From Robiginitalea marina (GTDB taxonomy: Bacteria > Bacteroidota > Bacteroidia > Flavobacteriales > Flavobacteriaceae), in the NCBI RefSeq assembly GCF_024006985.1, contig NZ_JAMXIB010000002.1, positions 186,001 to 250,000 of the forward strand: a stretch of DNA of 64,000 nucleotides, read 5' to 3'. Position 1 is the first letter of the stretch. Each line of letters starts with the position of its first letter. Both the position numbers and the translations under genes were made by a program. Positions 1 to 64,000 of the stretch are shown here, piece after piece. The notes beneath the pieces are model-generated. The model was given only the letters and a program-made list of their open reading frames with translations, did not search any database and was not told the DNA's origin.

Positions 1-324
1 TATGCCGGCACCCAGCGCTTTTACCAGGCCTATTACAGCAACAACCGCCTCGGTAACCGAAAGAGCGGTGGCCAGGGCGGCGGGGGCAACGCCCCATCAG
101 ACCCTGTGGAGGTCACCCTGCAGGAAGTGGAAGCGTTCCGGATGCTGAATGTGGAGCTCGACCTGCCCATCCATTTTTTCCAAGGACACTTCATTTTCTC
201 GCTATACCCGTCATTGGCCCTACCCCAGAGCCCATCCACCATTACCACCGATACGGGGACCTTTGTGGAAGAGTTGGATCCTGCCTTTTACCTGATCGCC
301 GGGATCAGCTTCTGGATCAATTAA
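1..324 (+). CDS. Partial C-terminus of a probable outer-membrane or secreted protein
   Basis: The reading frame is open from the first base to the TAA at 322-324, so only the last 107 residues are present and the true start lies left of the window. The visible part has a glycine-rich linker (about residues 23-34), then alternating polar and aromatic stretches. It ends in an aromatic strand (AGISFWIN), which is how many outer-membrane beta-barrels of Bacteroidota end. No enzyme motif is visible and I do not recognise the family; the barrel idea is inference from the terminal strand alone. It converges on the LysR gene, 9 bp away, with no clear terminator between them. Confidence 0.6.
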   Translation, partial: YAGTQRFYQAYYSNNRLGNRKSGGQGGGGNAPSDPVEVTLQEVEAFRMLNVELDLPIHFFQGHFIFSLYPSLALPQSPSTITTDTGTFVEELDPAFYLIAGISFWIN

Positions 325-333
325 GCCAGGGGG

Positions 334-1260
334 TTACCCATAACGCTCAAACCAGTCAAACCGTTCCCGGATGATGCGGTCCTTTTCCTCGAGGACATAA
401 TCGAGGAAGGCCTGGGCGGTGGGCGAAAGCTTCTTCGATTGCTGCCAGATCAGGTTCCAGTGGGTAATTATGGGCAGCCCCTTTAACGGAATAATTTCGA
501 GATCCTCATTTTTAAGCTCGTTTTTCAGCCCGATCAGCGGCATAATGGAATACCCGAGGCCCGCTATAAGGGCCTGTTTGAGGGCTTCATTGCTCATCAG
601 CTCCAGTTTCCTTGGGTTTTTGATACCCTTTCCCTCAAGGAACCCCTCCATGGCCTTCCGGGTGGCGGAACCCGATTCCCGGAAGATCAGGGGCTCTTCC
701 CTCAGGATTCGGATGGCCGGGCGGCGACCGGGCAATTTCCGGGCAGTACCCCCGACCAGGAAGAGCTTGTTTTGCATGAGCTCAACCCGGTTGATTTTGA
801 GGTGGTCGGGCAAGACGGAAACCAGGGCGAAATCGACTTCATTCTGTTCAAGGCTTTGGATTACCCGGGCCTTGTTGGTCACATCCATCACAAGGTCCAC
901 CCCGGGATTGGCGTCCATGAAATCGGTCATAAAATATGGCATTACGTACTTGGCTGTGGAAACCGTGCTCATCCGCAGCCTGCCGGCTATCTTCCCCTCA
1001 TACGCATGGGTCTTGTAATTGATGGCCTGCACCTGATGGAGGATTTGCTCTGCGGCCTCCGCGATCTCCCGCCCAAAATCCGTGATGTAGAGTTTGCGGC
1101 CGACCACTTCGGTAAGGGGGATGGAGAATTGGTCCTGAAAATTTTTTAACTGGATAGATACCGCCGGTTGGGTTAGATGCAATTCTTCTGCCGCCTTTGT
1201 AATACTCTGGTTTTGAGCGATCTTGTAGAAGATATTTAGTTGGTTCAGGGTATAGTTCAT
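334..1260 (-). CDS. LysR-family transcriptional regulator
   Basis: This is a 308-residue regulator of normal LysR length. The N-terminal winged helix-turn-helix (about residues 3-62) has the usual pattern, with SITKAAEELHLTQPAVSIQL as the recognition region. The substrate-binding domain fills about residues 90-295. It is divergent from the gene pair that leads into an SbtA-like bicarbonate permease, an arrangement in which LysR proteins of the CbbR/CmpR type often control inorganic carbon genes. That target is inferred from position. The AT-rich gap in front of its start carries an inverted repeat suited to LysR binding. The ATG at 1258-1260 begins a canonical LysR N-terminus. Confidence 0.9.
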   Translation of the reverse strand: MNYTLNQLNIFYKIAQNQSITKAAEELHLTQPAVSIQLKNFQDQFSIPLTEVVGRKLYITDFGREIAEAAEQILHQVQAINYKTHAYEGKIAGRLRMSTVSTAKYVMPYFMTDFMDANPGVDLVMDVTNKARVIQSLEQNEVDFALVSVLPDHLKINRVELMQNKLFLVGGTARKLPGRRPAIRILREEPLIFRESGSATRKAMEGFLEGKGIKNPRKLELMSNEALKQALIAGLGYSIMPLIGLKNELKNEDLEIIPLKGLPIITHWNLIWQQSKKLSPTAQAFLDYVLEEKDRIIRERFDWFERYG

Positions 1261-1265
1261 AAAAT

Positions 1266-1282
1266 ATATTAATGTTTAATAT
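1266..1282. promoter_or_regulatory. Inverted repeat, candidate LysR operator
   Basis: ATATTA and TAATAT form a perfect 6-bp inverted repeat around a 5-bp spacer, just upstream of the LysR start and inside a very AT-rich divergent gap (about 1261-1315). LysR proteins bind dyads of this sort (T-N11-A) near their own promoter. The surrounding AT-richness makes chance occurrence possible. Confidence 0.4.
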
Positions 1283-1347
1283 CATAAATATAAATAAAAA
1301 TATATAAAAAACATCCAGCACCTTTGTCCTAGAAATAGAACCACCTT

Positions 1348-1626
1348 ATGGAGTATTCCTACGATTACAGACAGGCCGGGGATCTGGACAGGGGCCAGCA
1401 CGCAAACCTCCGGGAAACCTCACGAATCCCCCGGGCAGCCGCATTGATCAGGCTGCAGGCGCTGGCGGGAGCCATTTTTTTTGGGGCCCTGCTGTTGCTG
1501 TCCTGGAACCTCAAGGGCCTTTTTATGACGGAAATTGCCGCCGTAACGTTTATATGCGGGCTGGTTTTCCTGATCCGATACCAGAATGCCGCATCTTCTA
1601 ACGATACCCAGAAAATCAACCCATGA
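1348..1626 (+). CDS. Small two-helix membrane protein
   Basis: A 92-residue protein with a basic, polar N-terminus (about 35 residues), two hydrophobic segments (about 38-55 and 61-77) and a short polar tail. I do not recognise the family. Its last codons overlap the ATG of the next gene in an ATGA junction, so the two are very likely translated together. The pair sits between the divergent LysR regulator and the SbtA-like permease, so it probably belongs to that regulated unit. It may be an accessory membrane protein of the transporter, but that is inference from order only. Confidence 0.6.
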   Translation: MEYSYDYRQAGDLDRGQHANLRETSRIPRAAALIRLQALAGAIFFGALLLLSWNLKGLFMTEIAAVTFICGLVFLIRYQNAASSNDTQKINP

Positions 1627-1940
1627 AAAAAGATCCAAACTTTTCGGAAGCACAAACCATTACCCACCAGGACGTACAACTGGTCAGGGGGACCTTTACC
1701 CCTTCTGAAGCCGCAGATGTGATCCTGTCGCTGCTCGACGAAAAAATCAATTTCCATAAATTGCAGCGCCTGCGCTGGTGTGAAGGGTATTTCAAGGCAG
1801 ACACCTCTTACGCCGACCAGCGGATTGCCGAGCTGGAGGCCGAGAAGGTGCTGGCGCGGAATTTTATCCGGCAGGCCCGGGAGCAGGGAAAATGCCTGAA
1901 TATCAAAGGTACCCTGGAAATCACCATGGAAAACGAGTAA
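1623..1940 (+). CDS. Hypothetical cytoplasmic protein, probable operon partner of the permease
   Basis: A soluble 105-residue protein with no signal peptide or membrane segment. It is helical and charged, with a heptad-like stretch around residues 62-85 (RIAELEAEKVLARNFI). I do not recognise a domain. It starts in a 4-base overlap with the preceding small membrane protein and ends 39 bp before the SbtA-like permease, so a three-gene transcription unit is likely. SbtA in cyanobacteria is paired with a small soluble regulator (SbtB, a PII-like protein). This product has similar length and position, but I see no PII signature and do not call it SbtB. Confidence 0.6.
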   Translation: MKKDPNFSEAQTITHQDVQLVRGTFTPSEAADVILSLLDEKINFHKLQRLRWCEGYFKADTSYADQRIAELEAEKVLARNFIRQAREQGKCLNIKGTLEITMENE

Positions 1941-1979
1941 GCGCATAGCAGCACCCGAAAGAGGCTTTCCTCCGCCCCT

Positions 1980-2945
1980 ATGGATTTACACCTGCTCGTC
2001 GACAATCTGACGAATCCTGCCCTCCTGTTTTTTTTTCTGGGGATCCTGGCCGTCCAGCTTAAGAGCGATCTGGAAATTCCGGCCAATTCCTCCAAGTTTA
2101 TTTCTCTTTATTTATTATTTTCTATTGGCTTCAAGGGAGGGCAGGAATTATCGCATAGTCCTTATGACATAGAAATTTTATGGTCCCTGTTACTGGGGAT
2201 TTTCCTGGCGGTTTTCGTCCCCCTGTATTCCTACTTTATTCTCAGGAGGCGCTTCAACGTGGCCAACGCCGGTGCCATTGCGGCCTCGTACGGGTCGGTA
2301 AGCGCCGTGACCTTCGTTACGGCTATTTCTTTCCTGGAACTGGAACAGATTTCGTACGGGGGGCATATGGTGGCCGTTATGGCGCTCATGGAAGCCCCCT
2401 CCATCGTGGTCGGGGTGTTGCTGATTGCCATTTTTGACAAAAAGAACGGCAGCGCCATAAGCCTGCCGGGCGTATTGAGGCACTCCATGACCAACGGGAG
2501 CGTGTTGCTCATCCTCGGTAGCCTGGTGATCGGGTTTTTGGCCAGCGACCACCAGGCCCAGGGAATTGAACCCTTTACCACCGATATCTTCAAGGGGTTC
2601 CTGGCGGTATTCCTCCTCGACATGGGGATTACCAGCGGGGCCAAAATTTCTGCCCTGGTCAAAAAGGGTTGGTTCGCCCTGGTTTTTGCCCTGGTTGTTC
2701 CCCTCATCAATGGCTGCCTCACCGCTGTATTGACAGCCTCTTTCATATCCGAACCGGGCAACCGCTTCCTCTTTGCCATCCTGGCTGCCAGTGCTTCCTA
2801 TATCGCAGTGCCCGCAGCCATGCGCCTTGCGGTGCCCCAGGCGAATCCGAGCCTGTACCTGCCCATGGCCCTGGCGATCACGTTCCCATTTAACATCACC
2901 CTAGGGATGCCCCTTTACCTTTATCTCATCCAGACCTTAGGCTGA
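1980..2945 (+). CDS. SbtA-like sodium-dependent bicarbonate permease
   Basis: A 321-residue polytopic membrane protein with about ten hydrophobic segments. The N-terminus (LTNPALLFFFLGILAVQLKS followed by an FKGG motif near residue 52) and the internal repeat ending in GAKISALVKKGWF are typical of the SbtA / DUF897 family. In cyanobacteria SbtA takes up bicarbonate with sodium; members in heterotrophs are usually annotated the same way without direct proof. In marine flavobacteria such carriers have been proposed to feed anaplerotic carbon fixation. Two small genes precede it and a LysR regulator is divergent. The ATG at 1980 gives the family's usual N-terminus. Confidence 0.85.
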   Translation: MDLHLLVDNLTNPALLFFFLGILAVQLKSDLEIPANSSKFISLYLLFSIGFKGGQELSHSPYDIEILWSLLLGIFLAVFVPLYSYFILRRRFNVANAGAIAASYGSVSAVTFVTAISFLELEQISYGGHMVAVMALMEAPSIVVGVLLIAIFDKKNGSAISLPGVLRHSMTNGSVLLILGSLVIGFLASDHQAQGIEPFTTDIFKGFLAVFLLDMGITSGAKISALVKKGWFALVFALVVPLINGCLTAVLTASFISEPGNRFLFAILAASASYIAVPAAMRLAVPQANPSLYLPMALAITFPFNITLGMPLYLYLIQTLG

Positions 2946-2965
2946 GCATTCCTCAATAATTCAGC

Positions 2966-2991
2966 GTAAATATGATCAAAATCATATTTAC
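2966..2991. promoter_or_regulatory. CRP/FNR-type palindrome upstream of the TonB-like gene
   Basis: GTAAATATGAT and ATCATATTTAC are perfect 11-bp inverted arms around the 4-bp spacer CAAA. The core ATGAT-N4-ATCAT fits the CRP/FNR half-site pattern TGAT-N4-ATCA. A TAACTTG box at 3008-3014 lies 22 bp beyond the core, which puts the site near -40, the place for an activator of the class II type. The same core recurs at 9440-9453, and a variant at 9939-9952. Confidence 0.6.
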
Positions 2992-3049
2992 ACCCCGGGA
3001 ATTGAGGTAACTTGTTAATAGTTTATTAACAGCCAAAAATGCAACAGCC

Positions 3050-3772
3050 ATGCAAGTCAAGAAAAATCCCAACGCCGATTTAAACCGAAACAGCGGGCTT
3101 TATTTCGTAATAGGCCTGACTATCGTGCTCTTTGCTACCTGGAGGGCCCTGGAGTACAAATCCTACGACGAGGTCCAACATGAGATTGCCCTGCTCGTAA
3201 ATGCAGACAACCTCGATGAAGAGGTACCCAAAACCGAGATCATCCGCACTACACCGCCCCCGCCGCCCCCGGCCGCCCCGGAAGTTATTGAGGTGATTGA
3301 GGACACGGAGGATGTGGAGGAAACCATTATCGAAAGTACCGAAATCAGCCAGGAAACCGTAATTGCTGACGTAGACCTGGATGCTTCAGACATCGATGTG
3401 GAAGAAGCCGAGGAAGACATCCATGTCCCCTTTGCGGTCATTGAAGAAGTTCCCGTATTCCCCGGGTGTGAGGGCCTTAGCGCCGCAGAGACCCGGGAAT
3501 GCTTCAACCAGAAGATCCAGGAACACATCCAGAAGCACTTTTCCTATCCGAAAACTGCCGAAGAACTGGGGATCCAGGGCCGGGTTTTCGTACAATTCGT
3601 TATCGGCCGCGACGGCCATGTAAACCAGATCAAGACCCGGGGACCGGACCACCTCCTGGAACAGGAAGCCAGGCGCATCATCGCCTCCCTCCCGCCAATG
3701 ACCCCCGGGAAACAGCGCAACCGCACCGTAAGCGTGCCCTATAGTATCCCGATCAATTTCAAATTGATGTAA
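3050..3772 (+). CDS. TonB-like energy-transducer protein
   Basis: A 240-residue protein with one N-terminal membrane anchor (about residues 16-34), a proline run (TTPPPPPPAAP, about residues 66-76), a very acidic periplasmic spacer (about 78-130) and a TonB C-terminal domain (about 145-240) with the usual pattern YPKTAEELGIQGRVFVQFVI. Such proteins carry proton-motive energy from ExbB/ExbD to outer-membrane receptors. No exbB or exbD is adjacent; flavobacteria carry several stand-alone TonB genes. The acidic spacer replaces the more usual Pro/Lys spacer. The upstream palindrome suggests control by a CRP/FNR-family protein, and the cardiolipin synthase gene follows at once. Confidence 0.88.
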   Translation: MQVKKNPNADLNRNSGLYFVIGLTIVLFATWRALEYKSYDEVQHEIALLVNADNLDEEVPKTEIIRTTPPPPPPAAPEVIEVIEDTEDVEETIIESTEISQETVIADVDLDASDIDVEEAEEDIHVPFAVIEEVPVFPGCEGLSAAETRECFNQKIQEHIQKHFSYPKTAEELGIQGRVFVQFVIGRDGHVNQIKTRGPDHLLEQEARRIIASLPPMTPGKQRNRTVSVPYSIPINFKLM

Positions 3773-3777
3773 CTTTG
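3770..3777 (+). promoter_or_regulatory. -7 box of a candidate cardiolipin synthase promoter
   Basis: TAACTTTG matches the Bacteroidota -7 consensus TAnnTTTG exactly. It overlaps the stop codon of the TonB-like gene and lies 16 bp before the GTG start of the cardiolipin synthase. The downstream gene may thus have its own promoter as well as read-through. Confidence 0.45.
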
Positions 3778-3793
3778 GGGCAAAGCCTTTAAC

Positions 3794-5197
3794 GTGGAAT
3801 GGACGGGGATCCTGGTCGCGGTATACGTACTGATTGCCCTATCGATTATTGTAAGCCTCCTGCTGAATGGTGTTCGACCCTCGAAGACATTGGCTTGGCT
3901 GTTAGCCATTTTCACCATTCCGGTAGGAGGCATACTGTTATACCTGCTCCTGGGCCGCAACCGCCGAAAGCTAAAACTATACACCCGAAAAATCCGGAAA
4001 CCCCTCCCCGAAACCCCGGGGGATGTTGAAGCCTGCCCACCGCTTACCCGAAGGATGGACCAGATGCGGACCCTTGTCGAGACCCAGGCGGGATTCCCCT
4101 TAAGTTGCGACAACGAGGTTGAACTGCTCAAAGACGGGGAAAAGACCTTTACCCACATCTTCAGGGCCCTGGAATCGGCCCGGGAAAGCATCCATGTACA
4201 ATATTATATCTTCGAGGAAGGGGAACTGGCAGACCGCCTGCTGGAGCTCTTCGCCGCCAAAGAGGCATCGGGGGTGGAGGTACGCCTTATTTACGACAAT
4301 ATCGGCAGCCTGTCCCTGAGCAGGTCCTACCTCAGGCGCCTGCGGGATGCGGGGATCGAAGTGCATAACTTCCTGCCCTACCGGTTTGGGAAATTCCTGA
4401 CCTCCCTAAACTACCGAAACCACCGGAAAATCATTGTGGTGGACGGAAAAATTGCCTTTACCGGTGGGATCAACATTTCGGACAAATACCTGAAAGGCGA
4501 TAAAAACCTTGGCAAGTGGCACGACATGCACCTTATGGTCAGGGGAAGTGCGGCCCACCACCTCGATACCGTATTCCTGAACGACTGGGAAATGGTCAGT
4601 GGGCATCGACTCCCCTTCGATCCGCCCGCCTTCCCCTCCCGCCCCGGGATGAACCGGGTACAGATCCTCGCCACAGGGCCCGACGACGATTTCGCCCTGA
4701 TGGAAAAACTCTATTTTTCCCTGATCAACGGGGCGCGTAAGCACGTGTACATCACGAACCCCTACATCATCCCCAGCCATGCCATCCTGACGGCCCTGCA
4801 TACAGCCGCCCTTGGAGGGGTCGACGTGCGCCTGCTACTGTCAGCCAAGGCCGACAATGCGTTGGTCTCGTGGTGCGTTCAGTCTTATTTTCAGCGTTTC
4901 CTCAAGGCAGGGGTACGGATCTTCCTATATCCCGAAGGCTTTCTCCACAGCAAGATCATCACCATAGACGACGAGGTATCCACCATCGGAACCGCCAATG
5001 TGGACGACCGGAGCTTCCAGCACAACTATGAGGTCAATGCCGTGGTTTACGAACGGGGGCCGGCCCTGGAACTTAGGCGATATTTTGAGGAAGACAGCGC
5101 CAAAAGCATAGAACTCGATTACGAGACCTTCAGCCGGCGGCCCTGGCTCCATAAGCTGGCCGAAGGGGCGGCAAGGGTCCTGAGTCCGCTCCTTTAG
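3794..5197 (+). CDS. cls: Cardiolipin synthase (phospholipase D family)
   Basis: A 467-residue inner-membrane enzyme that joins two phosphatidylglycerols into cardiolipin and glycerol. Two N-terminal membrane segments (about residues 3-22 and 34-52) are followed by two PLD domains. The HKD motifs are HRKIIVVDGKIAFTGG (histidine near 211) and HSKIITIDDEVSTIGTANVD (histidine near 385), both with H, K and D intact. The start is GTG at 3794; no in-frame ATG gives the first membrane helix. It follows the TonB-like gene by 21 bp. Its 3' end overlaps the convergent lipoprotein gene by four bases. Confidence 0.92.
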   Translation: MEWTGILVAVYVLIALSIIVSLLLNGVRPSKTLAWLLAIFTIPVGGILLYLLLGRNRRKLKLYTRKIRKPLPETPGDVEACPPLTRRMDQMRTLVETQAGFPLSCDNEVELLKDGEKTFTHIFRALESARESIHVQYYIFEEGELADRLLELFAAKEASGVEVRLIYDNIGSLSLSRSYLRRLRDAGIEVHNFLPYRFGKFLTSLNYRNHRKIIVVDGKIAFTGGINISDKYLKGDKNLGKWHDMHLMVRGSAAHHLDTVFLNDWEMVSGHRLPFDPPAFPSRPGMNRVQILATGPDDDFALMEKLYFSLINGARKHVYITNPYIIPSHAILTALHTAALGGVDVRLLLSAKADNALVSWCVQSYFQRFLKAGVRIFLYPEGFLHSKIITIDDEVSTIGTANVDDRSFQHNYEVNAVVYERGPALELRRYFEEDSAKSIELDYETFSRRPWLHKLAEGAARVLSPLL

Positions 5198-5859
5198 CCG
5201 CCATGGGCTGGCAGGCCCAGGATGAGCTGCTCCCGTTTCAGGGTCGCAATTAGCCAGTCTACATAGCCGGCAATGGAACTGTCGGCCCTCCGCGGGTGGC
5301 GCAGGCGCACCCTGGAACGCCAAAGCAGGTCGCGCTCCTTCCCCACACAAATACAGTAAAGTGAGGTTTCCACGAAATATATTTTTTTCTCTTGTGGGGC
5401 CTCCTGATCGTAAAAAATACCCTGGTGGACCAGGTAATCGTCCCTAAACCGGTCATAGGTCTTCCCCAGTTCCTGTATGGTTCCCTTCAGCGAAGCGAAT
5501 CCCTCCTCCTGAGGGATCAGTTTGGTCAGCAGGATGGCGTCGAAATCCCGGTCGAGCAATTGCCCTTCCACCCGATCCAGGTCGGCTTCAGACTGCTCCG
5601 CAGCGGAAAAAGAAAGGTCAAAAAGGTCGATGCTGCGGAAGGCATCCACACCTTTGGAATGGAGGGCATCCCTTAAGGCGGTTTCATATTGGATTCGGTA
5701 ATCGGCCTGTTGTGTCATCCCCAGGACCAGGACCCTGTTGGCGTGAAAAAGGACTACGTCCGGGCTCCTGTAGGAGGCCTCAGGACGCACAGACGCACAA
5801 CTTCCCAATAAGAACAATACCGGGAGGAACAACAGGGAAATGGGTCTTAAGGGGTTCAT
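5194..5859 (-). CDS. Hypothetical lipoprotein
   Basis: A 221-residue protein with a lipoprotein signal peptide: hydrophobic segment about residues 7-19, then lipobox LGSC with the acceptor cysteine near residue 21. The mature part is an alpha/beta-looking domain (VLVLGMTQQADYRIQYETAL near residues 49-68) that recalls periplasmic lipoproteins sensing or handling cell-envelope stress, but I cannot name a family. It is convergent with cardiolipin synthase (4-base overlap) and lies 11 bp after the small gene 5871-6179 on the same strand. It may therefore be the last gene of the run that begins with the universal stress protein. Confidence 0.7.
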   Translation of the reverse strand: MNPLRPISLLFLPVLFLLGSCASVRPEASYRSPDVVLFHANRVLVLGMTQQADYRIQYETALRDALHSKGVDAFRSIDLFDLSFSAAEQSEADLDRVEGQLLDRDFDAILLTKLIPQEEGFASLKGTIQELGKTYDRFRDDYLVHQGIFYDQEAPQEKKIYFVETSLYCICVGKERDLLWRSRVRLRHPRRADSSIAGYVDWLIATLKREQLILGLPAHGG

Positions 5860-5870
5860 CGCACAGGTTC

Positions 5871-6179
5871 TTAACCGGGTTGCAGCTGACTTTGCAGATA
5901 CTCAAAGACCTCGGACTTCCACCCCCAAAACCGGGACTGAAAGCGCGAAAGATCGGCTTCTCGTGTTGGGTCAAGCTGCTGCAATTCAGATTGCCATTCA
6001 CCAGCCTGTCGGACATACTGCCGAAGGCGTTCGAAAAGATTGGGGCTTTTGCCCTGGTAAATCGGGGTCTCCAGCAGGAAACGGATAAACCTCAGGTCTG
6101 TTTCCATGGCCCGGAGGCTTCCTGTGCCCGGATCAGGGGGCGTGTTTTGGGCAGCTTGGGGTTCCATATCGATACTCAT
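5871..6179 (-). CDS. Hypothetical small soluble protein
   Basis: A 102-residue protein without signal peptide or membrane segment. After a disordered, proline-rich start (about 20 residues) it is predicted helical, rich in aromatic and charged residues (FWGWKSEVFEYLQSQL near the end). I recognise no family. It lies on the same strand as, and 47 bp downstream of, the beta-CASP hydrolase, and 11 bp before the lipoprotein gene. An alternative in-frame ATG lies at codon 5, and another at about codon 25. Coding potential rests on codon use like its neighbours and on tight spacing. Confidence 0.5.
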   Translation of the reverse strand: MSIDMEPQAAQNTPPDPGTGSLRAMETDLRFIRFLLETPIYQGKSPNLFERLRQYVRQAGEWQSELQQLDPTREADLSRFQSRFWGWKSEVFEYLQSQLQPG

Positions 6180-6226
6180 TTGATTTACAAGATACGCGTT
6201 TTATCACGTTCGGGGCATGATACCGG

Positions 6227-7606
6227 TCATCCCTGTTCGAGAGGGATGACCACCTGATCATATAGGCGGGGGAGGCGGGCATTCCACCCCCTTTGCTCTA
6301 GAAGCTTCACCCGGAAGGCGTCCCTGGCGGTGTCTTCCCCGTGGACCAGGAAGACATACCCGGGTTCCTTCTCCAGGAGGGCAAGCCAGTGCAGGAGTTC
6401 CCCCTGGTCGGCATGGGCAGAAAGGGTCTCGAGCAAATACACCCGGGCAGCCACGGGGACGAATTTGCCAAAGATCTTGAGCTCATGGGCCCCTTCCAGC
6501 AGGTTTCGCCCTCGGGTCCCCTCGGCCTGGAACCCCACCAAAAGGATGCGGGTGGTCTCCCGGTCGAGCAACTGGCTGAGGTAGGTCAGGACGCGCCCCC
6601 CGCTGAGCATGCCGCTTCCTGCCACCACTACCCGGGGTCGTGGGTCGTCAATGGCCTTCCAGGTATCGGCATATTCGGTAATTATGGTCATTTGGTTTCG
6701 CATGGCGCGGTATTCCTCCATCTCCAGGTGGTGCCAGTGCGGGAAGCGCTCAAAGAGGTCCAGGACGTTTTCACCCATGGGGCTGTCGATGTAAATCGGC
6801 ATCGGTGGGATCCGGTTGGAACGGAGGAGCTTCCATATCAGGTACATAACGGTCTGCAAACGCTCCACTGCGAAACTTGGTATGATACAGGCCCCCCGAT
6901 CGTGGATCGCCCCTTTGATGTGCTGTTCCAGCAAGACCTCCATATCCTCGCGGGGGTGGAGTTTGTTGCCATAGGTGCTCTCGAGCAATAGCACATCGGC
7001 CTTCCCGGGCCGTAACGGAGGGTCCAGGAGCTGGTCATCGGGCCTCCCGACATCCCCTGAGAAGACAAAACGCTTCCCTCCCGTTTCCAACTCCACGAAA
7101 CAGGCGCCTAAAATATGCCCGTTGTAACGTAGGCGAAACCGGATGCCCGGAGCAGGGGTTTCCCATTCTTCGCGGGGAACCGGCTGGAACAGGGCGATGC
7201 AGGCCCTGGCATCATCGAGGGTGTACAGGGGCTCGGGGACCTCGTGTTTGCTATACCCTTCCTCCAGGGCTTTTTCAGCCTCCTCCATATGGATCCGGGC
7301 GCTGTCTTCCAATACGATGCGCGCCACTTCCAGGGAAGGGGCTGTTCCGTAGACAGGTCCCTTGAACCCGTCCCGCACCAGCCGTGGAAGGAGGCCCACA
7401 TGGTCGAGGTGGCCATGGGTGATCACCACCAGGTCAATGGTTGAAGGGGGTACGGGCCATGGGTTTCGGTTCAGCTCCCGCTGGCGCTTCAGCCCCTGGA
7501 ACATGCCGCAATCGACCAGCATCCGCGTCCCCGGGAGTTCCAGCAGGTATTTGGAACCGGTAACGCCTCCCGAGGCCCCCCAAAAATGTAGTGTTCCAGT
7601 CTTCAT
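6227..7606 (-). CDS. Metallo-beta-lactamase fold / beta-CASP RNase-like hydrolase
   Basis: About 459 residues. Near the N-terminus is the zinc motif HGHLDH (residues 64-69), followed by a beta-CASP region with ESTYGNKLHPRE and the later histidine-bearing LSAHADQGEL typical of the CPSF/YSH1-like exonuclease family. These proteins process RNA; the substrate here is unknown. I start it at the ATG 7604-7606 (MKTGTLHFWG), because this gives the family N-terminus and a 4-base ATGA overlap with the upstream nuclease gene; an ATG seven codons earlier is also in frame. The overlap implies translation coupled with the ATP-cone nuclease. Confidence 0.88.
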   Translation of the reverse strand: MKTGTLHFWGASGGVTGSKYLLELPGTRMLVDCGMFQGLKRQRELNRNPWPVPPSTIDLVVITHGHLDHVGLLPRLVRDGFKGPVYGTAPSLEVARIVLEDSARIHMEEAEKALEEGYSKHEVPEPLYTLDDARACIALFQPVPREEWETPAPGIRFRLRYNGHILGACFVELETGGKRFVFSGDVGRPDDQLLDPPLRPGKADVLLLESTYGNKLHPREDMEVLLEQHIKGAIHDRGACIIPSFAVERLQTVMYLIWKLLRSNRIPPMPIYIDSPMGENVLDLFERFPHWHHLEMEEYRAMRNQMTIITEYADTWKAIDDPRPRVVVAGSGMLSGGRVLTYLSQLLDRETTRILLVGFQAEGTRGRNLLEGAHELKIFGKFVPVAARVYLLETLSAHADQGELLHWLALLEKEPGYVFLVHGEDTARDAFRVKLLEQRGWNARLPRLYDQVVIPLEQG

Positions 7607-8508
7607 GGTTCGGAAAACACATTGCACAATTGCTCCACCTCCGATAGGATCCGCTTTTTCCGGCTATCCTTAATCCCTATATGATCCAGCAGATACGGGG
7701 CTTCCAACAATTGCCTGCACAGGACGATGCCCCGGTCGAGCAGGAATTCCCTTTCCCTGGAACTAAGCAGCATGCTCACGGTAATGGGATAAAGCCCCGA
7801 ACGGTCGATCCTCCGTTTCAGGCTCTCCCCCGCCGGATAGTTCCAACTCAGCAGGTACAGCCCTGCACACGCCCCGTACTTCTGGGCATCTGCAGTGAAG
7901 CGGGTGTTGGTGACCACCCAGGCCGGGTTCAGCCGGAGGGCAGGGGTCTTTCCTGACTCGTTCCACCGTTGGATATCGCGAAACCGGGAATGGATATACA
8001 GGGGCACCTTTACATCGCATTTTTTTCCTTCATCGGAATGGAATTTGCATTCAATCAGGGTCACCCCTTCCCCGTTTTCCGCAACCACATCGATTTCGTG
8101 GGCCACGCAATACCCCTGAAACACCTCATTGGTCCGGGTCCTGTGCCCGGAATGGTCCAAAATGGCGCTGACGAATTTCTCAAAGGGAAAGCCTGTAGGG
8201 CCGAGTTCGTAGATGGCTTTTTTCAGTTTATAGCGCGAGGCGCAGGATTTCCGGTAATTTTTCAACAAGGCAAAGGCCCTGTTGTACACTTCCCGGGTAG
8301 TCATCCCCTCATAGTGCTCCCCGGAAACCTTTTCCACAATGGCCTCCACCACCCCGGGCGGTGCCCCGCTGCGCTCAAGGGAAAGGCCCAGCTTATCCGG
8401 TTCGAAGCGGACAGTGTCTCCGGAAGATTTAATGATGGTCCTCTGGTTTTTCATCGGGGCATCTTTACCCCGTCTGCCGGGCTTCCCGCCCTTTTCTTGT
8501 TTCCCCAT
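7603..8508 (-). CDS. ATP-cone domain fused to an Mrr-like restriction endonuclease domain
   Basis: A 301-residue fusion. Residues about 20-105 form an ATP-cone (nucleotide-sensing domain known from ribonucleotide reductase and NrdR). Residues about 108-230 form a PD-(D/E)XK nuclease of the Mrr type with FE at 109-110, catalytic Asp140 (AHEIDVVAENG) and E153-C-K155 (LIECKFH), all intact. The C-terminus is helical and may bind nucleic acid. The fusion suggests a nuclease gated by ATP/dATP level, which is inference. It is overlapped by the beta-CASP gene and lies 32 bp behind the universal stress gene. An ATG at codon 19 is an alternative start that leaves both domains whole. Confidence 0.82.
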   Translation of the reverse strand: MGKQEKGGKPGRRGKDAPMKNQRTIIKSSGDTVRFEPDKLGLSLERSGAPPGVVEAIVEKVSGEHYEGMTTREVYNRAFALLKNYRKSCASRYKLKKAIYELGPTGFPFEKFVSAILDHSGHRTRTNEVFQGYCVAHEIDVVAENGEGVTLIECKFHSDEGKKCDVKVPLYIHSRFRDIQRWNESGKTPALRLNPAWVVTNTRFTADAQKYGACAGLYLLSWNYPAGESLKRRIDRSGLYPITVSMLLSSREREFLLDRGIVLCRQLLEAPYLLDHIGIKDSRKKRILSEVEQLCNVFSEP

Positions 8509-8540
8509 ATCCGTTTGTTAGCGGTCCATAGCCCTTACCC

Positions 8541-9389
8541 TCAGCCTTCAGGGCGTGGGATAACCATAAAGGGGATCTTACTGTGGAACCCGATCAGGTC
8601 GATCACCGGGGTTACCAGCAAGTTCTCCAGGAAGGTGTGCTGGTTGCGCACCATGACCAGGAGTTGGACAGGCACGCGGCCGGCATACCGGTTTATCGCC
8701 CCAACAAGGTCTTCCTCCCCGGTTTCAGTGATCTCCGCCCGGTATGGGGCCAGGAGCTCTTCGAGCTGTTCCCTGGATCGCTGCCTGCCGGGGCGGGAAT
8801 CGGCTTCGGTGTAGGCGTGCAGCACATGAAGGCTCACGCCGGGCCTACCCAGGATCTGCAGCAATACCTTCAGGGGCAGGCGGGCGTAATCAGGGGCAAA
8901 ATCGGTGGGAAAGAGGATGTGCTTCAATTCCGTTACCTCTGCGCCTTCAGGAACCACCAAAACCGGGCAGGTGGCCTTGTGAAGCACCTGTACCGCATTG
9001 GTCCCGAACAATACCTCCATGGCCCCGGTCGCCCCCTGCGTACCCATGACCACAAGGTCAAGGGTTTCCTTCTCCCCCATCTGGTTCAGTTCCTCGGCCA
9101 GCGAATTAAAGGCCGCATGGCAAATAAATTCATGGTTCTTCTGGTTGGTCCGGGCCTGTAGCTTCTTCTGGAATTTGGCCAGCTTTTGCATAACCCGTTC
9201 CCGGTAAAAATCGCCAAGGCCAATCTGTCCCGGGCTGTGGAGCAGGTAATCTGCCCTGTAGAACGCCGGGGTGTAGGTATGAACAAGGAAAAAAAGGCAT
9301 TTTTGCCCTGAAAACAACTCCAGGGCAAAATGGGCGGCTTTTTCGGCATTTTTCGAAAAATCAGTGGGTATGGCGATACGCAGGTCCAT
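8541..9389 (-). CDS. Tandem universal stress protein
   Basis: A 282-residue protein with two UspA domains (about 1-146 and 150-280). Domain 1 has the complete ATP-binding pattern G-x2-G-x9-G-[ST] (GTQGATGAMEVLFGT); domain 2 ends in IPFMVIP without that motif, so only one half is likely to bind ATP. Usp proteins are commonly induced under starvation, stasis or low oxygen. It is the first gene of a leftward run (usp, ATP-cone nuclease, beta-CASP hydrolase) and is divergent from thioredoxin. On its strand a TACCTTTA box at 9417-9410 lies 22 bp from the shared CRP/FNR-type palindrome. Confidence 0.92.
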   Translation of the reverse strand: MDLRIAIPTDFSKNAEKAAHFALELFSGQKCLFFLVHTYTPAFYRADYLLHSPGQIGLGDFYRERVMQKLAKFQKKLQARTNQKNHEFICHAAFNSLAEELNQMGEKETLDLVVMGTQGATGAMEVLFGTNAVQVLHKATCPVLVVPEGAEVTELKHILFPTDFAPDYARLPLKVLLQILGRPGVSLHVLHAYTEADSRPGRQRSREQLEELLAPYRAEITETGEEDLVGAINRYAGRVPVQLLVMVRNQHTFLENLLVTPVIDLIGFHSKIPFMVIPRPEG

Positions 9390-9439
9390 CTCTCAGCAGT
9401 TACGGTCTTTAAAGGTACGGGAACCGGTTCAAAACAGAC

Positions 9440-9453
9440 ATGATTTACATCAT
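9440..9453. promoter_or_regulatory. CRP/FNR-type palindrome shared by usp and thioredoxin
   Basis: ATGAT-TTAC-ATCAT is a perfect dyad between two divergent genes. Rightward, the -7 box TATTTTTG (9477-9484) starts 23 bp away. Leftward, TACCTTTA (9417-9410 on the minus strand) starts 22 bp away. Both put the dyad about -40 to -41.5 from the likely start points, so one bound dimer could activate both genes. The core is the same as in the palindrome at 2972-2985. Confidence 0.65.
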
Positions 9454-9503
9454 AGTTCCCCTGCCCCGGGAATCGGTATTTTTGCCCTGATCAAGCCCGT
9501 GTT

Positions 9504-9803
9504 ATGAAAGGTTCATTCAATACCATCATCCAATCGGAAACGCCGGTCCTCATTGATTTTTATGCAGACTGGTGCGCCCCTTGCAAAATGCTCGCCCCCA
9601 TCCTGAAAGATGTGAAGGAAGAACTGGGCGACCGCCTTAAGGTCCTGAAAATCGACGTAGACCGGAATAGTGCCATAGCCGGCCGCTTCCAGGTCCGGGG
9701 CGTCCCGACCATGGTGCTTTTCAAAGAGGGGAAAGCGCTCTGGAGGCAATCCGGGGTACTCCCCAAAGACGCCATCCTGGACGCTATAAACCCCTTCCTC
9801 TGA
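9504..9803 (+). CDS. trxA: Thioredoxin
   Basis: A complete 99-residue thioredoxin without signal peptide, so cytoplasmic. The redox site WCAPCK has cysteines at 24 and 27, and the cis-proline motif GVPT lies near residue 70. It reduces protein disulfides using thioredoxin reductase, which is not encoded here. It is divergent from the universal stress gene and shares its CRP/FNR-type palindrome, with a perfect TAnnTTTG box 20 bp before the ATG. This suggests a stress-induced copy rather than the main housekeeping thioredoxin; that is inference from the promoter. Confidence 0.95.
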   Translation: MKGSFNTIIQSETPVLIDFYADWCAPCKMLAPILKDVKEELGDRLKVLKIDVDRNSAIAGRFQVRGVPTMVLFKEGKALWRQSGVLPKDAILDAINPFL

Positions 9804-9938
9804 GCGCCATGCCCCAGCCCGGGGTCATCCCCGGCCCTGGGTGTTGAAATATATTCCCCAAAGAACAAAGCCCTGTCATTATTGAGCTTACGGGATGAAT
9901 TCAGGTTCAGCGGCCCTGGTTTGGCAAGAAAGGGTAAA

Positions 9939-9952
9939 ATGAGATAAATCAT
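9939..9952. promoter_or_regulatory. CRP/FNR-type site upstream of the HlyD gene
   Basis: ATGAG-ATAA-ATCAT differs by one base from the perfect dyads at 2972-2985 and 9440-9453. A TAATTTG box at 9975-9981 lies 22 bp beyond it, the same spacing as at the other promoters. The HlyD start follows at 9997. Confidence 0.5.
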
Positions 9953-9996
9953 AGGGAAGGAAGGGATTCCGGGGTAATTTGGCTGTATCTTTAAAG

Positions 9997-11103
9997 ATGG
10001 TTATGGACCCACTTCGACTCTCCGGGTATGCGGGGTTTCCCGCCCTGGTCTTCCTTCTGTTTGCCTGTAAGGGGGAGCCAGAAACCGTGAGGCCGGAAAT
10101 CAGAGACATCACGGCTTCGGTCTATGCCTCTGCAACCGTGCAGCCCGACAGCATGTACCAGGTACATGCCGCCGTTAGCGGCATCCTCGAAAGGAACGCC
10201 GTGCAGGAAGGCGACCTGGTTGCCCCGGGGACCCTGCTGATGCACATCACCGACCGCACACCCCGGCTCAGTTCCGAAAATGCACGCCTGCAAATGGAAC
10301 TGGCTACCGAGAACTACCAGGGGCCCCACAGCCCGTTGCGGGACCTCGAGACCCGCATACGAACCGCCACCCTTACTTTCAGGGACGATTCCCTGAATTA
10401 CCGGCGGCAGGAAAAGCTCTGGTCAGAGAACATTGGCTCCAGGGCCACCCTTGAAAACCGAAAGCTGGCCTACGAGCGTTCACGCAACCAGCTGGAAGGC
10501 CTCAAAAGCGAATACATGCGTTTGGAAGACCAACTGCGCACCCTGATGATCCAGGCGCGGAATACCTTCCGGTCCAGCGTCGTCAATACCGAAGATTATG
10601 CCGTACGCAGCACGATCCATGGCAGGGTATATGCCCTGGAGAAAGAACCCGGAGAGCTTGTTGTCCCCGGCGAGCCCCTTGCCCTGCTGGGCAGCCCGGA
10701 CACTTTCGTGGTTGAATTGCTCGTGGATGAAGTGGATGTGGTAGCCCTGGAAGTAGGGCAAACAGCCCTGGTCTTGCTGGATGCCTACCCGGAAACCCTT
10801 TTTGAAACCCGGGTTTCCAAGATCTATCCCCGAAAAGACGAACGCAACCAGACTTTTACGGTGGAATCCCGTTTTGATGCCCCCCCTGCTATCCTTTACC
10901 CGGGGATGTCAGGCGAAGCCAATATCATCATCGGGAGGAAAGAAGGGGTCCTTACCATTCCGAGGGCATACCTGGCAGGCAAGGACAGCGTTCGCACCCG
11001 GGAAGGTTACCGGGCGGTAATTACCGGGCTCCAAACCCTCGACCGGGTTGAAATCCTGTCGGGCCTGGAGGCAGGAACAGAACTGTTAAAACCAGAAGAA
11101 TGA
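9997..11103 (+). CDS. HlyD/MacA-type periplasmic adaptor, lipoprotein
   Basis: About 368 residues. A signal peptide ends in lipobox LFAC (cysteine near residue 24), so this adaptor is probably lipid-anchored. Then come a beta-barrel/lipoyl half (about 45-95, VSGILERNAVQEGDLVAPGT), a coiled-coil hairpin (about 95-190), the second lipoyl half (GRVYALEKEPGELVVPGEPL) and a barrel domain to the end. Adaptors of this kind link an inner-membrane ABC pump to the outer membrane. The gene overlaps the permease by four bases (ATGA). The start could be ATG 9997 or ATG 10003; an upstream TTG would also be in frame. No outer-membrane TolC is adjacent. Confidence 0.88.
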   Translation: MVMDPLRLSGYAGFPALVFLLFACKGEPETVRPEIRDITASVYASATVQPDSMYQVHAAVSGILERNAVQEGDLVAPGTLLMHITDRTPRLSSENARLQMELATENYQGPHSPLRDLETRIRTATLTFRDDSLNYRRQEKLWSENIGSRATLENRKLAYERSRNQLEGLKSEYMRLEDQLRTLMIQARNTFRSSVVNTEDYAVRSTIHGRVYALEKEPGELVVPGEPLALLGSPDTFVVELLVDEVDVVALEVGQTALVLLDAYPETLFETRVSKIYPRKDERNQTFTVESRFDAPPAILYPGMSGEANIIIGRKEGVLTIPRAYLAGKDSVRTREGYRAVITGLQTLDRVEILSGLEAGTELLKPEE

Positions 11104-12362
11104 AACAGTGGAGGCTCATCCTCGGCATCGCACGGAACCACCTGCTGACCAAAATGAAGTCGACGGTTACCGCCTCCCTGGGGGTTACCTTCGGTATTGG
11201 GGCCTACATTACGCTGGTCAGTTTTATGACCGGGCTTAACCAACTGCTCGACGACCTTATCCTGAACCAGACCCCCCATATCCACCTCTACAATGAGGTG
11301 CAGCCCTCAAAGGAGCAGCCCATTGATCGCTATTTGGGAGCTTCCGGCGACCTGGCTCAAATCAGGTCCGTGAAACCAAAACCGGGGCAATTGAAAATCC
11401 ACGATGCCCTGCCAATCCTCGACCACCTGAAAGCCGACCCAAGGGTGTTGGGGGCCACTCCCCAGTTGCGGGCGCAGCTGTTCTACCTTTCGGGCCCTAT
11501 CGACCTTGGGGGGGTACTGCTGGGGGTGGATATCCTTGAGGAAGAAAGGCTTTCCAGCCTGGGCGATTACCTGGTTTCGGGCGGGGCCCGGGAACTGGCC
11601 CAATCCGATAACGGCGTCATCATGGGGATCGGGCTGGCCGAAAAGATGTCGCTTAAAAAGGGGGACCGGGTTCAGGTAAGCACCCCCGGAGGGGAGGCTT
11701 TCCCTTTGAAAATCGTGGGGTTTTACCAAAGTGGCATTGCGGATATCGACAACACCCAAAGCTTTGCAAACCTTGAAACCGTCCAGCGGATTTTGGGAAA
11801 GCCCTCAAACTATATTACCGACATCAATGTAAAATTGCACCATATAGCGCAGGCAGCCCCCATGGCCAGGGAACTGGAGCGCCAATTCGGCATCAGGGCC
11901 AGGGACATCGTAGAGGCCAATGCCCAGTTTGAGACCGGGACCAACATAAGGAACCTGATCACCTATGCGGTATCCATTACCCTGCTGGTCGTCGCCGGCT
12001 TTGGGATCTACAACATCCTGAACATGCTGATTTACGAGAAGATGAACGACATCGCCATTTTAAAGGCCACCGGGTTTTCAGGGGGCGACGTACAGCTGAT
12101 CTTCATGAGCCAGGCCCTGTTGATCGGCCTGATCGGGGGAGTCCTGGGCCTGCTCCTTGGCTTTGGCCTCAGCCAACTCATCGATTCCCTGCCCTTTGAG
12201 ACGGAAGCGCTGCCCACCATAACGACTTACCCCGTAAACCACAACCCCGGCTACTATGCCATCGGGATTTCCTTTGCCCTGGTATCGACTTTTTTTGCGG
12301 GATACCTGCCTGCCTCACGGGCGAGGAAAATAGATCCGGTGCAAATCATCCGCGGGAACTAA
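11100..12362 (+). CDS. ABC transporter permease, FtsX/MacB-like
   Basis: A 420-residue permease with the FtsX/MacB layout: one N-terminal membrane helix (about 18-40), a large periplasmic domain (about 41-270), and three C-terminal helices (about 280-305, 330-355 and 380-405), with the family motif around VQIIRGN at the very end. Its start overlaps the adaptor stop by four bases and it is followed after 9 bp by the ATPase gene, so adaptor, permease and ATPase form one tripartite pump. Families of this design export lipoproteins, peptides or macrolides; the substrate cannot be read from sequence. Confidence 0.92.
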   Translation: MKQWRLILGIARNHLLTKMKSTVTASLGVTFGIGAYITLVSFMTGLNQLLDDLILNQTPHIHLYNEVQPSKEQPIDRYLGASGDLAQIRSVKPKPGQLKIHDALPILDHLKADPRVLGATPQLRAQLFYLSGPIDLGGVLLGVDILEEERLSSLGDYLVSGGARELAQSDNGVIMGIGLAEKMSLKKGDRVQVSTPGGEAFPLKIVGFYQSGIADIDNTQSFANLETVQRILGKPSNYITDINVKLHHIAQAAPMARELERQFGIRARDIVEANAQFETGTNIRNLITYAVSITLLVVAGFGIYNILNMLIYEKMNDIAILKATGFSGGDVQLIFMSQALLIGLIGGVLGLLLGFGLSQLIDSLPFETEALPTITTYPVNHNPGYYAIGISFALVSTFFAGYLPASRARKIDPVQIIRGN

Positions 12363-12371
12363 ACAAGGCTT

Positions 12372-13052
12372 ATGACCACCGTACTGGAAGCGCGACATAT
12401 CGACAAATTCTTCCACAAGCCCGTGGAATTCCACGTGCTTAAGGATATAAGCTTTACCCTGCCCCCCGGGGAATTCACCTCCATCATGGGCAAATCGGGC
12501 TGTGGCAAATCGACCCTCCTCTATATCCTCTCCACTATGGATACCGATTATAGGGGGGAACTCTACCTTAAAGGCGAAAAGGTCACCGGCCAGTCTAATT
12601 CCCGGCTCTCCCGACTGCGCAGCCAGCATATCGGGTTTGTTTTCCAGTTCCATTACCTGCTTTCCGATTTTAGCGTCCTGGATAATGTTATGCTCCCTGC
12701 CCAGAAGCTTGCAATGAAAAGCCGGGAAGAAATCGAACACGATGCCATGGAAAAGCTCAGGACACTGAATATCGAGCAACTGGCCCTCAAAAAGGCTTCC
12801 CAGATCTCAGGCGGGGAAAAGCAGCGGGTGGCCATCGCCCGCGCCCTGATCAACAGCCCTTCCATCCTGATGGGAGATGAGCCCACGGGCAACCTCGACA
12901 GTTATAACTCCGAAAATGTCTTCCAGATTTTCAAAAGGCTCAGGGAAGAGCAGGGCCTGTCCCTATTGGTAGTGACCCACGACGAAGATTTTGCCCGACG
13001 CACCGACCGCATCCTGGAGATGGAAGACGGGCGGATTATCCGGGGCAATTAA
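12372..13052 (+). CDS. ABC transporter ATP-binding protein, LolD/MacB type
   Basis: A 226-residue ATPase with Walker [10 protein letters not shown] (about residues 38-46), signature ISGGEKQ, Walker [10 protein letters not shown] and the switch histidine in VVTHDED. It pairs with the FtsX-type permease immediately upstream and completes the operon that starts with the HlyD lipoprotein. The family fuels mechanotransmission rather than transport through the membrane, which fits an adaptor-bearing pump. The neighbouring cbpM gene is convergent, 11 bp away; I see no strong terminator hairpin between them. Confidence 0.93.
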
Positions 13053-13063
13053 GCCCGGGGGGG

Positions 13064-13354
13064 TCATTCCCAGCGGTCGAGCCGGCGGCGGAGTTCAAGG
13101 ACTTCCTCCTGCAGGCGTTCCACCCGGCCCAGCAAATGATCTACCGCCATCAACCCCTGGGGGCTCAGGCCAAAGTCGTTGTAGAGGCGTACCAGGCGTT
13201 CCAGGCGATGCAATTCCCTTCGGTGGATTACCGGCTGGCCGGACACCTGTTGGACCTCAATCAATTCGAATTCTTGCAGGCTAAACACAAAGTTTTCTTC
13301 CAGGGAATGGCCCCTGCAAAAGTCAGCAATGCGGATGTATTTCTCAGTTGGCAT
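13064..13354 (-). CDS. cbpM: CbpM-like chaperone modulator
   Basis: A 96-residue protein of the CbpM/YccV MerR-like helical family. It has ELIEVQQVSGQPVIHRREL, then RLVRLYNDFGLSPQGLMAVD, then a C-terminal leucine-rich coiled coil (RVERLQEEVLELRRRLDRW). In E. coli CbpM binds the J domain of CbpA and blocks its co-chaperone and DNA-binding activity. It lies 4 bp after the CbpA-like gene on the same strand, which is the classic order and strongly supports the call. Confidence 0.88.
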   Translation of the reverse strand: MPTEKYIRIADFCRGHSLEENFVFSLQEFELIEVQQVSGQPVIHRRELHRLERLVRLYNDFGLSPQGLMAVDHLLGRVERLQEEVLELRRRLDRWE

Positions 13355-13358
13355 AGGT

Positions 13359-14249
13359 TCAGAGGTTTGTGGCTTTCAGGGATTCAAAAAGGCTTTTCTG
13401 CTCAGGGGTAAGCTTTGTGGGCAGGGCAACCTGGTAGGTAATGTAGAGGTCCCCGAAGTGTCCTTCCTTCTTGTATACGGGGAACCCTTTTCCCTTGAGT
13501 TTTACCGTGGTGGCATTCTGGGTCAGGGGCTTTACCCTGAGGTTGGCCTTGCCGTCGAAAGTGTCTACCGTAAATTCCCCGCCCAGCACGGCTGTGGTAA
13601 GGGGAAGGTCCACGGTCCGGTAGAGGTTGGCCCCTTCGCGCCGGAAGCCTGTGGCATTGTGCAACTCAAAAGTGAGGTAAAGGTCGCCCGCGGGCCCGCC
13701 ATTGATCCCCGGCCCCCCGTAGCCCCTGATCCGGATGGTCTGGCCGTTTTCAATTCCTGCGGGGATGGTGATCCGGATATTCCTGTCCCCCAGGGTAAGG
13801 GTCCGTTTATGGGTTTTGAAGGCTTCCCGCAGGTCAAGTTCCAGGGTGGCATTGAAATCCTGTCCTTTGAACCCACGGCTTCTTCCTCCCTGACGGGATC
13901 CGAAACCCCCGAACATGGATTCAAAAAAATCCGAAAAGTCGCTCCCCTCACCAGAGGAATAGGTGTATTGCCCGTAATCCGAAGACTGAGGGCCGGCCTT
14001 CCGCGCCTTTTCAAACGCTTCTGCATGCTGCCAATCCTTTCCGTACTGGTCGTATTTTTTGCGCTTCTCGGGGTCGCTGAGCACTTCGTGGGCCTCATTG
14101 ACCTGTTTGAACTTCTGCTCCGCCCCGGCATCCCCAGGGTTCAGGTCGGGGTGGTATTTTCTGGCCAGCTTGCGATACGCACTTTTGATCTCCTTTTCGG
14201 TAGCTTTCTCAGACACCCCAAGCACTTTGTAATAATCTATGAATTCCAT
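13359..14249 (-). CDS. cbpA: CbpA-like DnaJ co-chaperone
   Basis: A 296-residue J protein. The J domain (residues 5-70) has HPD at 33-35; a Gly/Phe-rich linker follows (about 105-135, with [14 protein letters not shown]); then the two beta domains of the DnaJ C-terminus (about 140-290). There is no CxxCxGxG zinc domain, which separates it from classical DnaJ and fits CbpA. It stimulates DnaK and, in E. coli, is a stationary-phase factor. CbpM follows. Its place beside the universal stress, thioredoxin and exporter genes adds to the stress character of this region, but I see no CRP/FNR site before it. Confidence 0.9.
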
Positions 14250-14326
14250 AAGTCGTGAACCTGGTTAAATTGGAAATTTAAACATAATATTCCCTCCGTT
14301 CCAAAAACCCGGGCTGCTGCTCCCCG

Positions 14327-14404
14327 CTACCCCGATAAGGCGCCGGAAGGCTGCAGGTCCAAAAGGTGGATTCCCAGGGTAATCGCCCCTATCAGGAGCA
14401 ACAT
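14327..14404 (-). CDS. Possible 25-residue hydrophobic peptide
   Basis: A tiny frame from ATG 14404-14402 to TAG encodes one strongly hydrophobic segment followed by a short polar tail (starts MLLLIGAITLGIHLLD). A perfect minus-strand -7 box TACCTTTG (14443-14436) lies about 31 bp upstream, and an in-frame TGA closes the frame just before it. Short hydrophobic frames arise by chance, so this is only a candidate for a small membrane protein. Confidence 0.25.
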   Translation of the reverse strand: MLLLIGAITLGIHLLDLQPSGALSG

Positions 14405-14527
14405 CCAGCACAGCAACAGGGCACAGGCACTGCTTCAAAGGTACGGGCCCCGGGGGTGTCTTTGCCCTGATATTCGTCAGTAGAGGGCGGCAAATCGGGC
14501 TTTGTTTTGATTTTTCTTCCCCAGGGG

Positions 14528-14559
14528 TTGTTTCTGATCCAAAAAGCGGGTTATATTTG
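14528..14559 (+). promoter_or_regulatory. tRNA-Leu promoter
   Basis: TTG at 14528-14530 and TATATTTG at 14552-14559 are separated by 21 bp, matching the Bacteroidota promoter pattern (TTG, 17-23 bp, TAnnTTTG). The tRNA 5' end follows 15 bp downstream of the -7 box. Confidence 0.65.
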
Positions 14560-14574
14560 TGCCGCTTAATTCCT

Positions 14575-14657
14575 GGCCACGTGGCGGAACTGGTAGACGC
14601 GCTACCTTGAGGGGGTAGTGTCCTCAGGACGTGCTGGTTCGACTCCAGTCGTGGTCA
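14575..14657 (+). tRNA. tRNA-Leu (anticodon GAG)
   Basis: The acceptor stem pairs GGCCACG with CGTGGTC, followed by discriminator A; U8 and A14 are in place. The anticodon arm is CTACC-TTGAGGG-GGTAG, giving anticodon GAG (leucine, CUY codons). A long variable arm (TGTCCTCAGGACG) marks a class II tRNA, and the T arm reads CTGGTTCGACTCCAG. The 3' CCA is not encoded (CTT follows). A -7 box lies just upstream and a terminator hairpin 10 bp downstream, so it is a single-tRNA transcript. Confidence 0.95.
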
Positions 14658-14667
14658 CTTAAAGCGC

Positions 14668-14696
14668 AAACCCCTGCTCGGATGAGCAGGGGTTTT
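14668..14696 (+). terminator. Rho-independent terminator after tRNA-Leu
   Basis: AAACCCCTGCTC and GAGCAGGGGTTT form a 12-bp stem with a GGAT loop, ending in a T run. It lies 10 bp after the tRNA. Confidence 0.85.
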
Positions 14697-14747
14697 GTTT
14701 TTCGAGAATCCGCCGAAAGCTTGCTTTCTCAAGGATTCGAGGAAAAC

Positions 14748-14780
14748 AAAACCGCACCGCCTTTGGCGGTGCAGGGTTTT
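14748..14780 (+). terminator. Second terminator-like hairpin
   Basis: GCACCGCC and GGCGGTGC form a perfect 8-bp stem with a TTT loop, flanked by AAAACC and GGTTTT arms that extend it around a small bulge, ending in T residues. It may back up the tRNA terminator or end an unannotated short transcript from 14700 on. Confidence 0.5.
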
Positions 14781-14802
14781 CATTTTCAGGCGGGAGCACA
14801 AT

Positions 14803-14941
14803 GGAGCACCGAGCGGAGCGAAGGTACTCCAGGCGGGGGCGCATTCCGGAGCACCGGAGGGAAGCGAAGGTACTCCAGGTGGAGCGCAAGGGAGCACCGA
14901 CCCCGAAGCAGAGCGAAGCACGCTTCGGGGGAAGGTACCCC
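14803..14941. repeat. Three tandem hairpin repeats, about 44 bp each
   Basis: GGAGCACC recurs at 14803, 14848 and 14891 and each copy pairs with a downstream GGTACTCC (14823, 14869) or GGTACCCC (14934). The first two have 12-13-base loops ending in AGCGAA. The third has a longer loop with its own perfect 9-bp stem (CCCCGAAGC at 14901-14909 with GCTTCGGGG at 14922-14930). The linkers (CCAGGCGGGGGCGCA and variants) also repeat. A frame runs through it into the next gene but looks unlike protein. Function unknown. Confidence 0.6.
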
Positions 14942-15099
14942 GGGCGGCACAATTCCAGGCAACCCAACTTAGGGCTGAAAAAACAGCAGTTAAAAGTTCC
15001 CGCCAACCAGGCTTCGATCGCATCCAGCAGAAGGAATCCCAAAAAAGAATTCTGAATCTCGGGGTGAATTTCTACTTTAGGTCACCGATTGCACAAACT

Positions 15100-16350
15100 A
15101 TGGGAAAAAAAATCGTCGTGGTGGGCGGGGGCATTATGGGGCTCAGCTGTGCCTATTACCTGAGTAAAGAGGGGTATCGCGTCCAGGTACTGGACAAATC
15201 AGCGATGGATGCAGGGGCTTCCTACGTAAATGCGGGATACCTCACCCCAAGCCACATCATCCCCCTGGCGTCGCCGGGGATGATGGCCAAAGGGATTAAG
15301 TGGATGTTCAACAGCAGCAGCCCTTTTTACCTTAAGCCCAGGGCCGACCTGGAATTCCTGAAATGGGCCTGGTACTTCCACAGGTCCTCCACCTCAGGGA
15401 AGGTGGAACACTCCATCCCGATCATTGCAAAAATCAATGTCCTGAGCAAGCAGCTTTATCAGGAAATGCACGACAGCGGTGACCTGGGCGATTTCCAGCT
15501 GGAAAAAAAGGGGCTGCTCATGCTCTTCAAATCCAGAAAAGCCGGACTGCAGGAGCTGGAGGTCATGAAGCGGGTACAGGACCTCGGCCTGGAAGCACGG
15601 GAACTGACCCCCGGCGAGCTTTCGGCCATGCAGCCCGGGCTCAGCCCTGACATCGAAGGGGCCATCCACTACCTTTGCGATGCCCATACCACCCCTAACC
15701 AGGTTATGGAAAAGATGAAGTCTTACCTCCTGGCCCAGGGGGTAGAAATCCATACCGGGACGGAAGTAACCGGTTTTTCCGGCACCGGGGACACCCTTTC
15801 GGGGGTAAAGACTTCGGTGGGCGACTTCCCCGCCGATGAAGTGGTCCTTGCCTCCGGTTCCTGGAGCCCAAAATTGGTCCGCAGCCTCGGGCTGAAACTT
15901 TCGCTCCAGGCCGGGAAAGGCTATCGGATTGACATGCATCGCCCTACCCCGGTGCAGTACCCGGCCATCCTGATGGAGGCGAAAGTAGCTGTGACCCCTA
16001 TGGAAGGGTTTACCCGCTTTGCAGGGACCATGGAGTTGTCGGGCGTGAACCACAATATCCTTAAAAACCGGGTTGCGGCCATTGCTGCGATGGGCAGCGA
16101 CTATTACCCCGGGCTCGACTTTACCCCTGCAGAACTGGAAGGAGCTGCCTGCGGGCTCAGGCCGGTTACCCCTGATGGCCTCCCCTACATCGGTCGGGTC
16201 AGGCCCTGGAAAAACCTGTGCGTGGCCACGGGTCACGCCATGATGGGATGGAGCCTGGGGCCCGCTACCGGAAAGCTGGTTACTGAAATCATTGCCGGAC
16301 GACCGACCTCCATGCGGCTGGACGGCCTGGGACCGGACCGCCGTTTTTGA
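15100..16350 (+). CDS. FAD-dependent D-amino-acid dehydrogenase-like oxidoreductase
   Basis: A 416-residue member of the DAO/DadA family. The N-terminus has the dinucleotide-binding pattern VVVGGGIMGLSCAYYLSKEG (residues 5-24) followed by the acidic end of strand two (VLDKS). The C-terminus carries the second FAD contact (CGLRPVTPDGLPYIG, then ATGHAMMGWSLGPATGKLV). Family members oxidise D-amino acids, glycine, sarcosine or hydroxyproline; the substrate is not readable here. I start at ATG 15100, because an open frame reaching 135 codons further upstream runs through the hairpin repeats and lacks any domain. It stands alone; the MerR gene follows after 148 bp. Confidence 0.88.
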   Translation: MGKKIVVVGGGIMGLSCAYYLSKEGYRVQVLDKSAMDAGASYVNAGYLTPSHIIPLASPGMMAKGIKWMFNSSSPFYLKPRADLEFLKWAWYFHRSSTSGKVEHSIPIIAKINVLSKQLYQEMHDSGDLGDFQLEKKGLLMLFKSRKAGLQELEVMKRVQDLGLEARELTPGELSAMQPGLSPDIEGAIHYLCDAHTTPNQVMEKMKSYLLAQGVEIHTGTEVTGFSGTGDTLSGVKTSVGDFPADEVVLASGSWSPKLVRSLGLKLSLQAGKGYRIDMHRPTPVQYPAILMEAKVAVTPMEGFTRFAGTMELSGVNHNILKNRVAAIAAMGSDYYPGLDFTPAELEGAACGLRPVTPDGLPYIGRVRPWKNLCVATGHAMMGWSLGPATGKLVTEIIAGRPTSMRLDGLGPDRRF

Positions 16351-16469
16351 CCCGGGAACCCCTGTCCAGACCTGTCGGGGGAAGCCGGGACGAACCTTCC
16401 AATATCAACAAAATCGGCTGGAAGGGGGAATTTTAACGAGAAGTAAAGAGTATTTGTGGGTAAAATTGA

Positions 16470-16477
16470 TACTTTTG
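16470..16477 (+). promoter_or_regulatory. -7 box of the CarH-like regulator gene
   Basis: TACTTTTG matches TAnnTTTG perfectly and lies 21 bp before the MerR-family start. The AT-rich stretch around it would be the place for a self-binding operator, but I see no clear dyad. Confidence 0.5.
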
Positions 16478-16498
16478 TTTAAGCTTTATTTTTAAACA

Positions 16499-17398
16499 AT
16501 GAACAGCGTAAAAAAATCCTTTGGAATTCGGGACCTGGAAAACCTCAGTGGCATTAAGGCGCATACCATACGGATCTGGGAAAAACGCTATGGGTTGCTG
16601 AACCCCGAACGGACTGAGACCAATATCCGTACCTACAGCCTTCAAAGCCTTCAGAAATTGTTGAATATTACCCTGTTGTATAACAATGGGGTCAAGATTT
16701 CCAAAATAGCGGAAATCCCGGAAGCGGAAATCAACCAGCGGGTCAGGGAAATCGTGGCGCAGAACAGCGTGAAGAGCCACGCGATCAATGCCTTCAAGCT
16801 TTCGATGATCAATTTTGACCTCTCGCTTTTCCAAAAAACATACTCAGGCCTGTTGGCGGAAAAATCGTTCCGCGAGATCTTCTGGGAAGTGTTCATGCCC
16901 CTGCTCCACGAGCTTGGGCTGCTATGGCAGTCCGAAACCATTGGCCCGGCCCATGAGCATTTTATAACCCACCTGATTAAACAAAAAATCTACACAAGCA
17001 CGGAAAAAATACAGTCGCTTGAGCCCACACGCCACGACAAGGTGTTTATCCTTTTCCTGCCGGAAAACGAAATCCATGAAATCGGGTTGTTGTTCCTGAA
17101 TTACGAACTGCTGCTCAGGGGGTTCAAGACGATTTACCTCGGGCAAACAATCCCTCTGGAGAGCCTGGTGGACCTTAAGAAGTACTATTCTGACCCTTAT
17201 TTTGTCTCCTATTTCACGGTAACCCCTACAAAGGACGATTTGGATTCCTACCTTGCGGACTTCCAGGAACGCCTGGCCTCGGAATTCCCCGGCAAACTGC
17301 TCATACTCGGCAGGCAAACCGAACACCTTTCCAAGGAGAAATTACCGGAACAGATACAAATTTTCCATTCCATAGAACAGCTCTTAAATACCCTCTGA
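16499..17398 (+). CDS. MerR-family regulator with B12-binding domain, CarH/LitR-like
   Basis: A 299-residue protein. Residues 8-75 are a MerR winged helix (TIRIWEKRYGLLNPERTETNIR). Residues about 95-170 fit the four-helix bundle of CarH/LitR photoreceptors, including W143-x9-E153-H154, the motif that caps adenosylcobalamin. Residues about 181-295 are a Rossmann-like B12 domain with E191-x-H193-x-x-G196, where H193 would be the lower axial ligand. In known CarH proteins, AdoB12-bound tetramers repress carotenoid genes in the dark and light releases them. The residue after W143 is Gln; Thermus CarH has His there, which ligates cobalt after illumination. crtI follows 20 bp downstream, supporting control of the carotenoid operon. 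Confidence 0.85.
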   Translation: MNSVKKSFGIRDLENLSGIKAHTIRIWEKRYGLLNPERTETNIRTYSLQSLQKLLNITLLYNNGVKISKIAEIPEAEINQRVREIVAQNSVKSHAINAFKLSMINFDLSLFQKTYSGLLAEKSFREIFWEVFMPLLHELGLLWQSETIGPAHEHFITHLIKQKIYTSTEKIQSLEPTRHDKVFILFLPENEIHEIGLLFLNYELLLRGFKTIYLGQTIPLESLVDLKKYYSDPYFVSYFTVTPTKDDLDSYLADFQERLASEFPGKLLILGRQTEHLSKEKLPEQIQIFHSIEQLLNTL

Positions 17399-17418
17399 GG
17401 GTGGCGCCGAAAGGTATC

Positions 17419-18882
17419 ATGAAGAAAAAAGTTGCAATAATCGGGTCCGGTTTCGCAGGCCTTTCAGCTGCCAGCTACCTGGCAAAGGGGGGGCTCGAGG
17501 TGACGGTGTATGAAAAGAACGAACAGGTCGGGGGCCGCGCTTCGCAACTGATTAGGGATGGCTTCACCTTCGATATGGGCCCGAGCTGGTACTGGATGCC
17601 TGATATTTTCGAAAAATTCTTCGGCGATTTCGGGAAATCCGCATCCGACTATTACGAGCTGGAGCGGTTGTCGCCTGCCTACCGGATCTTTTTCGAAGAC
17701 CAGGTCGTGACTATAGGGGATTCCATGGAACAAATCTGCGAGGAATTTGAACGCATTGAGGCAGGCAGCTCCGTCCCCCTGAAAAAATTCATCGCCAAAG
17801 CGGAAAAAAATTACGACATCGCCATTAACAAAATGGTGTATAAGCCGGGGAAATCGCCCATGGAACTGGTTTCGCCGGAAACCATCCGGCGGGTCGGGCA
17901 ATTCTTCAGCACCATCAGCCGCGATGTGCGACGGGACTTTAAAAATCCGAAACTCATATCCATCCTGGAATTCCCGGTATTGTTCCTGGGGGCCAAACCC
18001 TCCAAAACGCCTTCCTTTTACAGCTTTATGAATTATGCAGACTTCGGGCTGGGGACCTGGCATCCCAAAGGGGGCATGTACCGCATCGTGGAAGGGATGC
18101 ACGACCTGGCTACCTCCCTGGGCGTATCCTTCAGGACCTCCGCCCCGGTAGAGGAAATTTTGCTGGAAAATGGGAAAGCCACAGGAATCCGGGCGGCCGG
18201 AGAAGCCATACGGGCCGATATCGTGCTGAGCGGGGCAGATTACCACCACTCCGAAACCCTCCTGCCCCCGGAGTACCGCCAGTATTCCGAGAAATACTGG
18301 GCTTCGCGCACCTTTGCCCCCTCTTCCCTCCTGTTTTATGTGGGCTTCGACAAAAAGCTGGATGGGGTGGGCCACCACAACCTCTTTTTCGATACGGATT
18401 TTGAGCGGCATGCCCGGGAGATCTACGATACGCCCAGCTGGCCGGAAGACCCGCTTTTTTATGCGAATTTCCCCTCTGTTTCCGACCCGGAAATGGCTCC
18501 GGAAGGGAAGGAAGCCGGGTTTTTCCTGATGCCCCTGGCTCCCGGAATCGAAGACAACCAGCAGCTGCGGGACTCCTATTTCGACCTGATCATCGGCAGG
18601 CTGGAGAAACGCACAGGCCAGGACGTGCGCAGTGCGATCCGCTTCAGGGAAGATTTCTGCGTCCGTGATTTCATTGAACGCTATAACTCTTATAAGGGAA
18701 ATGCCTATGGTATGGCCAATACACTCCTGCAAACCGCTTTCCTCAGGCCCGGACTGGAGAGCAAAAAAGTAAAAAACCTTTATTTTACGGGGCAACTGAC
18801 CGTGCCCGGCCCGGGGGTCCCCCCCTCGCTGATCTCGGGAAAACTTGTGGCAGAACTGATCCTTCAACAAAACCCCAACTGA
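17419..18882 (+). CDS. crtI: Phytoene desaturase
   Basis: About 487 residues. The N-terminal FAD site is VAIIGSGFAGLSAASYLAKG with the downstream GGRA motif and DMGPSWYWMPDIF. The C-terminus has the family's second FAD motif (LYFTGQLTVPGPGVPPSLISGK). CrtI turns phytoene into lycopene in steps at the membrane. I start at ATG 17419; a GTG at 17401, six codons earlier, is the alternative. It opens the run crtI-crtB-crtZ-crtD-cruF and directly follows the CarH-like regulator (20 bp). It is paralogous to the desaturase at 20189; this one is the better match to the phytoene-type enzymes by order and neighbours. Confidence 0.92.
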   Translation: MKKKVAIIGSGFAGLSAASYLAKGGLEVTVYEKNEQVGGRASQLIRDGFTFDMGPSWYWMPDIFEKFFGDFGKSASDYYELERLSPAYRIFFEDQVVTIGDSMEQICEEFERIEAGSSVPLKKFIAKAEKNYDIAINKMVYKPGKSPMELVSPETIRRVGQFFSTISRDVRRDFKNPKLISILEFPVLFLGAKPSKTPSFYSFMNYADFGLGTWHPKGGMYRIVEGMHDLATSLGVSFRTSAPVEEILLENGKATGIRAAGEAIRADIVLSGADYHHSETLLPPEYRQYSEKYWASRTFAPSSLLFYVGFDKKLDGVGHHNLFFDTDFERHAREIYDTPSWPEDPLFYANFPSVSDPEMAPEGKEAGFFLMPLAPGIEDNQQLRDSYFDLIIGRLEKRTGQDVRSAIRFREDFCVRDFIERYNSYKGNAYGMANTLLQTAFLRPGLESKKVKNLYFTGQLTVPGPGVPPSLISGKLVAELILQQNPN

Positions 18883-18890
18883 TAACCTCC

Positions 18891-19730
18891 ATGAAAGCCC
18901 TCTTCGATTCGGTCTCTTACCGTTGCAGCCAGCTGGTGACCAGGCAGTACAGCACGTCGTTTTCCCTTGCCACCAGGATGCTGGCCGGGAGCATCCGGCA
19001 GGACATTTACAATATTTACGGGTTTGTGCGTTTTGCAGACGAAATTGTGGATTCTTTCCACGATTATGAAAAGGAGGACCTCCTGGACCGCTTTGAAGAT
19101 GACCTGGAACATGCCCTTACGCATCACATCAGCCTGAATCCCATCCTGAATTCCTTCCAGCAAACCTATCATCGTTATGCCATCCCCCACCATTTGGTGG
19201 CCGCCTTCATGAAGAGTATGCGGATGGACCTCCACAAAAAGGAGTATCGGACCGAGGAGGAATACCGGGAATACATCTATGGGTCTGCAGATGTGGTGGG
19301 CCTGATGTGCCTTTGCGTCTTTGTCAATGGTGACCGGGAGCGGTATGAACAGCTTAAGGAATCGGCCATGGCCCTGGGCTCGGCCTTCCAGAAAGTCAAT
19401 TTTCTCAGGGACCTCAAAGCTGATTACGACGGCCTGGAACGGACCTATTTCCCGAATACCAACCTGCTCGAACTCGACGAGATCTCCAAGGCGAAGATCG
19501 TGGCGGAAATCGAGGAAGATTTCAGAAAAGGGTATGAGGGAATCCTGGAACTTCCCGGCGAATCGAAATTCGGGGTGTATATGGCCTACCGGTATTACAC
19601 CAAGCTACTGAACAAACTCCGCAGGTTACCCTCGGTGGAAATCAGGAATTCCAGGGTCAGGGTGCCCAATTACCAGAAAGTTGGGCTGTTAGCGCGGTCT
19701 TATGTGCGATATCGCTTAAATTTGGTCTGA
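18891..19730 (+). CDS. crtB: Phytoene synthase
   Basis: A 279-residue enzyme that condenses two geranylgeranyl diphosphates into phytoene, the first committed carotenoid step. The two magnesium-binding acidic motifs are present: D50-E-I-V-D54 and a second one in NFLRDLKADYDGLERTYFP. The start ATG lies 8 bp after the crtI stop, and crtZ follows after 3 bp, so the operon is tight. No geranylgeranyl diphosphate synthase (crtE) is in the window, so the substrate comes from a gene elsewhere. Confidence 0.95.
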   Translation: MKALFDSVSYRCSQLVTRQYSTSFSLATRMLAGSIRQDIYNIYGFVRFADEIVDSFHDYEKEDLLDRFEDDLEHALTHHISLNPILNSFQQTYHRYAIPHHLVAAFMKSMRMDLHKKEYRTEEEYREYIYGSADVVGLMCLCVFVNGDRERYEQLKESAMALGSAFQKVNFLRDLKADYDGLERTYFPNTNLLELDEISKAKIVAEIEEDFRKGYEGILELPGESKFGVYMAYRYYTKLLNKLRRLPSVEIRNSRVRVPNYQKVGLLARSYVRYRLNLV

Positions 19731-19733
19731 GAT

Positions 19734-22314
<2,581 letters not shown>

Positions 22315-23018
22315 AGGCCTGCAGGCCGGGGATATCGCGCCAGCTGCCTTCAATCCGGTAGGGCTGGAAGCGCGCAAAGAGCTCTTCCCGATACCATCCC
22401 AATTCCCGGGTCCGCTTTATGGCTTCGAGGTGGGCCGGGGTACCATACGCGTACTCCTGCATGCTGCGAAGGTCATCCCACAGGCTGAATGTCGCCATGT
22501 CGACCAGGGGGGTTTCCCCGATCCCCTTGGTGTAAACCAGCCCTTTGCCATGCCTGAGCGGGTCCTGGGCCCTGGGCACGAAATTCCAGAAATTCCAGAG
22601 ATGCTTTTTTCGGATGGAAGCCCGTGTGAGCACAGCCAGGGCCTGGATGCCAGCCAAAGGCTCCGCACCGTCTCCAAAGGGGTTCCGGCCGTCCCATAGC
22701 CCAACGGACCGAAGGGGATGCAGATATATCCGAAGGTTTTCATCGCACCGTTCCCGGAAGGCCTGCATCCCGGGGTGGCGGTCAAAAAAATCCGCTGCCA
22801 GGGCTTCCGATTCCCAAACCTGCAAAAGGCCATAGACCGACCAGTCAGGACGCGTGCTGAAACCCTGCCTTCCCGTTCCCAGGAGCTTGTAAAAGGTCAC
22901 CCCCCGTACCCCACGCAGGCTGCGGTGGGCGAGCCCCATCTGCGAAAGGGCCCAGAATTTTGCACTAAAACCCCGGTACCGGAACAGGTTCAAGGTAGTT
23001 ACTGCCTCCATCCCGGGT

Positions 23019-23582
23019 TTATTGTGCTTCGAGTAACTGATCAAGGAGTTTCCGCACCCTGTCGGTATCCCAGTCGGCCATGCCGTCCTGGTCCACCACC
23101 ACATAACCCTTGCGGTCGATCAGGTATGACCGCGGCGGTTCAGAGGGGTCCACAGGGCTTTCCGTGCCCAGGATCAGGTAGGTTACCGGAAAGGTAAACT
23201 CGTGCTCCTCCATGAAGGCCTCTACAGGTTCCCGCTCTTCATCGGTAATCAGGTAAAAATCGACCCGGTCCCCATAGGCCTCGTACAGGCGCTGCAGGGA
23301 TTTCAATTCCGGGAGGCAGGGAAGCCTCCAGGAGGCCCAGAAGTCGATCAGCACCACCTTGCCTTCTGAACGCCTGAAATTGAAAAAATCCCAGTTTTCA
23401 TCCTTCAGTTCCCAGTCGTAGGAAGTGATGCGTTTCCTTTGGGAGGCTTCCACCACATCAGGGCTGAAGGAAAACAACTGCATCAGGCCAACTTTACCGT
23501 AATACCCAAGGGGGGTTACGAAAAATGCAAGGACGAACAGGATAAGCAGGATGTTGAAAAGGGTTTTTTTCTGGATTTTCAT
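23019..23582 (-). CDS. TlpA-like thioredoxin-fold protein with degenerate active site
   Basis: A 187-residue protein with an N-terminal membrane anchor (about residues 9-29) and a periplasmic thioredoxin/TlpA domain. Where family members have WCxxC, this one has W-R-L-P-C (WASWRLPCLPE): the first, nucleophilic cysteine is an arginine (AGG), two base changes away from a Cys codon, so a simple base error is unlikely. It therefore cannot do normal dithiol exchange and may act as a binding protein or through a single thiol. The gene lies between the aconitase terminator and the crtA-like gene, with which it probably forms a two-gene operon. Confidence 0.82.
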   Translation of the reverse strand: MKIQKKTLFNILLILFVLAFFVTPLGYYGKVGLMQLFSFSPDVVEASQRKRITSYDWELKDENWDFFNFRRSEGKVVLIDFWASWRLPCLPELKSLQRLYEAYGDRVDFYLITDEEREPVEAFMEEHEFTFPVTYLILGTESPVDPSEPPRSYLIDRKGYVVVDQDGMADWDTDRVRKLLDQLLEAQ

Positions 23583-23601
23583 CAGGGTTCGGGTACAGGC
23601 T

Positions 23602-23629
23602 AAAAAAAGCCCCTGTTTCCAGGGGCCTT
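23602..23629 (-). terminator. Terminator after aconitase
   Basis: Read on the minus strand, GCCCCTG-type arms (CCCCTG at the left, CAGGGG at the right) close a GAAA tetraloop and are followed by seven T. It lies 15 bp after the aconitase stop and separates it from the TlpA-like gene. Confidence 0.8.
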
Positions 23630-23643
23630 AATACAATGCAGGA

Positions 23644-25914
23644 TCAGGCATTTTCCTTTTTGATCAGGTTCAGGGCAGAACCTTCGCGAAACCACTGGAT
23701 CTGGGTATCGTTATAGGAATGGTTCGCCATGATGGTATCCTTGCTGCCGTCGGAGTGAACCACCTCTATGGTAAGGGGCCGGTCCGGGGCAAAAGAATCA
23801 ATATCCAGGAAATTGAAGGTATCATCTTCCCTGATCAGGTCGTAGTCCTCTTCCCTGGCAAAGGTAAGCGCCAACATCCCCTGCTTTTTGAGGTTAGTTT
23901 CGTGGATGCGGGCAAATGATTTCACCAGTACGGCCGCTACGCCCAGGTGGCGGGGTTGCATGGCCGCGTGCTCCCTGGAAGAGCCCTCCCCGTAGTTGTG
24001 GTCACCCACCACCAGGGTACGGATCCCGGCCTTCTTGTAGGCCCTTTGGGTATCGGGGACTCCCCCGTATTCGCCCGTGAGCTGGTTTTTCACGAAATTC
24101 GTCTTCTTGTTGAAGGCATTTACGGCACCTATCAGGGTGTTGTTGGCAATGTTGTCGAGGTGGCCGCGGAACCGGAGCCAGGGCCCGGCCATGGAAATAT
24201 GGTCTGTGGTACATTTGCCATAGGCCTTGATCAGCAACCTCATCCCAAGAAGGCTTTCGGGGCGGATCGGCTCAAAGGGGTCCAGCAGCTGCAACCTTTC
24301 GGAATCTGGGGCGACCTTAACCTCCACGCTGCTGCCGTCTTCTTTGGGGGCCACATAACCTGCGTCTTCTACGGCAAACCCTTCCGGGGGGAGTTCATAG
24401 CCCCTTGGCTCATCGAGCTTCACCTCTTCCCCATCCTCGTTGATAAGGGTGTCTGTTATGGGGTTGAAATCGAGCCGCCCGGCAATGGCAATGGCTGTCA
24501 CCAATTCAGGCGACCCCACGAAGGCCAGGGTATTGGGGTTCCCGTCGGCCCGTTTGGCAAAGTTCCGGTTGAAGGAATGCACAATAGTGTTCCTGGGGCC
24601 GGTGGAGGCGTTGTCGCCATAGCGGTCCCACATCCCGATGCAGGGGCCGCAGGCATTGGCAAATACCGTAGCCCCGATATGGTTGAAGGTGTCGATAAAC
24701 CCATCGCGTTCGATGGTATAACGCACCTGTTCGGATCCGGGCGTAATGGTGAAATTGGCTTTGGTCTTCAGCTTCTTATCAGCCACTTGTTTGGCCAGGG
24801 AAGCTGCCCTGGAAATGTCTTCGTAGGAGGAGTTCGTACATGACCCGATCAGGCCGTATTCCACCCGCAGGGGCCAGTCGTTCTCACGGGCAGCCTCCCG
24901 CATTTTTGAAATGGGGGTGGCCAGGTCCGGGGTAAAGGGGCCGTTCAGGTGGGGCTCCAGGGTGCTCAGGTCTATCTCGATCAGCTGGTCGAAATAGGCT
25001 TCCGGGTTGGCGTAGGCCTCCGGGTCCGCGGTCAGGTAAGGGGCGATTTTCCGGGCCTCATCGGCCACATCCGCACGGCCTGTGGCCCTGAGGTAGCGGT
25101 CCATGGAATCGTCGTATCCAAAGGTGGAGGTGGTGGCCCCTACCTCGGCGCCCATATTGCAGATGGTGCCCTTACCTGTGCAGGACATGGAGGTGGCCCC
25201 TTCCCCAAAATATTCAATAATGGCGCCCGTTCCCCCTTTTACGGTCAGGATATCGGCTACCTTCAGGATGACGTCTTTGGGGGCAGTCCACCCGCTGAGC
25301 TTTCCTGTAAGCCGGACCCCAATCAGTTTGGGGAATTTAAGTTCCCAGGCCATGCCGGCCATGACGTCCACCGCATCGGCACCGCCGACCCCGATGGCCA
25401 CCATCCCGAGGCCCCCGGCATTCACCGTATGGGAATCGGTCCCGATCATCATCCCGCCGGGGAAGGCGTAATTCTCAAGCACCACCTGATGGATAATCCC
25501 TGCCCCGGGCTTCCAGAAACCGATGCCATATTTGTTGGAAACAGATTCCAGGAAATCAAAAACCTCGTTGCTGGTCTGGTTGGCGCGTTTAAGGTCCGCT
25601 TCGGCCCCAACTTTGGCCTGGATCAGGTGGTCGCAGTGCACGGTGGTGGGCACAGCAACGGTCGGCTTGCCTGCATGCATGAACTGCAGCAGGGCCATCT
25701 GGGCGGTGGCATCCTGGCAGGCGACCCGGTCGGGTGCGAAGTCCACGTAATCCCTGCCCCGGGCGTATACCTTTTCAGGCATGCCGTCCCACAGGTGGGA
25801 ATACAGTATTTTCTCTGCCAGTGTAAGCGGCCTGCCAACCAGTTCCCGGGCTTTGTCGACACGTCCGGGGATATTGGCATAGACCTTTTTGATCATGTCT
25901 ATATCAAATGCCAT
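23644..25914 (-). CDS. acn: Aconitate hydratase, mitochondrial-type
   Basis: A 756-residue [4Fe-4S] aconitase that interconverts citrate and isocitrate in the TCA cycle. The three cluster cysteines lie in the family contexts: [12 protein letters not shown] and the pair in [11 protein letters not shown]. The C-terminal swivel domain has the motif [14 protein letters not shown]. Length and order match the mitochondrial-type AcnA common in Bacteroidota rather than AcnB. It is monocistronic by appearance: a terminator follows and 116 bp separate its start from the MoxR stop upstream. Confidence 0.97.
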
Positions 25915-26030
25915 CGTATATTTAGGTTTCTTGGTTTGTTTGCCCCCAAAAGTACTAAAAGGAAAGGGGATTTGAAACTATTTGGAAGCCCGGGTGCCCA
26001 ATTTGCAGCCCTCCTGACGCCCGGCAGCAA

Positions 26031-26984
26031 TCAGAGTAGCTGACGGATGATCTCCTCATCGGTGACCCCCTCTGCCTCTGCCTTGTAATTCTTCAGGATG
26101 CGGTGCCTGAGGATTCCCGGAGCCACCGCCTGAACATCGGCAATGTCAGGAGAAAAACGCCCGTCTACCGCGGCATGTGCCTTGGCGGCCAGGACCAGGT
26201 TCTGCGAAGCCCTGGGGCCTGCACCCCAGTCGAGGTACTGGGTTACCAGTTCAGGGGTTCCTGGCTGGCCGGGCCGGGTCCGCTGCGCCAACCCCACGGC
26301 ATAGCGCACCACATTGTCCGGGACCGGGATCCTTCGGATCAGGTGCTGGACCTCTAGGATTTCCGCTGCCGTAAACAGAGACCTCACCGAGGTTTTCCGG
26401 TCATCCGTGGTGGTTTTTACCACCCTGACCTCTTCTTCCAGGCTGGGGTATTCCAGCCGGATGGCAAACATAAACCGGTCGAGCTGGGCTTCCGGGAGGG
26501 GATAGGTCCCCTCCTGTTCGATCGGGTTCTGCGTGGCCAGCACAAAATAGGGCTCCGGCAGCGAATACTGCTTCCCGGTTATGGTTACGGCCCGCTCCTG
26601 CATGGCTTCCAGGAGTGCGGCCTGTGTTTTGGGCGGGGTCCGGTTGATTTCGTCTGCCAGGATGATATTGGCAAATACGGGCCCCTTCACGAAAACGAAC
26701 TTGCGGTCCTGGTCGAGCACCTCGCTGCCCAAAATATCGCTGGGCATCAGGTCGGGGGTAAACTGAATGCGTTTGAAGTCCAGGCCAAGGGTCCTGGCGA
26801 TGGTATTCACCATTAGGGTCTTGGCCAGCCCCGGCACCCCGATCAACAGGGAATGGCCCCCCGTGTAAATCGACCAGAGCACCTGGTCGACCACCTCATC
26901 CTGCCCTATGATTACCTTCCCAATTTCCTCCTTGAGGGCCCGGTGTTTTTCAACCAGGCGGCCTATCGCTTCTACATCAGACAT
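26031..26984 (-). CDS. MoxR-family AAA+ ATPase
   Basis: A 317-residue AAA+ ATPase with Walker A GVPGLAKT (about residues 47-54), Walker B LADEIN (about 112-117) and sensor motif [20 protein letters not shown]. MoxR proteins act as chaperones that mature metal- or vWA-domain enzymes. Usually a DUF58 and vWA genes follow in the same operon, but here the next gene on the strand is aconitase after 116 bp, so the usual partners are absent. It starts 1 bp after the SurA-like gene ends and is probably co-transcribed with the two isomerase genes upstream. Confidence 0.93.
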
Positions 26985-26985
26985 A

Positions 26986-28437
26986 CTACTCTTTTAACCA
27001 GTTATTGGCAAAATCACATCCCCGGTGTTCGCTATCCACGCTGATATAGGTGTCTTCGATGTGTTCGCCCATCCATTCCTTGATGGCCTTGTACTGCTTA
27101 TCCCTGAGTGCCAGTTCCTGGATTTTGAGGTAGTCCCTGGCAAAATCGGCCTGGTGCTCGTCATAGCGGTTGGTCACCATGAGGATTTTATAGGAGGGGG
27201 GGCCTCCCCTGGGGTCGGGCTCCAGGATGGGGTTGGAGATTTCATTATCCTTCAGGTTGCGCACCTGGTTATAGAGGTTGGGGTCCATCTTGGTCAGTTC
27301 AAAACGGGACCCGAAATCGCTGGGGTTCCTTAACACCCCGCCGTCGAATTTGGTTTCCTTCTCGTCAGAGAAATTCCTGGCGGCCTCGGTAAAGGTATAC
27401 TTCCCTTCCATAACCTGCTGGCGGATACTGTCCAGTTCTTTCCGCGCATTGTCCAGGGCCGCCTGGGGCACTTCGGGCTGGATGAGGATGTGCCTCAAAT
27501 CGAGTTCCTGCCCCCTGATTTTTTCGGCCAGGATGATGTGGAACCCAAAATTGGTTTCAAAAGGCTCGGAAATCTCGCCTTCCCTCAAACTGAAGGCGAC
27601 ATCTTTGAATTCCTTCACAAAAGGGGTCTGCCGGGTAATGGAATAAAACCCTCCTTTGGATTTGGACCCCGGGTCCTGACTGTACAGGATGGCCTTTACC
27701 CGGAAGCTGGCCCCATTGTCCTCCACATCGGCCTTGATTTCCTTCAGCAGGTCAATGGCCTTCTGTTTTTCTTCCTGGGGGATTTCGGGTTTTTTTACGA
27801 TCTGGGCAATTTCGAGTTCTGCCCCGAATACGGGCCGCTCGTCCTCGGGAATGCTGCCGAAAAACTGCCGTACCTCCTCCGGGGTTACTTCGATCTCCCC
27901 TACGATTTTTTGCCGCATCCGCTGGGAGAGCATCTGCAATTTGTTGATCTTGAAAAGTTCATCCCTGAGGTCTTCCACCGTTTCCTTCTGGTAGAATTCC
28001 AGGACCTTTTCCATGGAACCCAGCCGCTGTACAAATTCCTGCAGGTACTGGTCATTGGTGCTGTTGACCTCATCGTCGGAGATCAGGATACTGTCCTGTA
28101 CCGCCTGGTGGGCGTAGAGCCGGTCTTCCATGAGTTTGCCCAAAAGGCTGCAGCGGTTGACTTCTTCCTCGGTAGCTCCCTGGTTCCTCAGGTCGATCAG
28201 GGTTTTCTCCACGTCGGAATCCAGGATTACGTAATCCCCGACAACCGCGGCGATGCCATCGAGCTTTATCCGCTGCTTCGGGGCCTGGCTTTCCTGAGTG
28301 GCCGTATAATCTCCGGTCGCCACGCCTTCGGGGGGTTCCACCTGGGTGTCGGGGACGGAGTCCCTTACCTGCGCCTGAAGGGAACAAAGCCCCCCAAGAA
28401 AAAGCGCTGCAAAAAGCGCCAAACTATTCTTTTTCAT
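26986..28437 (-). CDS. SurA-like periplasmic peptidyl-prolyl isomerase
   Basis: About 483 residues with a signal peptide ending near LQA-Q (residue 23), a SurA N-terminal chaperone domain (about 45-190) and two parvulin domains, the second with [18 protein letters not shown] and the [14 protein letters not shown] stretch. It is expected to escort outer-membrane proteins through the periplasm. I start at ATG 28437 ([13 protein letters not shown]), since it gives a clean signal peptide; an earlier in-frame ATG adds 11 residues. This start lies inside the end of the upstream lipoprotein gene (14-base overlap), so translation is coupled. Confidence 0.9.
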
Positions 28438-29314
28438 ATATTTCCAGTTCTTTTTGTCCGAGTGCCTCATTGATCAGGTCTGTTTCTAGGGATTTCAAAT
28501 ACTTCATCTTTCGCCGGTTCAGCAATACCTGGCGGATAGTGGGTTCAATATAGCTCTGGGGTGCCATTTCCCCGGCATCCATAACATCGACCACCCGGGA
28601 AAGGTACACCCCTGTGGAATCTTCCAGTTCAAAAAAATGGTCCTTTTTCAGGTATTCGGCCTCGTTGTCGTAGGTAAGCGGCTTGATCTCGCGGATTACC
28701 CTGGACACAGGCACCCAGAGGGAGTCGTTGAAATGGAGCTTTTTGAACTGCACCCCCACAGAATCAAGGAATTTAAGGTCTTCTTCCCGGAACCGCTTCA
28801 AGCGTTCCGTGACCTCTTCCCGGTTCAGGAATTGCCGGGGCAGTTCAATGAAACGCAATTGGAGGATTTTCTCCTGGAGCCGGAAATTATCCTTCTCGCT
28901 CTCGTAAAATTCCTCCAGGTCTTCGGCCCCTACCAGGGTATCCTCCATCTGTGCCACCAGGGCCTCCTTGTAAGCCCGGGTGTAGAGTTCGGCCCGGTAG
29001 TCGGAAACCAGGGACTCGAACTCCCGAATTTTCTCCTCCGGGAGGTTGATCTGGGCGCGGGAAAACAGGAGCTGGCGTACCGCCCAGGTAGTAATCAGGT
29101 TACTCACAAAAGCAGCGCTGTCCCCAGGGCTGAGTTCCGCACCGGTAAGGCCTTCCACGTCCTCCAGGTAAAGGTAGTTCTCCCCCACCCGGGCCAGGGG
29201 GGCCTTTTCGGGCTCCTTACGCCAAAGGGAATCGCAAGCGGCAAGCATAAAAAATAGCGGCAGCACCAGGGGGGCTACCAGCAAAAATCGGCTACATGCC
29301 CTGCAGAGGTTCAT
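28424..29314 (-). CDS. SurA/PpiC-like chaperone lipoprotein
   Basis: A 296-residue lipoprotein: hydrophobic segment about residues 8-24, lipobox MLAAC, then an acidic mature part. Residues about 40-150 resemble the SurA N-terminal helical chaperone domain (SNLITTWAVRQLLFSRAQIN); residues about 145-270 look like a divergent parvulin domain. It precedes and overlaps the SurA-like gene, an arrangement usual in Bacteroidota where two or three such proteins are clustered. It probably acts with SurA at the outer membrane or on the inner face of the envelope. Isomerase activity is uncertain. Confidence 0.8.
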   Translation of the reverse strand: MNLCRACSRFLLVAPLVLPLFFMLAACDSLWRKEPEKAPLARVGENYLYLEDVEGLTGAELSPGDSAAFVSNLITTWAVRQLLFSRAQINLPEEKIREFESLVSDYRAELYTRAYKEALVAQMEDTLVGAEDLEEFYESEKDNFRLQEKILQLRFIELPRQFLNREEVTERLKRFREEDLKFLDSVGVQFKKLHFNDSLWVPVSRVIREIKPLTYDNEAEYLKKDHFFELEDSTGVYLSRVVDVMDAGEMAPQSYIEPTIRQVLLNRRKMKYLKSLETDLINEALGQKELEIYEKE

Positions 29315-29433
29315 CTTCCAAAAATAAGCCTTTCAACGGCCCCGGCAAGCAGGGCATAGCCGGATTAACACATTTTTAGTAGGGGGGCTCTCCCGATTTT
29401 TAATATCTTGGGGATACCTATAACCTGTTCCGG

Positions 29434-29679
29434 ATGGAAAAAAAGATCAGGCTGATCTGGGATTTCAGGGGTCCGGCAGCGGCCCGGACAGCAGCGCATT
29501 TTGCCGAACACCTGCGGGAATCGCCCCTCTACACCCCGGGGCTGGAAGCCGGGGTTGAACACCGGGGAGAACTGCACAGCCTGGCCTACCTAATTGTGGA
29601 GGCCGCGGAAATGCCGCGTTTCCGCGATGCCCTGAAGCCCCACCGGGGCGAATATGCAACCCCGCAAACCCCTGATTGA
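29434..29679 (+). CDS. Hypothetical small protein
   Basis: An 81-residue soluble protein without recognised family. It has the look of a small ferredoxin-like or ACT-like alpha/beta fold (KIRLIWDFRGPAAARTAAHFAEHL, then a helix ending in AAEMPRFRDAL), which is a guess. It overlaps by one base the ATG of the serine hydrolase that follows, so the two are probably translated together. The gap upstream has a TATCTTG box (29405-29411), close to a -7 element. Flavobacterial genomes often carry a protein of this size ahead of a periplasmic hydrolase. Confidence 0.55.
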   Translation: MEKKIRLIWDFRGPAAARTAAHFAEHLRESPLYTPGLEAGVEHRGELHSLAYLIVEAAEMPRFRDALKPHRGEYATPQTPD

Positions 29680-30869
29680 TGATAGCCTCCCCTCCTGTTT
29701 CCATTCGACTGGCCCTTACCGGCCCCAAACGGGCAAGGACCCTGTGGGCGGCCGGGGCACTGCTGCTCCTTTCCCTGGGATCCTGCCAAAAAGCCAACCC
29801 TCCGGAAGACCCCCTGGCCGGTATCCTGGCTTCTGAAAACCCTGCCATAGCCCGGGTGATGAAGGATCCCGGCGCCTACGAGGTGCAAGTGGTTTACAGC
29901 CGGATCCGGCGCGAGAGCGATTCCGTTCGCTTCACCGACTATACCTTCAGGGCAGACCCCAACCAGTATTTCTACCCGGCCAGCACAGCAAAATTCCCCG
30001 TGGCCCTGGCAGCCCTGGAAAAACTGAATGAAATCGACAGCCTGGACCGAAATACCCGGTATTATATCGAAGGGGACAGCGTGGAGAAGACCTTTGCCCG
30101 CGACATCATCGAAATCTTTGCCGTGAGCGACAACCACGCCAACAACCGACTTTTTGAATTCCTGGGCCAGGACGACATCAACCGCCGGATAGCCGGCAAG
30201 GGTGCCGGGAAAGCAGCAATACGGCACCGGCTGGGCTTTCACCGCGACGACCTGTTCACCCAACCGCTGGTCTTCTACCTGAACGACAGCCTGACCACGC
30301 CTTCCCCCCCGATAGGGAACAGCCCCCCTAAACCCCTTGAAATCAAAGGGGTTCTCAAGGGCAGGGGGTGGATGGACAGGGATTCCCTGATCCCGGAGCC
30401 CTTCGATTTCAGCCTGAAGAACTATATACCCGTGACCACCCTCCACGGCCTTATGAAACGGGTTATTTTCCCGGGGAATTTCCCCAGGGAGCAGCGTTTC
30501 CACCTAAGCAGGGAGCAGTACGACTTCCTGCTGGGGAGCATGAAGTTAATCCCCAGGGAGGCGGGGTACGACCCGGAGCTCTACCCGGACGGGTACTGCA
30601 AGTTTTTCCTGTACGGGGACACCGAAGACCCCATCCCGGAACATATTGAAATCTACAACAAAGTGGGGTTCGCCTATGGCACCCTGACCGATTGCGCCTA
30701 CATAAAAGACACCAGATCGGGGGTGGAATTCATCTTAACGGCTACGATTCTGGTCAATGAAAATGGCATCTTCAATGATGACCAGTACGAATACGACGAA
30801 ATCGGCCTGCCCTTTCTGGCCGCCCTGGGTCGGGAGGTGTATGCTTTTGAACTGGAAAACAAGGATTGA
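29679..30869 (+). CDS. Serine hydrolase lipoprotein, class A beta-lactamase-like
   Basis: About 396 residues with a lipobox (SLGSC near residue 37). The beta-lactamase-fold motifs are seen: STAKF (SxxK with the nucleophilic serine, about residue 108), VSDNHANNRL (SDN) and KVGFAYG near the end in place of KTG. The family includes beta-lactamases, peptidoglycan hydrolases and esterases; the unusual KVG and the long insertion argue for a housekeeping envelope hydrolase rather than a resistance enzyme. The start could be TTG 29676 or ATG 29679; I take the ATG. It follows the 81-residue gene and precedes the SRPBCC gene. Confidence 0.82.
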   Translation: MIASPPVSIRLALTGPKRARTLWAAGALLLLSLGSCQKANPPEDPLAGILASENPAIARVMKDPGAYEVQVVYSRIRRESDSVRFTDYTFRADPNQYFYPASTAKFPVALAALEKLNEIDSLDRNTRYYIEGDSVEKTFARDIIEIFAVSDNHANNRLFEFLGQDDINRRIAGKGAGKAAIRHRLGFHRDDLFTQPLVFYLNDSLTTPSPPIGNSPPKPLEIKGVLKGRGWMDRDSLIPEPFDFSLKNYIPVTTLHGLMKRVIFPGNFPREQRFHLSREQYDFLLGSMKLIPREAGYDPELYPDGYCKFFLYGDTEDPIPEHIEIYNKVGFAYGTLTDCAYIKDTRSGVEFILTATILVNENGIFNDDQYEYDEIGLPFLAALGREVYAFELENKD

Positions 30870-30871
30870 CC

Positions 30872-31387
30872 ATGGAAGGCCTGACCTTTTCTGAATTCAC
30901 CAAAAGAATCTACATTAAAGCCCCATTGGGAAGGGTCTATCGGAGTTGGGCCACAGGCCGGGATATCTGCACCTGGTTCCTAAGGGAAGCCAGGTATTCG
31001 GATAGCCTGGGCCGGTTGAGGGATCCGGATGAACCCCTGCAAACCGGGGACCGGTATACCTGGAAGTGGCATAACTGGGATCCGGAGGAGACCGGGTTTG
31101 TGGCCCATGCAAACGGCCGTGACGCCGTTGAGTTCTCCTTCGCCGGGGTCAGCCAGGTTCAGGTGCAGATGCAGGAGGAGGAAAAAGGAACCCTGCTTAC
31201 CCTAAGACAGTATGGCATCCCTACGGATGAGGAAAGCAAACTCACCCTCCATTACGGCTGCAGCAACGGGTGGACTTTCTGGCTGGCAAACCTGAAGGCC
31301 TACCTGGAACACGGGGTCCTGTTGCACGACACTGATATCGACATGGGCCGTTTCCCCCTGGCCGGCTTTGAATTCGTGAATATGTAA
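30872..31387 (+). CDS. SRPBCC / AHSA1-domain protein
   Basis: About 171 residues forming one START/Bet v1-like domain. The pattern IYIKAPLGRVYRSWATGRDI (near the N-terminus), the central RYTWKWHN and the C-terminal GWTFWLANLKAYLEHG are typical of the AHSA1 (activator of Hsp90 ATPase homolog) family, which binds hydrophobic ligands. The true role is unknown. The start ATG 30872 lies 2 bp after the hydrolase stop. The gene converges on RNase Y, 19 bp away. Confidence 0.88.
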   Translation: MEGLTFSEFTKRIYIKAPLGRVYRSWATGRDICTWFLREARYSDSLGRLRDPDEPLQTGDRYTWKWHNWDPEETGFVAHANGRDAVEFSFAGVSQVQVQMQEEEKGTLLTLRQYGIPTDEESKLTLHYGCSNGWTFWLANLKAYLEHGVLLHDTDIDMGRFPLAGFEFVNM

Positions 31388-31406
31388 ATTCCCTTCCGGG
31401 GATTTG

Positions 31407-32978
31407 CTACTTGGCCACGTGGACCGACCGGGTTTCCCGGATTACGGTCACCTTCACCTGCCCCGGGTAGGTCATATCGGTCTGGATCTTCTGGGAGATC
31501 TCAAAGGACAACTGGGCAGCCTTCTCGTCGCTTACTTTTTCGCTCTCCACCATCACCCGGAGCTCCCGGCCCGCCTGTATGGCGTAAGCCTTCTGGACGC
31601 CCCCGAAACCAAAGGCGATATCTTCCAGGTCCTTAAGGCGCTGGATGTAGGAATCCAGTACCTGACGCCGGGCGCCCGGCCGGGCACCGCTAATGGCGTC
31701 GCATACCTGCACGATGGGCGCGATAAGGGTCTTCATTTCCACCTCATCGTGGTGTGCGCCTATGGCATTGCACACTTCCGGTTTTTCGCCAAATTTCTCC
31801 GCCCACTGCATCCCCAAAATGGCATGGGGGGTTTCCAGTTCTGTTTCTGAGTTGGGTACCTTCCCGATGTCGTGCAGCAGGCCGGCCCTTTTGGCCAGTT
31901 TGGGGTTCAACCCGAGTTCCGCAGCCATTACCCCGCAAAGCTTGGCCACCTCCCGCGAATGCTGCAGGAGGTTCTGTCCGTAAGAGGACCGGTATTTCAT
32001 GCGGCCCACAATCCGGATCAGCTCGGGATGCAACCCGTGGATGCCCAGGTCGATGACCGTGCGCTTGCCCACTTCCAGGATTTCCTGTTCAATTTGCTTC
32101 TCGGTTTTGCGCACAATCTCCTCGATACGGGCCGGGTGGATCCTTCCGTCGGTGACCAGTTTATGCAGCGACAGGCGGGCGACTTCCCTCCTCACGGAAT
32201 CGAAACACGACAGGATGATCGCCTCGGGGGTATCGTCCACGATGATCTCCACCCCGGTAGCGGCCTCCAGGGCCCTGATGTTCCTTCCTTCCCTGCCGAT
32301 GATCCTTCCCTTTACGTCATCGGACTCCAGGTTAAAGACGGAAACGCAATTTTCGACGGCCTCTTCCGTGCCGATGCGCTGAATGGTATTGACGATGATC
32401 TTTTTGGCTTCCTGCTGGGCGGTCATTTTGGCCTCTTCGAGGGAGGTCTGGAGGAAGGCCATGGCATCTGCCCTGGCTGATTCCTTCAGGGACTCCAGCA
32501 ACTGCCCCTTGGCTTCCTCTGCAGAGAGGCCGGAAATAACTTCCAGCTGCTGGACCTGGCTTTGGTGGAGTTTCTCGAGCTCGCCCTGTTTGCGTTCATA
32601 AAATTCCCTACGCTTCTCCAGTTCCTCCACTTTGACGTCGAGTTGTTCCGTCAATTTTTTATTGCGGGCCAGTTCACTGCTCACCTGGGATTCCTTATCG
32701 CGGATCCGCTTTTCGGCCTCTGCAATTTTTTTGTCCTTGCCCATGATGACCTTCTCATGCTCCGCCTTTAATTCCAGGAATTTCTCCTTGGCCTGGTAAA
32801 TTTTCTCCTTCTTGAGATTTTCCCCTTCTGCCCTGGCATCCTTGAGGATGGCTGCCGCTTCCTTCTTTGCTGCTTCCACAGTCCGGGACGCTTTGCCCTT
32901 TTCCATTAGCCTGGAAATCAGAAACCCCAGCGCAAGGCCGGCGACCAGGGCAACAATGCCTGTTGTGATAATGTCCAT
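31407..32978 (-). CDS. rny: Ribonuclease Y
   Basis: A 523-residue endoribonuclease that starts mRNA decay. N-terminal membrane helix (about residues 4-22), long coiled coil (about 25-180), KH domain ([20 protein letters not shown]), HD domain with HDIGKVP and a C-terminal dimer region. Length is the usual one. It lies downstream of the 6S RNA and zapA on the same strand, an order common in Bacteroidota. Anchored at the membrane, it would be the main RNA-turnover enzyme of this cell, since no RNase E gene is visible here. Confidence 0.97.
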
Positions 32979-33286
32979 GATCTTTTACAATTTAAATTGG
33001 GTTATGGCAGTTCCCCAATAAGGGCCTGGGCGATAAGGGATTCCCGGAGGCCCTGCCTGACGGGAAAGCAAACCCCCGGAAGTGACACCGGAATAAAAAA
33101 AGCCCACATTGATGAAGTTTTGTACAAACTCCGAAAAACAGGTTTAGGGCTAACAGGCTGCTCAAGGATCCTTTCAGGAAGGCTTGCTTTTACAACCTAA
33201 ACTCACCCTTTTCAAACAAATTAATGTTGAGTTTGTCAAAAAAATAAATACCAATGTGGGCAGTAAGGTTTGCTATGTAAAAGAAC
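32979..33286. other. 308-bp region between rny and zapA
   Basis: Most of this gap (33095-33261) is the candidate 6S RNA. The rest (32979-33094) holds the upstream region of rny with a TAAATTG-like box on the minus strand near 32990, and no gene that I can support. Confidence 0.6.
33095..33261 (-). ncRNA. ssrS: 6S RNA (candidate)
   Basis: On the minus strand the ends pair perfectly: GCCCACATTG (33261-33252) with CAATGTGGGC (33111-33102), followed by seven T (33101-33095), so the closing stem is also the terminator. The total of about 167 nt, a long closing stem with an internal open region, and the position between zapA and rny fit the Bacteroidota 6S RNA, which binds RNA polymerase in stationary phase. 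A hairpin (AGCAAGCC/GGCTGCT area, 33158-33190) lies inside. No own promoter is obvious; it may be cut from the zapA transcript. Confidence 0.7.
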
Positions 33287-33583
33287 TTATCGCACGCTCA
33301 TTTTGGAAGCTACCAGGTCATCCAGGGCCTTGAGCCGCCGGGTAACCTCCTGGGTGTCTTCCATCCGCTCAATCCCGCGTTGCTCTACCTTGGATGCGAA
33401 TTGCAGGGCACACATGGCCAGCACATCCTGTTTGTCGCGGACGGCGTAATTCTGTTCAAATTTCTTGGCCAGTTGGTCTATGCTCTTGGCCGCCTTCCTC
33501 AGCCCTTCCTCCTGGGACGGGTCGATGGTCAGCGGGTAGACGCGGTCTGCAATCGACAACTTTATCTTGAGCTTTTCCGACAT
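33287..33583 (-). CDS. zapA: Cell division protein ZapA
   Basis: A 98-residue member of the ZapA family, which bundles FtsZ filaments at the division site. Typical order: KIKLSIADRVYPLTIDPSQE, then a helix with LRKAAKSIDQLAKKFEQNY, then DVLAMCALQFASKVE. The preceding gene on the strand encodes a coiled coil of ZapB-like size, and the 6S RNA gene candidate follows. It starts 13 bp after the coiled-coil gene ends, consistent with one operon. Confidence 0.92.
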   Translation of the reverse strand: MSEKLKIKLSIADRVYPLTIDPSQEEGLRKAAKSIDQLAKKFEQNYAVRDKQDVLAMCALQFASKVEQRGIERMEDTQEVTRRLKALDDLVASKMSVR

Positions 33584-33596
33584 GGTTGAACAGGCA

Positions 33597-33887
33597 TCAT
33601 TCAGCCAGCTGGACGATACACTGGTCCAACTCCCTGATCAATGCATTTATTTTGAGCTTGGCTTCTGTTTTATTGGTTTCACTGCCCAACATCGAAGTAG
33701 CCATCTTCAGGGAGTTATACCTCTCCTCCCATTCTTCCACAGTTCTTTGGGCGGCCTCGTAATCGCCTCTCAGCGAATGCAATTCCCGCTCCAGGTCCAG
33801 CCGGCTTTGCTGCAGGAGTTCCATCTTGTGCAGCAGCTTACTGATCTTGTTCTCGAGGGAATCCACGATTTCGACCAATTCACTCAT
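33597..33887 (-). CDS. Small coiled-coil protein, ZapB-like partner of ZapA
   Basis: A 96-residue, almost wholly helical protein with heptads through residues about 5-62 (SLENKISKLLHKMELLQQSR), then a short tail ending in LIRELDQCIVQLAE. In Bacteroidota a protein of this sort regularly precedes zapA. By size and coiled coil it resembles ZapB, but sequence similarity to E. coli ZapB cannot be claimed. I start at ATG 33887; two codons earlier a TTG is in frame. It is 13 bp from zapA and is divergent from the M23 peptidase. Confidence 0.75.
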   Translation of the reverse strand: MSELVEIVDSLENKISKLLHKMELLQQSRLDLERELHSLRGDYEAAQRTVEEWEERYNSLKMATSMLGSETNKTEAKLKINALIRELDQCIVQLAE

Positions 33888-34077
33888 GGGCAACCTTCAA
33901 TGCTTTACACAAAGGTAACATTTCCACCCGGGACTTCACAATATTTTTTTGGGGTTTCCCGCATGGCCCTGCCCCCCCTGTGGCCAGGGACCGCACGAGC
34001 AGGGGCCCTTTCCCAAATGCGACAACTGTTTTCCAATTGCGCGGCGAATCCGTATTTTCGCACCCAGAGCCAGCAGT

Positions 34078-35772
34078 ATGAAAAAAGGGATTTTCCTCCT
34101 TCTCGGGATGTGTTACAGCCTTCTAACCCAGGGCCAGGCCAGTGGCCCGGAGACAGATTTCCGGCCCCCGCTGGACATCCCCCTTATCCTCTCGGGTACT
34201 TTTGGGGAACTCCGCTCCAACCATTTCCATTCCGGGATCGACATCAAAACCCAGCAAAGGGAAGGGTTGCCGGTACTGGCCGCGGCAGATGGCACGATCA
34301 GCCGGATCAAAATCAGCCACTGGGGCTACGGCAAGGTGCTCTATGTCTCCCATCCCTCCGGGCATACCACCGTGTATGCCCACCTGCAAAAATTCGGGCC
34401 CGGCATCGAAGAATATGTAAAAGCCCTGCAGTATCAGAAACAAAGTTATGAGCTGGAAGTTTTTCCCGACTATGGAGACCTAAAGGTTTCGCGGGGGGAT
34501 ACCATTGCCTTTTCCGGGAACACCGGGGGTTCTTCGGGTCCCCACCTGCATTTCGAAATCCGCAACAGCGTGGATGAAAGGCCTGCTAACCCCCTGAGTT
34601 TCGGGATGCCCGTGAGGGATGCCACCAACCCGACCGTTACAGGCCTCTATGCCTATCCCCTATCAGACAGCGCCCAGGTGAACCGGCAACGGGAGCGCAC
34701 GGAAATCCGCTTCAGCCAACAGCCGGACGGGAGCCTCCTGGCGGAGCCTGTTTTGGCCTCGGGGCGTATCGGGTTTGGGATAGCAGCCTACGACCGACAG
34801 GATATGGCTGCCAACAAAAACGGGGTCTACCAGGTCAGGCAGACAGTGAATGGGCAAACCTATTCCCAACTCCAGTTTGACGCCTTTTCCTTCGGGGAAA
34901 CCCGCTATATCAACACCCTGATCGACTATGGCTATTTCGCCAGGTACCGCAACCGGATTCAGAAATGCTTCCGCAGCCCGGGGAATTACCTGAGTATCTT
35001 CCAAACCCTCCAAAACGAGGGCAGGATAGACATCAGGGAAGGCCAGAGCTACCAGGTGGAGATTACCGTGGCTGACCTGGCAGGAAACCAAACCCTGCTC
35101 AGGATCCCGGTGGAAGGCAAAACACTTCCGGTTGACGGCCCACCCAAAACGCTTAAGACCCCGTATTTTGTGTATGCGGACAAACCCGCCAGTTTCCGTG
35201 TGGGTCCCGCCCAGGTGTATTTCCCCGCCCAAACCTTTTACGAAAACACCTACCTGGACCTTGATGCCGATTCCCTTTTGGTGCGACTCCACGAACCTTC
35301 GATCGCCCTGCACCGCAATTTTACCCTTACCTTCGATGTAGCCCACCTGTCCGCGGAAGAACGGAAGCAATCCTTTATCGCCCTGTTGGATGAAAAAGGC
35401 AGCCCCCAGTTCCAACGGACCTACAGGAGGGGTGATACCTTCACAGCCCGCAGCCGCTCCCTTGGTCGGTATACCCTGGCCAGGGATACCGTAGCCCCAA
35501 AGATCACGCCGCGCAACTTCAAAGAGCGCCAATGGCTGACCAACTACCGCTATCTCAGCCTGCAAATCACGGATGACCTCAGCGGCATAGCGACTTACTC
35601 AGCCCGCCTTAACGGGCAGTGGATCCTGATGGAGTATGAGCCCAAGAACAACACCCTCACCTATACCTTTGATGACCGGATAGAAAACCAGCAGCAATGC
35701 GAGTTGGAAGTGGAAGTGACCGACAATGTTGGCAACACCCGTCGCGAAGTGCTCACCTTTTTCAGGAGCTAA
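34078..35772 (+). CDS. M23-family metallopeptidase (LytM/peptidase-like)
   Basis: About 564 residues. A signal peptide covers residues 1-20. The LytM domain (about 35-185) has both zinc motifs: HFHSGID (H-x3-D) and HLHFE (HxH). The C-terminal part (about 190-564) is a long beta-rich region (ITPRNFKERQWLTNYRYLSL near the end) found only in Bacteroidota members. It should cut peptidoglycan cross-links in the periplasm; the long C-terminus may bind the wall. A TATTTTCG box lies 18 bp before the ATG at 34078. It is divergent from the ZapB-like gene, 190 bp apart. Confidence 0.92.
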   Translation: MKKGIFLLLGMCYSLLTQGQASGPETDFRPPLDIPLILSGTFGELRSNHFHSGIDIKTQQREGLPVLAAADGTISRIKISHWGYGKVLYVSHPSGHTTVYAHLQKFGPGIEEYVKALQYQKQSYELEVFPDYGDLKVSRGDTIAFSGNTGGSSGPHLHFEIRNSVDERPANPLSFGMPVRDATNPTVTGLYAYPLSDSAQVNRQRERTEIRFSQQPDGSLLAEPVLASGRIGFGIAAYDRQDMAANKNGVYQVRQTVNGQTYSQLQFDAFSFGETRYINTLIDYGYFARYRNRIQKCFRSPGNYLSIFQTLQNEGRIDIREGQSYQVEITVADLAGNQTLLRIPVEGKTLPVDGPPKTLKTPYFVYADKPASFRVGPAQVYFPAQTFYENTYLDLDADSLLVRLHEPSIALHRNFTLTFDVAHLSAEERKQSFIALLDEKGSPQFQRTYRRGDTFTARSRSLGRYTLARDTVAPKITPRNFKERQWLTNYRYLSLQITDDLSGIATYSARLNGQWILMEYEPKNNTLTYTFDDRIENQQQCELEVEVTDNVGNTRREVLTFFRS

Positions 35773-35828
35773 CCGGGGCCAGCCCCTTTTTTGGGATTTT
35801 TTTAGCGCCTCTCCCGGAGGGATTTCTT

Positions 35829-35836
35829 TATTTTTG
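35829..35836 (+). promoter_or_regulatory. -7 box before the secreted protein gene
   Basis: TATTTTTG is a perfect TAnnTTTG box. It lies 56 bp before the ATG at 35893, or 38 bp before the alternative ATG at 35875. Confidence 0.45.
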
Positions 35837-35892
35837 CAACGCCGTTCCGGGGCCCTGCCCCCTTCCTGCACCTAATGATCCTGGAGCCTGCC

Positions 35893-36540
35893 ATGAAGAA
35901 ACTACTGTTATTTTGCTGCCTGCTCTCCCTTTTGGGGGCCTATGGCCAAAAGAACATTTACCAGAGTCCCCAGTTCGAAACCCTGAGCCAGGACCACCGG
36001 GTGTTAGCCATTCTACCCTTTCTAACCCGCCTGGACCTTGGGGAGAAGCTGACGCCTCCGGAAAAAGACCGCCTGGAGCAGAAGGAGGGCTATGCCGTAC
36101 AGGATGCCCTTCAATCCTATTTTGGGAGGGGGACGAAAAGCAGAAAGTTTACCGTGGAATTTCAGGACAGCGGCAAAACGAATGCCCTCCTGGCCCAAAA
36201 CGGGATTTCCTATGGGAACATCGACCGCCATACCGTTGCGGAACTGGCGCGCCTCCTGGAGGTGGACGGGGTCGTCAGCGGGAATATGGACGTGAACATC
36301 CTCCTTTCCAATGGGGTCCCCCAGGAAATGAGCCTGCTGGATTATTTTCTTGGGGAAGCAGACTACGGGCGCATCGGAATCAAGATCAGCGATGGGGACA
36401 CCGGAAAACTCCTTTGGAAATACGAGCATGAAATCAACCGAAAAAGCGGGAAAAACACAGAGGACCTGATCGACAAAATGATGAAGAAGGCTGCACGCAA
36501 GTTCCCGTACGACAAAGAAAACCGGAAGAGGGCCCAGTAA
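35893..36540 (+). CDS. Hypothetical secreted protein
   Basis: About 215 residues. A signal peptide (MKKLLLFCCLLSLLGAYGQ) is cut near residue 19. The mature part starts with a motif-like VLAILPFLTRLDLGEKLTPP and has a later AELARLLEVDGVVSGNMDVN, which resembles periplasmic or lipoprotein domains that build nucleotide-free alpha/beta folds such as CsgG-like proteins, but I cannot assign it. I start at ATG 35893, which gives the clean signal; ATG 35875 adds six residues. It converges on cysteine desulfurase, 4 bp away. A perfect -7 box lies upstream. Confidence 0.72.
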   Translation: MKKLLLFCCLLSLLGAYGQKNIYQSPQFETLSQDHRVLAILPFLTRLDLGEKLTPPEKDRLEQKEGYAVQDALQSYFGRGTKSRKFTVEFQDSGKTNALLAQNGISYGNIDRHTVAELARLLEVDGVVSGNMDVNILLSNGVPQEMSLLDYFLGEADYGRIGIKISDGDTGKLLWKYEHEINRKSGKNTEDLIDKMMKKAARKFPYDKENRKRAQ

Positions 36541-36544
36541 CGGC

Positions 36545-37693
36545 CTAAGATTTCGAAAATTCCCCCAACACCCCGATCACATAATCCAGTTCTTCCAGGG
36601 TATTGTATTTGGAAAATGAAAAACGCAGGGAAGGCTGTTTCAGGGCCTCCCCATCGAGGATTTCCGCCAACACGTGAGACCCGGCATCGCTCCCTGACTG
36701 GCAGGCGCTGCCCCTGGAGCAGGCGATCCCCTTAAGGTCGAGGTGGAACAGGAGCATCTGGCTTTTGGAGGCGTCAAAGGGAAGCCGCACATTGACCAGG
36801 GTATAGGTGCTGCGTTCCATGTCTGCCGAAAGCCCGTTGAAAACAACCCCGGGAACCGCTTTTTTCAGGCCTTCCACAAAGTGTCGTTTAAGTCCCTCGA
36901 TGTAACGGCGCTCTTCCTCCAGGTGCTCATAGGCGGTGGTAAATGCCGTTTCCAGCCCAACGATATTGTGGTAGGCCTCCGTGCCTGCCCGAAAGCCCCT
37001 TTCCTGGGCCCCTCCGACAATCAGGGGTTTCAACCCGGTGTTTTTCCGGACATAGGCAAAGCCGACCCCTTTGGGGCCATGGAACTTATGCGCAGCAGCC
37101 GTGAGGAAATCCACAGGCGTGCGCTGCACATCCCATCGGAAATGCCCGATGGACTGTACCGAATCGGAGTGCAAAAGGGCCTCATGCCGCCGGCAAAGCG
37201 CGCCGAGGGCATCCATATCGACCAGGTTGCCGATCTCGTTGTTGACATGCATCAGGCTGACCAATTTTTTGGATGTATCAGCGCTTAGCAGGGCTTCAAG
37301 GGCTTCCATGTCGGGATTCCCCTCTGCCGTAAGCGGAACGTATTCAAGGCGGATGCCATATTCCCGGAGCAGGCACTCGGCCGTATGCAAAACGGCATGG
37401 TGCTCCACCCTGGAGGTGATGAGGGTTTCCACCCCCAGGTCGCGCACGGCACAGCGAAGGATCATATTATCTGCCTCGGTGCCACCTGAGGTAAAAATTA
37501 TCTCCCCGGGCTGGGCATTCAGCTCCCGGGCTATGGTCTTGCGGGCCTGTTCGATCCCTGTTTTGGCTGTCCGCCCAAAAGCATGGGTGGATGAGGGGTT
37601 TCCATAGCAGGTGCCCAGGGCCTCGTGCATGCGCTCGATCACTTCTTCCCTGAGCGGGGTGGTAGCAGCATTGTCAAGGTAAATTTGTTGCAT
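36545..37693 (-). CDS. Cysteine desulfurase
   Basis: A 382-residue PLP enzyme of the IscS/NifS family that takes sulfur from cysteine for iron-sulfur clusters and tRNA thiolation. It has the N-terminus IYLDNAATTPL, the PLP lysine in AAHKFHGPKG, and the active-site cysteine in the loop CSRGSACQSGSD. The loop is long, as in IscS/NifS rather than SufS. I start at ATG 37693, as the family begins there; the frame stays open 16 codons further up. It stands alone and is not next to isc or suf genes here. Confidence 0.93.
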   Translation of the reverse strand: MQQIYLDNAATTPLREEVIERMHEALGTCYGNPSSTHAFGRTAKTGIEQARKTIARELNAQPGEIIFTSGGTEADNMILRCAVRDLGVETLITSRVEHHAVLHTAECLLREYGIRLEYVPLTAEGNPDMEALEALLSADTSKKLVSLMHVNNEIGNLVDMDALGALCRRHEALLHSDSVQSIGHFRWDVQRTPVDFLTAAAHKFHGPKGVGFAYVRKNTGLKPLIVGGAQERGFRAGTEAYHNIVGLETAFTTAYEHLEEERRYIEGLKRHFVEGLKKAVPGVVFNGLSADMERSTYTLVNVRLPFDASKSQMLLFHLDLKGIACSRGSACQSGSDAGSHVLAEILDGEALKQPSLRFSFSKYNTLEELDYVIGVLGEFSKS

Positions 37694-37785
37694 CGCGTTT
37701 GAATCGTAGGGCCAAAAATAACCGTTTCCTTCGAAAATCATCTAAAAACAGGCAAAAGGTTTGGGCGGAAACGGGGGCTTTCCCC

Positions 37786-37793
37786 TACCTTTG
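37786..37793 (+). promoter_or_regulatory. -7 box that would give a leaderless lipoprotein mRNA
   Basis: TACCTTTG is a perfect -7 box ending 5 bp before the GTG start of the lipoprotein at 37799. The transcript would begin at or next to the start codon. Confidence 0.5.
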
Positions 37794-37798
37794 CTCCT

Positions 37799-38305
37799 GT
37801 GAAAAAAAGGTTTTTCTTACTGCTTCTTCCCGGCCTGTGGGCCTGTTCCGCCGGGGTGTTGGAAATCGATACCATCGATTTCAACCAGGAATCGATTCAG
37901 GTTTGCGGCAACCCCTCAACGGCTACTGAAGTGCTATTCAAACTCAAGGGGCCTGAAACCCTCATCCTCGAGTTGCAGCCGGGCCTGTTGCTAAACGAAG
38001 CCTCTTCGGATACCCTTACCAGTGCGGTGCCCGGCCAATCCCAGCTCATCTACCGGCTGTTGTCTGACCAGGCGACCACCGGGTATTTCTGCGATCCCAT
38101 CCCGCCGGTTTCACCCACAGTAGTGGAAGAGATCCTGGCGGCTGACGGGACGGTACAGGTCTTCACCACCCGCAACCCTTCGGACACCACCCAATTCGAA
38201 CACACCATAAGGCTTAAGGGCATCTCCTTTGTAAACGATTCCGGGGAACGGCTGACCAACCTGGAGGTGGACGAATTCGGCACCCTGGTCACCACCGCCA
38301 ACTAA
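37799..38305 (+). CDS. Hypothetical lipoprotein
   Basis: A 168-residue lipoprotein with a short signal and lipobox LWAC (cysteine near residue 16). The mature part is beta-rich with two cysteines (VCGNP near 36 and FCDP near 97) that may form a disulfide. I recognise no family. The start is GTG, placed directly after a perfect -7 box, so the mRNA may be leaderless. It converges on the Smr gene with a 4-base overlap (38302-38305). Confidence 0.72.
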   Translation: MKKRFFLLLLPGLWACSAGVLEIDTIDFNQESIQVCGNPSTATEVLFKLKGPETLILELQPGLLLNEASSDTLTSAVPGQSQLIYRLLSDQATTGYFCDPIPPVSPTVVEEILAADGTVQVFTTRNPSDTTQFEHTIRLKGISFVNDSGERLTNLEVDEFGTLVTTAN

Positions 38306-38850
38306 AGGCGGGCTTCCTGCGTGATGTAGACTTCGGTGGCCCCCATCCCATAAGTCCGGTAATCGGCATCCTGATACCGCAACCCCGGGTACCTGCGGAT
38401 CAGGGTATACAATTCTTCCCGCAAGACCCCTTCCCCCACCCCGTGGATAAACACCAGGCGTTGCAGCCTCTTACGGATGGCAAATTCAAGTTGCCCCCGG
38501 GCCGTGCGGAGCTGGTAATCCAAAATGTCGTGGGCCGACATGGCCCGGGTATCATCCAGGAGCTTGTCGATGTGCAAATCGACCTCCATGGGTGGGACCG
38601 TGCGCCCGCGCCGTGGGCTTTGTGGTTTTTTTGTGGGCTGGTGCTCCGCTGCCAGGGCCGCAGCCAGGGCAGCCTGGTCGAGGGGAATCTCCCCTGCCCC
38701 GGGCTGTGCGACCACGGCATCCGAATCCACTTCCAGTTCAAACCCTTCTGCGGTAAGGATGCGCACTTTCCCCGGCCATACCCTGAGGACCACCCCCTGG
38801 GTCAGTTCATCGAGCAACTGAACCCGATCCCCCACTTTAAAGCCTCTCAT
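38302..38850 (-). CDS. Smr-domain protein
   Basis: A 182-residue protein. The first 75 residues are an SH3-like/DUF2027 beta domain (MRGFKVGDRVQLLDELTQGV). After a linker the Smr domain (about 95-182) shows VDLHID and the active loop FIHGVGEGVLREEL. Smr domains nick DNA or cleave RNA and occur in MutS2 or stand-alone. In Bacteroidota this two-domain form is standard and binds nucleic acid; its exact role is unsettled. Its 3' end overlaps the convergent lipoprotein by four bases and its start overlaps the 66-residue membrane gene by 14. Confidence 0.88.
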   Translation of the reverse strand: MRGFKVGDRVQLLDELTQGVVLRVWPGKVRILTAEGFELEVDSDAVVAQPGAGEIPLDQAALAAALAAEHQPTKKPQSPRRGRTVPPMEVDLHIDKLLDDTRAMSAHDILDYQLRTARGQLEFAIRKRLQRLVFIHGVGEGVLREELYTLIRRYPGLRYQDADYRTYGMGATEVYITQEARL

Positions 38851-39037
38851 CCCCGTCGGTATTGGATGGCTCCCGGTCAGCCGGAAGGTTCCGCCTTGAA
38901 AGACCGTACAGGCCCAGCATCAACAGGCTGAACCCAAGGGCGAGGCCCAGTTCCTTAACCCTGAAGGTATTGGAAAGGAAAAGGAAGGCCGCCCCGGCCA
39001 GGGCGAACACAAAATAAATGGCGTGTTTTATTTTCAT
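38837..39037 (-). CDS. Small two-helix membrane protein
   Basis: A 66-residue protein with two hydrophobic segments (about 5-22 and 29-46) and a polar C-terminus. Its stop lies inside the first codons of the Smr gene (14-base overlap), so the two are probably co-translated. I do not recognise the family; a small membrane protein in this place, before the Smr gene, is common in flavobacterial genomes. The ATG at 39035-39037 is the only sensible start, and the DUF2752 gene is divergent from it. Confidence 0.6.
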   Translation of the reverse strand: MKIKHAIYFVFALAGAAFLFLSNTFRVKELGLALGFSLLMLGLYGLSRRNLPADREPSNTDGDERL

Positions 39038-39102
39038 TGCTCAAAAATAATAGTATTTTTCGTGGTACGAACCGAAATGGTAACGGCGTGCACTACCCCT
39101 GG

Positions 39103-39393
39103 ATGTTCATATTCCTGTCTGAAAGGCATATGCTGCCTTGCTTCAGCAAGCAGGTTTTCGGCCTGGACTGCCCGGGCTGCGGCTTGCAACGTTCTATTGT
39201 ACTCCTGCTAAAGGGGGATTTCGCCGATTCCTTTTTTATGTATCCCGGCCTGTTGCCGATGGTGGCCCTTTTCGGCTTCCTCGCGCTGAACCGGTTTATA
39301 CCCGTCAGAAAGGCCGGCACTATCACCTCCATCCTGGCGGGGACCACTGTTTTTGCTATCCTAACCAATTTTATAATCAAGATCGCCAACTAA
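39103..39393 (+). CDS. DUF2752 membrane protein
   Basis: About 96 residues with the DUF2752 signature CPGCGLQRS, then two membrane helices (about 46-63 and 74-95). The CPGCG knuckle looks like a metal or redox site; function is unknown. I start at ATG 39103; a TTG at 39037 and an ATG at 39130 are alternatives. It is followed by two small CCC-motif membrane genes at 12 and 58 bp, a cluster often kept together in Bacteroidota. A TATTTTTC box upstream (39054-39061) may be its -7 element. Confidence 0.8.
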   Translation: MFIFLSERHMLPCFSKQVFGLDCPGCGLQRSIVLLLKGDFADSFFMYPGLLPMVALFGFLALNRFIPVRKAGTITSILAGTTVFAILTNFIIKIAN

Positions 39394-39405
39394 TTGACCC
39401 TCTTT

Positions 39406-39738
39406 ATGGAACAACAAAAACTACCCAATGTAACCCTTGCCCTGGTACTGGGCATCCTTTCCTTCCTCTGCTGCTGTTTTGCCGGTTTACCCGGGGCACT
39501 GGTGGCCGCTATTGCCTTTTTCATCCTCAGGAACGATGAGAAGACCTACCGGGCCAACCCAGAGAACTACTCGAACTACAGCCAGCTGAAAACCGCAAAG
39601 ATCATCGCCATTGTGGGGATGGTAATCGGGGTGTTGTATTTCCTTTGGAGCGTCTTCCAGATCTACCAAATTGGCGGATGGGATGCTTACATGGAAAAAG
39701 TACAGGAAATGAGCGAACAATGGGGAGGCCAGAATTAA
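39406..39738 (+). CDS. CCC-motif membrane protein
   Basis: About 110 residues with two membrane helices (about 10-35 and 65-88). The first ends in FLCCCFAGLPGALVAAIAFF, a triple cysteine that gives the family its name. The loop between the helices is polar and tyrosine-rich (KTYRANPENYSNYSQ). The layout is that of CD225/dispanin-like proteins. Function is unknown. A TTG 12 bp upstream is in frame; I take ATG 39406. It sits between the DUF2752 gene and a related protein. Confidence 0.8.
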   Translation: MEQQKLPNVTLALVLGILSFLCCCFAGLPGALVAAIAFFILRNDEKTYRANPENYSNYSQLKTAKIIAIVGMVIGVLYFLWSVFQIYQIGGWDAYMEKVQEMSEQWGGQN

Positions 39739-39796
39739 GGACCTGCCCGGAGCGGATTCCTCAAGTCGTAAACCCCCTAAAATTAAAACAGATACT

Positions 39797-40099
39797 ATGA
39801 GCCAGGAACCTCTGCCCGGTGCCAGTACAGCCATGACCATGGGAATCCTCTCCATTGTGGGAGCCGTGGTCTGCTGCGGGCCATTTGCAGCTATCTTCAG
39901 CATCATTGGCCTCAGCAGTGCCAAAAAAGCGGAAACGACCTACCAGCAGGACCCGGACCGGTATTCAGGATATGAAAATGTCAGGACTTCCCGGGTACTC
40001 TCGTACATCGGCCTGGCCCTTTCCCTGATCATGTTGGTGGTGGTTATCCTGTACTTCGGGGTCATCATCGCCCTGGTCACCAGCGGAGAGTTGCACTAA
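39797..40099 (+). CDS. DUF4190-like small membrane protein
   Basis: A 100-residue protein with two membrane helices (about 12-38 and 66-95) and a central polar loop with tyrosines (TTYQQDPDRYSGYENV). The layout copies that of the preceding CCC-motif gene (there CCC, here VVCCGPFAAI), so the two are likely paralogs from an old duplication. A bidirectional terminator follows. Function unknown. Start ATG 39797 is clear; the gap to the gene before is 58 bp. Confidence 0.8.
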   Translation: MSQEPLPGASTAMTMGILSIVGAVVCCGPFAAIFSIIGLSSAKKAETTYQQDPDRYSGYENVRTSRVLSYIGLALSLIMLVVVILYFGVIIALVTSGELH

Positions 40100-40114
40100 G
40101 TCCTGCAAGGCCCA

Positions 40115-40148
40115 AACAAAAAAACCGGCGCTTGCCGGTTTTTTTGTT
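40115..40148. terminator. Bidirectional terminator between the DUF4190 gene and recQ
   Basis: AACAAAAAAACCGGC and GCCGGTTTTTTTGTT form a long perfect stem with a GCTT loop and T runs in both directions. It serves the two convergent genes. Confidence 0.85.
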
Positions 40149-40160
40149 GGCCTTTGATAA

Positions 40161-42356
40161 TCAGTTCGCCACCTCGCTCATGAACTTCAGCCGGTACAGG
40201 CGAAGTTCCTCGTCCTCATACTCTCCATCGAATTCCTTTAGGGCCTCCTCGATATTGTCGGTTTCGGCTTCCAGGAAATACTCGTGGATTTCTTCCTGCT
40301 GGTCCTCATCAAGGATCTCATCGATGTAATAGCCGAGGTCGAGCCGGGTGCCGCTGAATACGATCTGCTCCATTTCCTTGACCAGATCAGAGAGCTGGAG
40401 CCCCTTGGCCGCCGCAATATCATCGAGGGGCAGTTTGCGGTCCACATTCTGGATGATGTAGAGCTTCAGGCCGGAATTGGCCCCGGTGGTGCGGACCACC
40501 AGGTCTTCGGGACGGGTAATGTCGTTCTCCTCCACGTAGCGGGAAATCAATTCCATAAAGGGGCGTCCGTACTTCCGGGCCTTCCCTTCCCCCACCCCGT
40601 GCACATTGGTTAGCTCCTCAAGGGTGATCGGATATTTCAGGGCCATATCTTCCAGGGAAGGGTCCTGGAAAATCACATATGGGGGCACATCCTGTTTTTG
40701 GGCCTCCTTGCGACGGAGGTCTTTCAGCATCTTCAGCAGGGTTTCGTCGGCCACGGCATCCCGGGAACCGGCCTGGGGGGTTCCCCTGCCTTCTTCCTCT
40801 TCCGGGTATACATGGTCCTTGGTCATCATGAACGAAGACGGGGAATGCAGATAAGCCTCCCCGGCTTCCGTGAGGTGGAGGATCCCGTATTGCTCGATTT
40901 CCTTGCGGAGCAGGCCCGCCACCAGCACCTGCCGTATCAGGGCCATCCAGTAATGCTTTTCATGGTCTTTCCCAATGCCAAAAAACGGCTTCTCATCGGT
41001 TTTATGGGAGGCAATGAGCGCATTGGTGCCCCCGGTAAGCACCTTGACGATTTCCCTCGCCTTGAACTTCTGGTTGGTTCCCTGTACTACCTGCAAAAGC
41101 TTTACCACGCTCTCCTGGGCTTCTTCCTTTTCCTTGGGGTTCCGGGCGTTGTCGTCCATGTCGGCCCCTTCCCCATGGACCTCGTCGAACTCCTCCCCAA
41201 AATAATGTAGGATGAATTTCCTTCGCGACATGGAGGTCTCGGCATAGGCCACGATTTCCTGAAGGAGGGCATTCCCGATCTCCTGCTCGGCCACCGGTTT
41301 GCCCGACATGAATTTTTCCAGTTTCTCCACGTCCTTATACGCATAGAAGGCGAGGCAGTGGCCTTCCCCCCCATCCCTTCCGGCCCTGCCGGTTTCCTGG
41401 TAATAGCTTTCGATGCTCTTGGGGATGTCGTGGTGGATCACGTAGCGCACATCGGGCTTGTCGATACCCATGCCGAAGGCAATGGTGGCCACCACCACAT
41501 CCACTTCTTCCATCAGGAACATATCCTGGTACCTGGCGCGTGTTTTTGCATCAAAGCCGGCGTGATAGGGCACGGCGGAAATCCCGTTCACCTGTAGCAC
41601 CTGGGCCAGTTCTTCTACCCGCTTGCGGCTTAGGCAATAGATAATCCCCGATTTCCCCGCATTTTTTTTGACAAAACGGATAATGTCCCCATCCACGTTC
41701 CGGGTTTTGGGGCGCACTTCATAGAAGAGGTTCGGGCGGTTAAAGGAGGCTTTGAAGACCTCGGCATCGGGGATGCCAAGGTTCTTGAGGATGTCTTCCT
41801 GCACCTTGGGGGTCGCGGTGGCCGTCAGGGCAATCAGGGGGATCCCCTCCCCGAGGCGATTGATGATCGCCCGCAGGTTGCGGTATTCCGGACGAAAATC
41901 GTGACCCCACTCAGAGATGCAGTGGGCCTCGTCTATCGCCACGAAAGAGAGGGTGACCCCCTGCAGGAAATCCACATATTCCTCTTTGGTGAGCGATTCC
42001 GGGGCCACGTACAGAAGCTTGGTCACCCCGGTGGTAATATCCTTCTTGACCTTCCGGATTTCGCTTTTGGTCAGGGAACTGTTCAGCACGTGGGCCACCC
42101 CTTCGTGGTCCGAAACCCCCCTGAGGGCATCCACCTGGTTTTTCATCAGGGCGATCAGGGGAGAAACCACAATGGCCGTCCCCTCCTTGATCAGGGCGGG
42201 CAACTGGTAGCAAAGGGATTTCCCTCCCCCGGTGGGCATAATGACAAAAGCGTTTCGACCCTCCATGATGGTGTTGATCACATCCTCCTGAAGGCCCTTG
42301 AATTGAGAAAAACCAAAATATTTTTTTAGGGAAGCCTTTAAATCAAGTTCATTCAT
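40161..42356 (-). CDS. recQ: ATP-dependent DNA helicase RecQ
   Basis: About 731 residues. Helicase core with Walker A MPTGGGKS, motif II AIDEAHCISEWGHDFRPEY and motif VI QETGRAGRDG; then the RecQ C-terminal zinc and winged-helix region, and an HRDC domain (VHGVGEGKARKYG). The zinc-binding region looks degenerate: the usual cysteines are hard to find (SRRKFILHYFGEEFD), as in many Bacteroidota RecQ of the longer kind. It unwinds DNA for recombination and repair. Start at ATG 42356 or at 42362, two codons earlier. It is divergent from kdsD. Confidence 0.94.
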   Translation of the reverse strand: MNELDLKASLKKYFGFSQFKGLQEDVINTIMEGRNAFVIMPTGGGKSLCYQLPALIKEGTAIVVSPLIALMKNQVDALRGVSDHEGVAHVLNSSLTKSEIRKVKKDITTGVTKLLYVAPESLTKEEYVDFLQGVTLSFVAIDEAHCISEWGHDFRPEYRNLRAIINRLGEGIPLIALTATATPKVQEDILKNLGIPDAEVFKASFNRPNLFYEVRPKTRNVDGDIIRFVKKNAGKSGIIYCLSRKRVEELAQVLQVNGISAVPYHAGFDAKTRARYQDMFLMEEVDVVVATIAFGMGIDKPDVRYVIHHDIPKSIESYYQETGRAGRDGGEGHCLAFYAYKDVEKLEKFMSGKPVAEQEIGNALLQEIVAYAETSMSRRKFILHYFGEEFDEVHGEGADMDDNARNPKEKEEAQESVVKLLQVVQGTNQKFKAREIVKVLTGGTNALIASHKTDEKPFFGIGKDHEKHYWMALIRQVLVAGLLRKEIEQYGILHLTEAGEAYLHSPSSFMMTKDHVYPEEEEGRGTPQAGSRDAVADETLLKMLKDLRRKEAQKQDVPPYVIFQDPSLEDMALKYPITLEELTNVHGVGEGKARKYGRPFMELISRYVEENDITRPEDLVVRTTGANSGLKLYIIQNVDRKLPLDDIAAAKGLQLSDLVKEMEQIVFSGTRLDLGYYIDEILDEDQQEEIHEYFLEAETDNIEEALKEFDGEYEDEELRLYRLKFMSEVAN

Positions 42357-42469
42357 TATCATTCTTCAGAACCATTTATGGAAAATTTCCTTTTCCGGGA
42401 AAAATATTCAACACGCCAGCCAGGGGACTTTCGGAAGAAATTTCATGCCCGGGCGCGAAAAGGGTGCAG

Positions 42470-42504
42470 TTTGGAATTCTTTCGAATTAGATTGATTAAT
42501 TTTG
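42470..42504 (+). promoter_or_regulatory. kdsD promoter
   Basis: TTTG at 42470-42473 and TAATTTTG at 42497-42504 are 23 bp apart, matching the Bacteroidota promoter pattern. Transcription would begin near 42508-42510, about 90 bp before kdsD, inside the long AT-rich gap. Confidence 0.6.
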
Positions 42505-42597
42505 TTGTATTAAAGATAGCACATTCTTTTAGATTGCCGCCTAATTTTAAGGGGAATTTAAGGAATCTGCCACCCGTTGAAAATTTAATGCAAAACC

Positions 42598-43563
42598 TTG
42601 AAGGACAGTAAAGCTATACTCGATCTGGCCCGGAAAACCATTGCTTCGGAAGCCCGGGCGATCAGCTATCTGGGCAGCCTGCTGGACGAGGATTTCGCCC
42701 TTGCCGTGCAGTGTATCCTGAAGTCGGAAGGCAGGGTGGTGGTCAGCGGTATCGGAAAGAGCGCCATCATTGCCTCGAAGATCGTGGCCACCCTCAATTC
42801 CACGGGTACCCCGGCTATTTTCATGCACGCCGCAGACGCCATCCATGGCGACCTTGGCACCATCCAAAAGAACGATGTGGTGATCTGCATCTCCAAAAGC
42901 GGGAATACCCCTGAAATAAAAATGCTGGTGCCCCTGATCAAACAGGGTGCCAACACCCTGATCGGCATGACCGGGAATACCGACTCCTTCCTGGCCCAGA
43001 AAGCCGATTACGTGCTCAACACCTACGTGGAAAAGGAGGCCTGCCCGAACAACCTGGCCCCGACCACCAGTACCACGGCCCAGATGGTGGTCGGGGATGC
43101 CCTGGCCATTTGCCTGCTGGAACTCAGGGGGTTCAGCAGCCGCGATTTTGCCCGGTACCACCCGGGGGGCACCCTGGGCAAAAAACTCTACCTGAGGGTC
43201 GGGGACATTACCTCACAAAACCTGATCCCGCAGGTAAGCCCGGATACCCCCGTAAAACACGCCATCGTGGAGATCTCCGAAAAAATGCTGGGGGTTACCG
43301 CAGTGCTTGACGGTGAAACCATTGTGGGCATCATCACCGATGGGGACATCAGGCGGATGCTGAATAAATACGACAATATCAGCGGTCTCCGGGCCCGGGA
43401 TGTCATGACCTCCAACCCGAAAACCATCGGCACCGACGTCCTGGCCGTAAAAGCGCTGAAAACCATGCAGGACAACGACATCTCCCAACTCCTTGCCGTG
43501 GAGGGGACAAAGTACCGGGGGGTGGTCCACCTACATAACCTCTTAAAGGAAGGAATACTCTAA
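42598..43563 (+). CDS. kdsD: Arabinose-5-phosphate isomerase, KpsF/GutQ family
   Basis: A 321-residue enzyme with a SIS domain (about 1-180; GIGKSAIIASKIVATLNSTG, then HAADAIHGDLG) and two CBS domains (about 195-321). It converts ribulose-5-P to arabinose-5-P, the first step to Kdo for lipopolysaccharide. The start is TTG at 42598: there is no in-frame ATG upstream before a stop (TAA 42586-42588) and the protein N-terminus fits the family from here. An overlapping mini-frame (ATG 42588 to TAA 42611) covers this TTG. tatC follows with a one-base overlap. Confidence 0.9.
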   Translation: MKDSKAILDLARKTIASEARAISYLGSLLDEDFALAVQCILKSEGRVVVSGIGKSAIIASKIVATLNSTGTPAIFMHAADAIHGDLGTIQKNDVVICISKSGNTPEIKMLVPLIKQGANTLIGMTGNTDSFLAQKADYVLNTYVEKEACPNNLAPTTSTTAQMVVGDALAICLLELRGFSSRDFARYHPGGTLGKKLYLRVGDITSQNLIPQVSPDTPVKHAIVEISEKMLGVTAVLDGETIVGIITDGDIRRMLNKYDNISGLRARDVMTSNPKTIGTDVLAVKALKTMQDNDISQLLAVEGTKYRGVVHLHNLLKEGIL

Positions 43564-44405
43564 TGGCTAAAGTGAGAAAGGACCCAAATGAAATGTCCTT
43601 CCTGGACCATTTGGAAGAGCTCCGCTGGCACCTGATCCGGTCCACCGTGGCAATTGTGATCATCGGCATTGCCGCCTTCCTGATGAAGGATTTTATCTTC
43701 GACACCGTCATTTTCGGGCCCAAGAAGATGAGTTTTCCCACCTACCGCCTCTTTTGCGACATCGCCACCCGCCTGGGGCTGAATTCGGCCTTTTGCGCCG
43801 ATGAGCTGCCTTTTACCATCCAGAACCGGACCATGGCCGGGCAATTTTCCGCCCACATTTGGACCTCCATCTGGGCGGGTTTCATCGTGGGGTTTCCTTA
43901 CGTGCTCTACGAAATGTGGAAGTTCATCAGCCCGGGGCTCTATGAAAACGAACGGAAAAACTCCAGGGGCTTCATCCTGGTCGCTTCCCTGCTGTTTTTC
44001 ATGGGGGTACTGTTCGGCTACTATGTAGTAGCCCCCCTTTCGATCAATTTCCTGGGGACCTACCAGGTCAGCAAAGAAGTGTCTAACGAGATCGATATTG
44101 CCTCCTTCATCTCCACGGTAAGGGCTTCGGTAATTGCGTGCGGTCTGATGTTCGAACTGCCCATCATCATCTACTTCCTTACCCGGGTGGGCCTGGTGAC
44201 GCCGGAGTTCCTCAAGAAGTATCGAAAGATTGCACTGGTGATCGTGCTGATCGTCTCTGCCGTGATCACCCCCCCGGACGTGGCCAGCCAGATCATTGTC
44301 TCCATCCCCGTCCTGGTGCTGTATCAGGTTAGTATCTATATTTCCGGAATCGTCCTGAAACGGGACGCCAAAAAAGCCAAGACCAATGCCGAATCCCGTC
44401 GATGA
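43563..44405 (+). CDS. tatC: Twin-arginine translocase subunit TatC
   Basis: A 280-residue protein with six membrane segments. The N-terminus (MSFLDHLEELRWHLIRS) has the conserved HLEELR motif that docks twin-arginine signal peptides. No tatA/B gene is next to it; they usually lie elsewhere in this group. Between helices 1 and 2 is the long periplasmic loop typical of Bacteroidota TatC. Its ATG overlaps the kdsD stop by one base, and its last 20 bases overlap the next gene, so kdsD, tatC and the CMD-family gene form one unit. Confidence 0.96.
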   Translation: MAKVRKDPNEMSFLDHLEELRWHLIRSTVAIVIIGIAAFLMKDFIFDTVIFGPKKMSFPTYRLFCDIATRLGLNSAFCADELPFTIQNRTMAGQFSAHIWTSIWAGFIVGFPYVLYEMWKFISPGLYENERKNSRGFILVASLLFFMGVLFGYYVVAPLSINFLGTYQVSKEVSNEIDIASFISTVRASVIACGLMFELPIIIYFLTRVGLVTPEFLKKYRKIALVIVLIVSAVITPPDVASQIIVSIPVLVLYQVSIYISGIVLKRDAKKAKTNAESRR

Positions 44406-44733
44406 CTTCAACGCCTACCGCGAACGGATGAACGAAAAGCTGCTGGGCTCCGACAGCAAGCTCATCAAGCGGATTTTCAACCTCGACACCAACGCCTACC
44501 TGCCGGGGTCCCTGGATGTAAAAACCAAGGAGCTCCTGGGGCTGGTAGCCTCCGCGGTCCTCCGCTGCGACGACTGCATCCGCTATCACCTGCAAACCCT
44601 GCATGAACAGGGCGCCACCAAAGAAGAAGTCATGGAAACCCTGGGGATAGCCACCCTGGTGGGCGGCACCATTGTAATCCCCCACCTGAGGCGGGCCTAT
44701 GAATTCTGGGAGGCCCTTGAAGGGCAGGGTTAA
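44386..44733 (+). CDS. Carboxymuconolactone decarboxylase-family (AhpD-like) protein
   Basis: A 115-residue helical protein with the CxxC of the AhpD type (CDDCIRYH) near residue 64 and the later GIATLVGGTIVIPHLRRA stretch. The family includes decarboxylases and peroxidase partners; the CxxC-x3-H motif points to a peroxidase-like redox role. It starts 20 bases inside tatC, so translation is coupled to it. It is followed after 57 bp by the lptB gene, which has its own -7 box. Confidence 0.86.
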   Translation: MPNPVDDFNAYRERMNEKLLGSDSKLIKRIFNLDTNAYLPGSLDVKTKELLGLVASAVLRCDDCIRYHLQTLHEQGATKEEVMETLGIATLVGGTIVIPHLRRAYEFWEALEGQG

Positions 44734-44772
44734 AAAATCCCCAATTCCTTTTCGACCAAGCCCTAAAAGCCT

Positions 44773-44780
44773 TAGTTTTG
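44773..44780 (+). promoter_or_regulatory. -7 box of lptB
   Basis: TAGTTTTG fits TAnnTTTG and ends 10 bp before the lptB ATG, so the 5' leader would be only a few bases. Confidence 0.45.
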
Positions 44781-44790
44781 GGGCCTGCCT

Positions 44791-45531
44791 ATGAAGCTGA
44801 GCGCCGAGAATATCATGAAATCGTACCGGGGCCGCCAGGTGGTCCGGGGGATTTCCCTTGAAGTCAACCAGGGGGAAATCGTCGGCCTTTTGGGGCCGAA
44901 TGGGGCCGGAAAAACAACTTCTTTCTACATGATCGTGGGGCTGATCAGGCCCAACGGGGGGCAGATCTTCCTCGACGATACCGAAATCACCCAGTTCCCC
45001 ATGTATAAGCGCGCCCAACACGGGATCGGATACCTCGCCCAGGAGGCTTCGGTATTCCGGAAGCTGAGCGTGGAGAAAAACATCCTCAGCGTATTGCAGC
45101 TGACCTCCCTGAGCAAAAAAGAACAGCACCTGCGCCTGGAAAGCCTGCTGGAGGAGTTCGGCATTGGCCATATCCGCAAAAACCGCGGGGACCTCCTGTC
45201 AGGGGGGGAGCGCCGCCGCACCGAAATAGCCCGGGCGCTGGCAACCGACCCCAAATTCATCCTCCTGGACGAGCCCTTTGCCGGGGTTGACCCTGTTGCC
45301 GTAGAAGATATCCAGCGGATCGTCGCCCAGTTGAAAGAACGGAATATCGGGATCCTGATCACAGACCACAATGTGCAGGAGACCCTTGCGATAACCGAAC
45401 GGTCGTACCTGATGTTCGAAGGTGGCATCCTGAAGTCAGGGGTGCCGGAAGACCTCGCAGCGGATGAGATGGTCAGGAAGGTATACCTGGGGCAGAATTT
45501 CGAGCTGCGGAAGAAAAAACTTTCCTTTTAA
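44791..45531 (+). CDS. lptB: Lipopolysaccharide export ATPase LptB
   Basis: A 246-residue ABC ATPase with Walker [10 protein letters not shown] (about 37-45), signature [15 protein letters not shown], Walker [12 protein letters not shown] and H-loop TDHNVQ. The Q-loop/KNILSVLQL stretch is that of LptB rather than LivG. It powers extraction of lipopolysaccharide from the inner membrane together with LptFG, not in the window. The call rests on overall LptB pattern, including the EKNILSV and the C-terminal [10 protein letters not shown]. It converges on pssA with a 4-base overlap. Confidence 0.94.
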
Positions 45532-46286
45532 AGGCCCGCAGCGGGCGGGTCCGTTTTCTTTCCAAACAGGGAAGTTCCCACATAGAACAAGATGATCAGG
45601 GGCACGGCCAGGAATTGAAGGGTAAGCAGCAGTACCAGGCTCACCACCAGGAAAATATACTTCAGGCCATTGTCTTTGAAGGAGTAATTGTCGAATTTCA
45701 GGGCGAACAGCGCTATCGGGGCATTCAAAAGGTACGCGCTGAGCAGGGTCAGGGCCACCAGGACCCATGGATTAAGGATGAGGGCATTGGTAAAATCGCT
45801 GCCGTTATACATCAGGATCAGGGGAAGGGAAAGCACCAGCAACGCATTGGCAGGGGTGGGCAACCCGGTAAAGGAACTCACCTGGTTTTCGTCTATGTTA
45901 AACCGCGCCAGCCGGAGCCCGGAGGCAAGGGTAATCAAGAGGCCCAGGAACGGAAACCAGGCTGATGCCCAACCGTCTCGGCTGAGGGCCTCAGCGAAAA
46001 AATTCCCGGAATTCCAGCCACCGCTCTGCGACATGCCCAGCAACTGGCACATGACCAGGCCGGGGACCAGGCCACTGGTGATCATATCGGCAAGGGAATC
46101 GAGCTGGATGCCGAGTTCGGACTGCACCCCCAGTTTTCGGGCCACCAACCCGTCCGCAAAATCACAGGTTACCCCAAGGGCAAAAAACAGGGCCGCCCAT
46201 TCCATGCGGTGGAGCACCGCAAAAACCGCGGCGATGGAACCAAAGAGGATATTCAAAAGGGTGATGGCGTTGGGTAGATGTTTCAT
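45528..46286 (-). CDS. pssA: CDP-diacylglycerol-serine O-phosphatidyltransferase
   Basis: A 252-residue membrane enzyme that makes phosphatidylserine. The CDP-alcohol phosphotransferase signature DG-x2-AR-x8-G-x3-D-x3-D is complete ([20 protein letters not shown]... with all six key residues). About seven membrane segments follow. I start at ATG 46286 ([12 protein letters not shown]), where the family begins; the frame is open 18 codons further. With cls in this window it covers two branches of phospholipid synthesis. It is divergent from the Lnb-like gene, and its stop overlaps lptB by four bases. Confidence 0.94.
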
Positions 46287-46433
46287 GGCCGGGTCGGTTT
46301 TCGTAAAAATAGCACAAATCCCAAACATAACAGGGTCCAAAAACAGGCCGGGCGAGGCCGGGCCCCGGGTTGTACATTCTTAAAATAGTCGGATATTTGT
46401 GAGGGGAAACCCAATTCCCGCCTCAAGCCCGCA

Positions 46434-47612
46434 ATGATCAAACACACCCTTCTGCTTTGGCTGGCATGCCTGTTTGCCGCCTCCCCTTCCCCGGCCCAGT
46501 CCGGGGCACTCAGCCCACAGGCACAGTTCAGCGTGGTTACCTGCGGCCCGGGCAGGGACCTCTATGCCACCTTCGGCCACAGTGCCTTCCGGCTCAGGGA
46601 TCCCCAAAAAGGGATCGACTGGGTCTACAACTATGGTACCTTTGACTTCAATACCCCCAACTTCTATGCAAAATTCGCCCGGGGCAGGTTGCCTTACGCC
46701 CTGAGCAAGCAGCGATTTGAAGACTTCCTCTATACCTACCAGTACGAAAACCGCTGGGTAAGGGAACAACTCCTGGACCTGGATGCCAGCGAGGCCACGG
46801 CCCTCTTCGACTTCCTCGAAGAAAACCACCGGCCCGAAAACCGCTTTTACCGGTACGATTTCCTCTTTGAAAACTGCGCCACCAAGATTCCCGAAATCCT
46901 CGCCAGGGTCCTGAATCCGGCCCTGGAGTATTCGTACGGGCATTTGCAGGAATCCCTTACCTTCAGGGAACTGATCCATAAAAACCTGTACTGGAACAGC
47001 TGGTCGGCCCTGGGCATAGACCTGGCCCTGGGCTCCGTAATCGACCGGGAGGCCCGTGGGCCGGAATTTTCCTTTTTGCCGGAATATGTGGAACTGCAAA
47101 TGCAGCACGCCGCCATGGGCAATACGCCCCTGGTTAAAAAGGAACGTACCATCCTGGACCTCACTTTGCCCCCCCTGCCTTCCTATTTCACGGCAACCCC
47201 CCTGTTCTGGATGCTCCTCCTGCTCCTGGCCACCGGAACCATTACCTGGATCGATTACCGCAACCAGGCGAGAAGCCGCGTCCTTGATTTCCTCCTGTTC
47301 TTCCTTACCGGGGCCAGCGGGGTACTCATCGCTTTCCTCTGGTTTTTCACCGACCACCAGGCGACCCAGTGGAATGCCAACCTGCTTTGGGCCGTTCCGA
47401 TGAACTTAATCCTGGCCTTCCCTTTGGGCTTTGCCCGCAAGCAGCCCGCCTGGATCGCCGCCTACCTTCTGGCCCTGGCGGTGCTAATCATAGCAGGCCT
47501 GCTCCTCTGGCTGGGACAGATACAGTCCTTTTCACCCCACCTCCTGCCGGTTTGGGCAGCCCTTTTGCTGCGGTATGCCTACCTTTACGCCTACTTCAAA
47601 AATCATCCGTGA
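46434..47612 (+). CDS. DUF4105 / Lnb-like lipoprotein N-acyltransferase
   Basis: A 392-residue protein. A signal peptide (to about residue 21) leads into the DUF4105 (Lnb N-terminal) domain: YATFGHSAFRL with the conserved His, and ENCATK with the conserved Cys, both needed in the papain-like fold. The C-terminal part has five hydrophobic helices (about 255-390). In Bacteroides a DUF4105 protein called Lnb adds the third acyl chain to lipoproteins, replacing Lnt; whether this one does so is inference. Its stop is fused to the ABC-F start in a GTGA overlap. Confidence 0.86.
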   Translation: MIKHTLLLWLACLFAASPSPAQSGALSPQAQFSVVTCGPGRDLYATFGHSAFRLRDPQKGIDWVYNYGTFDFNTPNFYAKFARGRLPYALSKQRFEDFLYTYQYENRWVREQLLDLDASEATALFDFLEENHRPENRFYRYDFLFENCATKIPEILARVLNPALEYSYGHLQESLTFRELIHKNLYWNSWSALGIDLALGSVIDREARGPEFSFLPEYVELQMQHAAMGNTPLVKKERTILDLTLPPLPSYFTATPLFWMLLLLLATGTITWIDYRNQARSRVLDFLLFFLTGASGVLIAFLWFFTDHQATQWNANLLWAVPMNLILAFPLGFARKQPAWIAAYLLALAVLIIAGLLLWLGQIQSFSPHLLPVWAALLLRYAYLYAYFKNHP

Positions 47613-49483
47613 ACCTGCTCAGCGCTGAAAACCTGTCCCGGTCCTATGGGGAACGCCTGCTGTTCTCAGGACTCTCCTTTGGCATTAACGAGGGGCAGAA
47701 AATAGCCCTGGTCGCCCGCAATGGCACCGGAAAAACCACCCTTATGGACATCCTGGCCGGAAAACACCCGCCTGACCAGGGGCAGGTAACCTGCAGGAAG
47801 GGCCTTAGAATCGGGTATTTGGAGCAGGAACCAGCGCTCGACCCCAACCTTACAGTCGCCGACACCCTTTTTGCCTCCGACAACGAAACCGTACAGATTA
47901 TTGCCCGGTATGAGAAAGCCCTGGCCAACCCGGAAGACCAGAAAGGGTACCAGCGGGCCTTTGAAGCCATGGAACGGGCCGGGGCCTGGGACCTGGAAAC
48001 ACGCTTCAACCAGATCCTCTCAAAACTGGACCTCCACCAGCCGGACGCCGGGGTCGGGACGCTTTCCGGAGGGCAGCGTCGCAGGCTGGCCCTGGCGCAT
48101 ATCCTGATCGACCCCCCGGAACTGCTGATCCTGGACGAGCCCACCAACCACCTCGACCTGGAGATGATCGAATGGCTCGAGGAATACTTCAAACAGCACA
48201 TCCAAACCCTCTTTATGGTCACCCACGACCGGTATTTCCTGGACAGGGTGTGCAACCAGATCCTGGAGCTCGACCAGGGGGAATTGCATACGTACAAGGG
48301 AAACTACGCCTATTACCTCCGTGAAAAGGAGGCCCGGGAAGCCCTGCAGGAGGTTACCCAGCAGAAGACGCAGGGGTTATACCGGAAAGAGCTGGAGTGG
48401 ATGCGGCGCCAGCCGAAGGCGAGGACGACCAAATCCAAAGCCCGGATAGACGACTTCGAAGCCCTTAAGAAGCAGGCCTTCCAGCGCCGCCAGGAGCACC
48501 AGGTGGAGCTGGAGATCAACATGGAGCGTCTGGGGACCAAGGTGGTGGAACTGCACCGCGTTTCCAAGGCATTTGGGGACCGCGTCCTGTTCAGGGATTT
48601 CAGCTATCACTTCAAGCGGGGCGAACGCATTGGGCTGGTCGGGAGGAACGGCAGCGGGAAATCGACCTTTTTGGAACTGGTATGCGGGAACCTGCAGCCC
48701 GATACCGGGAAGGTGGTGCACGGGGAAACCCTGAGTATCGGCTACTACACCCAGGCCGGGCTGCCCCCGGAGCCCGGACGGAAGGTGATTGACATTATCC
48801 GGGATTTCGGCGAATACATCCCCCTTAAAAAAGGACGGCAGCTCAGTGCCCAGCAACTGCTGGAGCGGTTCCTCTTTGACCGCAAGCAGCAATACGATTA
48901 TGTCGATAAGCTGAGCGGGGGTGAAAAGAAGCGGCTTTTCCTTTGCACCGTGCTGATCGGGAACCCCAATTTCCTGATCCTCGACGAGCCCACCAATGAC
49001 CTGGACATCCTCACCCTGAATGTACTGGAAAACTTCCTGCTCGATTACCCGGGTACCGTGCTGATCGTCTCCCACGACCGGTATTTTATGGATAAAATTA
49101 CAGACCACCTCTTTATTTTTGACGGGGAAGGCCATATTACCGACTTCCCCGGGAATTATTCGGAGTACCGCACCCACCTGCTGCACAAAGAAACCCGTTC
49201 AGGTGCGGCAACCGCACAGCCAACCCCCGCGGAGAAAAAAGGGGCGGCCCCGGAGGGGCGGAGAGGGAAGCTGAGTTACACCCAACAGCGCGAACTGAAG
49301 GAACTCGAAGCCGACATCGCCCGCCTCGAAGGGAGGAAGGCCGAGTTGGAGGAACTGTTTATAAACCCCGAATTGCCCGGGGAGGAACTGAACGAACTTT
49401 CCAGGGAGCTTTCCGGGGTTGTGGGGCTCCTGGAAGAGAAAACCGAACGCTGGTTCGAACTCTCCGCCATTGAGGAGAGGTAA
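47609..49483 (+). CDS. ABC-F family ATPase (Uup-like)
   Basis: About 624 residues. Two ABC domains (about 1-250 and 310-530), each with Walker A (ARNGTGKTT; GRNGSGKST), signature (LSGGQRRR; LSGGEKKR) and Walker B (LILDEPTNHLD; LILDEPTNDLD), and no membrane part. A linker with the arm typical of ABC-F lies between. The C-terminal coiled coil (about 560-620) is that of Uup. ABC-F proteins act on the ribosome. The start is GTG 47609, four bases overlapping the Lnb-like stop; the open frame upstream lies inside that gene in another frame and is not coding. Confidence 0.93.
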   Translation: MNLLSAENLSRSYGERLLFSGLSFGINEGQKIALVARNGTGKTTLMDILAGKHPPDQGQVTCRKGLRIGYLEQEPALDPNLTVADTLFASDNETVQIIARYEKALANPEDQKGYQRAFEAMERAGAWDLETRFNQILSKLDLHQPDAGVGTLSGGQRRRLALAHILIDPPELLILDEPTNHLDLEMIEWLEEYFKQHIQTLFMVTHDRYFLDRVCNQILELDQGELHTYKGNYAYYLREKEAREALQEVTQQKTQGLYRKELEWMRRQPKARTTKSKARIDDFEALKKQAFQRRQEHQVELEINMERLGTKVVELHRVSKAFGDRVLFRDFSYHFKRGERIGLVGRNGSGKSTFLELVCGNLQPDTGKVVHGETLSIGYYTQAGLPPEPGRKVIDIIRDFGEYIPLKKGRQLSAQQLLERFLFDRKQQYDYVDKLSGGEKKRLFLCTVLIGNPNFLILDEPTNDLDILTLNVLENFLLDYPGTVLIVSHDRYFMDKITDHLFIFDGEGHITDFPGNYSEYRTHLLHKETRSGAATAQPTPAEKKGAAPEGRRGKLSYTQQRELKELEADIARLEGRKAELEELFINPELPGEELNELSRELSGVVGLLEEKTERWFELSAIEER

Positions 49484-49498
49484 AAAACGCGCTGCGAT

Positions 49499-49999
49499 TT
49501 GGAGACCTTGCTGCATCGATGGTTGTTCTGGCTGCGGGCGAAATCCCGTCACGGGATACATTCCCCCTTCGTCTACCGCTTCCTGGACGAGGGACTTTAC
49601 AGCAGGGACCTGAGGCAATTCCCCCCTGACCAACGCCTGCTGCTGGCTGCTGCCGACCATTTTGGGCCCGTTTGTATCGGGGCCGCCCCCCCGGACCACC
49701 CCCTGGCCTCGTGGCTGGAAAAGCAGAGGCCGGGCCTCTCCCGGGGTCAGGCCCCTTTTGACCTGTTTATTTTTGAGTCCCCAGAGCAGGGGCTGGCCGA
49801 AGCCCTGGGGAGAGCAGGCCAGTGGCATAACGACAGCGTGGTTTTTGTTGGGAAGCTCCGCATGCACGGGGGTTCCCATAAAAAATGGTTGGAGGCTACC
49901 CGCCTGCCCCAGGTGAACGTAGTTTTGGAAACCTACGACTGCGGCCTCCTTTTTTTCCGCCGCCAGCAGGCCCGGCAACATTTTAGAATCCGGAATTAA
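49499..49999 (+). CDS. Short methyltransferase-like remnant
   Basis: A 166-residue protein. It opens with KSRHGIHSPFVYRFL, the signature at the start of a common Bacteroidota O-methyltransferase family of about 230-260 residues. The SAM-binding glycine motif is not seen, and the protein is shorter, so the catalytic core appears to be cut back; it keeps DLFIFESPEQG and a C-terminal VVLETYDCGLLFFRRQQ typical of the family. The start is TTG at 49499. It follows the ABC-F gene by 15 bp. It may have lost activity or have a changed job; I cannot tell which. Confidence 0.65.
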   Translation: METLLHRWLFWLRAKSRHGIHSPFVYRFLDEGLYSRDLRQFPPDQRLLLAAADHFGPVCIGAAPPDHPLASWLEKQRPGLSRGQAPFDLFIFESPEQGLAEALGRAGQWHNDSVVFVGKLRMHGGSHKKWLEATRLPQVNVVLETYDCGLLFFRRQQARQHFRIRN

Positions 50000-50004
50000 T
50001 GGCC

Positions 50005-50012
50005 TAATTTTG
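50005..50012 (+). promoter_or_regulatory. -7 box before the 51-residue membrane protein
   Basis: TAATTTTG is a perfect -7 box and ends 7 bp before the ATG at 50020, so the leader is at most one or two bases. Confidence 0.5.
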
Positions 50013-50019
50013 ACAGGCG

Positions 50020-50175
50020 ATGACTAACGAAATCTTTTACGCCCTTGGGGGGTTGCTCGTGGTGTACCTGCTGATCGCCTCCATTAACAAACGCCATTCC
50101 AAAAAGCGGAAATCGCGGTCCTTTATGGAGGGCCGTCGATTGAGGGATCGTCGCGGAAAATCGGAAAGAAACTAA
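50020..50175 (+). CDS. Small single-helix membrane protein
   Basis: A 51-residue protein: short N-terminus, one membrane helix (about residues 8-20, LGGLLVVYLLIAS), then a very basic tail (HSKKRKSRSF, GRRLRDRRGKSER). A perfect -7 box sits 7 bp before its ATG, and the PduO gene follows 24 bp after its stop. Positive-inside logic puts the tail in the cytoplasm. I do not recognise the family; the box, the ATG and the membrane pattern are the support. It is easy to miss because of its length. Confidence 0.6.
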   Translation: MTNEIFYALGGLLVVYLLIASINKRHSKKRKSRSFMEGRRLRDRRGKSERN

Positions 50176-50199
50176 GGCGTCCGCATCAAAAACGCCGAC

Positions 50200-50784
50200 A
50201 TGGCTATGAAAATCTACACCAAAACCGGGGATGGGGGTACCACCGCCCTATTCGGGGGGACCCGGGTCCCCAAACACCATATCCGCATCCAGAGCTATGG
50301 CACCCTGGACGAACTGAATTCCTGGCTCGGCATGCTCCGGGACCAGGGCCTGGCCCCAAGGCACGGCGACTTCCTGCTGCAGATCCAGGAACGCCTGTTT
50401 ACCGCCGGGGCCATGCTGGCCACGGAACCGGAAAAGGCCAAAACCAAAAGCGGGAAGGAACGCCTGCAAATCCCAAAATTATCACCTGCTGACGTGGAAG
50501 CCCTGGAAGGGGAAATCGACGCCCTGAACGATGCCCTTCCGCCCATGACCCACTTCATCCTGCCCGGCGGGCACCCCACTGTGTCAACCTGTCACGTGGC
50601 CAGGACGGTTTGCCGAAGGGCCGAGCGAATGACCACTCTGCTGGCGGAGCACAGCGAGGTGTCGGAGGTCGTTTTGGCCTACCTCAACCGGCTTTCCGAT
50701 TACCTGTTCGTACTGGCACGGAAATTGTCATCGGAAGTACAGGCAAAGGAAATCAGGTGGATTCCCGGAAAATCGGCGGAATAA
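50200..50784 (+). CDS. Cob(I)yrinic acid a,c-diamide adenosyltransferase, PduO type
   Basis: A 194-residue PduO-type ATP:cob(I)alamin adenosyltransferase. The ATP-binding N-terminus is KIYTKTGDGGTTALFGGTRV and the active-site helix has RTVCRRAERMT. It makes adenosylcobalamin, the cofactor that the CarH-like regulator at 16499 would need. The link is functional inference: the genes are 33 kb apart. The first ATG at 50200 and ATG 50206 are both possible. No other cobalamin genes lie nearby. Confidence 0.93.
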   Translation: MAMKIYTKTGDGGTTALFGGTRVPKHHIRIQSYGTLDELNSWLGMLRDQGLAPRHGDFLLQIQERLFTAGAMLATEPEKAKTKSGKERLQIPKLSPADVEALEGEIDALNDALPPMTHFILPGGHPTVSTCHVARTVCRRAERMTTLLAEHSEVSEVVLAYLNRLSDYLFVLARKLSSEVQAKEIRWIPGKSAE

Positions 50785-50859
50785 ATCCGCATTTTGCAGC
50801 TTTCGCTTTTGAAGATTCCGCAAAATTGCTTGATGGTTAGGAAATAAGCACTTATTTGC

Positions 50860-50889
50860 TTTGCCATTTTGGGATAAAATATATTTTTG
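50860..50889 (+). promoter_or_regulatory. Promoter of the DUF2795 gene
   Basis: TTTG at 50860-50863 and TATTTTTG at 50882-50889 are 18 bp apart, a good match to the Bacteroidota pattern. The ATG follows 27 bp downstream. Confidence 0.6.
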
Positions 50890-50916
50890 CAAAAATTTTA
50901 AAACAGTCACCCTGCT

Positions 50917-51141
50917 ATGTACTGGACACTAGAATTGGCATCCTACCTGAGCGACGCCCCCTGGCCCGCCACAAAGGATGAGTTGATCGACTATGCGATC
51001 CGTACCGGAGCCCCCCTGGAAGTTGTGGAAAACCTGCAATCCATGGAGGAAGAAGGCGGTGAAATCTACGAATCTATAGAGGAAATCTGGCCTGACTACC
51101 CTACGGAAGAAGACTACCTCTGGAACGAGGACGAGTATTGA
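50917..51141 (+). CDS. DUF2795 protein
   Basis: A 74-residue acidic protein of the DUF2795 family (LASYLSDAPWPATKDELIDY, then APLEVVENLQSM). The family is common in Bacteroidota and is thought to be helical; function is unknown. It has a strong promoter of its own and a terminator 19 bp after its stop, so it is a single-gene transcript. The last third is very rich in Glu/Asp/Tyr. Confidence 0.88.
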   Translation: MYWTLELASYLSDAPWPATKDELIDYAIRTGAPLEVVENLQSMEEEGGEIYESIEEIWPDYPTEEDYLWNEDEY

Positions 51142-51160
51142 CAATCCCCATAACAATCGC

Positions 51161-51188
51161 AAAAAGTCTCTTCGGAGGCTTTTTTTTT
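51161..51188 (+). terminator. Terminator after the DUF2795 gene
   Basis: AAAAAGTCTC and GAGGCTTTTT pair around a TTCG tetraloop and are followed by a T run. One G:T pair is inside the stem. Confidence 0.85.
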
Positions 51189-51343
51189 ATGTAATTTTGG
51201 CAGGCCGGAAGGAATCTTTCCCGATATCCATAAATCTGGAACGCCTTTTGTACGGAACCTATGGCCCGAACCTTCCGGGAGCGGCCTGCCTATCCGGTTG
51301 CCCCGGACGCACTTCCCGGACTGGCAAAAAAACAAGCACTACT

Positions 51344-54706
<3,363 letters not shown>

Positions 54707-54812
54707 TGCCTGGGGTCCACTCCCGGAGATTGCCGCTTGCCTTTTGATTATATGGCAAATTAGGAGTAGCTTTACTTTCGAAAACGCCCCCAGGGGACAA
54801 GCCACCGGAACA

Positions 54813-56057
54813 ATGCCTCAAAAGCCGTTTTTCATCAGGATGAAGAAAAAACGGAAGCACCAGCAAAGGCTTCAGGATGCGGCCGGGCTCTTCTTCAGGG
54901 CCAGTGCGGTTGCCGGCCTGGGTTCCCTCCTGCTGGGCCTGGCCAGCGGGTTCCTGTTGGGCGCTTCACCCCCCCTCCCGCTTATCCTTATCGGCTTTGG
55001 GACCTTTTCGCTCCTGAATGCCATCCTGCTGCGGTTTCATGAACACCTAACCCTTTCCTATCACCTGGGCTCCCTGGTGGCCTTGCTGGCCATCATGGCC
55101 GGCAGCCTCTACAGCGGGGGGCTTCAAAGCCCCATTATTGTGATGCTCGGGTTACTGGTGTTGTCGGGGTATGTTACCCACCGCCGCCTGGGACACGGCT
55201 ACCTGGCGGTTTCCCTGGCGTCCCTGGCCCTATTGCTGGCCCAGGACCAAAGGGCTGTCCTTCCGGTCTACAACGCGTTGCCTGAAGGTTCGAGGGCAAT
55301 CTTTTCGTTCCTGGTGCTCCTGCTTTTTGTGGGCCTCCTGGGCGGGGTATTCGGGCATTCCCTCCTGAAAAGCCTCCATGGGCTCTACCAGAGCAAGGAA
55401 GACCTGGAGCAACGGGTCGAAGAAAAGGAACTTTTGCTCAAGGAGGTGCACCACCGGGTGAAGAACAACCTGCAGACGGTCTCCAGCCTGCTGCGCATGC
55501 AGGGAAGGACCATAGAGGATGACCAGACCCTGCGCCAGATCCGCAGCAGCCAGAACCGGGTGGTTTGCATGGCCATGGTGCACGAAATGCTGTACATGCG
55601 CGAGGATCTATCCCGTATCGAATACAGTTCCTATGTGCAACAACTGGGAGAATACCTGGTCAAATCGATCAAGGGACCCGAAAGCAAGATCCGCCTGAAG
55701 ATAGACATCCCCGAAATAGAATTGGGGATTGATACGGCCATCCCCCTCGGGCTACTGATCAATGAAGCGGTTACCAATGCCCTGAAATACGGTTTCGAAG
55801 GCCAGGAAGAAGGGGAAATCAGCATTTCCCTCGAGAAAGAGGACCGTCAGGAATACATCCTGCGCATTGGCGACAATGGGGTAGGCTTCCCCGAAGACAT
55901 CGACTACCAGACCAGCAAATCCCTGGGGCTGAAGCTGATCCACAACCTAACCCGCCAGCTGAAGGGCAGTGTGATCCGCGATCTTTCCAGGCGGGGCACC
56001 TATTATATCATCCGCTTCCAGGAAGTGGGGCAGGACCCGTTCCATTCCCTGGCCTGA
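54813..56057 (+). CDS. Membrane sensor histidine kinase (HisKA_2 type)
   Basis: About 414 residues. Six hydrophobic segments (about 27-190) form the sensor part, then a short coiled coil, then a HisKA_2 dimer domain with the phospho-histidine in KEVHHRVKNNLQTVSSLL, and an HATPase domain with NEAVTNALKYGF and GDNGVGFP. This subgroup signals to a response regulator that is not next to it here, so it is an orphan in this window. The likely start is ATG 54813 or 54840; a TACTTTCG box (54773-54780) lies upstream. Confidence 0.88.
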   Translation: MPQKPFFIRMKKKRKHQQRLQDAAGLFFRASAVAGLGSLLLGLASGFLLGASPPLPLILIGFGTFSLLNAILLRFHEHLTLSYHLGSLVALLAIMAGSLYSGGLQSPIIVMLGLLVLSGYVTHRRLGHGYLAVSLASLALLLAQDQRAVLPVYNALPEGSRAIFSFLVLLLFVGLLGGVFGHSLLKSLHGLYQSKEDLEQRVEEKELLLKEVHHRVKNNLQTVSSLLRMQGRTIEDDQTLRQIRSSQNRVVCMAMVHEMLYMREDLSRIEYSSYVQQLGEYLVKSIKGPESKIRLKIDIPEIELGIDTAIPLGLLINEAVTNALKYGFEGQEEGEISISLEKEDRQEYILRIGDNGVGFPEDIDYQTSKSLGLKLIHNLTRQLKGSVIRDLSRRGTYYIIRFQEVGQDPFHSLA

Positions 56058-56154
56058 ACCCTTCCCCGGATAGAAGCCTCTCCTTTTCCCCCCTGCCTTC
56101 GCAAAATGGCAAATATTCCTATCTTTAGCAGAAGAACCCATCCGACACATCCCT

Positions 56155-58671
56155 ATGCGAAAATTCTGCTTTTCCCTCCTCTTCCTGGGCAGCCTTTGCC
56201 TGCAGGCCCAGGAGTATTTCCTGAAGCAATACGAACCTTACAAAGCGGGCATCCCCTCCCCCGAAGCCTTCCTCGGTTACGGCATTGGGGAATACCATAC
56301 CCGCCATGACCGCATTGTCCACTACCTCGAAACCCTGGCCGAAACATCGGAAAACGCCGAGATCGAAACCTACGGGCAAACCCACGAAAAACGCAGGTTG
56401 GTCATGCTGCGGATCAGCCGGCCCGAAAACCTTAAAAACCTGCCGGAGTTTCGCCAGCGGCACCTGGCCTACACGGACCCCAACACCGCCGTGAAGGCGG
56501 GCAATGACCTGCCGGTCTTTGTCCAACTCGGGTACAATGTGCATGGGAATGAACCCTCGAGTTCGGAAGCGGCCCTGCTGAGTGCCTACATCCTGGTGGC
56601 TTCCGAGCACCCAATGATCGAACGCTTCCGGAGGGAAGCCGTGGTCTTTGTAGACCCCACTATCAACCCCGACGGCCGGGACCGCCATACGCAATGGGCC
56701 AATTCGTACCGGGGGGACCCCCTTGTCACCGATCCGCAGGATGCCGAACACAACGAATACTTCCCCGGGGGGAGGACCAACCATTACTGGTTTGACCTGA
56801 ACCGCGACTGGCTGCTGGCCATTAACCCCGAAAGCCGGGGCAAGCTGGACTGGTACCACCAGTGGTACCCCAACGTGGTTACCGATTTCCATGAAATGGG
56901 CTCCCAGAGCACCTACTTCTTCGAACCCATGAAGGACAACGGGTCGCTGAACCCCATCATGCCCAGGGAAAACTATGAAGACCTCAATTCCCTGTTTGGG
57001 GCGTATTTCGCAAAATCCCTTGACAGCATTGGTTCCCTGTACTTCACCAAAGAAGTCTTCGACGGCACGTACCCGGGCTATGGCTCCTCGTATCCCGACC
57101 TGCAGGGGGGGCTTGGTCTCCTCTTCGAACAGGCGAGTTCCAGGGGGCACGCCCAGAAAACAGCCTACGGGGAAATCACTTTTCCCTTCACGATCCGCAA
57201 CCAACTGGTATCGAGCATAACTACGGTTAAAGCCGCCGTGGAAAACAAAGACCTGCTGAGGAAGTACCAGAAGGAGTTCTTCAACACCGCCCTCCGCAAT
57301 GCCGCAGCCTCCCGGGTCAAGGGGTACCGGGTAGTGGAGAAGTACGATAAAAACCGCCTCAAGGCGTTTATAGACAAGTTACTCCTGCACCGGGTAAAGG
57401 TATACCGCGATGGGGAAGACGCCATTGTGGTGCCGGCCAGCCAGCCCCAGTACCGCATGGTGCAGACCTTCTTCGAAACCTATGAACGCTATCGCGATTC
57501 CGTCTTTTACGATGCGTCTGCCTGGTCCGTCGCCAATTTCTACAACATGGATTACCGCCCTTTGCGGGGTGTCCCCGCCGGGAAGGAAATCACCAGCCTG
57601 GAGGGCCTGTATCCTGTGGCCCCTGTTGAATCGTCTTCTTACGCCTACCTAATCGACTGGGACGACTACAATGCCCCTGCCCTGCTGTACCGGCTGCAGT
57701 CGGAAGGGTTGGTCCTGGCCAGCGCCTTCAAGCCCTTCACCACCCAGGTGGGCGGGCGTGAAAAGGCCTTCTCCTACGGGGCCCTGGTATTGCCCGTGTC
57801 CCTTCAGAAAAAGTCCCCGGAAGCGGTCCATAAGATACTGCTTGAGGCCCAGGAGGAATTCCAGGTTCCTGCCTATGCCGTGCCCACCGGCTACCACCTG
57901 AAAGGCGTGGACCTGGGAAGCCGGTATGTCGCCCCCCTGGAAAAACCCAAAGCCGCCATGCTTATCGGGGATGGGGTGCGTTCCTATGAAGCAGGGGAAG
58001 TCTGGCACCTGCTCGATACCCGGGTACACATGCCTATTACCAAGATACCCGTGCGGAACTTCTCCCGGGCCGACCTGGACCAGTATAATACCCTGGTGAT
58101 GGTCAGCGGCCGGTATACCCTCAGTGACAAGGAACAACAACGCATCCGGGACTGGGTATCGAAAGGAAATACCCTGGTGACCATTGCCGGGGCTTCCCGC
58201 TATGCCATTGAGAACAAATGGGTAAAGGAGTCCCTTATCGAAGAAAAAAAGGATTCCGCAAAAGTGGTGGAACGCCTGCCCTACGCGGATGCCTCTGAAC
58301 ACCTGGGCAAGGAAAGCGTGGGCGGGGTAATCCTCAGGGCAGATCTCGACCTGACCCACCCGCTGGCCTTTGGATACCGGAAGGCCGACATCCCGGTATA
58401 CAAAAACAACGAGGTTTGGCTGAAACCCAGCCAGAACCCGTATGCCACCGTGGCTAAATATTCCAAAAACGCCCATATTGACGGCTTTTTGACCAAAAAA
58501 AACCGGGAAGAATTCCTCAATAAATCGGCTTCCCTGCTGGTGAGTCCCCTGGGGCGCGGCAGGGTGGTGCTGTTTGCGGACAACCCCAATTTCCGGGGGT
58601 CCTGGTACGGGACCAACCGGCTGTTTTTAAACGCACTGTTTTTGGGGAACCATATCGAAGTCCCCCAATAG
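56155..58671 (+). CDS. M14-family zinc carboxypeptidase
   Basis: An 838-residue secreted peptidase. Signal peptide to about residue 19. The M14 domain has the zinc ligands HGNEPSSSE (H-x2-E) and later DFHEMG, with the substrate-binding DLNRDWL stretch and the catalytic Glu in LLFEQASSRG. The C-terminal 450 residues form a long beta-rich part with a DUF-like glutamine-amidotransferase-looking fold (MVSGRYTLSDKEQQRIRDWV). It should release residues from the ends of extracellular peptides. It stands alone between the histidine kinase and an amidohydrolase. Confidence 0.92.
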   Translation: MRKFCFSLLFLGSLCLQAQEYFLKQYEPYKAGIPSPEAFLGYGIGEYHTRHDRIVHYLETLAETSENAEIETYGQTHEKRRLVMLRISRPENLKNLPEFRQRHLAYTDPNTAVKAGNDLPVFVQLGYNVHGNEPSSSEAALLSAYILVASEHPMIERFRREAVVFVDPTINPDGRDRHTQWANSYRGDPLVTDPQDAEHNEYFPGGRTNHYWFDLNRDWLLAINPESRGKLDWYHQWYPNVVTDFHEMGSQSTYFFEPMKDNGSLNPIMPRENYEDLNSLFGAYFAKSLDSIGSLYFTKEVFDGTYPGYGSSYPDLQGGLGLLFEQASSRGHAQKTAYGEITFPFTIRNQLVSSITTVKAAVENKDLLRKYQKEFFNTALRNAAASRVKGYRVVEKYDKNRLKAFIDKLLLHRVKVYRDGEDAIVVPASQPQYRMVQTFFETYERYRDSVFYDASAWSVANFYNMDYRPLRGVPAGKEITSLEGLYPVAPVESSSYAYLIDWDDYNAPALLYRLQSEGLVLASAFKPFTTQVGGREKAFSYGALVLPVSLQKKSPEAVHKILLEAQEEFQVPAYAVPTGYHLKGVDLGSRYVAPLEKPKAAMLIGDGVRSYEAGEVWHLLDTRVHMPITKIPVRNFSRADLDQYNTLVMVSGRYTLSDKEQQRIRDWVSKGNTLVTIAGASRYAIENKWVKESLIEEKKDSAKVVERLPYADASEHLGKESVGGVILRADLDLTHPLAFGYRKADIPVYKNNEVWLKPSQNPYATVAKYSKNAHIDGFLTKKNREEFLNKSASLLVSPLGRGRVVLFADNPNFRGSWYGTNRLFLNALFLGNHIEVPQ

Positions 58672-58761
58672 AAATTCCAGGTCCCCTCCCGATTTAGGGT
58701 GGGTGCCCATTGTTAATCCGCGTCCCGCGTTCCGGTAGGCCGGGAGCCAAACCCACTGCGT

Positions 58762-60324
58762 ATGCCACGACATTTGAGCCTGTTCATGATCCTGCTGTTA
58801 CTGGGCCTTCCCGGCCTGGCACAATCCGGCCTCTCTGAAGGCCCGTTCAACCAGCTCATTATCAGGGGGGCGACCCTGATCGATGGGAATGGCGCCCCGC
58901 CCCAGGGCCCGGTGGATATCGTCATCGAACAAAACCGCATTACCCGGGTACAGGTAGTGGGGTACCCGGGGGTTGCCATCGATCCGGAAGACCGTCCGGC
59001 CCTTAGCGCCGGGGGAAAGGAAATCGACGCAGAAGGGATGTACGTGCTGCCGGGGTTCGTGGATATGCACGGGCACATCGGGGGGGTAGCCCAGGGGGCC
59101 GAACCCGATTATGTCTTTAAGCTCTGGATGGGCCATGGCATCACCTCGGTGCGGGAACCCAGTGGGCGAGGGGTTGACTTTGCCATGGACCTGAAGCGGA
59201 AGAGTGCGGCCAACCAGATCATCGCCCCCAGGGTCTTCGTATATACCGGTTTCGGACAGGGGAGCAAAGACCAGATTACCACCCCGGAACAGGCGAGGGC
59301 CTGGGTGCGCGCCAATGCAAAAAAAGGGGCCGACGGGATCAAGTTTTTCGGGGCAGAACCGGAAATCATGGCCGCTGCCCTGGATGAAAACAAGCAGCTG
59401 GGGCTTCGCTCAGCCTGCCACCATGCCCAACTCAGCGTTGCCCGGTGGAACGTATTGCACTCGGCCCGGGCCGGGCTCACCAGCATGGAGCACTGGTACG
59501 GGCTGCCGGAGGCCCTGTTTGAAGACCGGACCGTGCAGGATTACCCCCTCGACTTCAACTACAACAACGAACAACACCGGTTCGAAGCGGCGGGAAACCT
59601 ATGGAAGCAAGCTGCTGCGCCTTATTCCCCGCACTGGAACGCCGTAATGGAAGAACTTCTGTCCCTGGATTTCACCATAGACCCGACCTTTAATATTTAC
59701 GAAGCCAGCCGGGACCTTCACCGGGCCCGGAGGGCGGAATGGCACGAGCAATACACCCTGCCCTCCTTGTGGCGGTTTTATGCCCCGAGCAAGGTTTCCC
59801 ACGGGTCGTACTGGCATTTCTGGGGCACGGAACAGGAAGTGGCCTGGAAGGAAAACTATCGCCTTTGGATGACTTTTGTGAATGAATACAAAAACCGTGG
59901 CGGCAGGGTAACCGTTGGGTCGGACTCCGGCTTCATCTACCAGCTGTACGGGTTCGCCTATATCCGGGAAATGGAATTGCTCAGGGAAGCCGGCTTCCAC
60001 CCCCTGGAAATCATCCGGGCGGCCACCCTTAGCGGGGCGGAGGCCCTTGGGTTCGACCGGGAAATCGGGACGGTTGCCCCGGGGAAACTGGCCGATCTGG
60101 TGGTCGTGGAGGAAAATCCGTTGGAAAACTTCAAAGTGCTGTACGGCACAGGGGCAATCAAGCTTACAGAAGACAATGAGGTAGTCAGGGTCGGCGGGGT
60201 CAAATATACCGTCAAGGATGGGATTGTGTACGATGCCAAAGCGCTGCTCGAAGACGTGAAAAAACAGGTGGAAGCCGCCAAAAAAACTGAAAATTTCGAG
60301 ATCAGGCAACCCGGGATGGAATAG
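58762..60324 (+). CDS. Secreted amidohydrolase
   Basis: A 520-residue metal-dependent amidohydrolase with a signal peptide (to about residue 20). The metal-binding HxH is in VDMHGHIGG (about residues 112-120), later ligands lie in SACHHAQLS and SMEHWYG, and the final Asp is in VGSDSGFIY. The family hydrolyses dipeptides, hydantoins or similar cyclic amides; the substrate is unknown. With the M14 peptidase it may serve peptide use, an inference from order. It starts 90 bp after the M14 stop. Confidence 0.92.
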   Translation: MPRHLSLFMILLLLGLPGLAQSGLSEGPFNQLIIRGATLIDGNGAPPQGPVDIVIEQNRITRVQVVGYPGVAIDPEDRPALSAGGKEIDAEGMYVLPGFVDMHGHIGGVAQGAEPDYVFKLWMGHGITSVREPSGRGVDFAMDLKRKSAANQIIAPRVFVYTGFGQGSKDQITTPEQARAWVRANAKKGADGIKFFGAEPEIMAAALDENKQLGLRSACHHAQLSVARWNVLHSARAGLTSMEHWYGLPEALFEDRTVQDYPLDFNYNNEQHRFEAAGNLWKQAAAPYSPHWNAVMEELLSLDFTIDPTFNIYEASRDLHRARRAEWHEQYTLPSLWRFYAPSKVSHGSYWHFWGTEQEVAWKENYRLWMTFVNEYKNRGGRVTVGSDSGFIYQLYGFAYIREMELLREAGFHPLEIIRAATLSGAEALGFDREIGTVAPGKLADLVVVEENPLENFKVLYGTGAIKLTEDNEVVRVGGVKYTVKDGIVYDAKALLEDVKKQVEAAKKTENFEIRQPGME

Positions 60325-60669
60325 GCCCGGGACCGCCGAACGCCAGTTCGGCAAAAAAAAAGGGGACTTTCCTTCAGGGTTTGGCTGTATTTAAGGGCCG
60401 CGGTTAACCTCTGCGCACGGATGGAGCCGTCTCCCGGGGGAAACCGGGGATAGGGAAACCCCTCCCCCACCCTCGGCAAAGTTACACCTGCCCCCTGCAT
60501 CCCAAAATCACCGGGGAATGTAAATGGTCCCTCCCTGCCTCATGGCAGCCCCCCGGTCCGGGAAAAAGGCCTGCCCGAGGTCAGGGCCGGCTGGGATACC
60601 CGTCGAAAGAATCGGGGGTTTGAACGGCTCCCCTGGGCCCCGGCACTAAAAATCCGTATCTTTTACCCT
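60325..60669. other. 345-bp gap between amidohydrolase and the ExbD-like gene
   Basis: It holds a perfect 7-bp hairpin GCCGAAC-GCCA-GTTCGGC (60335-60352) followed by nine A, which fits no terminator on either strand, several G/C-rich short dyads and a weak -7 box (TATCTTTT, 60657-60664) just before the next gene. I see no gene in it. Confidence 0.4.
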
Positions 60670-61605
60670 ATGGAATACCTGTTAACTACCCGCCCCTTTT
60701 GGCGGGCCAAAAAGGCCTTCGCGGCCGTCGGGCTTTTGTTGGCTCCATACTTTTCCTATGGGCAAACTACCCGGGTTGAAGAAGGCCTGTTCCAATGTAT
60801 CCGCAATGCGTTTACAGATGGCGGACAGTCCCTGGAAGGACTGATGGCCTCGTTTGAGGCCGAACTGATGGCGGAGGGCCTGTTAGAGAGCCCCGAAGGG
60901 GCAGACTACCGGGGGTTGTTGCAGCGCATCGCTTCCGGTCAGGGGGTTATCAGGCCTGCAGACCGGTATTTCGGTCCCCGTTATCGCGGGCTGGAACGGG
61001 ACACCGCCGCCCTGAAATCGTGTTGGCTATCCCTTCCGGTGCCCACCCGTCCTGTGGACTCCGTGCTGTTGCGGTTCGAAGCATTCAGGGAGCGCCTGCT
61101 CCACGAAGCCATAGACCCTCCCCAGGAGGCGGCATCGTACCTTGACCTGCTTTCGGAAGCGGATTTTGAATTGCCCTACTACCGGCTTTTCACCTATGAG
61201 CTCATCGACCGGCAGGCCTACAGCACCGAATTCGCCCCGGCCCCCTTCACCAGCCTGGAAGCCCTGGGGGCGCTGAATTCCAGCGGGGCCAATGTTTTCC
61301 GGGTCTACCTCAACGAGGAAGACCAGCTCATCGTTGCCGACCAGGTGGTTACTCCCCAGCAGATGGGCGCCCTGGTAGCGGGCCATGCCCAGACCTTTGA
61401 GCAAAGCGCCCTTTACGTACTGCAGGTGGAAGCCGATGTGAAATACGGGAGCTTTGTGGGCCTGAAAGACCAGATTGCACTGGCCATAAGCCAGGTAAGG
61501 GATACCTATGCCCGGCGCAATTTGGGAAAAACCCTGACGGAACTAGACCCGCAGGAACGGGAAGCCGTTTACGAAAAATATCCTATCCGGATCGTCAGCC
61601 CCTGA
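60670..61605 (+). CDS. Secreted protein ending in an ExbD-like domain
   Basis: A 311-residue protein with a signal-anchor (about residues 14-30). The first 190 residues are of unknown fold. The last 100 follow the periplasmic domain of flavobacterial ExbD: VLQVEADVKYGSFVGLKDQI, an intervening region, then ELDPQEREAVYEKYPIRI, which matches the C-terminal pattern of ExbD proteins of this group. ExbD itself is a short inner-membrane protein of about 150-200 residues; here the domain is at the end of a longer secreted protein and no exbB is near. It may be a chimeric TonB-system component. Confidence 0.68.
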   Translation: MEYLLTTRPFWRAKKAFAAVGLLLAPYFSYGQTTRVEEGLFQCIRNAFTDGGQSLEGLMASFEAELMAEGLLESPEGADYRGLLQRIASGQGVIRPADRYFGPRYRGLERDTAALKSCWLSLPVPTRPVDSVLLRFEAFRERLLHEAIDPPQEAASYLDLLSEADFELPYYRLFTYELIDRQAYSTEFAPAPFTSLEALGALNSSGANVFRVYLNEEDQLIVADQVVTPQQMGALVAGHAQTFEQSALYVLQVEADVKYGSFVGLKDQIALAISQVRDTYARRNLGKTLTELDPQEREAVYEKYPIRIVSP

Positions 61606-61676
61606 GGGCTTCCCTGACCGGATTCCCGGAAATCAGTGGACAACGGCATCCGCACCCCACCCGAAAACCGGCCAAA

Positions 61677-61704
61677 AAAACCACCGCTATCTGGCGGTGG
61701 TTTT
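61677..61704. terminator. Bidirectional terminator
   Basis: AAAACCACCGC and GCGGTGGTTTT pair around a TATCTG loop, with A and T runs on either side. It separates the two convergent genes. Confidence 0.85.
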
Positions 61705-61727
61705 CAGTTGGGGTTAAAAAGGCCGGA

Positions 61728-64000
61728 TCAATCCATCTCCAAAAATTCCTCAAAAGAGGCCAGTTGGAGCGCATTGCCCCCTTTTACCCGGGGCCTGATG
61801 CCCTCAAAGTCGGCTTTGGCCTTTTCAAACCGGGCGCTGATCAGGGCCAGGTTGTCAAGGTCGGCCGCAGAAGGGACGTCGTAATCGCCGGCTACCTTGC
61901 TGTAGAGGTCGGCCATCTTCTCGCGCAGCTGGGGGGTTGCAGCGCCTACATAGTTGTCGCCCGTGGTAATGACCAGGGTTTCCTTAAGATCCTGCAGCTT
62001 TTTCTGGTTGCGCTTGTCGCCGGCCTTCTCCGCCTGCTCCAGGAAGCCATCGACCTGGTAGACCAGGTAGGCCAGCTCCTGGGTCATGTCGTAGAGCTCC
62101 ATGGTGGTGCGGTATTTTTGCTCCCTTTGGGCCGCAGTCAGGCCGCTCCGGTCGTCATATACCAGCTCGAAGGGGTGTTCGAAGGTTTCACGGCCTTTGG
62201 TGATCACTGCCGTATAGGTGCCTGCGGGCACCGTGGGTGCCGTAAAAGCCCCGAAGGAAAAGGTTTTTCCTTTGGCCACTTTGGGCGGTTTGCGGCGATA
62301 TCCCCATTCCACCACATTCAGGCCTTTCTGTTTTCCCGGTTCCAGGGTGGTAATAATATTCCCTTCGGCATCGCGGATCTCCATGGTCATTTTCCCGAAG
62401 GTATGACGGCTTTTGAGGAAATACCGTATCTGCGCCCGGGTACTCCGGTTGGCCCCGACAAATTCCGTGGACACCGTGGAACTGCCGAAGTTGCTGGTCT
62501 CGTCCATGACCGTTGGGGGCGTTCTGAAAAAATGTAGGGTAGATTCCATAACCTCCCGGCTCAGTTCCCGCAAGGGGGAAATATCATCCAAAATGATCAC
62601 CCCGCGCCCATGCGTACCCATCACCAGGTCGTTGGTCCCTTTATGGAGTTCCAAATAGTGTACGGCCACAGGGGGCATGTTGTTGCGGAAGGGGGTCCAG
62701 CTCAGGCCGCCGTCGAGGGTAATGAACAGGCCGAATTCCGTACCGAGGAAAAGCAGGTCCGGGTTTTCATAATCTTCCTGCAGCGCGCGGGCGAACCCTT
62801 CCACTTCCCCGGTGGTAATGGAAGTCCAACTCGCGCCGTAATCGGTGGTCCGGTAGGCATAGGGGGTCATATCCCCGCGGGTGTGGCCGTCAAAAACGGC
62901 ATAAGCCGTGGCCTTGTCGTGAACGCTGGGTTCAATGTGGTATACCCAGGTGTTTGCCGGCAACCCCGGGATGTTCCCTGAGGTATTGGTCCAGGTGTTT
63001 CCCCCGTCGCGCGTAATCTGCACGTTTCCATCGTCGGTGCCCACCCAGATCACCTGCTCATCCAGGGGGGACTCTGCAATGGTAAAGATGGTGGTATGGT
63101 TTTCTGCCCCGGAATTGTCCATGGACAGCCCTCCGGAATCTTCCTGCCCCTGTTTTGCAGGGTCATTGGTCGTAAGGTCCGGGCTGATTACCTCCCAGGT
63201 ATCCCCCATGTCCTCGGAGCGGTGCAGGTACTGGCTCCCCATGTAGAAGCGATCTGGCTGGTGGGGGCTTAGCGCCATGGGGGCATTCCAGTTAAATCGC
63301 AGGTCGGCCACCCCGGCGGTGGGCTGGGGCTGGATGGTTTTCAGGAGTTGTTTTTCGGTGTCGTACCTCCAAACGTTCTCGGCCCCCTGCATTTCGGAAT
63401 AGATTACGGGTTTGGTGGGGTGCTTCAGCACCCGGAAACCGTCCCCGCCGCCCACGGAGTTCCAGTCCCGGGCTGTAATGCCGCCAGGGGAAGAAGAGGG
63501 TCCGTACCAGGAACCATTATCCTGCAAGCCCCCATAAACATTGTAGGGGGTGGCATCGTCCACGCTAATGTGATAGAACTGCGACAGCGGAAGGTCTTCG
63601 TTGATCTCCAGGGTGTTGCCCCCATCCCAGCTGCGGTATAACCCCCCATCGGTAGCCACATACATGATATCGGAATCCACAATGCTGAACGCAATATCGT
63701 GGATGTCGCTGTGCATGTTTCCGAGGTTTTTAAACGTCTTTCCCCCGTCGCGGGAAATCGACCCGCTAAGGCCGGCCTTGACCACCACTTCGGGGTTGCG
63801 GGGATCCGTTACAATCCGGGAAAAATAAAAGGGCCGCACGGTGATCTCAAAATCGTTGTTCAGCTGTTTCCAGTTCTGGCCGCCATCGTCACTGCGATAC
63901 AACCCTTTGCGTTCCGGTTTTTCGGCTTCAATGACCGTATACAGCACATTCGGGGAAGTGGGTGCCACAGCAATGGCCAGGCGGCCCAACTGCCCTTCGG
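61728..64000 (-). CDS. BNR/VPS10-like beta-propeller protein, partial
   Basis: At least 757 residues; the frame runs off the right edge, so the N-terminus is missing. Repeated BNR/Asp-box motifs are seen (SRDGGKTF, SWDGGNTL, TRDGGNTW, TLDGGLSW), each with a following strand, as in sortilin/VPS10-like and WD40/YVTN/BNR-type secreted proteins of Bacteroidota, often annotated as glycosyl hydrolases. No catalytic residues can be named. The last 250 residues form a non-repetitive beta and helical region. The upstream codons (EGQLGRLAIAV) continue the family pattern, which shows the start lies outside. Confidence 0.85.
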   Translation of the reverse strand, partial: EGQLGRLAIAVAPTSPNVLYTVIEAEKPERKGLYRSDDGGQNWKQLNNDFEITVRPFYFSRIVTDPRNPEVVVKAGLSGSISRDGGKTFKNLGNMHSDIHDIAFSIVDSDIMYVATDGGLYRSWDGGNTLEINEDLPLSQFYHISVDDATPYNVYGGLQDNGSWYGPSSSPGGITARDWNSVGGGDGFRVLKHPTKPVIYSEMQGAENVWRYDTEKQLLKTIQPQPTAGVADLRFNWNAPMALSPHQPDRFYMGSQYLHRSEDMGDTWEVISPDLTTNDPAKQGQEDSGGLSMDNSGAENHTTIFTIAESPLDEQVIWVGTDDGNVQITRDGGNTWTNTSGNIPGLPANTWVYHIEPSVHDKATAYAVFDGHTRGDMTPYAYRTTDYGASWTSITTGEVEGFARALQEDYENPDLLFLGTEFGLFITLDGGLSWTPFRNNMPPVAVHYLELHKGTNDLVMGTHGRGVIILDDISPLRELSREVMESTLHFFRTPPTVMDETSNFGSSTVSTEFVGANRSTRAQIRYFLKSRHTFGKMTMEIRDAEGNIITTLEPGKQKGLNVVEWGYRRKPPKVAKGKTFSFGAFTAPTVPAGTYTAVITKGRETFEHPFELVYDDRSGLTAAQREQKYRTTMELYDMTQELAYLVYQVDGFLEQAEKAGDKRNQKKLQDLKETLVITTGDNYVGAATPQLREKMADLYSKVAGDYDVPSAADLDNLALISARFEKAKADFEGIRPRVKGGNALQLASFEEFLEMD

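Follow-up and report, generated by a model that had tools for sequence, protein, structure and literature searches.

Candidate low-oxygen operators of an FNR-like regulator at the tonB, usp, trx and hlyD promoters of Robiginitalea marina

Within the 64-kb stretch of Robiginitalea marina DNA analysed here (the window), palindromes resembling CRP/FNR operators lie upstream of a tonB-family, a universal stress protein (usp), a thioredoxin (trx) and an hlyD gene, raising the question of whether they act as operators and for which regulator. A sequence-only reading had placed perfect ATGAT-N4-ATCAT dyads at 2972-2985 and 9440-9453, a one-mismatch copy at 9939-9952 and a -7 box 22 or 23 bp from each; a pattern search of the window recovered all three dyads and the gaps are confirmed from the sequence. 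The tonB dyad ATGATCAAAATCAT (2972-2985, plus strand) is separated by 22 bp from the -7-like box TAACTTGT (3008-3015, plus), which precedes a gene with a TonB_C domain match (ORF 3050-3772, plus). The dyad ATGATTTACATCAT (9440-9453), found by both pattern search and weight matrix, is common to the divergent usp and trx promoters, as had been proposed. The usp box TACCTTTA (9410-9417, minus) lies 22 bp to one side, before an ORF with two Usp stretches by domain match (8541-9389, minus), and the trx box TATTTTTG (9477-9484, plus) 23 bp to the other, before the thioredoxin gene (9504-9803, plus; TIGR01068 over its cut-off). The hlyD dyad ATGAGATAAATCAT (9939-9952, plus; one mismatch) is again 22 bp from its box TAATTTGG (9975-9982, plus). 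The HlyD/RND-type adaptor gene behind it (ORF and domain match) is given as 9997-11103, plus strand, with its start set at the ATG at 9997, since the TTG start given in the ORF list (9979) falls within the promoter box. This fixed distance implies a dyad centre at about -40, where a class II activator would be expected.

The dyad without its box is only mildly enriched in the window. With one mismatch allowed, five matches are found (two of them, at 1272-1285 and 6217-6230, beyond the three already named), against a mean of 1.22 in shuffles, and 4 of 100 shuffles reach five. Genome-wide there are 13 perfect dyads, six of them inside genes as judged by eye from the ORFs, and the dyad alone was rejected as a promoter predictor. 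The combination of dyad and box is far above chance: the full pattern with a gap of 22 and up to two mismatches occurs 53 times in the genome, versus five for the reversed control. A weight matrix was derived from 47 gap-22 sites, all from other genomes, and applied to the window. The four best promoters are trx (34.7 bits), usp (24.5), tonB (20.4) and hlyD (16.3), and these, together with second registers of trx and tonB, make up the six rows above 12 bits, compared with a mean of 0.05 such rows in 40 Markov shuffles. The highest shuffle score was 16.1, therefore hlyD taken alone barely exceeds the best shuffle.

The same geometry recurs in related genomes, where the search returned 213 matches versus 82 in the reversed control. 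Gaps were tallied for 149 of the 213, leaving aside 63 matches beyond those listed and the last one listed (in G019, gap 22). Among the matches listed, the prevailing spacing is exactly 22 bp (57 of the 149 rows), and every gap length apart from 22 and 23 accounts for 2.9 rows on average. In genomes chosen as having no FNR ortholog (G013, G023 and G025-G029), none of 13 rows has a gap of 22; this set was chosen by hand, includes G026 despite a 26%-identical FNR match, and omits G009 and G016, which have no ortholog and carry a receiver-CRP fusion. G009 (74% complete) and G016 nevertheless show three and four gap-22 rows, respectively. Across the class, ATGAY-N4-RTCAT-N22-TAnnTTTG is present in 114 of 295 genomes (281 sites), against three hits for the reversed pattern; the dyad layout first described is retained, with its consensus corrected from ATGAT-N4-ATCAT to ATGAY-N4-RTCAT. 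When the literature was queried for the motif as a text string, the titles look unrelated among the matches listed.

A search for CRP/FNR homologs identified an FNR-like protein encoded outside the window, on contig C46, between a ccoI-like gene and a usp gene. This protein is the likely candidate for binding the dyads. Predicted sites flank its gene on both sides, and at least one site is present at 80 of 80 fetched loci named fnr, compared with 11 of 80 Markov copies (the 308 sites at these loci are rows, with gaps 22 and 23 counted apart). The sites also follow the homolog across the class: where a strong FNR homolog is present, 76 of 121 genomes have the exact architecture, compared with 35 of 118 where the homolog is weak and 3 of 56 where there is none, counts which, like the Fisher and Poisson values for co-occurrence, ignore phylogeny. 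The other 45 of the 121 have no exact site. Residues E194 and R198 of the recognition helix are present in all 81 FNR-like proteins.

The protein belongs to the CRP/FNR superfamily by its cNMP_binding (PF00027) and Crp-type helix-turn-helix (PF13545) domains, both over cut-off, and scores 100.6 bits with the NCBIfam Fnr model, below the cut-off of 228. FNR proper carries four cluster cysteines, three N-terminal and one central. In an alignment with solved FNR type regulator chains, C7, C10 and C109 each fall opposite a cysteine, the third N-terminal cysteine of FNR is unmatched, and an invariant C56 is found instead. The cysteine alignment comprised 21 of 30 loci, the nine dropped (L099-L107) being distant or duplicate matches; L099 (G022, 35% identical), outside the alignment, does not have the four cysteines. 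The invariant cysteines of the regulator thus depart, unexpectedly, from the E. coli-type arrangement and, with the third N-terminal cysteine absent, oxygen sensing is not secured. An AlphaFold2 model from 32 sequences (mean pLDDT 66.3, pTM 0.40) was of insufficient quality to locate the cysteines.

The predicted targets agree with the earlier guess of a low-oxygen regulon. Genes were annotated for 52 of the 53 genome sites and three extra sites, the downstream gene being taken as the longest ORF start in range, which is wrong for some sites (at C46:138466, cytochrome c is the correct gene, against the automatic assignment). Both a high-affinity oxidase and oxygen-independent haem synthesis, the mark of a low-oxygen regulon, are represented, by a cbb3-type CcoN-CcoO fusion (COX1-FixO fusion protein) and by hemN (TIGR00538, 411.5 bits; cut-off 324.95). 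Also over cut-off behind sites are pyruvate:ferredoxin oxidoreductase, a 2-oxoacid oxidoreductase and a B12-dependent ribonucleotide reductase, accompanied by a metal P-type ATPase, PPDK, cytochrome c, Hsp20, dodecin and several Usp. Judged from these annotations, the list looks typical of low oxygen.

The individual promoters differ in conservation. Of 20 tonB loci examined, 14 have a gap-22 site upstream of the gene, as do 10 of 10 within the genus, own included in both, and eight of the 14 have a TTG-type box; G010, G011 and G019 possess an FNR homolog, yet the tonB gene inspected in each of them has no such site. The usp-trx dyad is kept in all nine same-genus genomes with a trx ortholog, and like sites (9.0-19.8 bits) precede five of nine hlyD genes, R. 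marina included in each count. Comparison across genomes thus supports firm membership for tonB and usp-trx and partial membership for hlyD.

We regard it as highly probable that the FNR-like activator uses the dyads as class II operators and would switch on the genes behind them at low oxygen; the CRP/FNR class II reading given earlier is supported in silico. In this mechanism, an FNR-like dimer, with an iron-sulphur cluster as the putative sensor, would bind ATGAY-N4-RTCAT, centred about 40 bp upstream of the transcription start, and adjoin RNA polymerase positioned on TAnnTTTG, the -7 element of Bacteroidota. Low oxygen would then activate tonB, usp, trx and probably hlyD, along with the cbb3 oxidase, the ccoI-like pump, hemN, oxidoreductases that depend on ferredoxin and a set of genes for survival under stress, with the single usp-trx dyad acting in both directions.

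The genome encodes a second related regulator, and the two could share sites. It is a receiver-CRP fusion (C47:47164-48231) with Response_reg, cNMP and HTH_Crp_2 domains, adjoined by a gene for a PAS-rich histidine kinase (PAS/HisKA). A sister motif, CTGAYNCAGGTCATT-N21-TAnnTTTR, picked after viewing the hits in the own genome, is found with up to two mismatches in all 10 genomes that carry the fusion and in 1 of the 21 that do not; its consensus, from 33 hand-picked rows of 55, serves as illustration only. That the fusion apparently has a motif of its own, placed at an unchanged spacing, is unexpected. That both proteins bind the same operators, integrating oxygen with a kinase signal, is a tentative and rather doubtful alternative: the motifs overlap and the recognition helices are near-identical (GTATESCIR versus GTATETAIR), but the same-genus genomes G002 and G003, with FNR and without the fusion, have no sister-motif match, therefore specificity is separate at least in part. 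It seems more unlikely still that the stress promoters of the window (usp-trx and hlyD) are mainly under the fusion and its kinase rather than FNR. The domain set and neighbouring kinase, the tracking of fusion and sister motif, the sites that precede genes for Usp, Hsp20 and ribonucleotide reductase around the fusion gene and a sister-type site 1.3 kb before the window (C22:184648) would fit such control; however, a scan of the window for the sister motif gave no match even with four mismatches allowed, G002 retains the usp-trx dyad with no fusion at E 1e-40, and four genomes from other genera that lack the fusion have the tonB site. A chance pairing of AT-rich palindromes with a degenerate -7 box, to which the weak enrichment of the dyad alone and its copies inside genes could point, is made negligible by the gap-22 peak, the transfer of the matrix between genomes, ortholog conservation and the class-wide excess over the reversed pattern.

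Beyond operators of the FNR-like activator, a wider reading appears about evenly balanced between right and wrong. It proposes that Bacteroidota share a class-wide promoter code with two CRP/FNR-type activators, which would both work at one class II spacing from TAnnTTTG and be separated by small differences in half-site and spacer. One would be a four-cysteine FNR variant with rearranged cluster ligands, the other the receiver-CRP fusion, driven by a phospho-signal and controlling lxa-like hypoxia-survival genes.

The system resembles FNR of E. coli and Aliivibrio in having a CRP fold (cNMP_binding and HTH_Crp domains), the aligned N-terminal C-x2-C and the cysteine before IP, a palindrome with an N4 spacer, the implied class II distance and hemN as a predicted target. 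The FNR half-site is TTGAT, unlike ATGAY here; the regulator has C56 instead of the third N-terminal cysteine, and the promoter box is the Bacteroidota TAnnTTTG. Anr of Pseudomonas and Burkholderia is a CRP/FNR regulator whose gene, as here, neighbours a usp gene, and it has a role in anoxic survival (PMC9104464), and hemN is among the core Anr boxes (PMC6588701); the Anr box is quoted as TTGATCTCGATCAA (PMC9104464), unlike ATGAY-N4-RTCAT. The same source describes the low-oxygen-activated (lxa) locus of Burkholderia cenocepacia, which responds to low oxygen and encodes six universal stress proteins (PMC9104464). The lxa genes form one locus, whereas those here are scattered over several contigs. 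The oxygen-related NmpRSTU regulon of Myxococcus xanthus likewise comprises a cbb3 oxidase, hemN, Usp and CBS proteins, but its regulator is an NtrC-like response regulator rather than of the CRP/FNR type (PMC11841059). In the open literature searched, little is described on oxygen control of genes in Bacteroidota. A portable motif at a fixed distance from the -7 box of the phylum would make low-oxygen promoters predictable in many genomes, and class II activation at these unusual promoters becomes directly testable. Two regulators with separable motifs and one spacing would also offer a ready case for paralogs splitting a regulon.

Two weaker predicted promoters in the window, both on the minus strand, had been missed by the sequence-only reading. 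One, at 6187-6230, has the same layout, with its dyad at 6217-6230 and the box TATCTTGT at 6187-6194, before the ORF 5871-6179. The other, at 14436-14480, combines the dyad CTGACGAATATCAG, a gap of 23 and the box TACCTTTG before dnaJ (13359-14249), and its 10.6 bits are within the range of the shuffles.

Re-reading the sequence bore out the dyad positions and the 22- or 23-bp gaps to a -7-like box (TAnnTTTG) on which the sequence-only reading had based a class II low-oxygen or energy-stress regulon. Perfect CRP/FNR-type dyads lie in the tonB promoter (2972-2985, gap 22) and at 9440-9453, the latter common to usp (minus strand, gap 22) and trx (gap 23), while the hlyD promoter has a dyad with one mismatch (9939-9952, gap 22). 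By itself, the dyad is weak evidence: allowing one mismatch, it occurs five times in the window versus a mean of 1.22 in shuffles, 4 out of 100 of which reach five, and six of the 13 perfect copies genome-wide are coding by reading of the ORFs. Dyad and box together are strong evidence, with 53 genome-wide matches (up to two mismatches) versus 5 for the reversal. Using a weight matrix trained on 47 gap-22 sites, all from other genomes, the four promoters proposed earlier were exactly the top four of the window, with trx, usp, tonB and hlyD scoring respectively 34.7, 24.5, 20.4 and 16.3 bits. Six rows exceed 12 bits, two being second registers of trx and tonB, and 40 Markov shuffles of the window give a mean of 0.05 such rows. 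Since the best shuffle reaches 16.1 bits, hlyD is the least secure by score alone. The fifth-best promoter site, before dnaJ (14436-14480, minus strand), falls inside the shuffles' score range with 10.6 bits.

In 31 genomes, a search for ATGAN6TCAT with TANNTTTG 8-38 bp after it yielded 213 matches versus 82 in the reversed control. The gap is exactly 22 in 57 of 149 listed rows, the other gaps except 23 averaging 2.9, and 52 of these 57 have the symmetric ATGAY/RTCAT form. At the class level, the exact architecture (ATGAY-N4-RTCAT-N22-TAnnTTTG) is found in 114 of 295 genomes, with 281 sites and 3 hits for the reversed pattern. A symmetric site with a gap of 24, not 22, precedes an ORF read as rnpA in the own genome (G000:C33:49208-49283, locus L113), with a CBS-domain protein gene on its opposite side; gap-24 rows ending in TATTTTTG recur in six further genomes of the genus.

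All nine same-genus genomes in which trx has an ortholog, the own genome among them, retain the common usp-trx dyad; read by eye, a TAnnTT box follows it on the trx side after 22 or 23 bp. The tenth genome, G003, lacks a close trx ortholog. Outside the genus, the trx homolog of G010 has a weaker form, and none was seen at those of G014, G016, G018, G022 and G024. The neighbourhood of this dyad changes while the dyad persists: behind usp, the relatives' loci L019, L020, L021, L025 and L026 have a gene with a G-[IV]-W-[MI]-D motif near the start of its product, and the window, L022 and L024 another ORF. For tonB, a gap-22 upstream site is present at 14 of 20 loci (10/10 in the genus and four in other genera). 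It is missing in G013, G016 and G026, where any FNR match stays at or below 28% identity, and in G010, G011 and G019, where a better match exists. Five of nine hlyD genes, own included, are preceded by a like site (9.0-19.8 bits), and each of these sites has the unusual half-site TGAG; the other four genes have none within 300 bp.

Four CRP-type helix-turn-helix matches exceed the Pfam cut-off in the own genome, one with an internal stop codon. One candidate regulator joins a receiver domain and a CRP unit in a single protein (G000:C47:47164-48231; L014:1486-2556), its gene adjoining a gene for a 1249-aa PAS-rich histidine kinase (L147:710-4459). This fusion, found in 10 of the 31 genomes (one partial), goes with a sister motif, CTGAYNCAGGTCATT, of the same promoter spacing. 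The motif occurs in all ten fusion genomes and in one of the 21 others (once, in G025), with no reversed hits; the same-genus G002 and G003, lacking the fusion, have none. Because the motif was picked after own-genome hits were seen, the own genome is no test of it, and the valid test set is the other nine. Since G002 retains the usp-trx dyad without the fusion, the predicted binder at the window dyads is likelier to be an FNR-like protein.

The gene of this FNR-like protein (G000:C46:48755-49447), one of the four Pfam matches, is flanked by a usp gene and by a gene for a metal P-type ATPase, taken to be ccoI since ccoNO comes next, and gap-22 sites point to both neighbours. The exact site is found in 76 of the 121 class genomes (out of 295) with a strong homolog (E <= 1e-60), in 35 of 118 with a weak one (E 1e-20 to 1e-60) and in 3 of 56 with none. 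Among the best 80 of 579 confirmed named fnr loci, from Flavobacteriaceae and uncultured relatives, every one carries a site above 12 bits (308 rows in all); of their 80 Markov copies, 11 do (14 rows). Cysteines C7, C10, C56 and C109 are invariant in 21 aligned orthologs from the genome set, are kept in 81/81 when the named set is aligned, and may hold a cluster; a more distant homolog (L099) lacks all four. C7, C10 and C109 match cysteines of the FNR type regulator chains in the alignment, but the third N-terminal cysteine of FNR has no counterpart here, nor C56 a partner in FNR. The predicted structure is too poor a model to judge cysteine placement. In the recognition helix, E194 and R198 are the counterparts of the glutamate and arginine with which CRP and FNR recognise the GA core. 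The candidate regulon is FNR-type in kind and variant in half-site, cysteine layout and promoter partner.

Own-genome sites arranged in this way (22- or 23-bp gap, two mismatches at most) precede genes for a CcoN-CcoO fusion, the ccoI-like ATPase and a cytochrome c and, over NCBIfam cut-offs, hemN, pyruvate:ferredoxin oxidoreductase, a 2-oxoacid:acceptor oxidoreductase and an adenosylcobalamin-dependent ribonucleotide reductase. Further predicted targets include a ferredoxin-like protein, PPDK, Hsp20, dodecin, an M50-CBS protease, a nitroreductase, CBS and DoxX proteins and several Usp. Some sites precede genes without an obvious oxygen link, e.g., outer-membrane proteins, and part of the 53 matches will be chance. 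According to PMC9723704, oxygen limitation strongly raises the cbb3 oxidase of Flavobacterium psychrophilum, and haem synthesis enzymes as well; the terms fnr and crp are absent from its main text. In PMC8510549, CRP/FNR homologs of a Flavobacteriales MAG are treated as MalR-like. No description of this motif or of a Flavobacteriia FNR regulon was recognised among the papers listed in searches of an open library with few subscription papers, and this absence is weak evidence of novelty.

Beside usp in the stress cluster lies the gene for a 301-aa protein (7603-8508, minus strand) that neither Pfam nor NCBIfam models match at E 0.001. The gene at 6227-7627 (minus strand) encodes a beta-CASP metallo-beta-lactamase RNase; a Cas protein was rejected, its best NCBIfam match (type VII CRISPR Cas14) reaching 324.9 bits versus a cut-off of 800. 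Directly preceding the tonB site, 334-2945 holds a small gene group that ends in an Sbt_1 bicarbonate transporter and, in divergent orientation to it, a LysR-type regulator.
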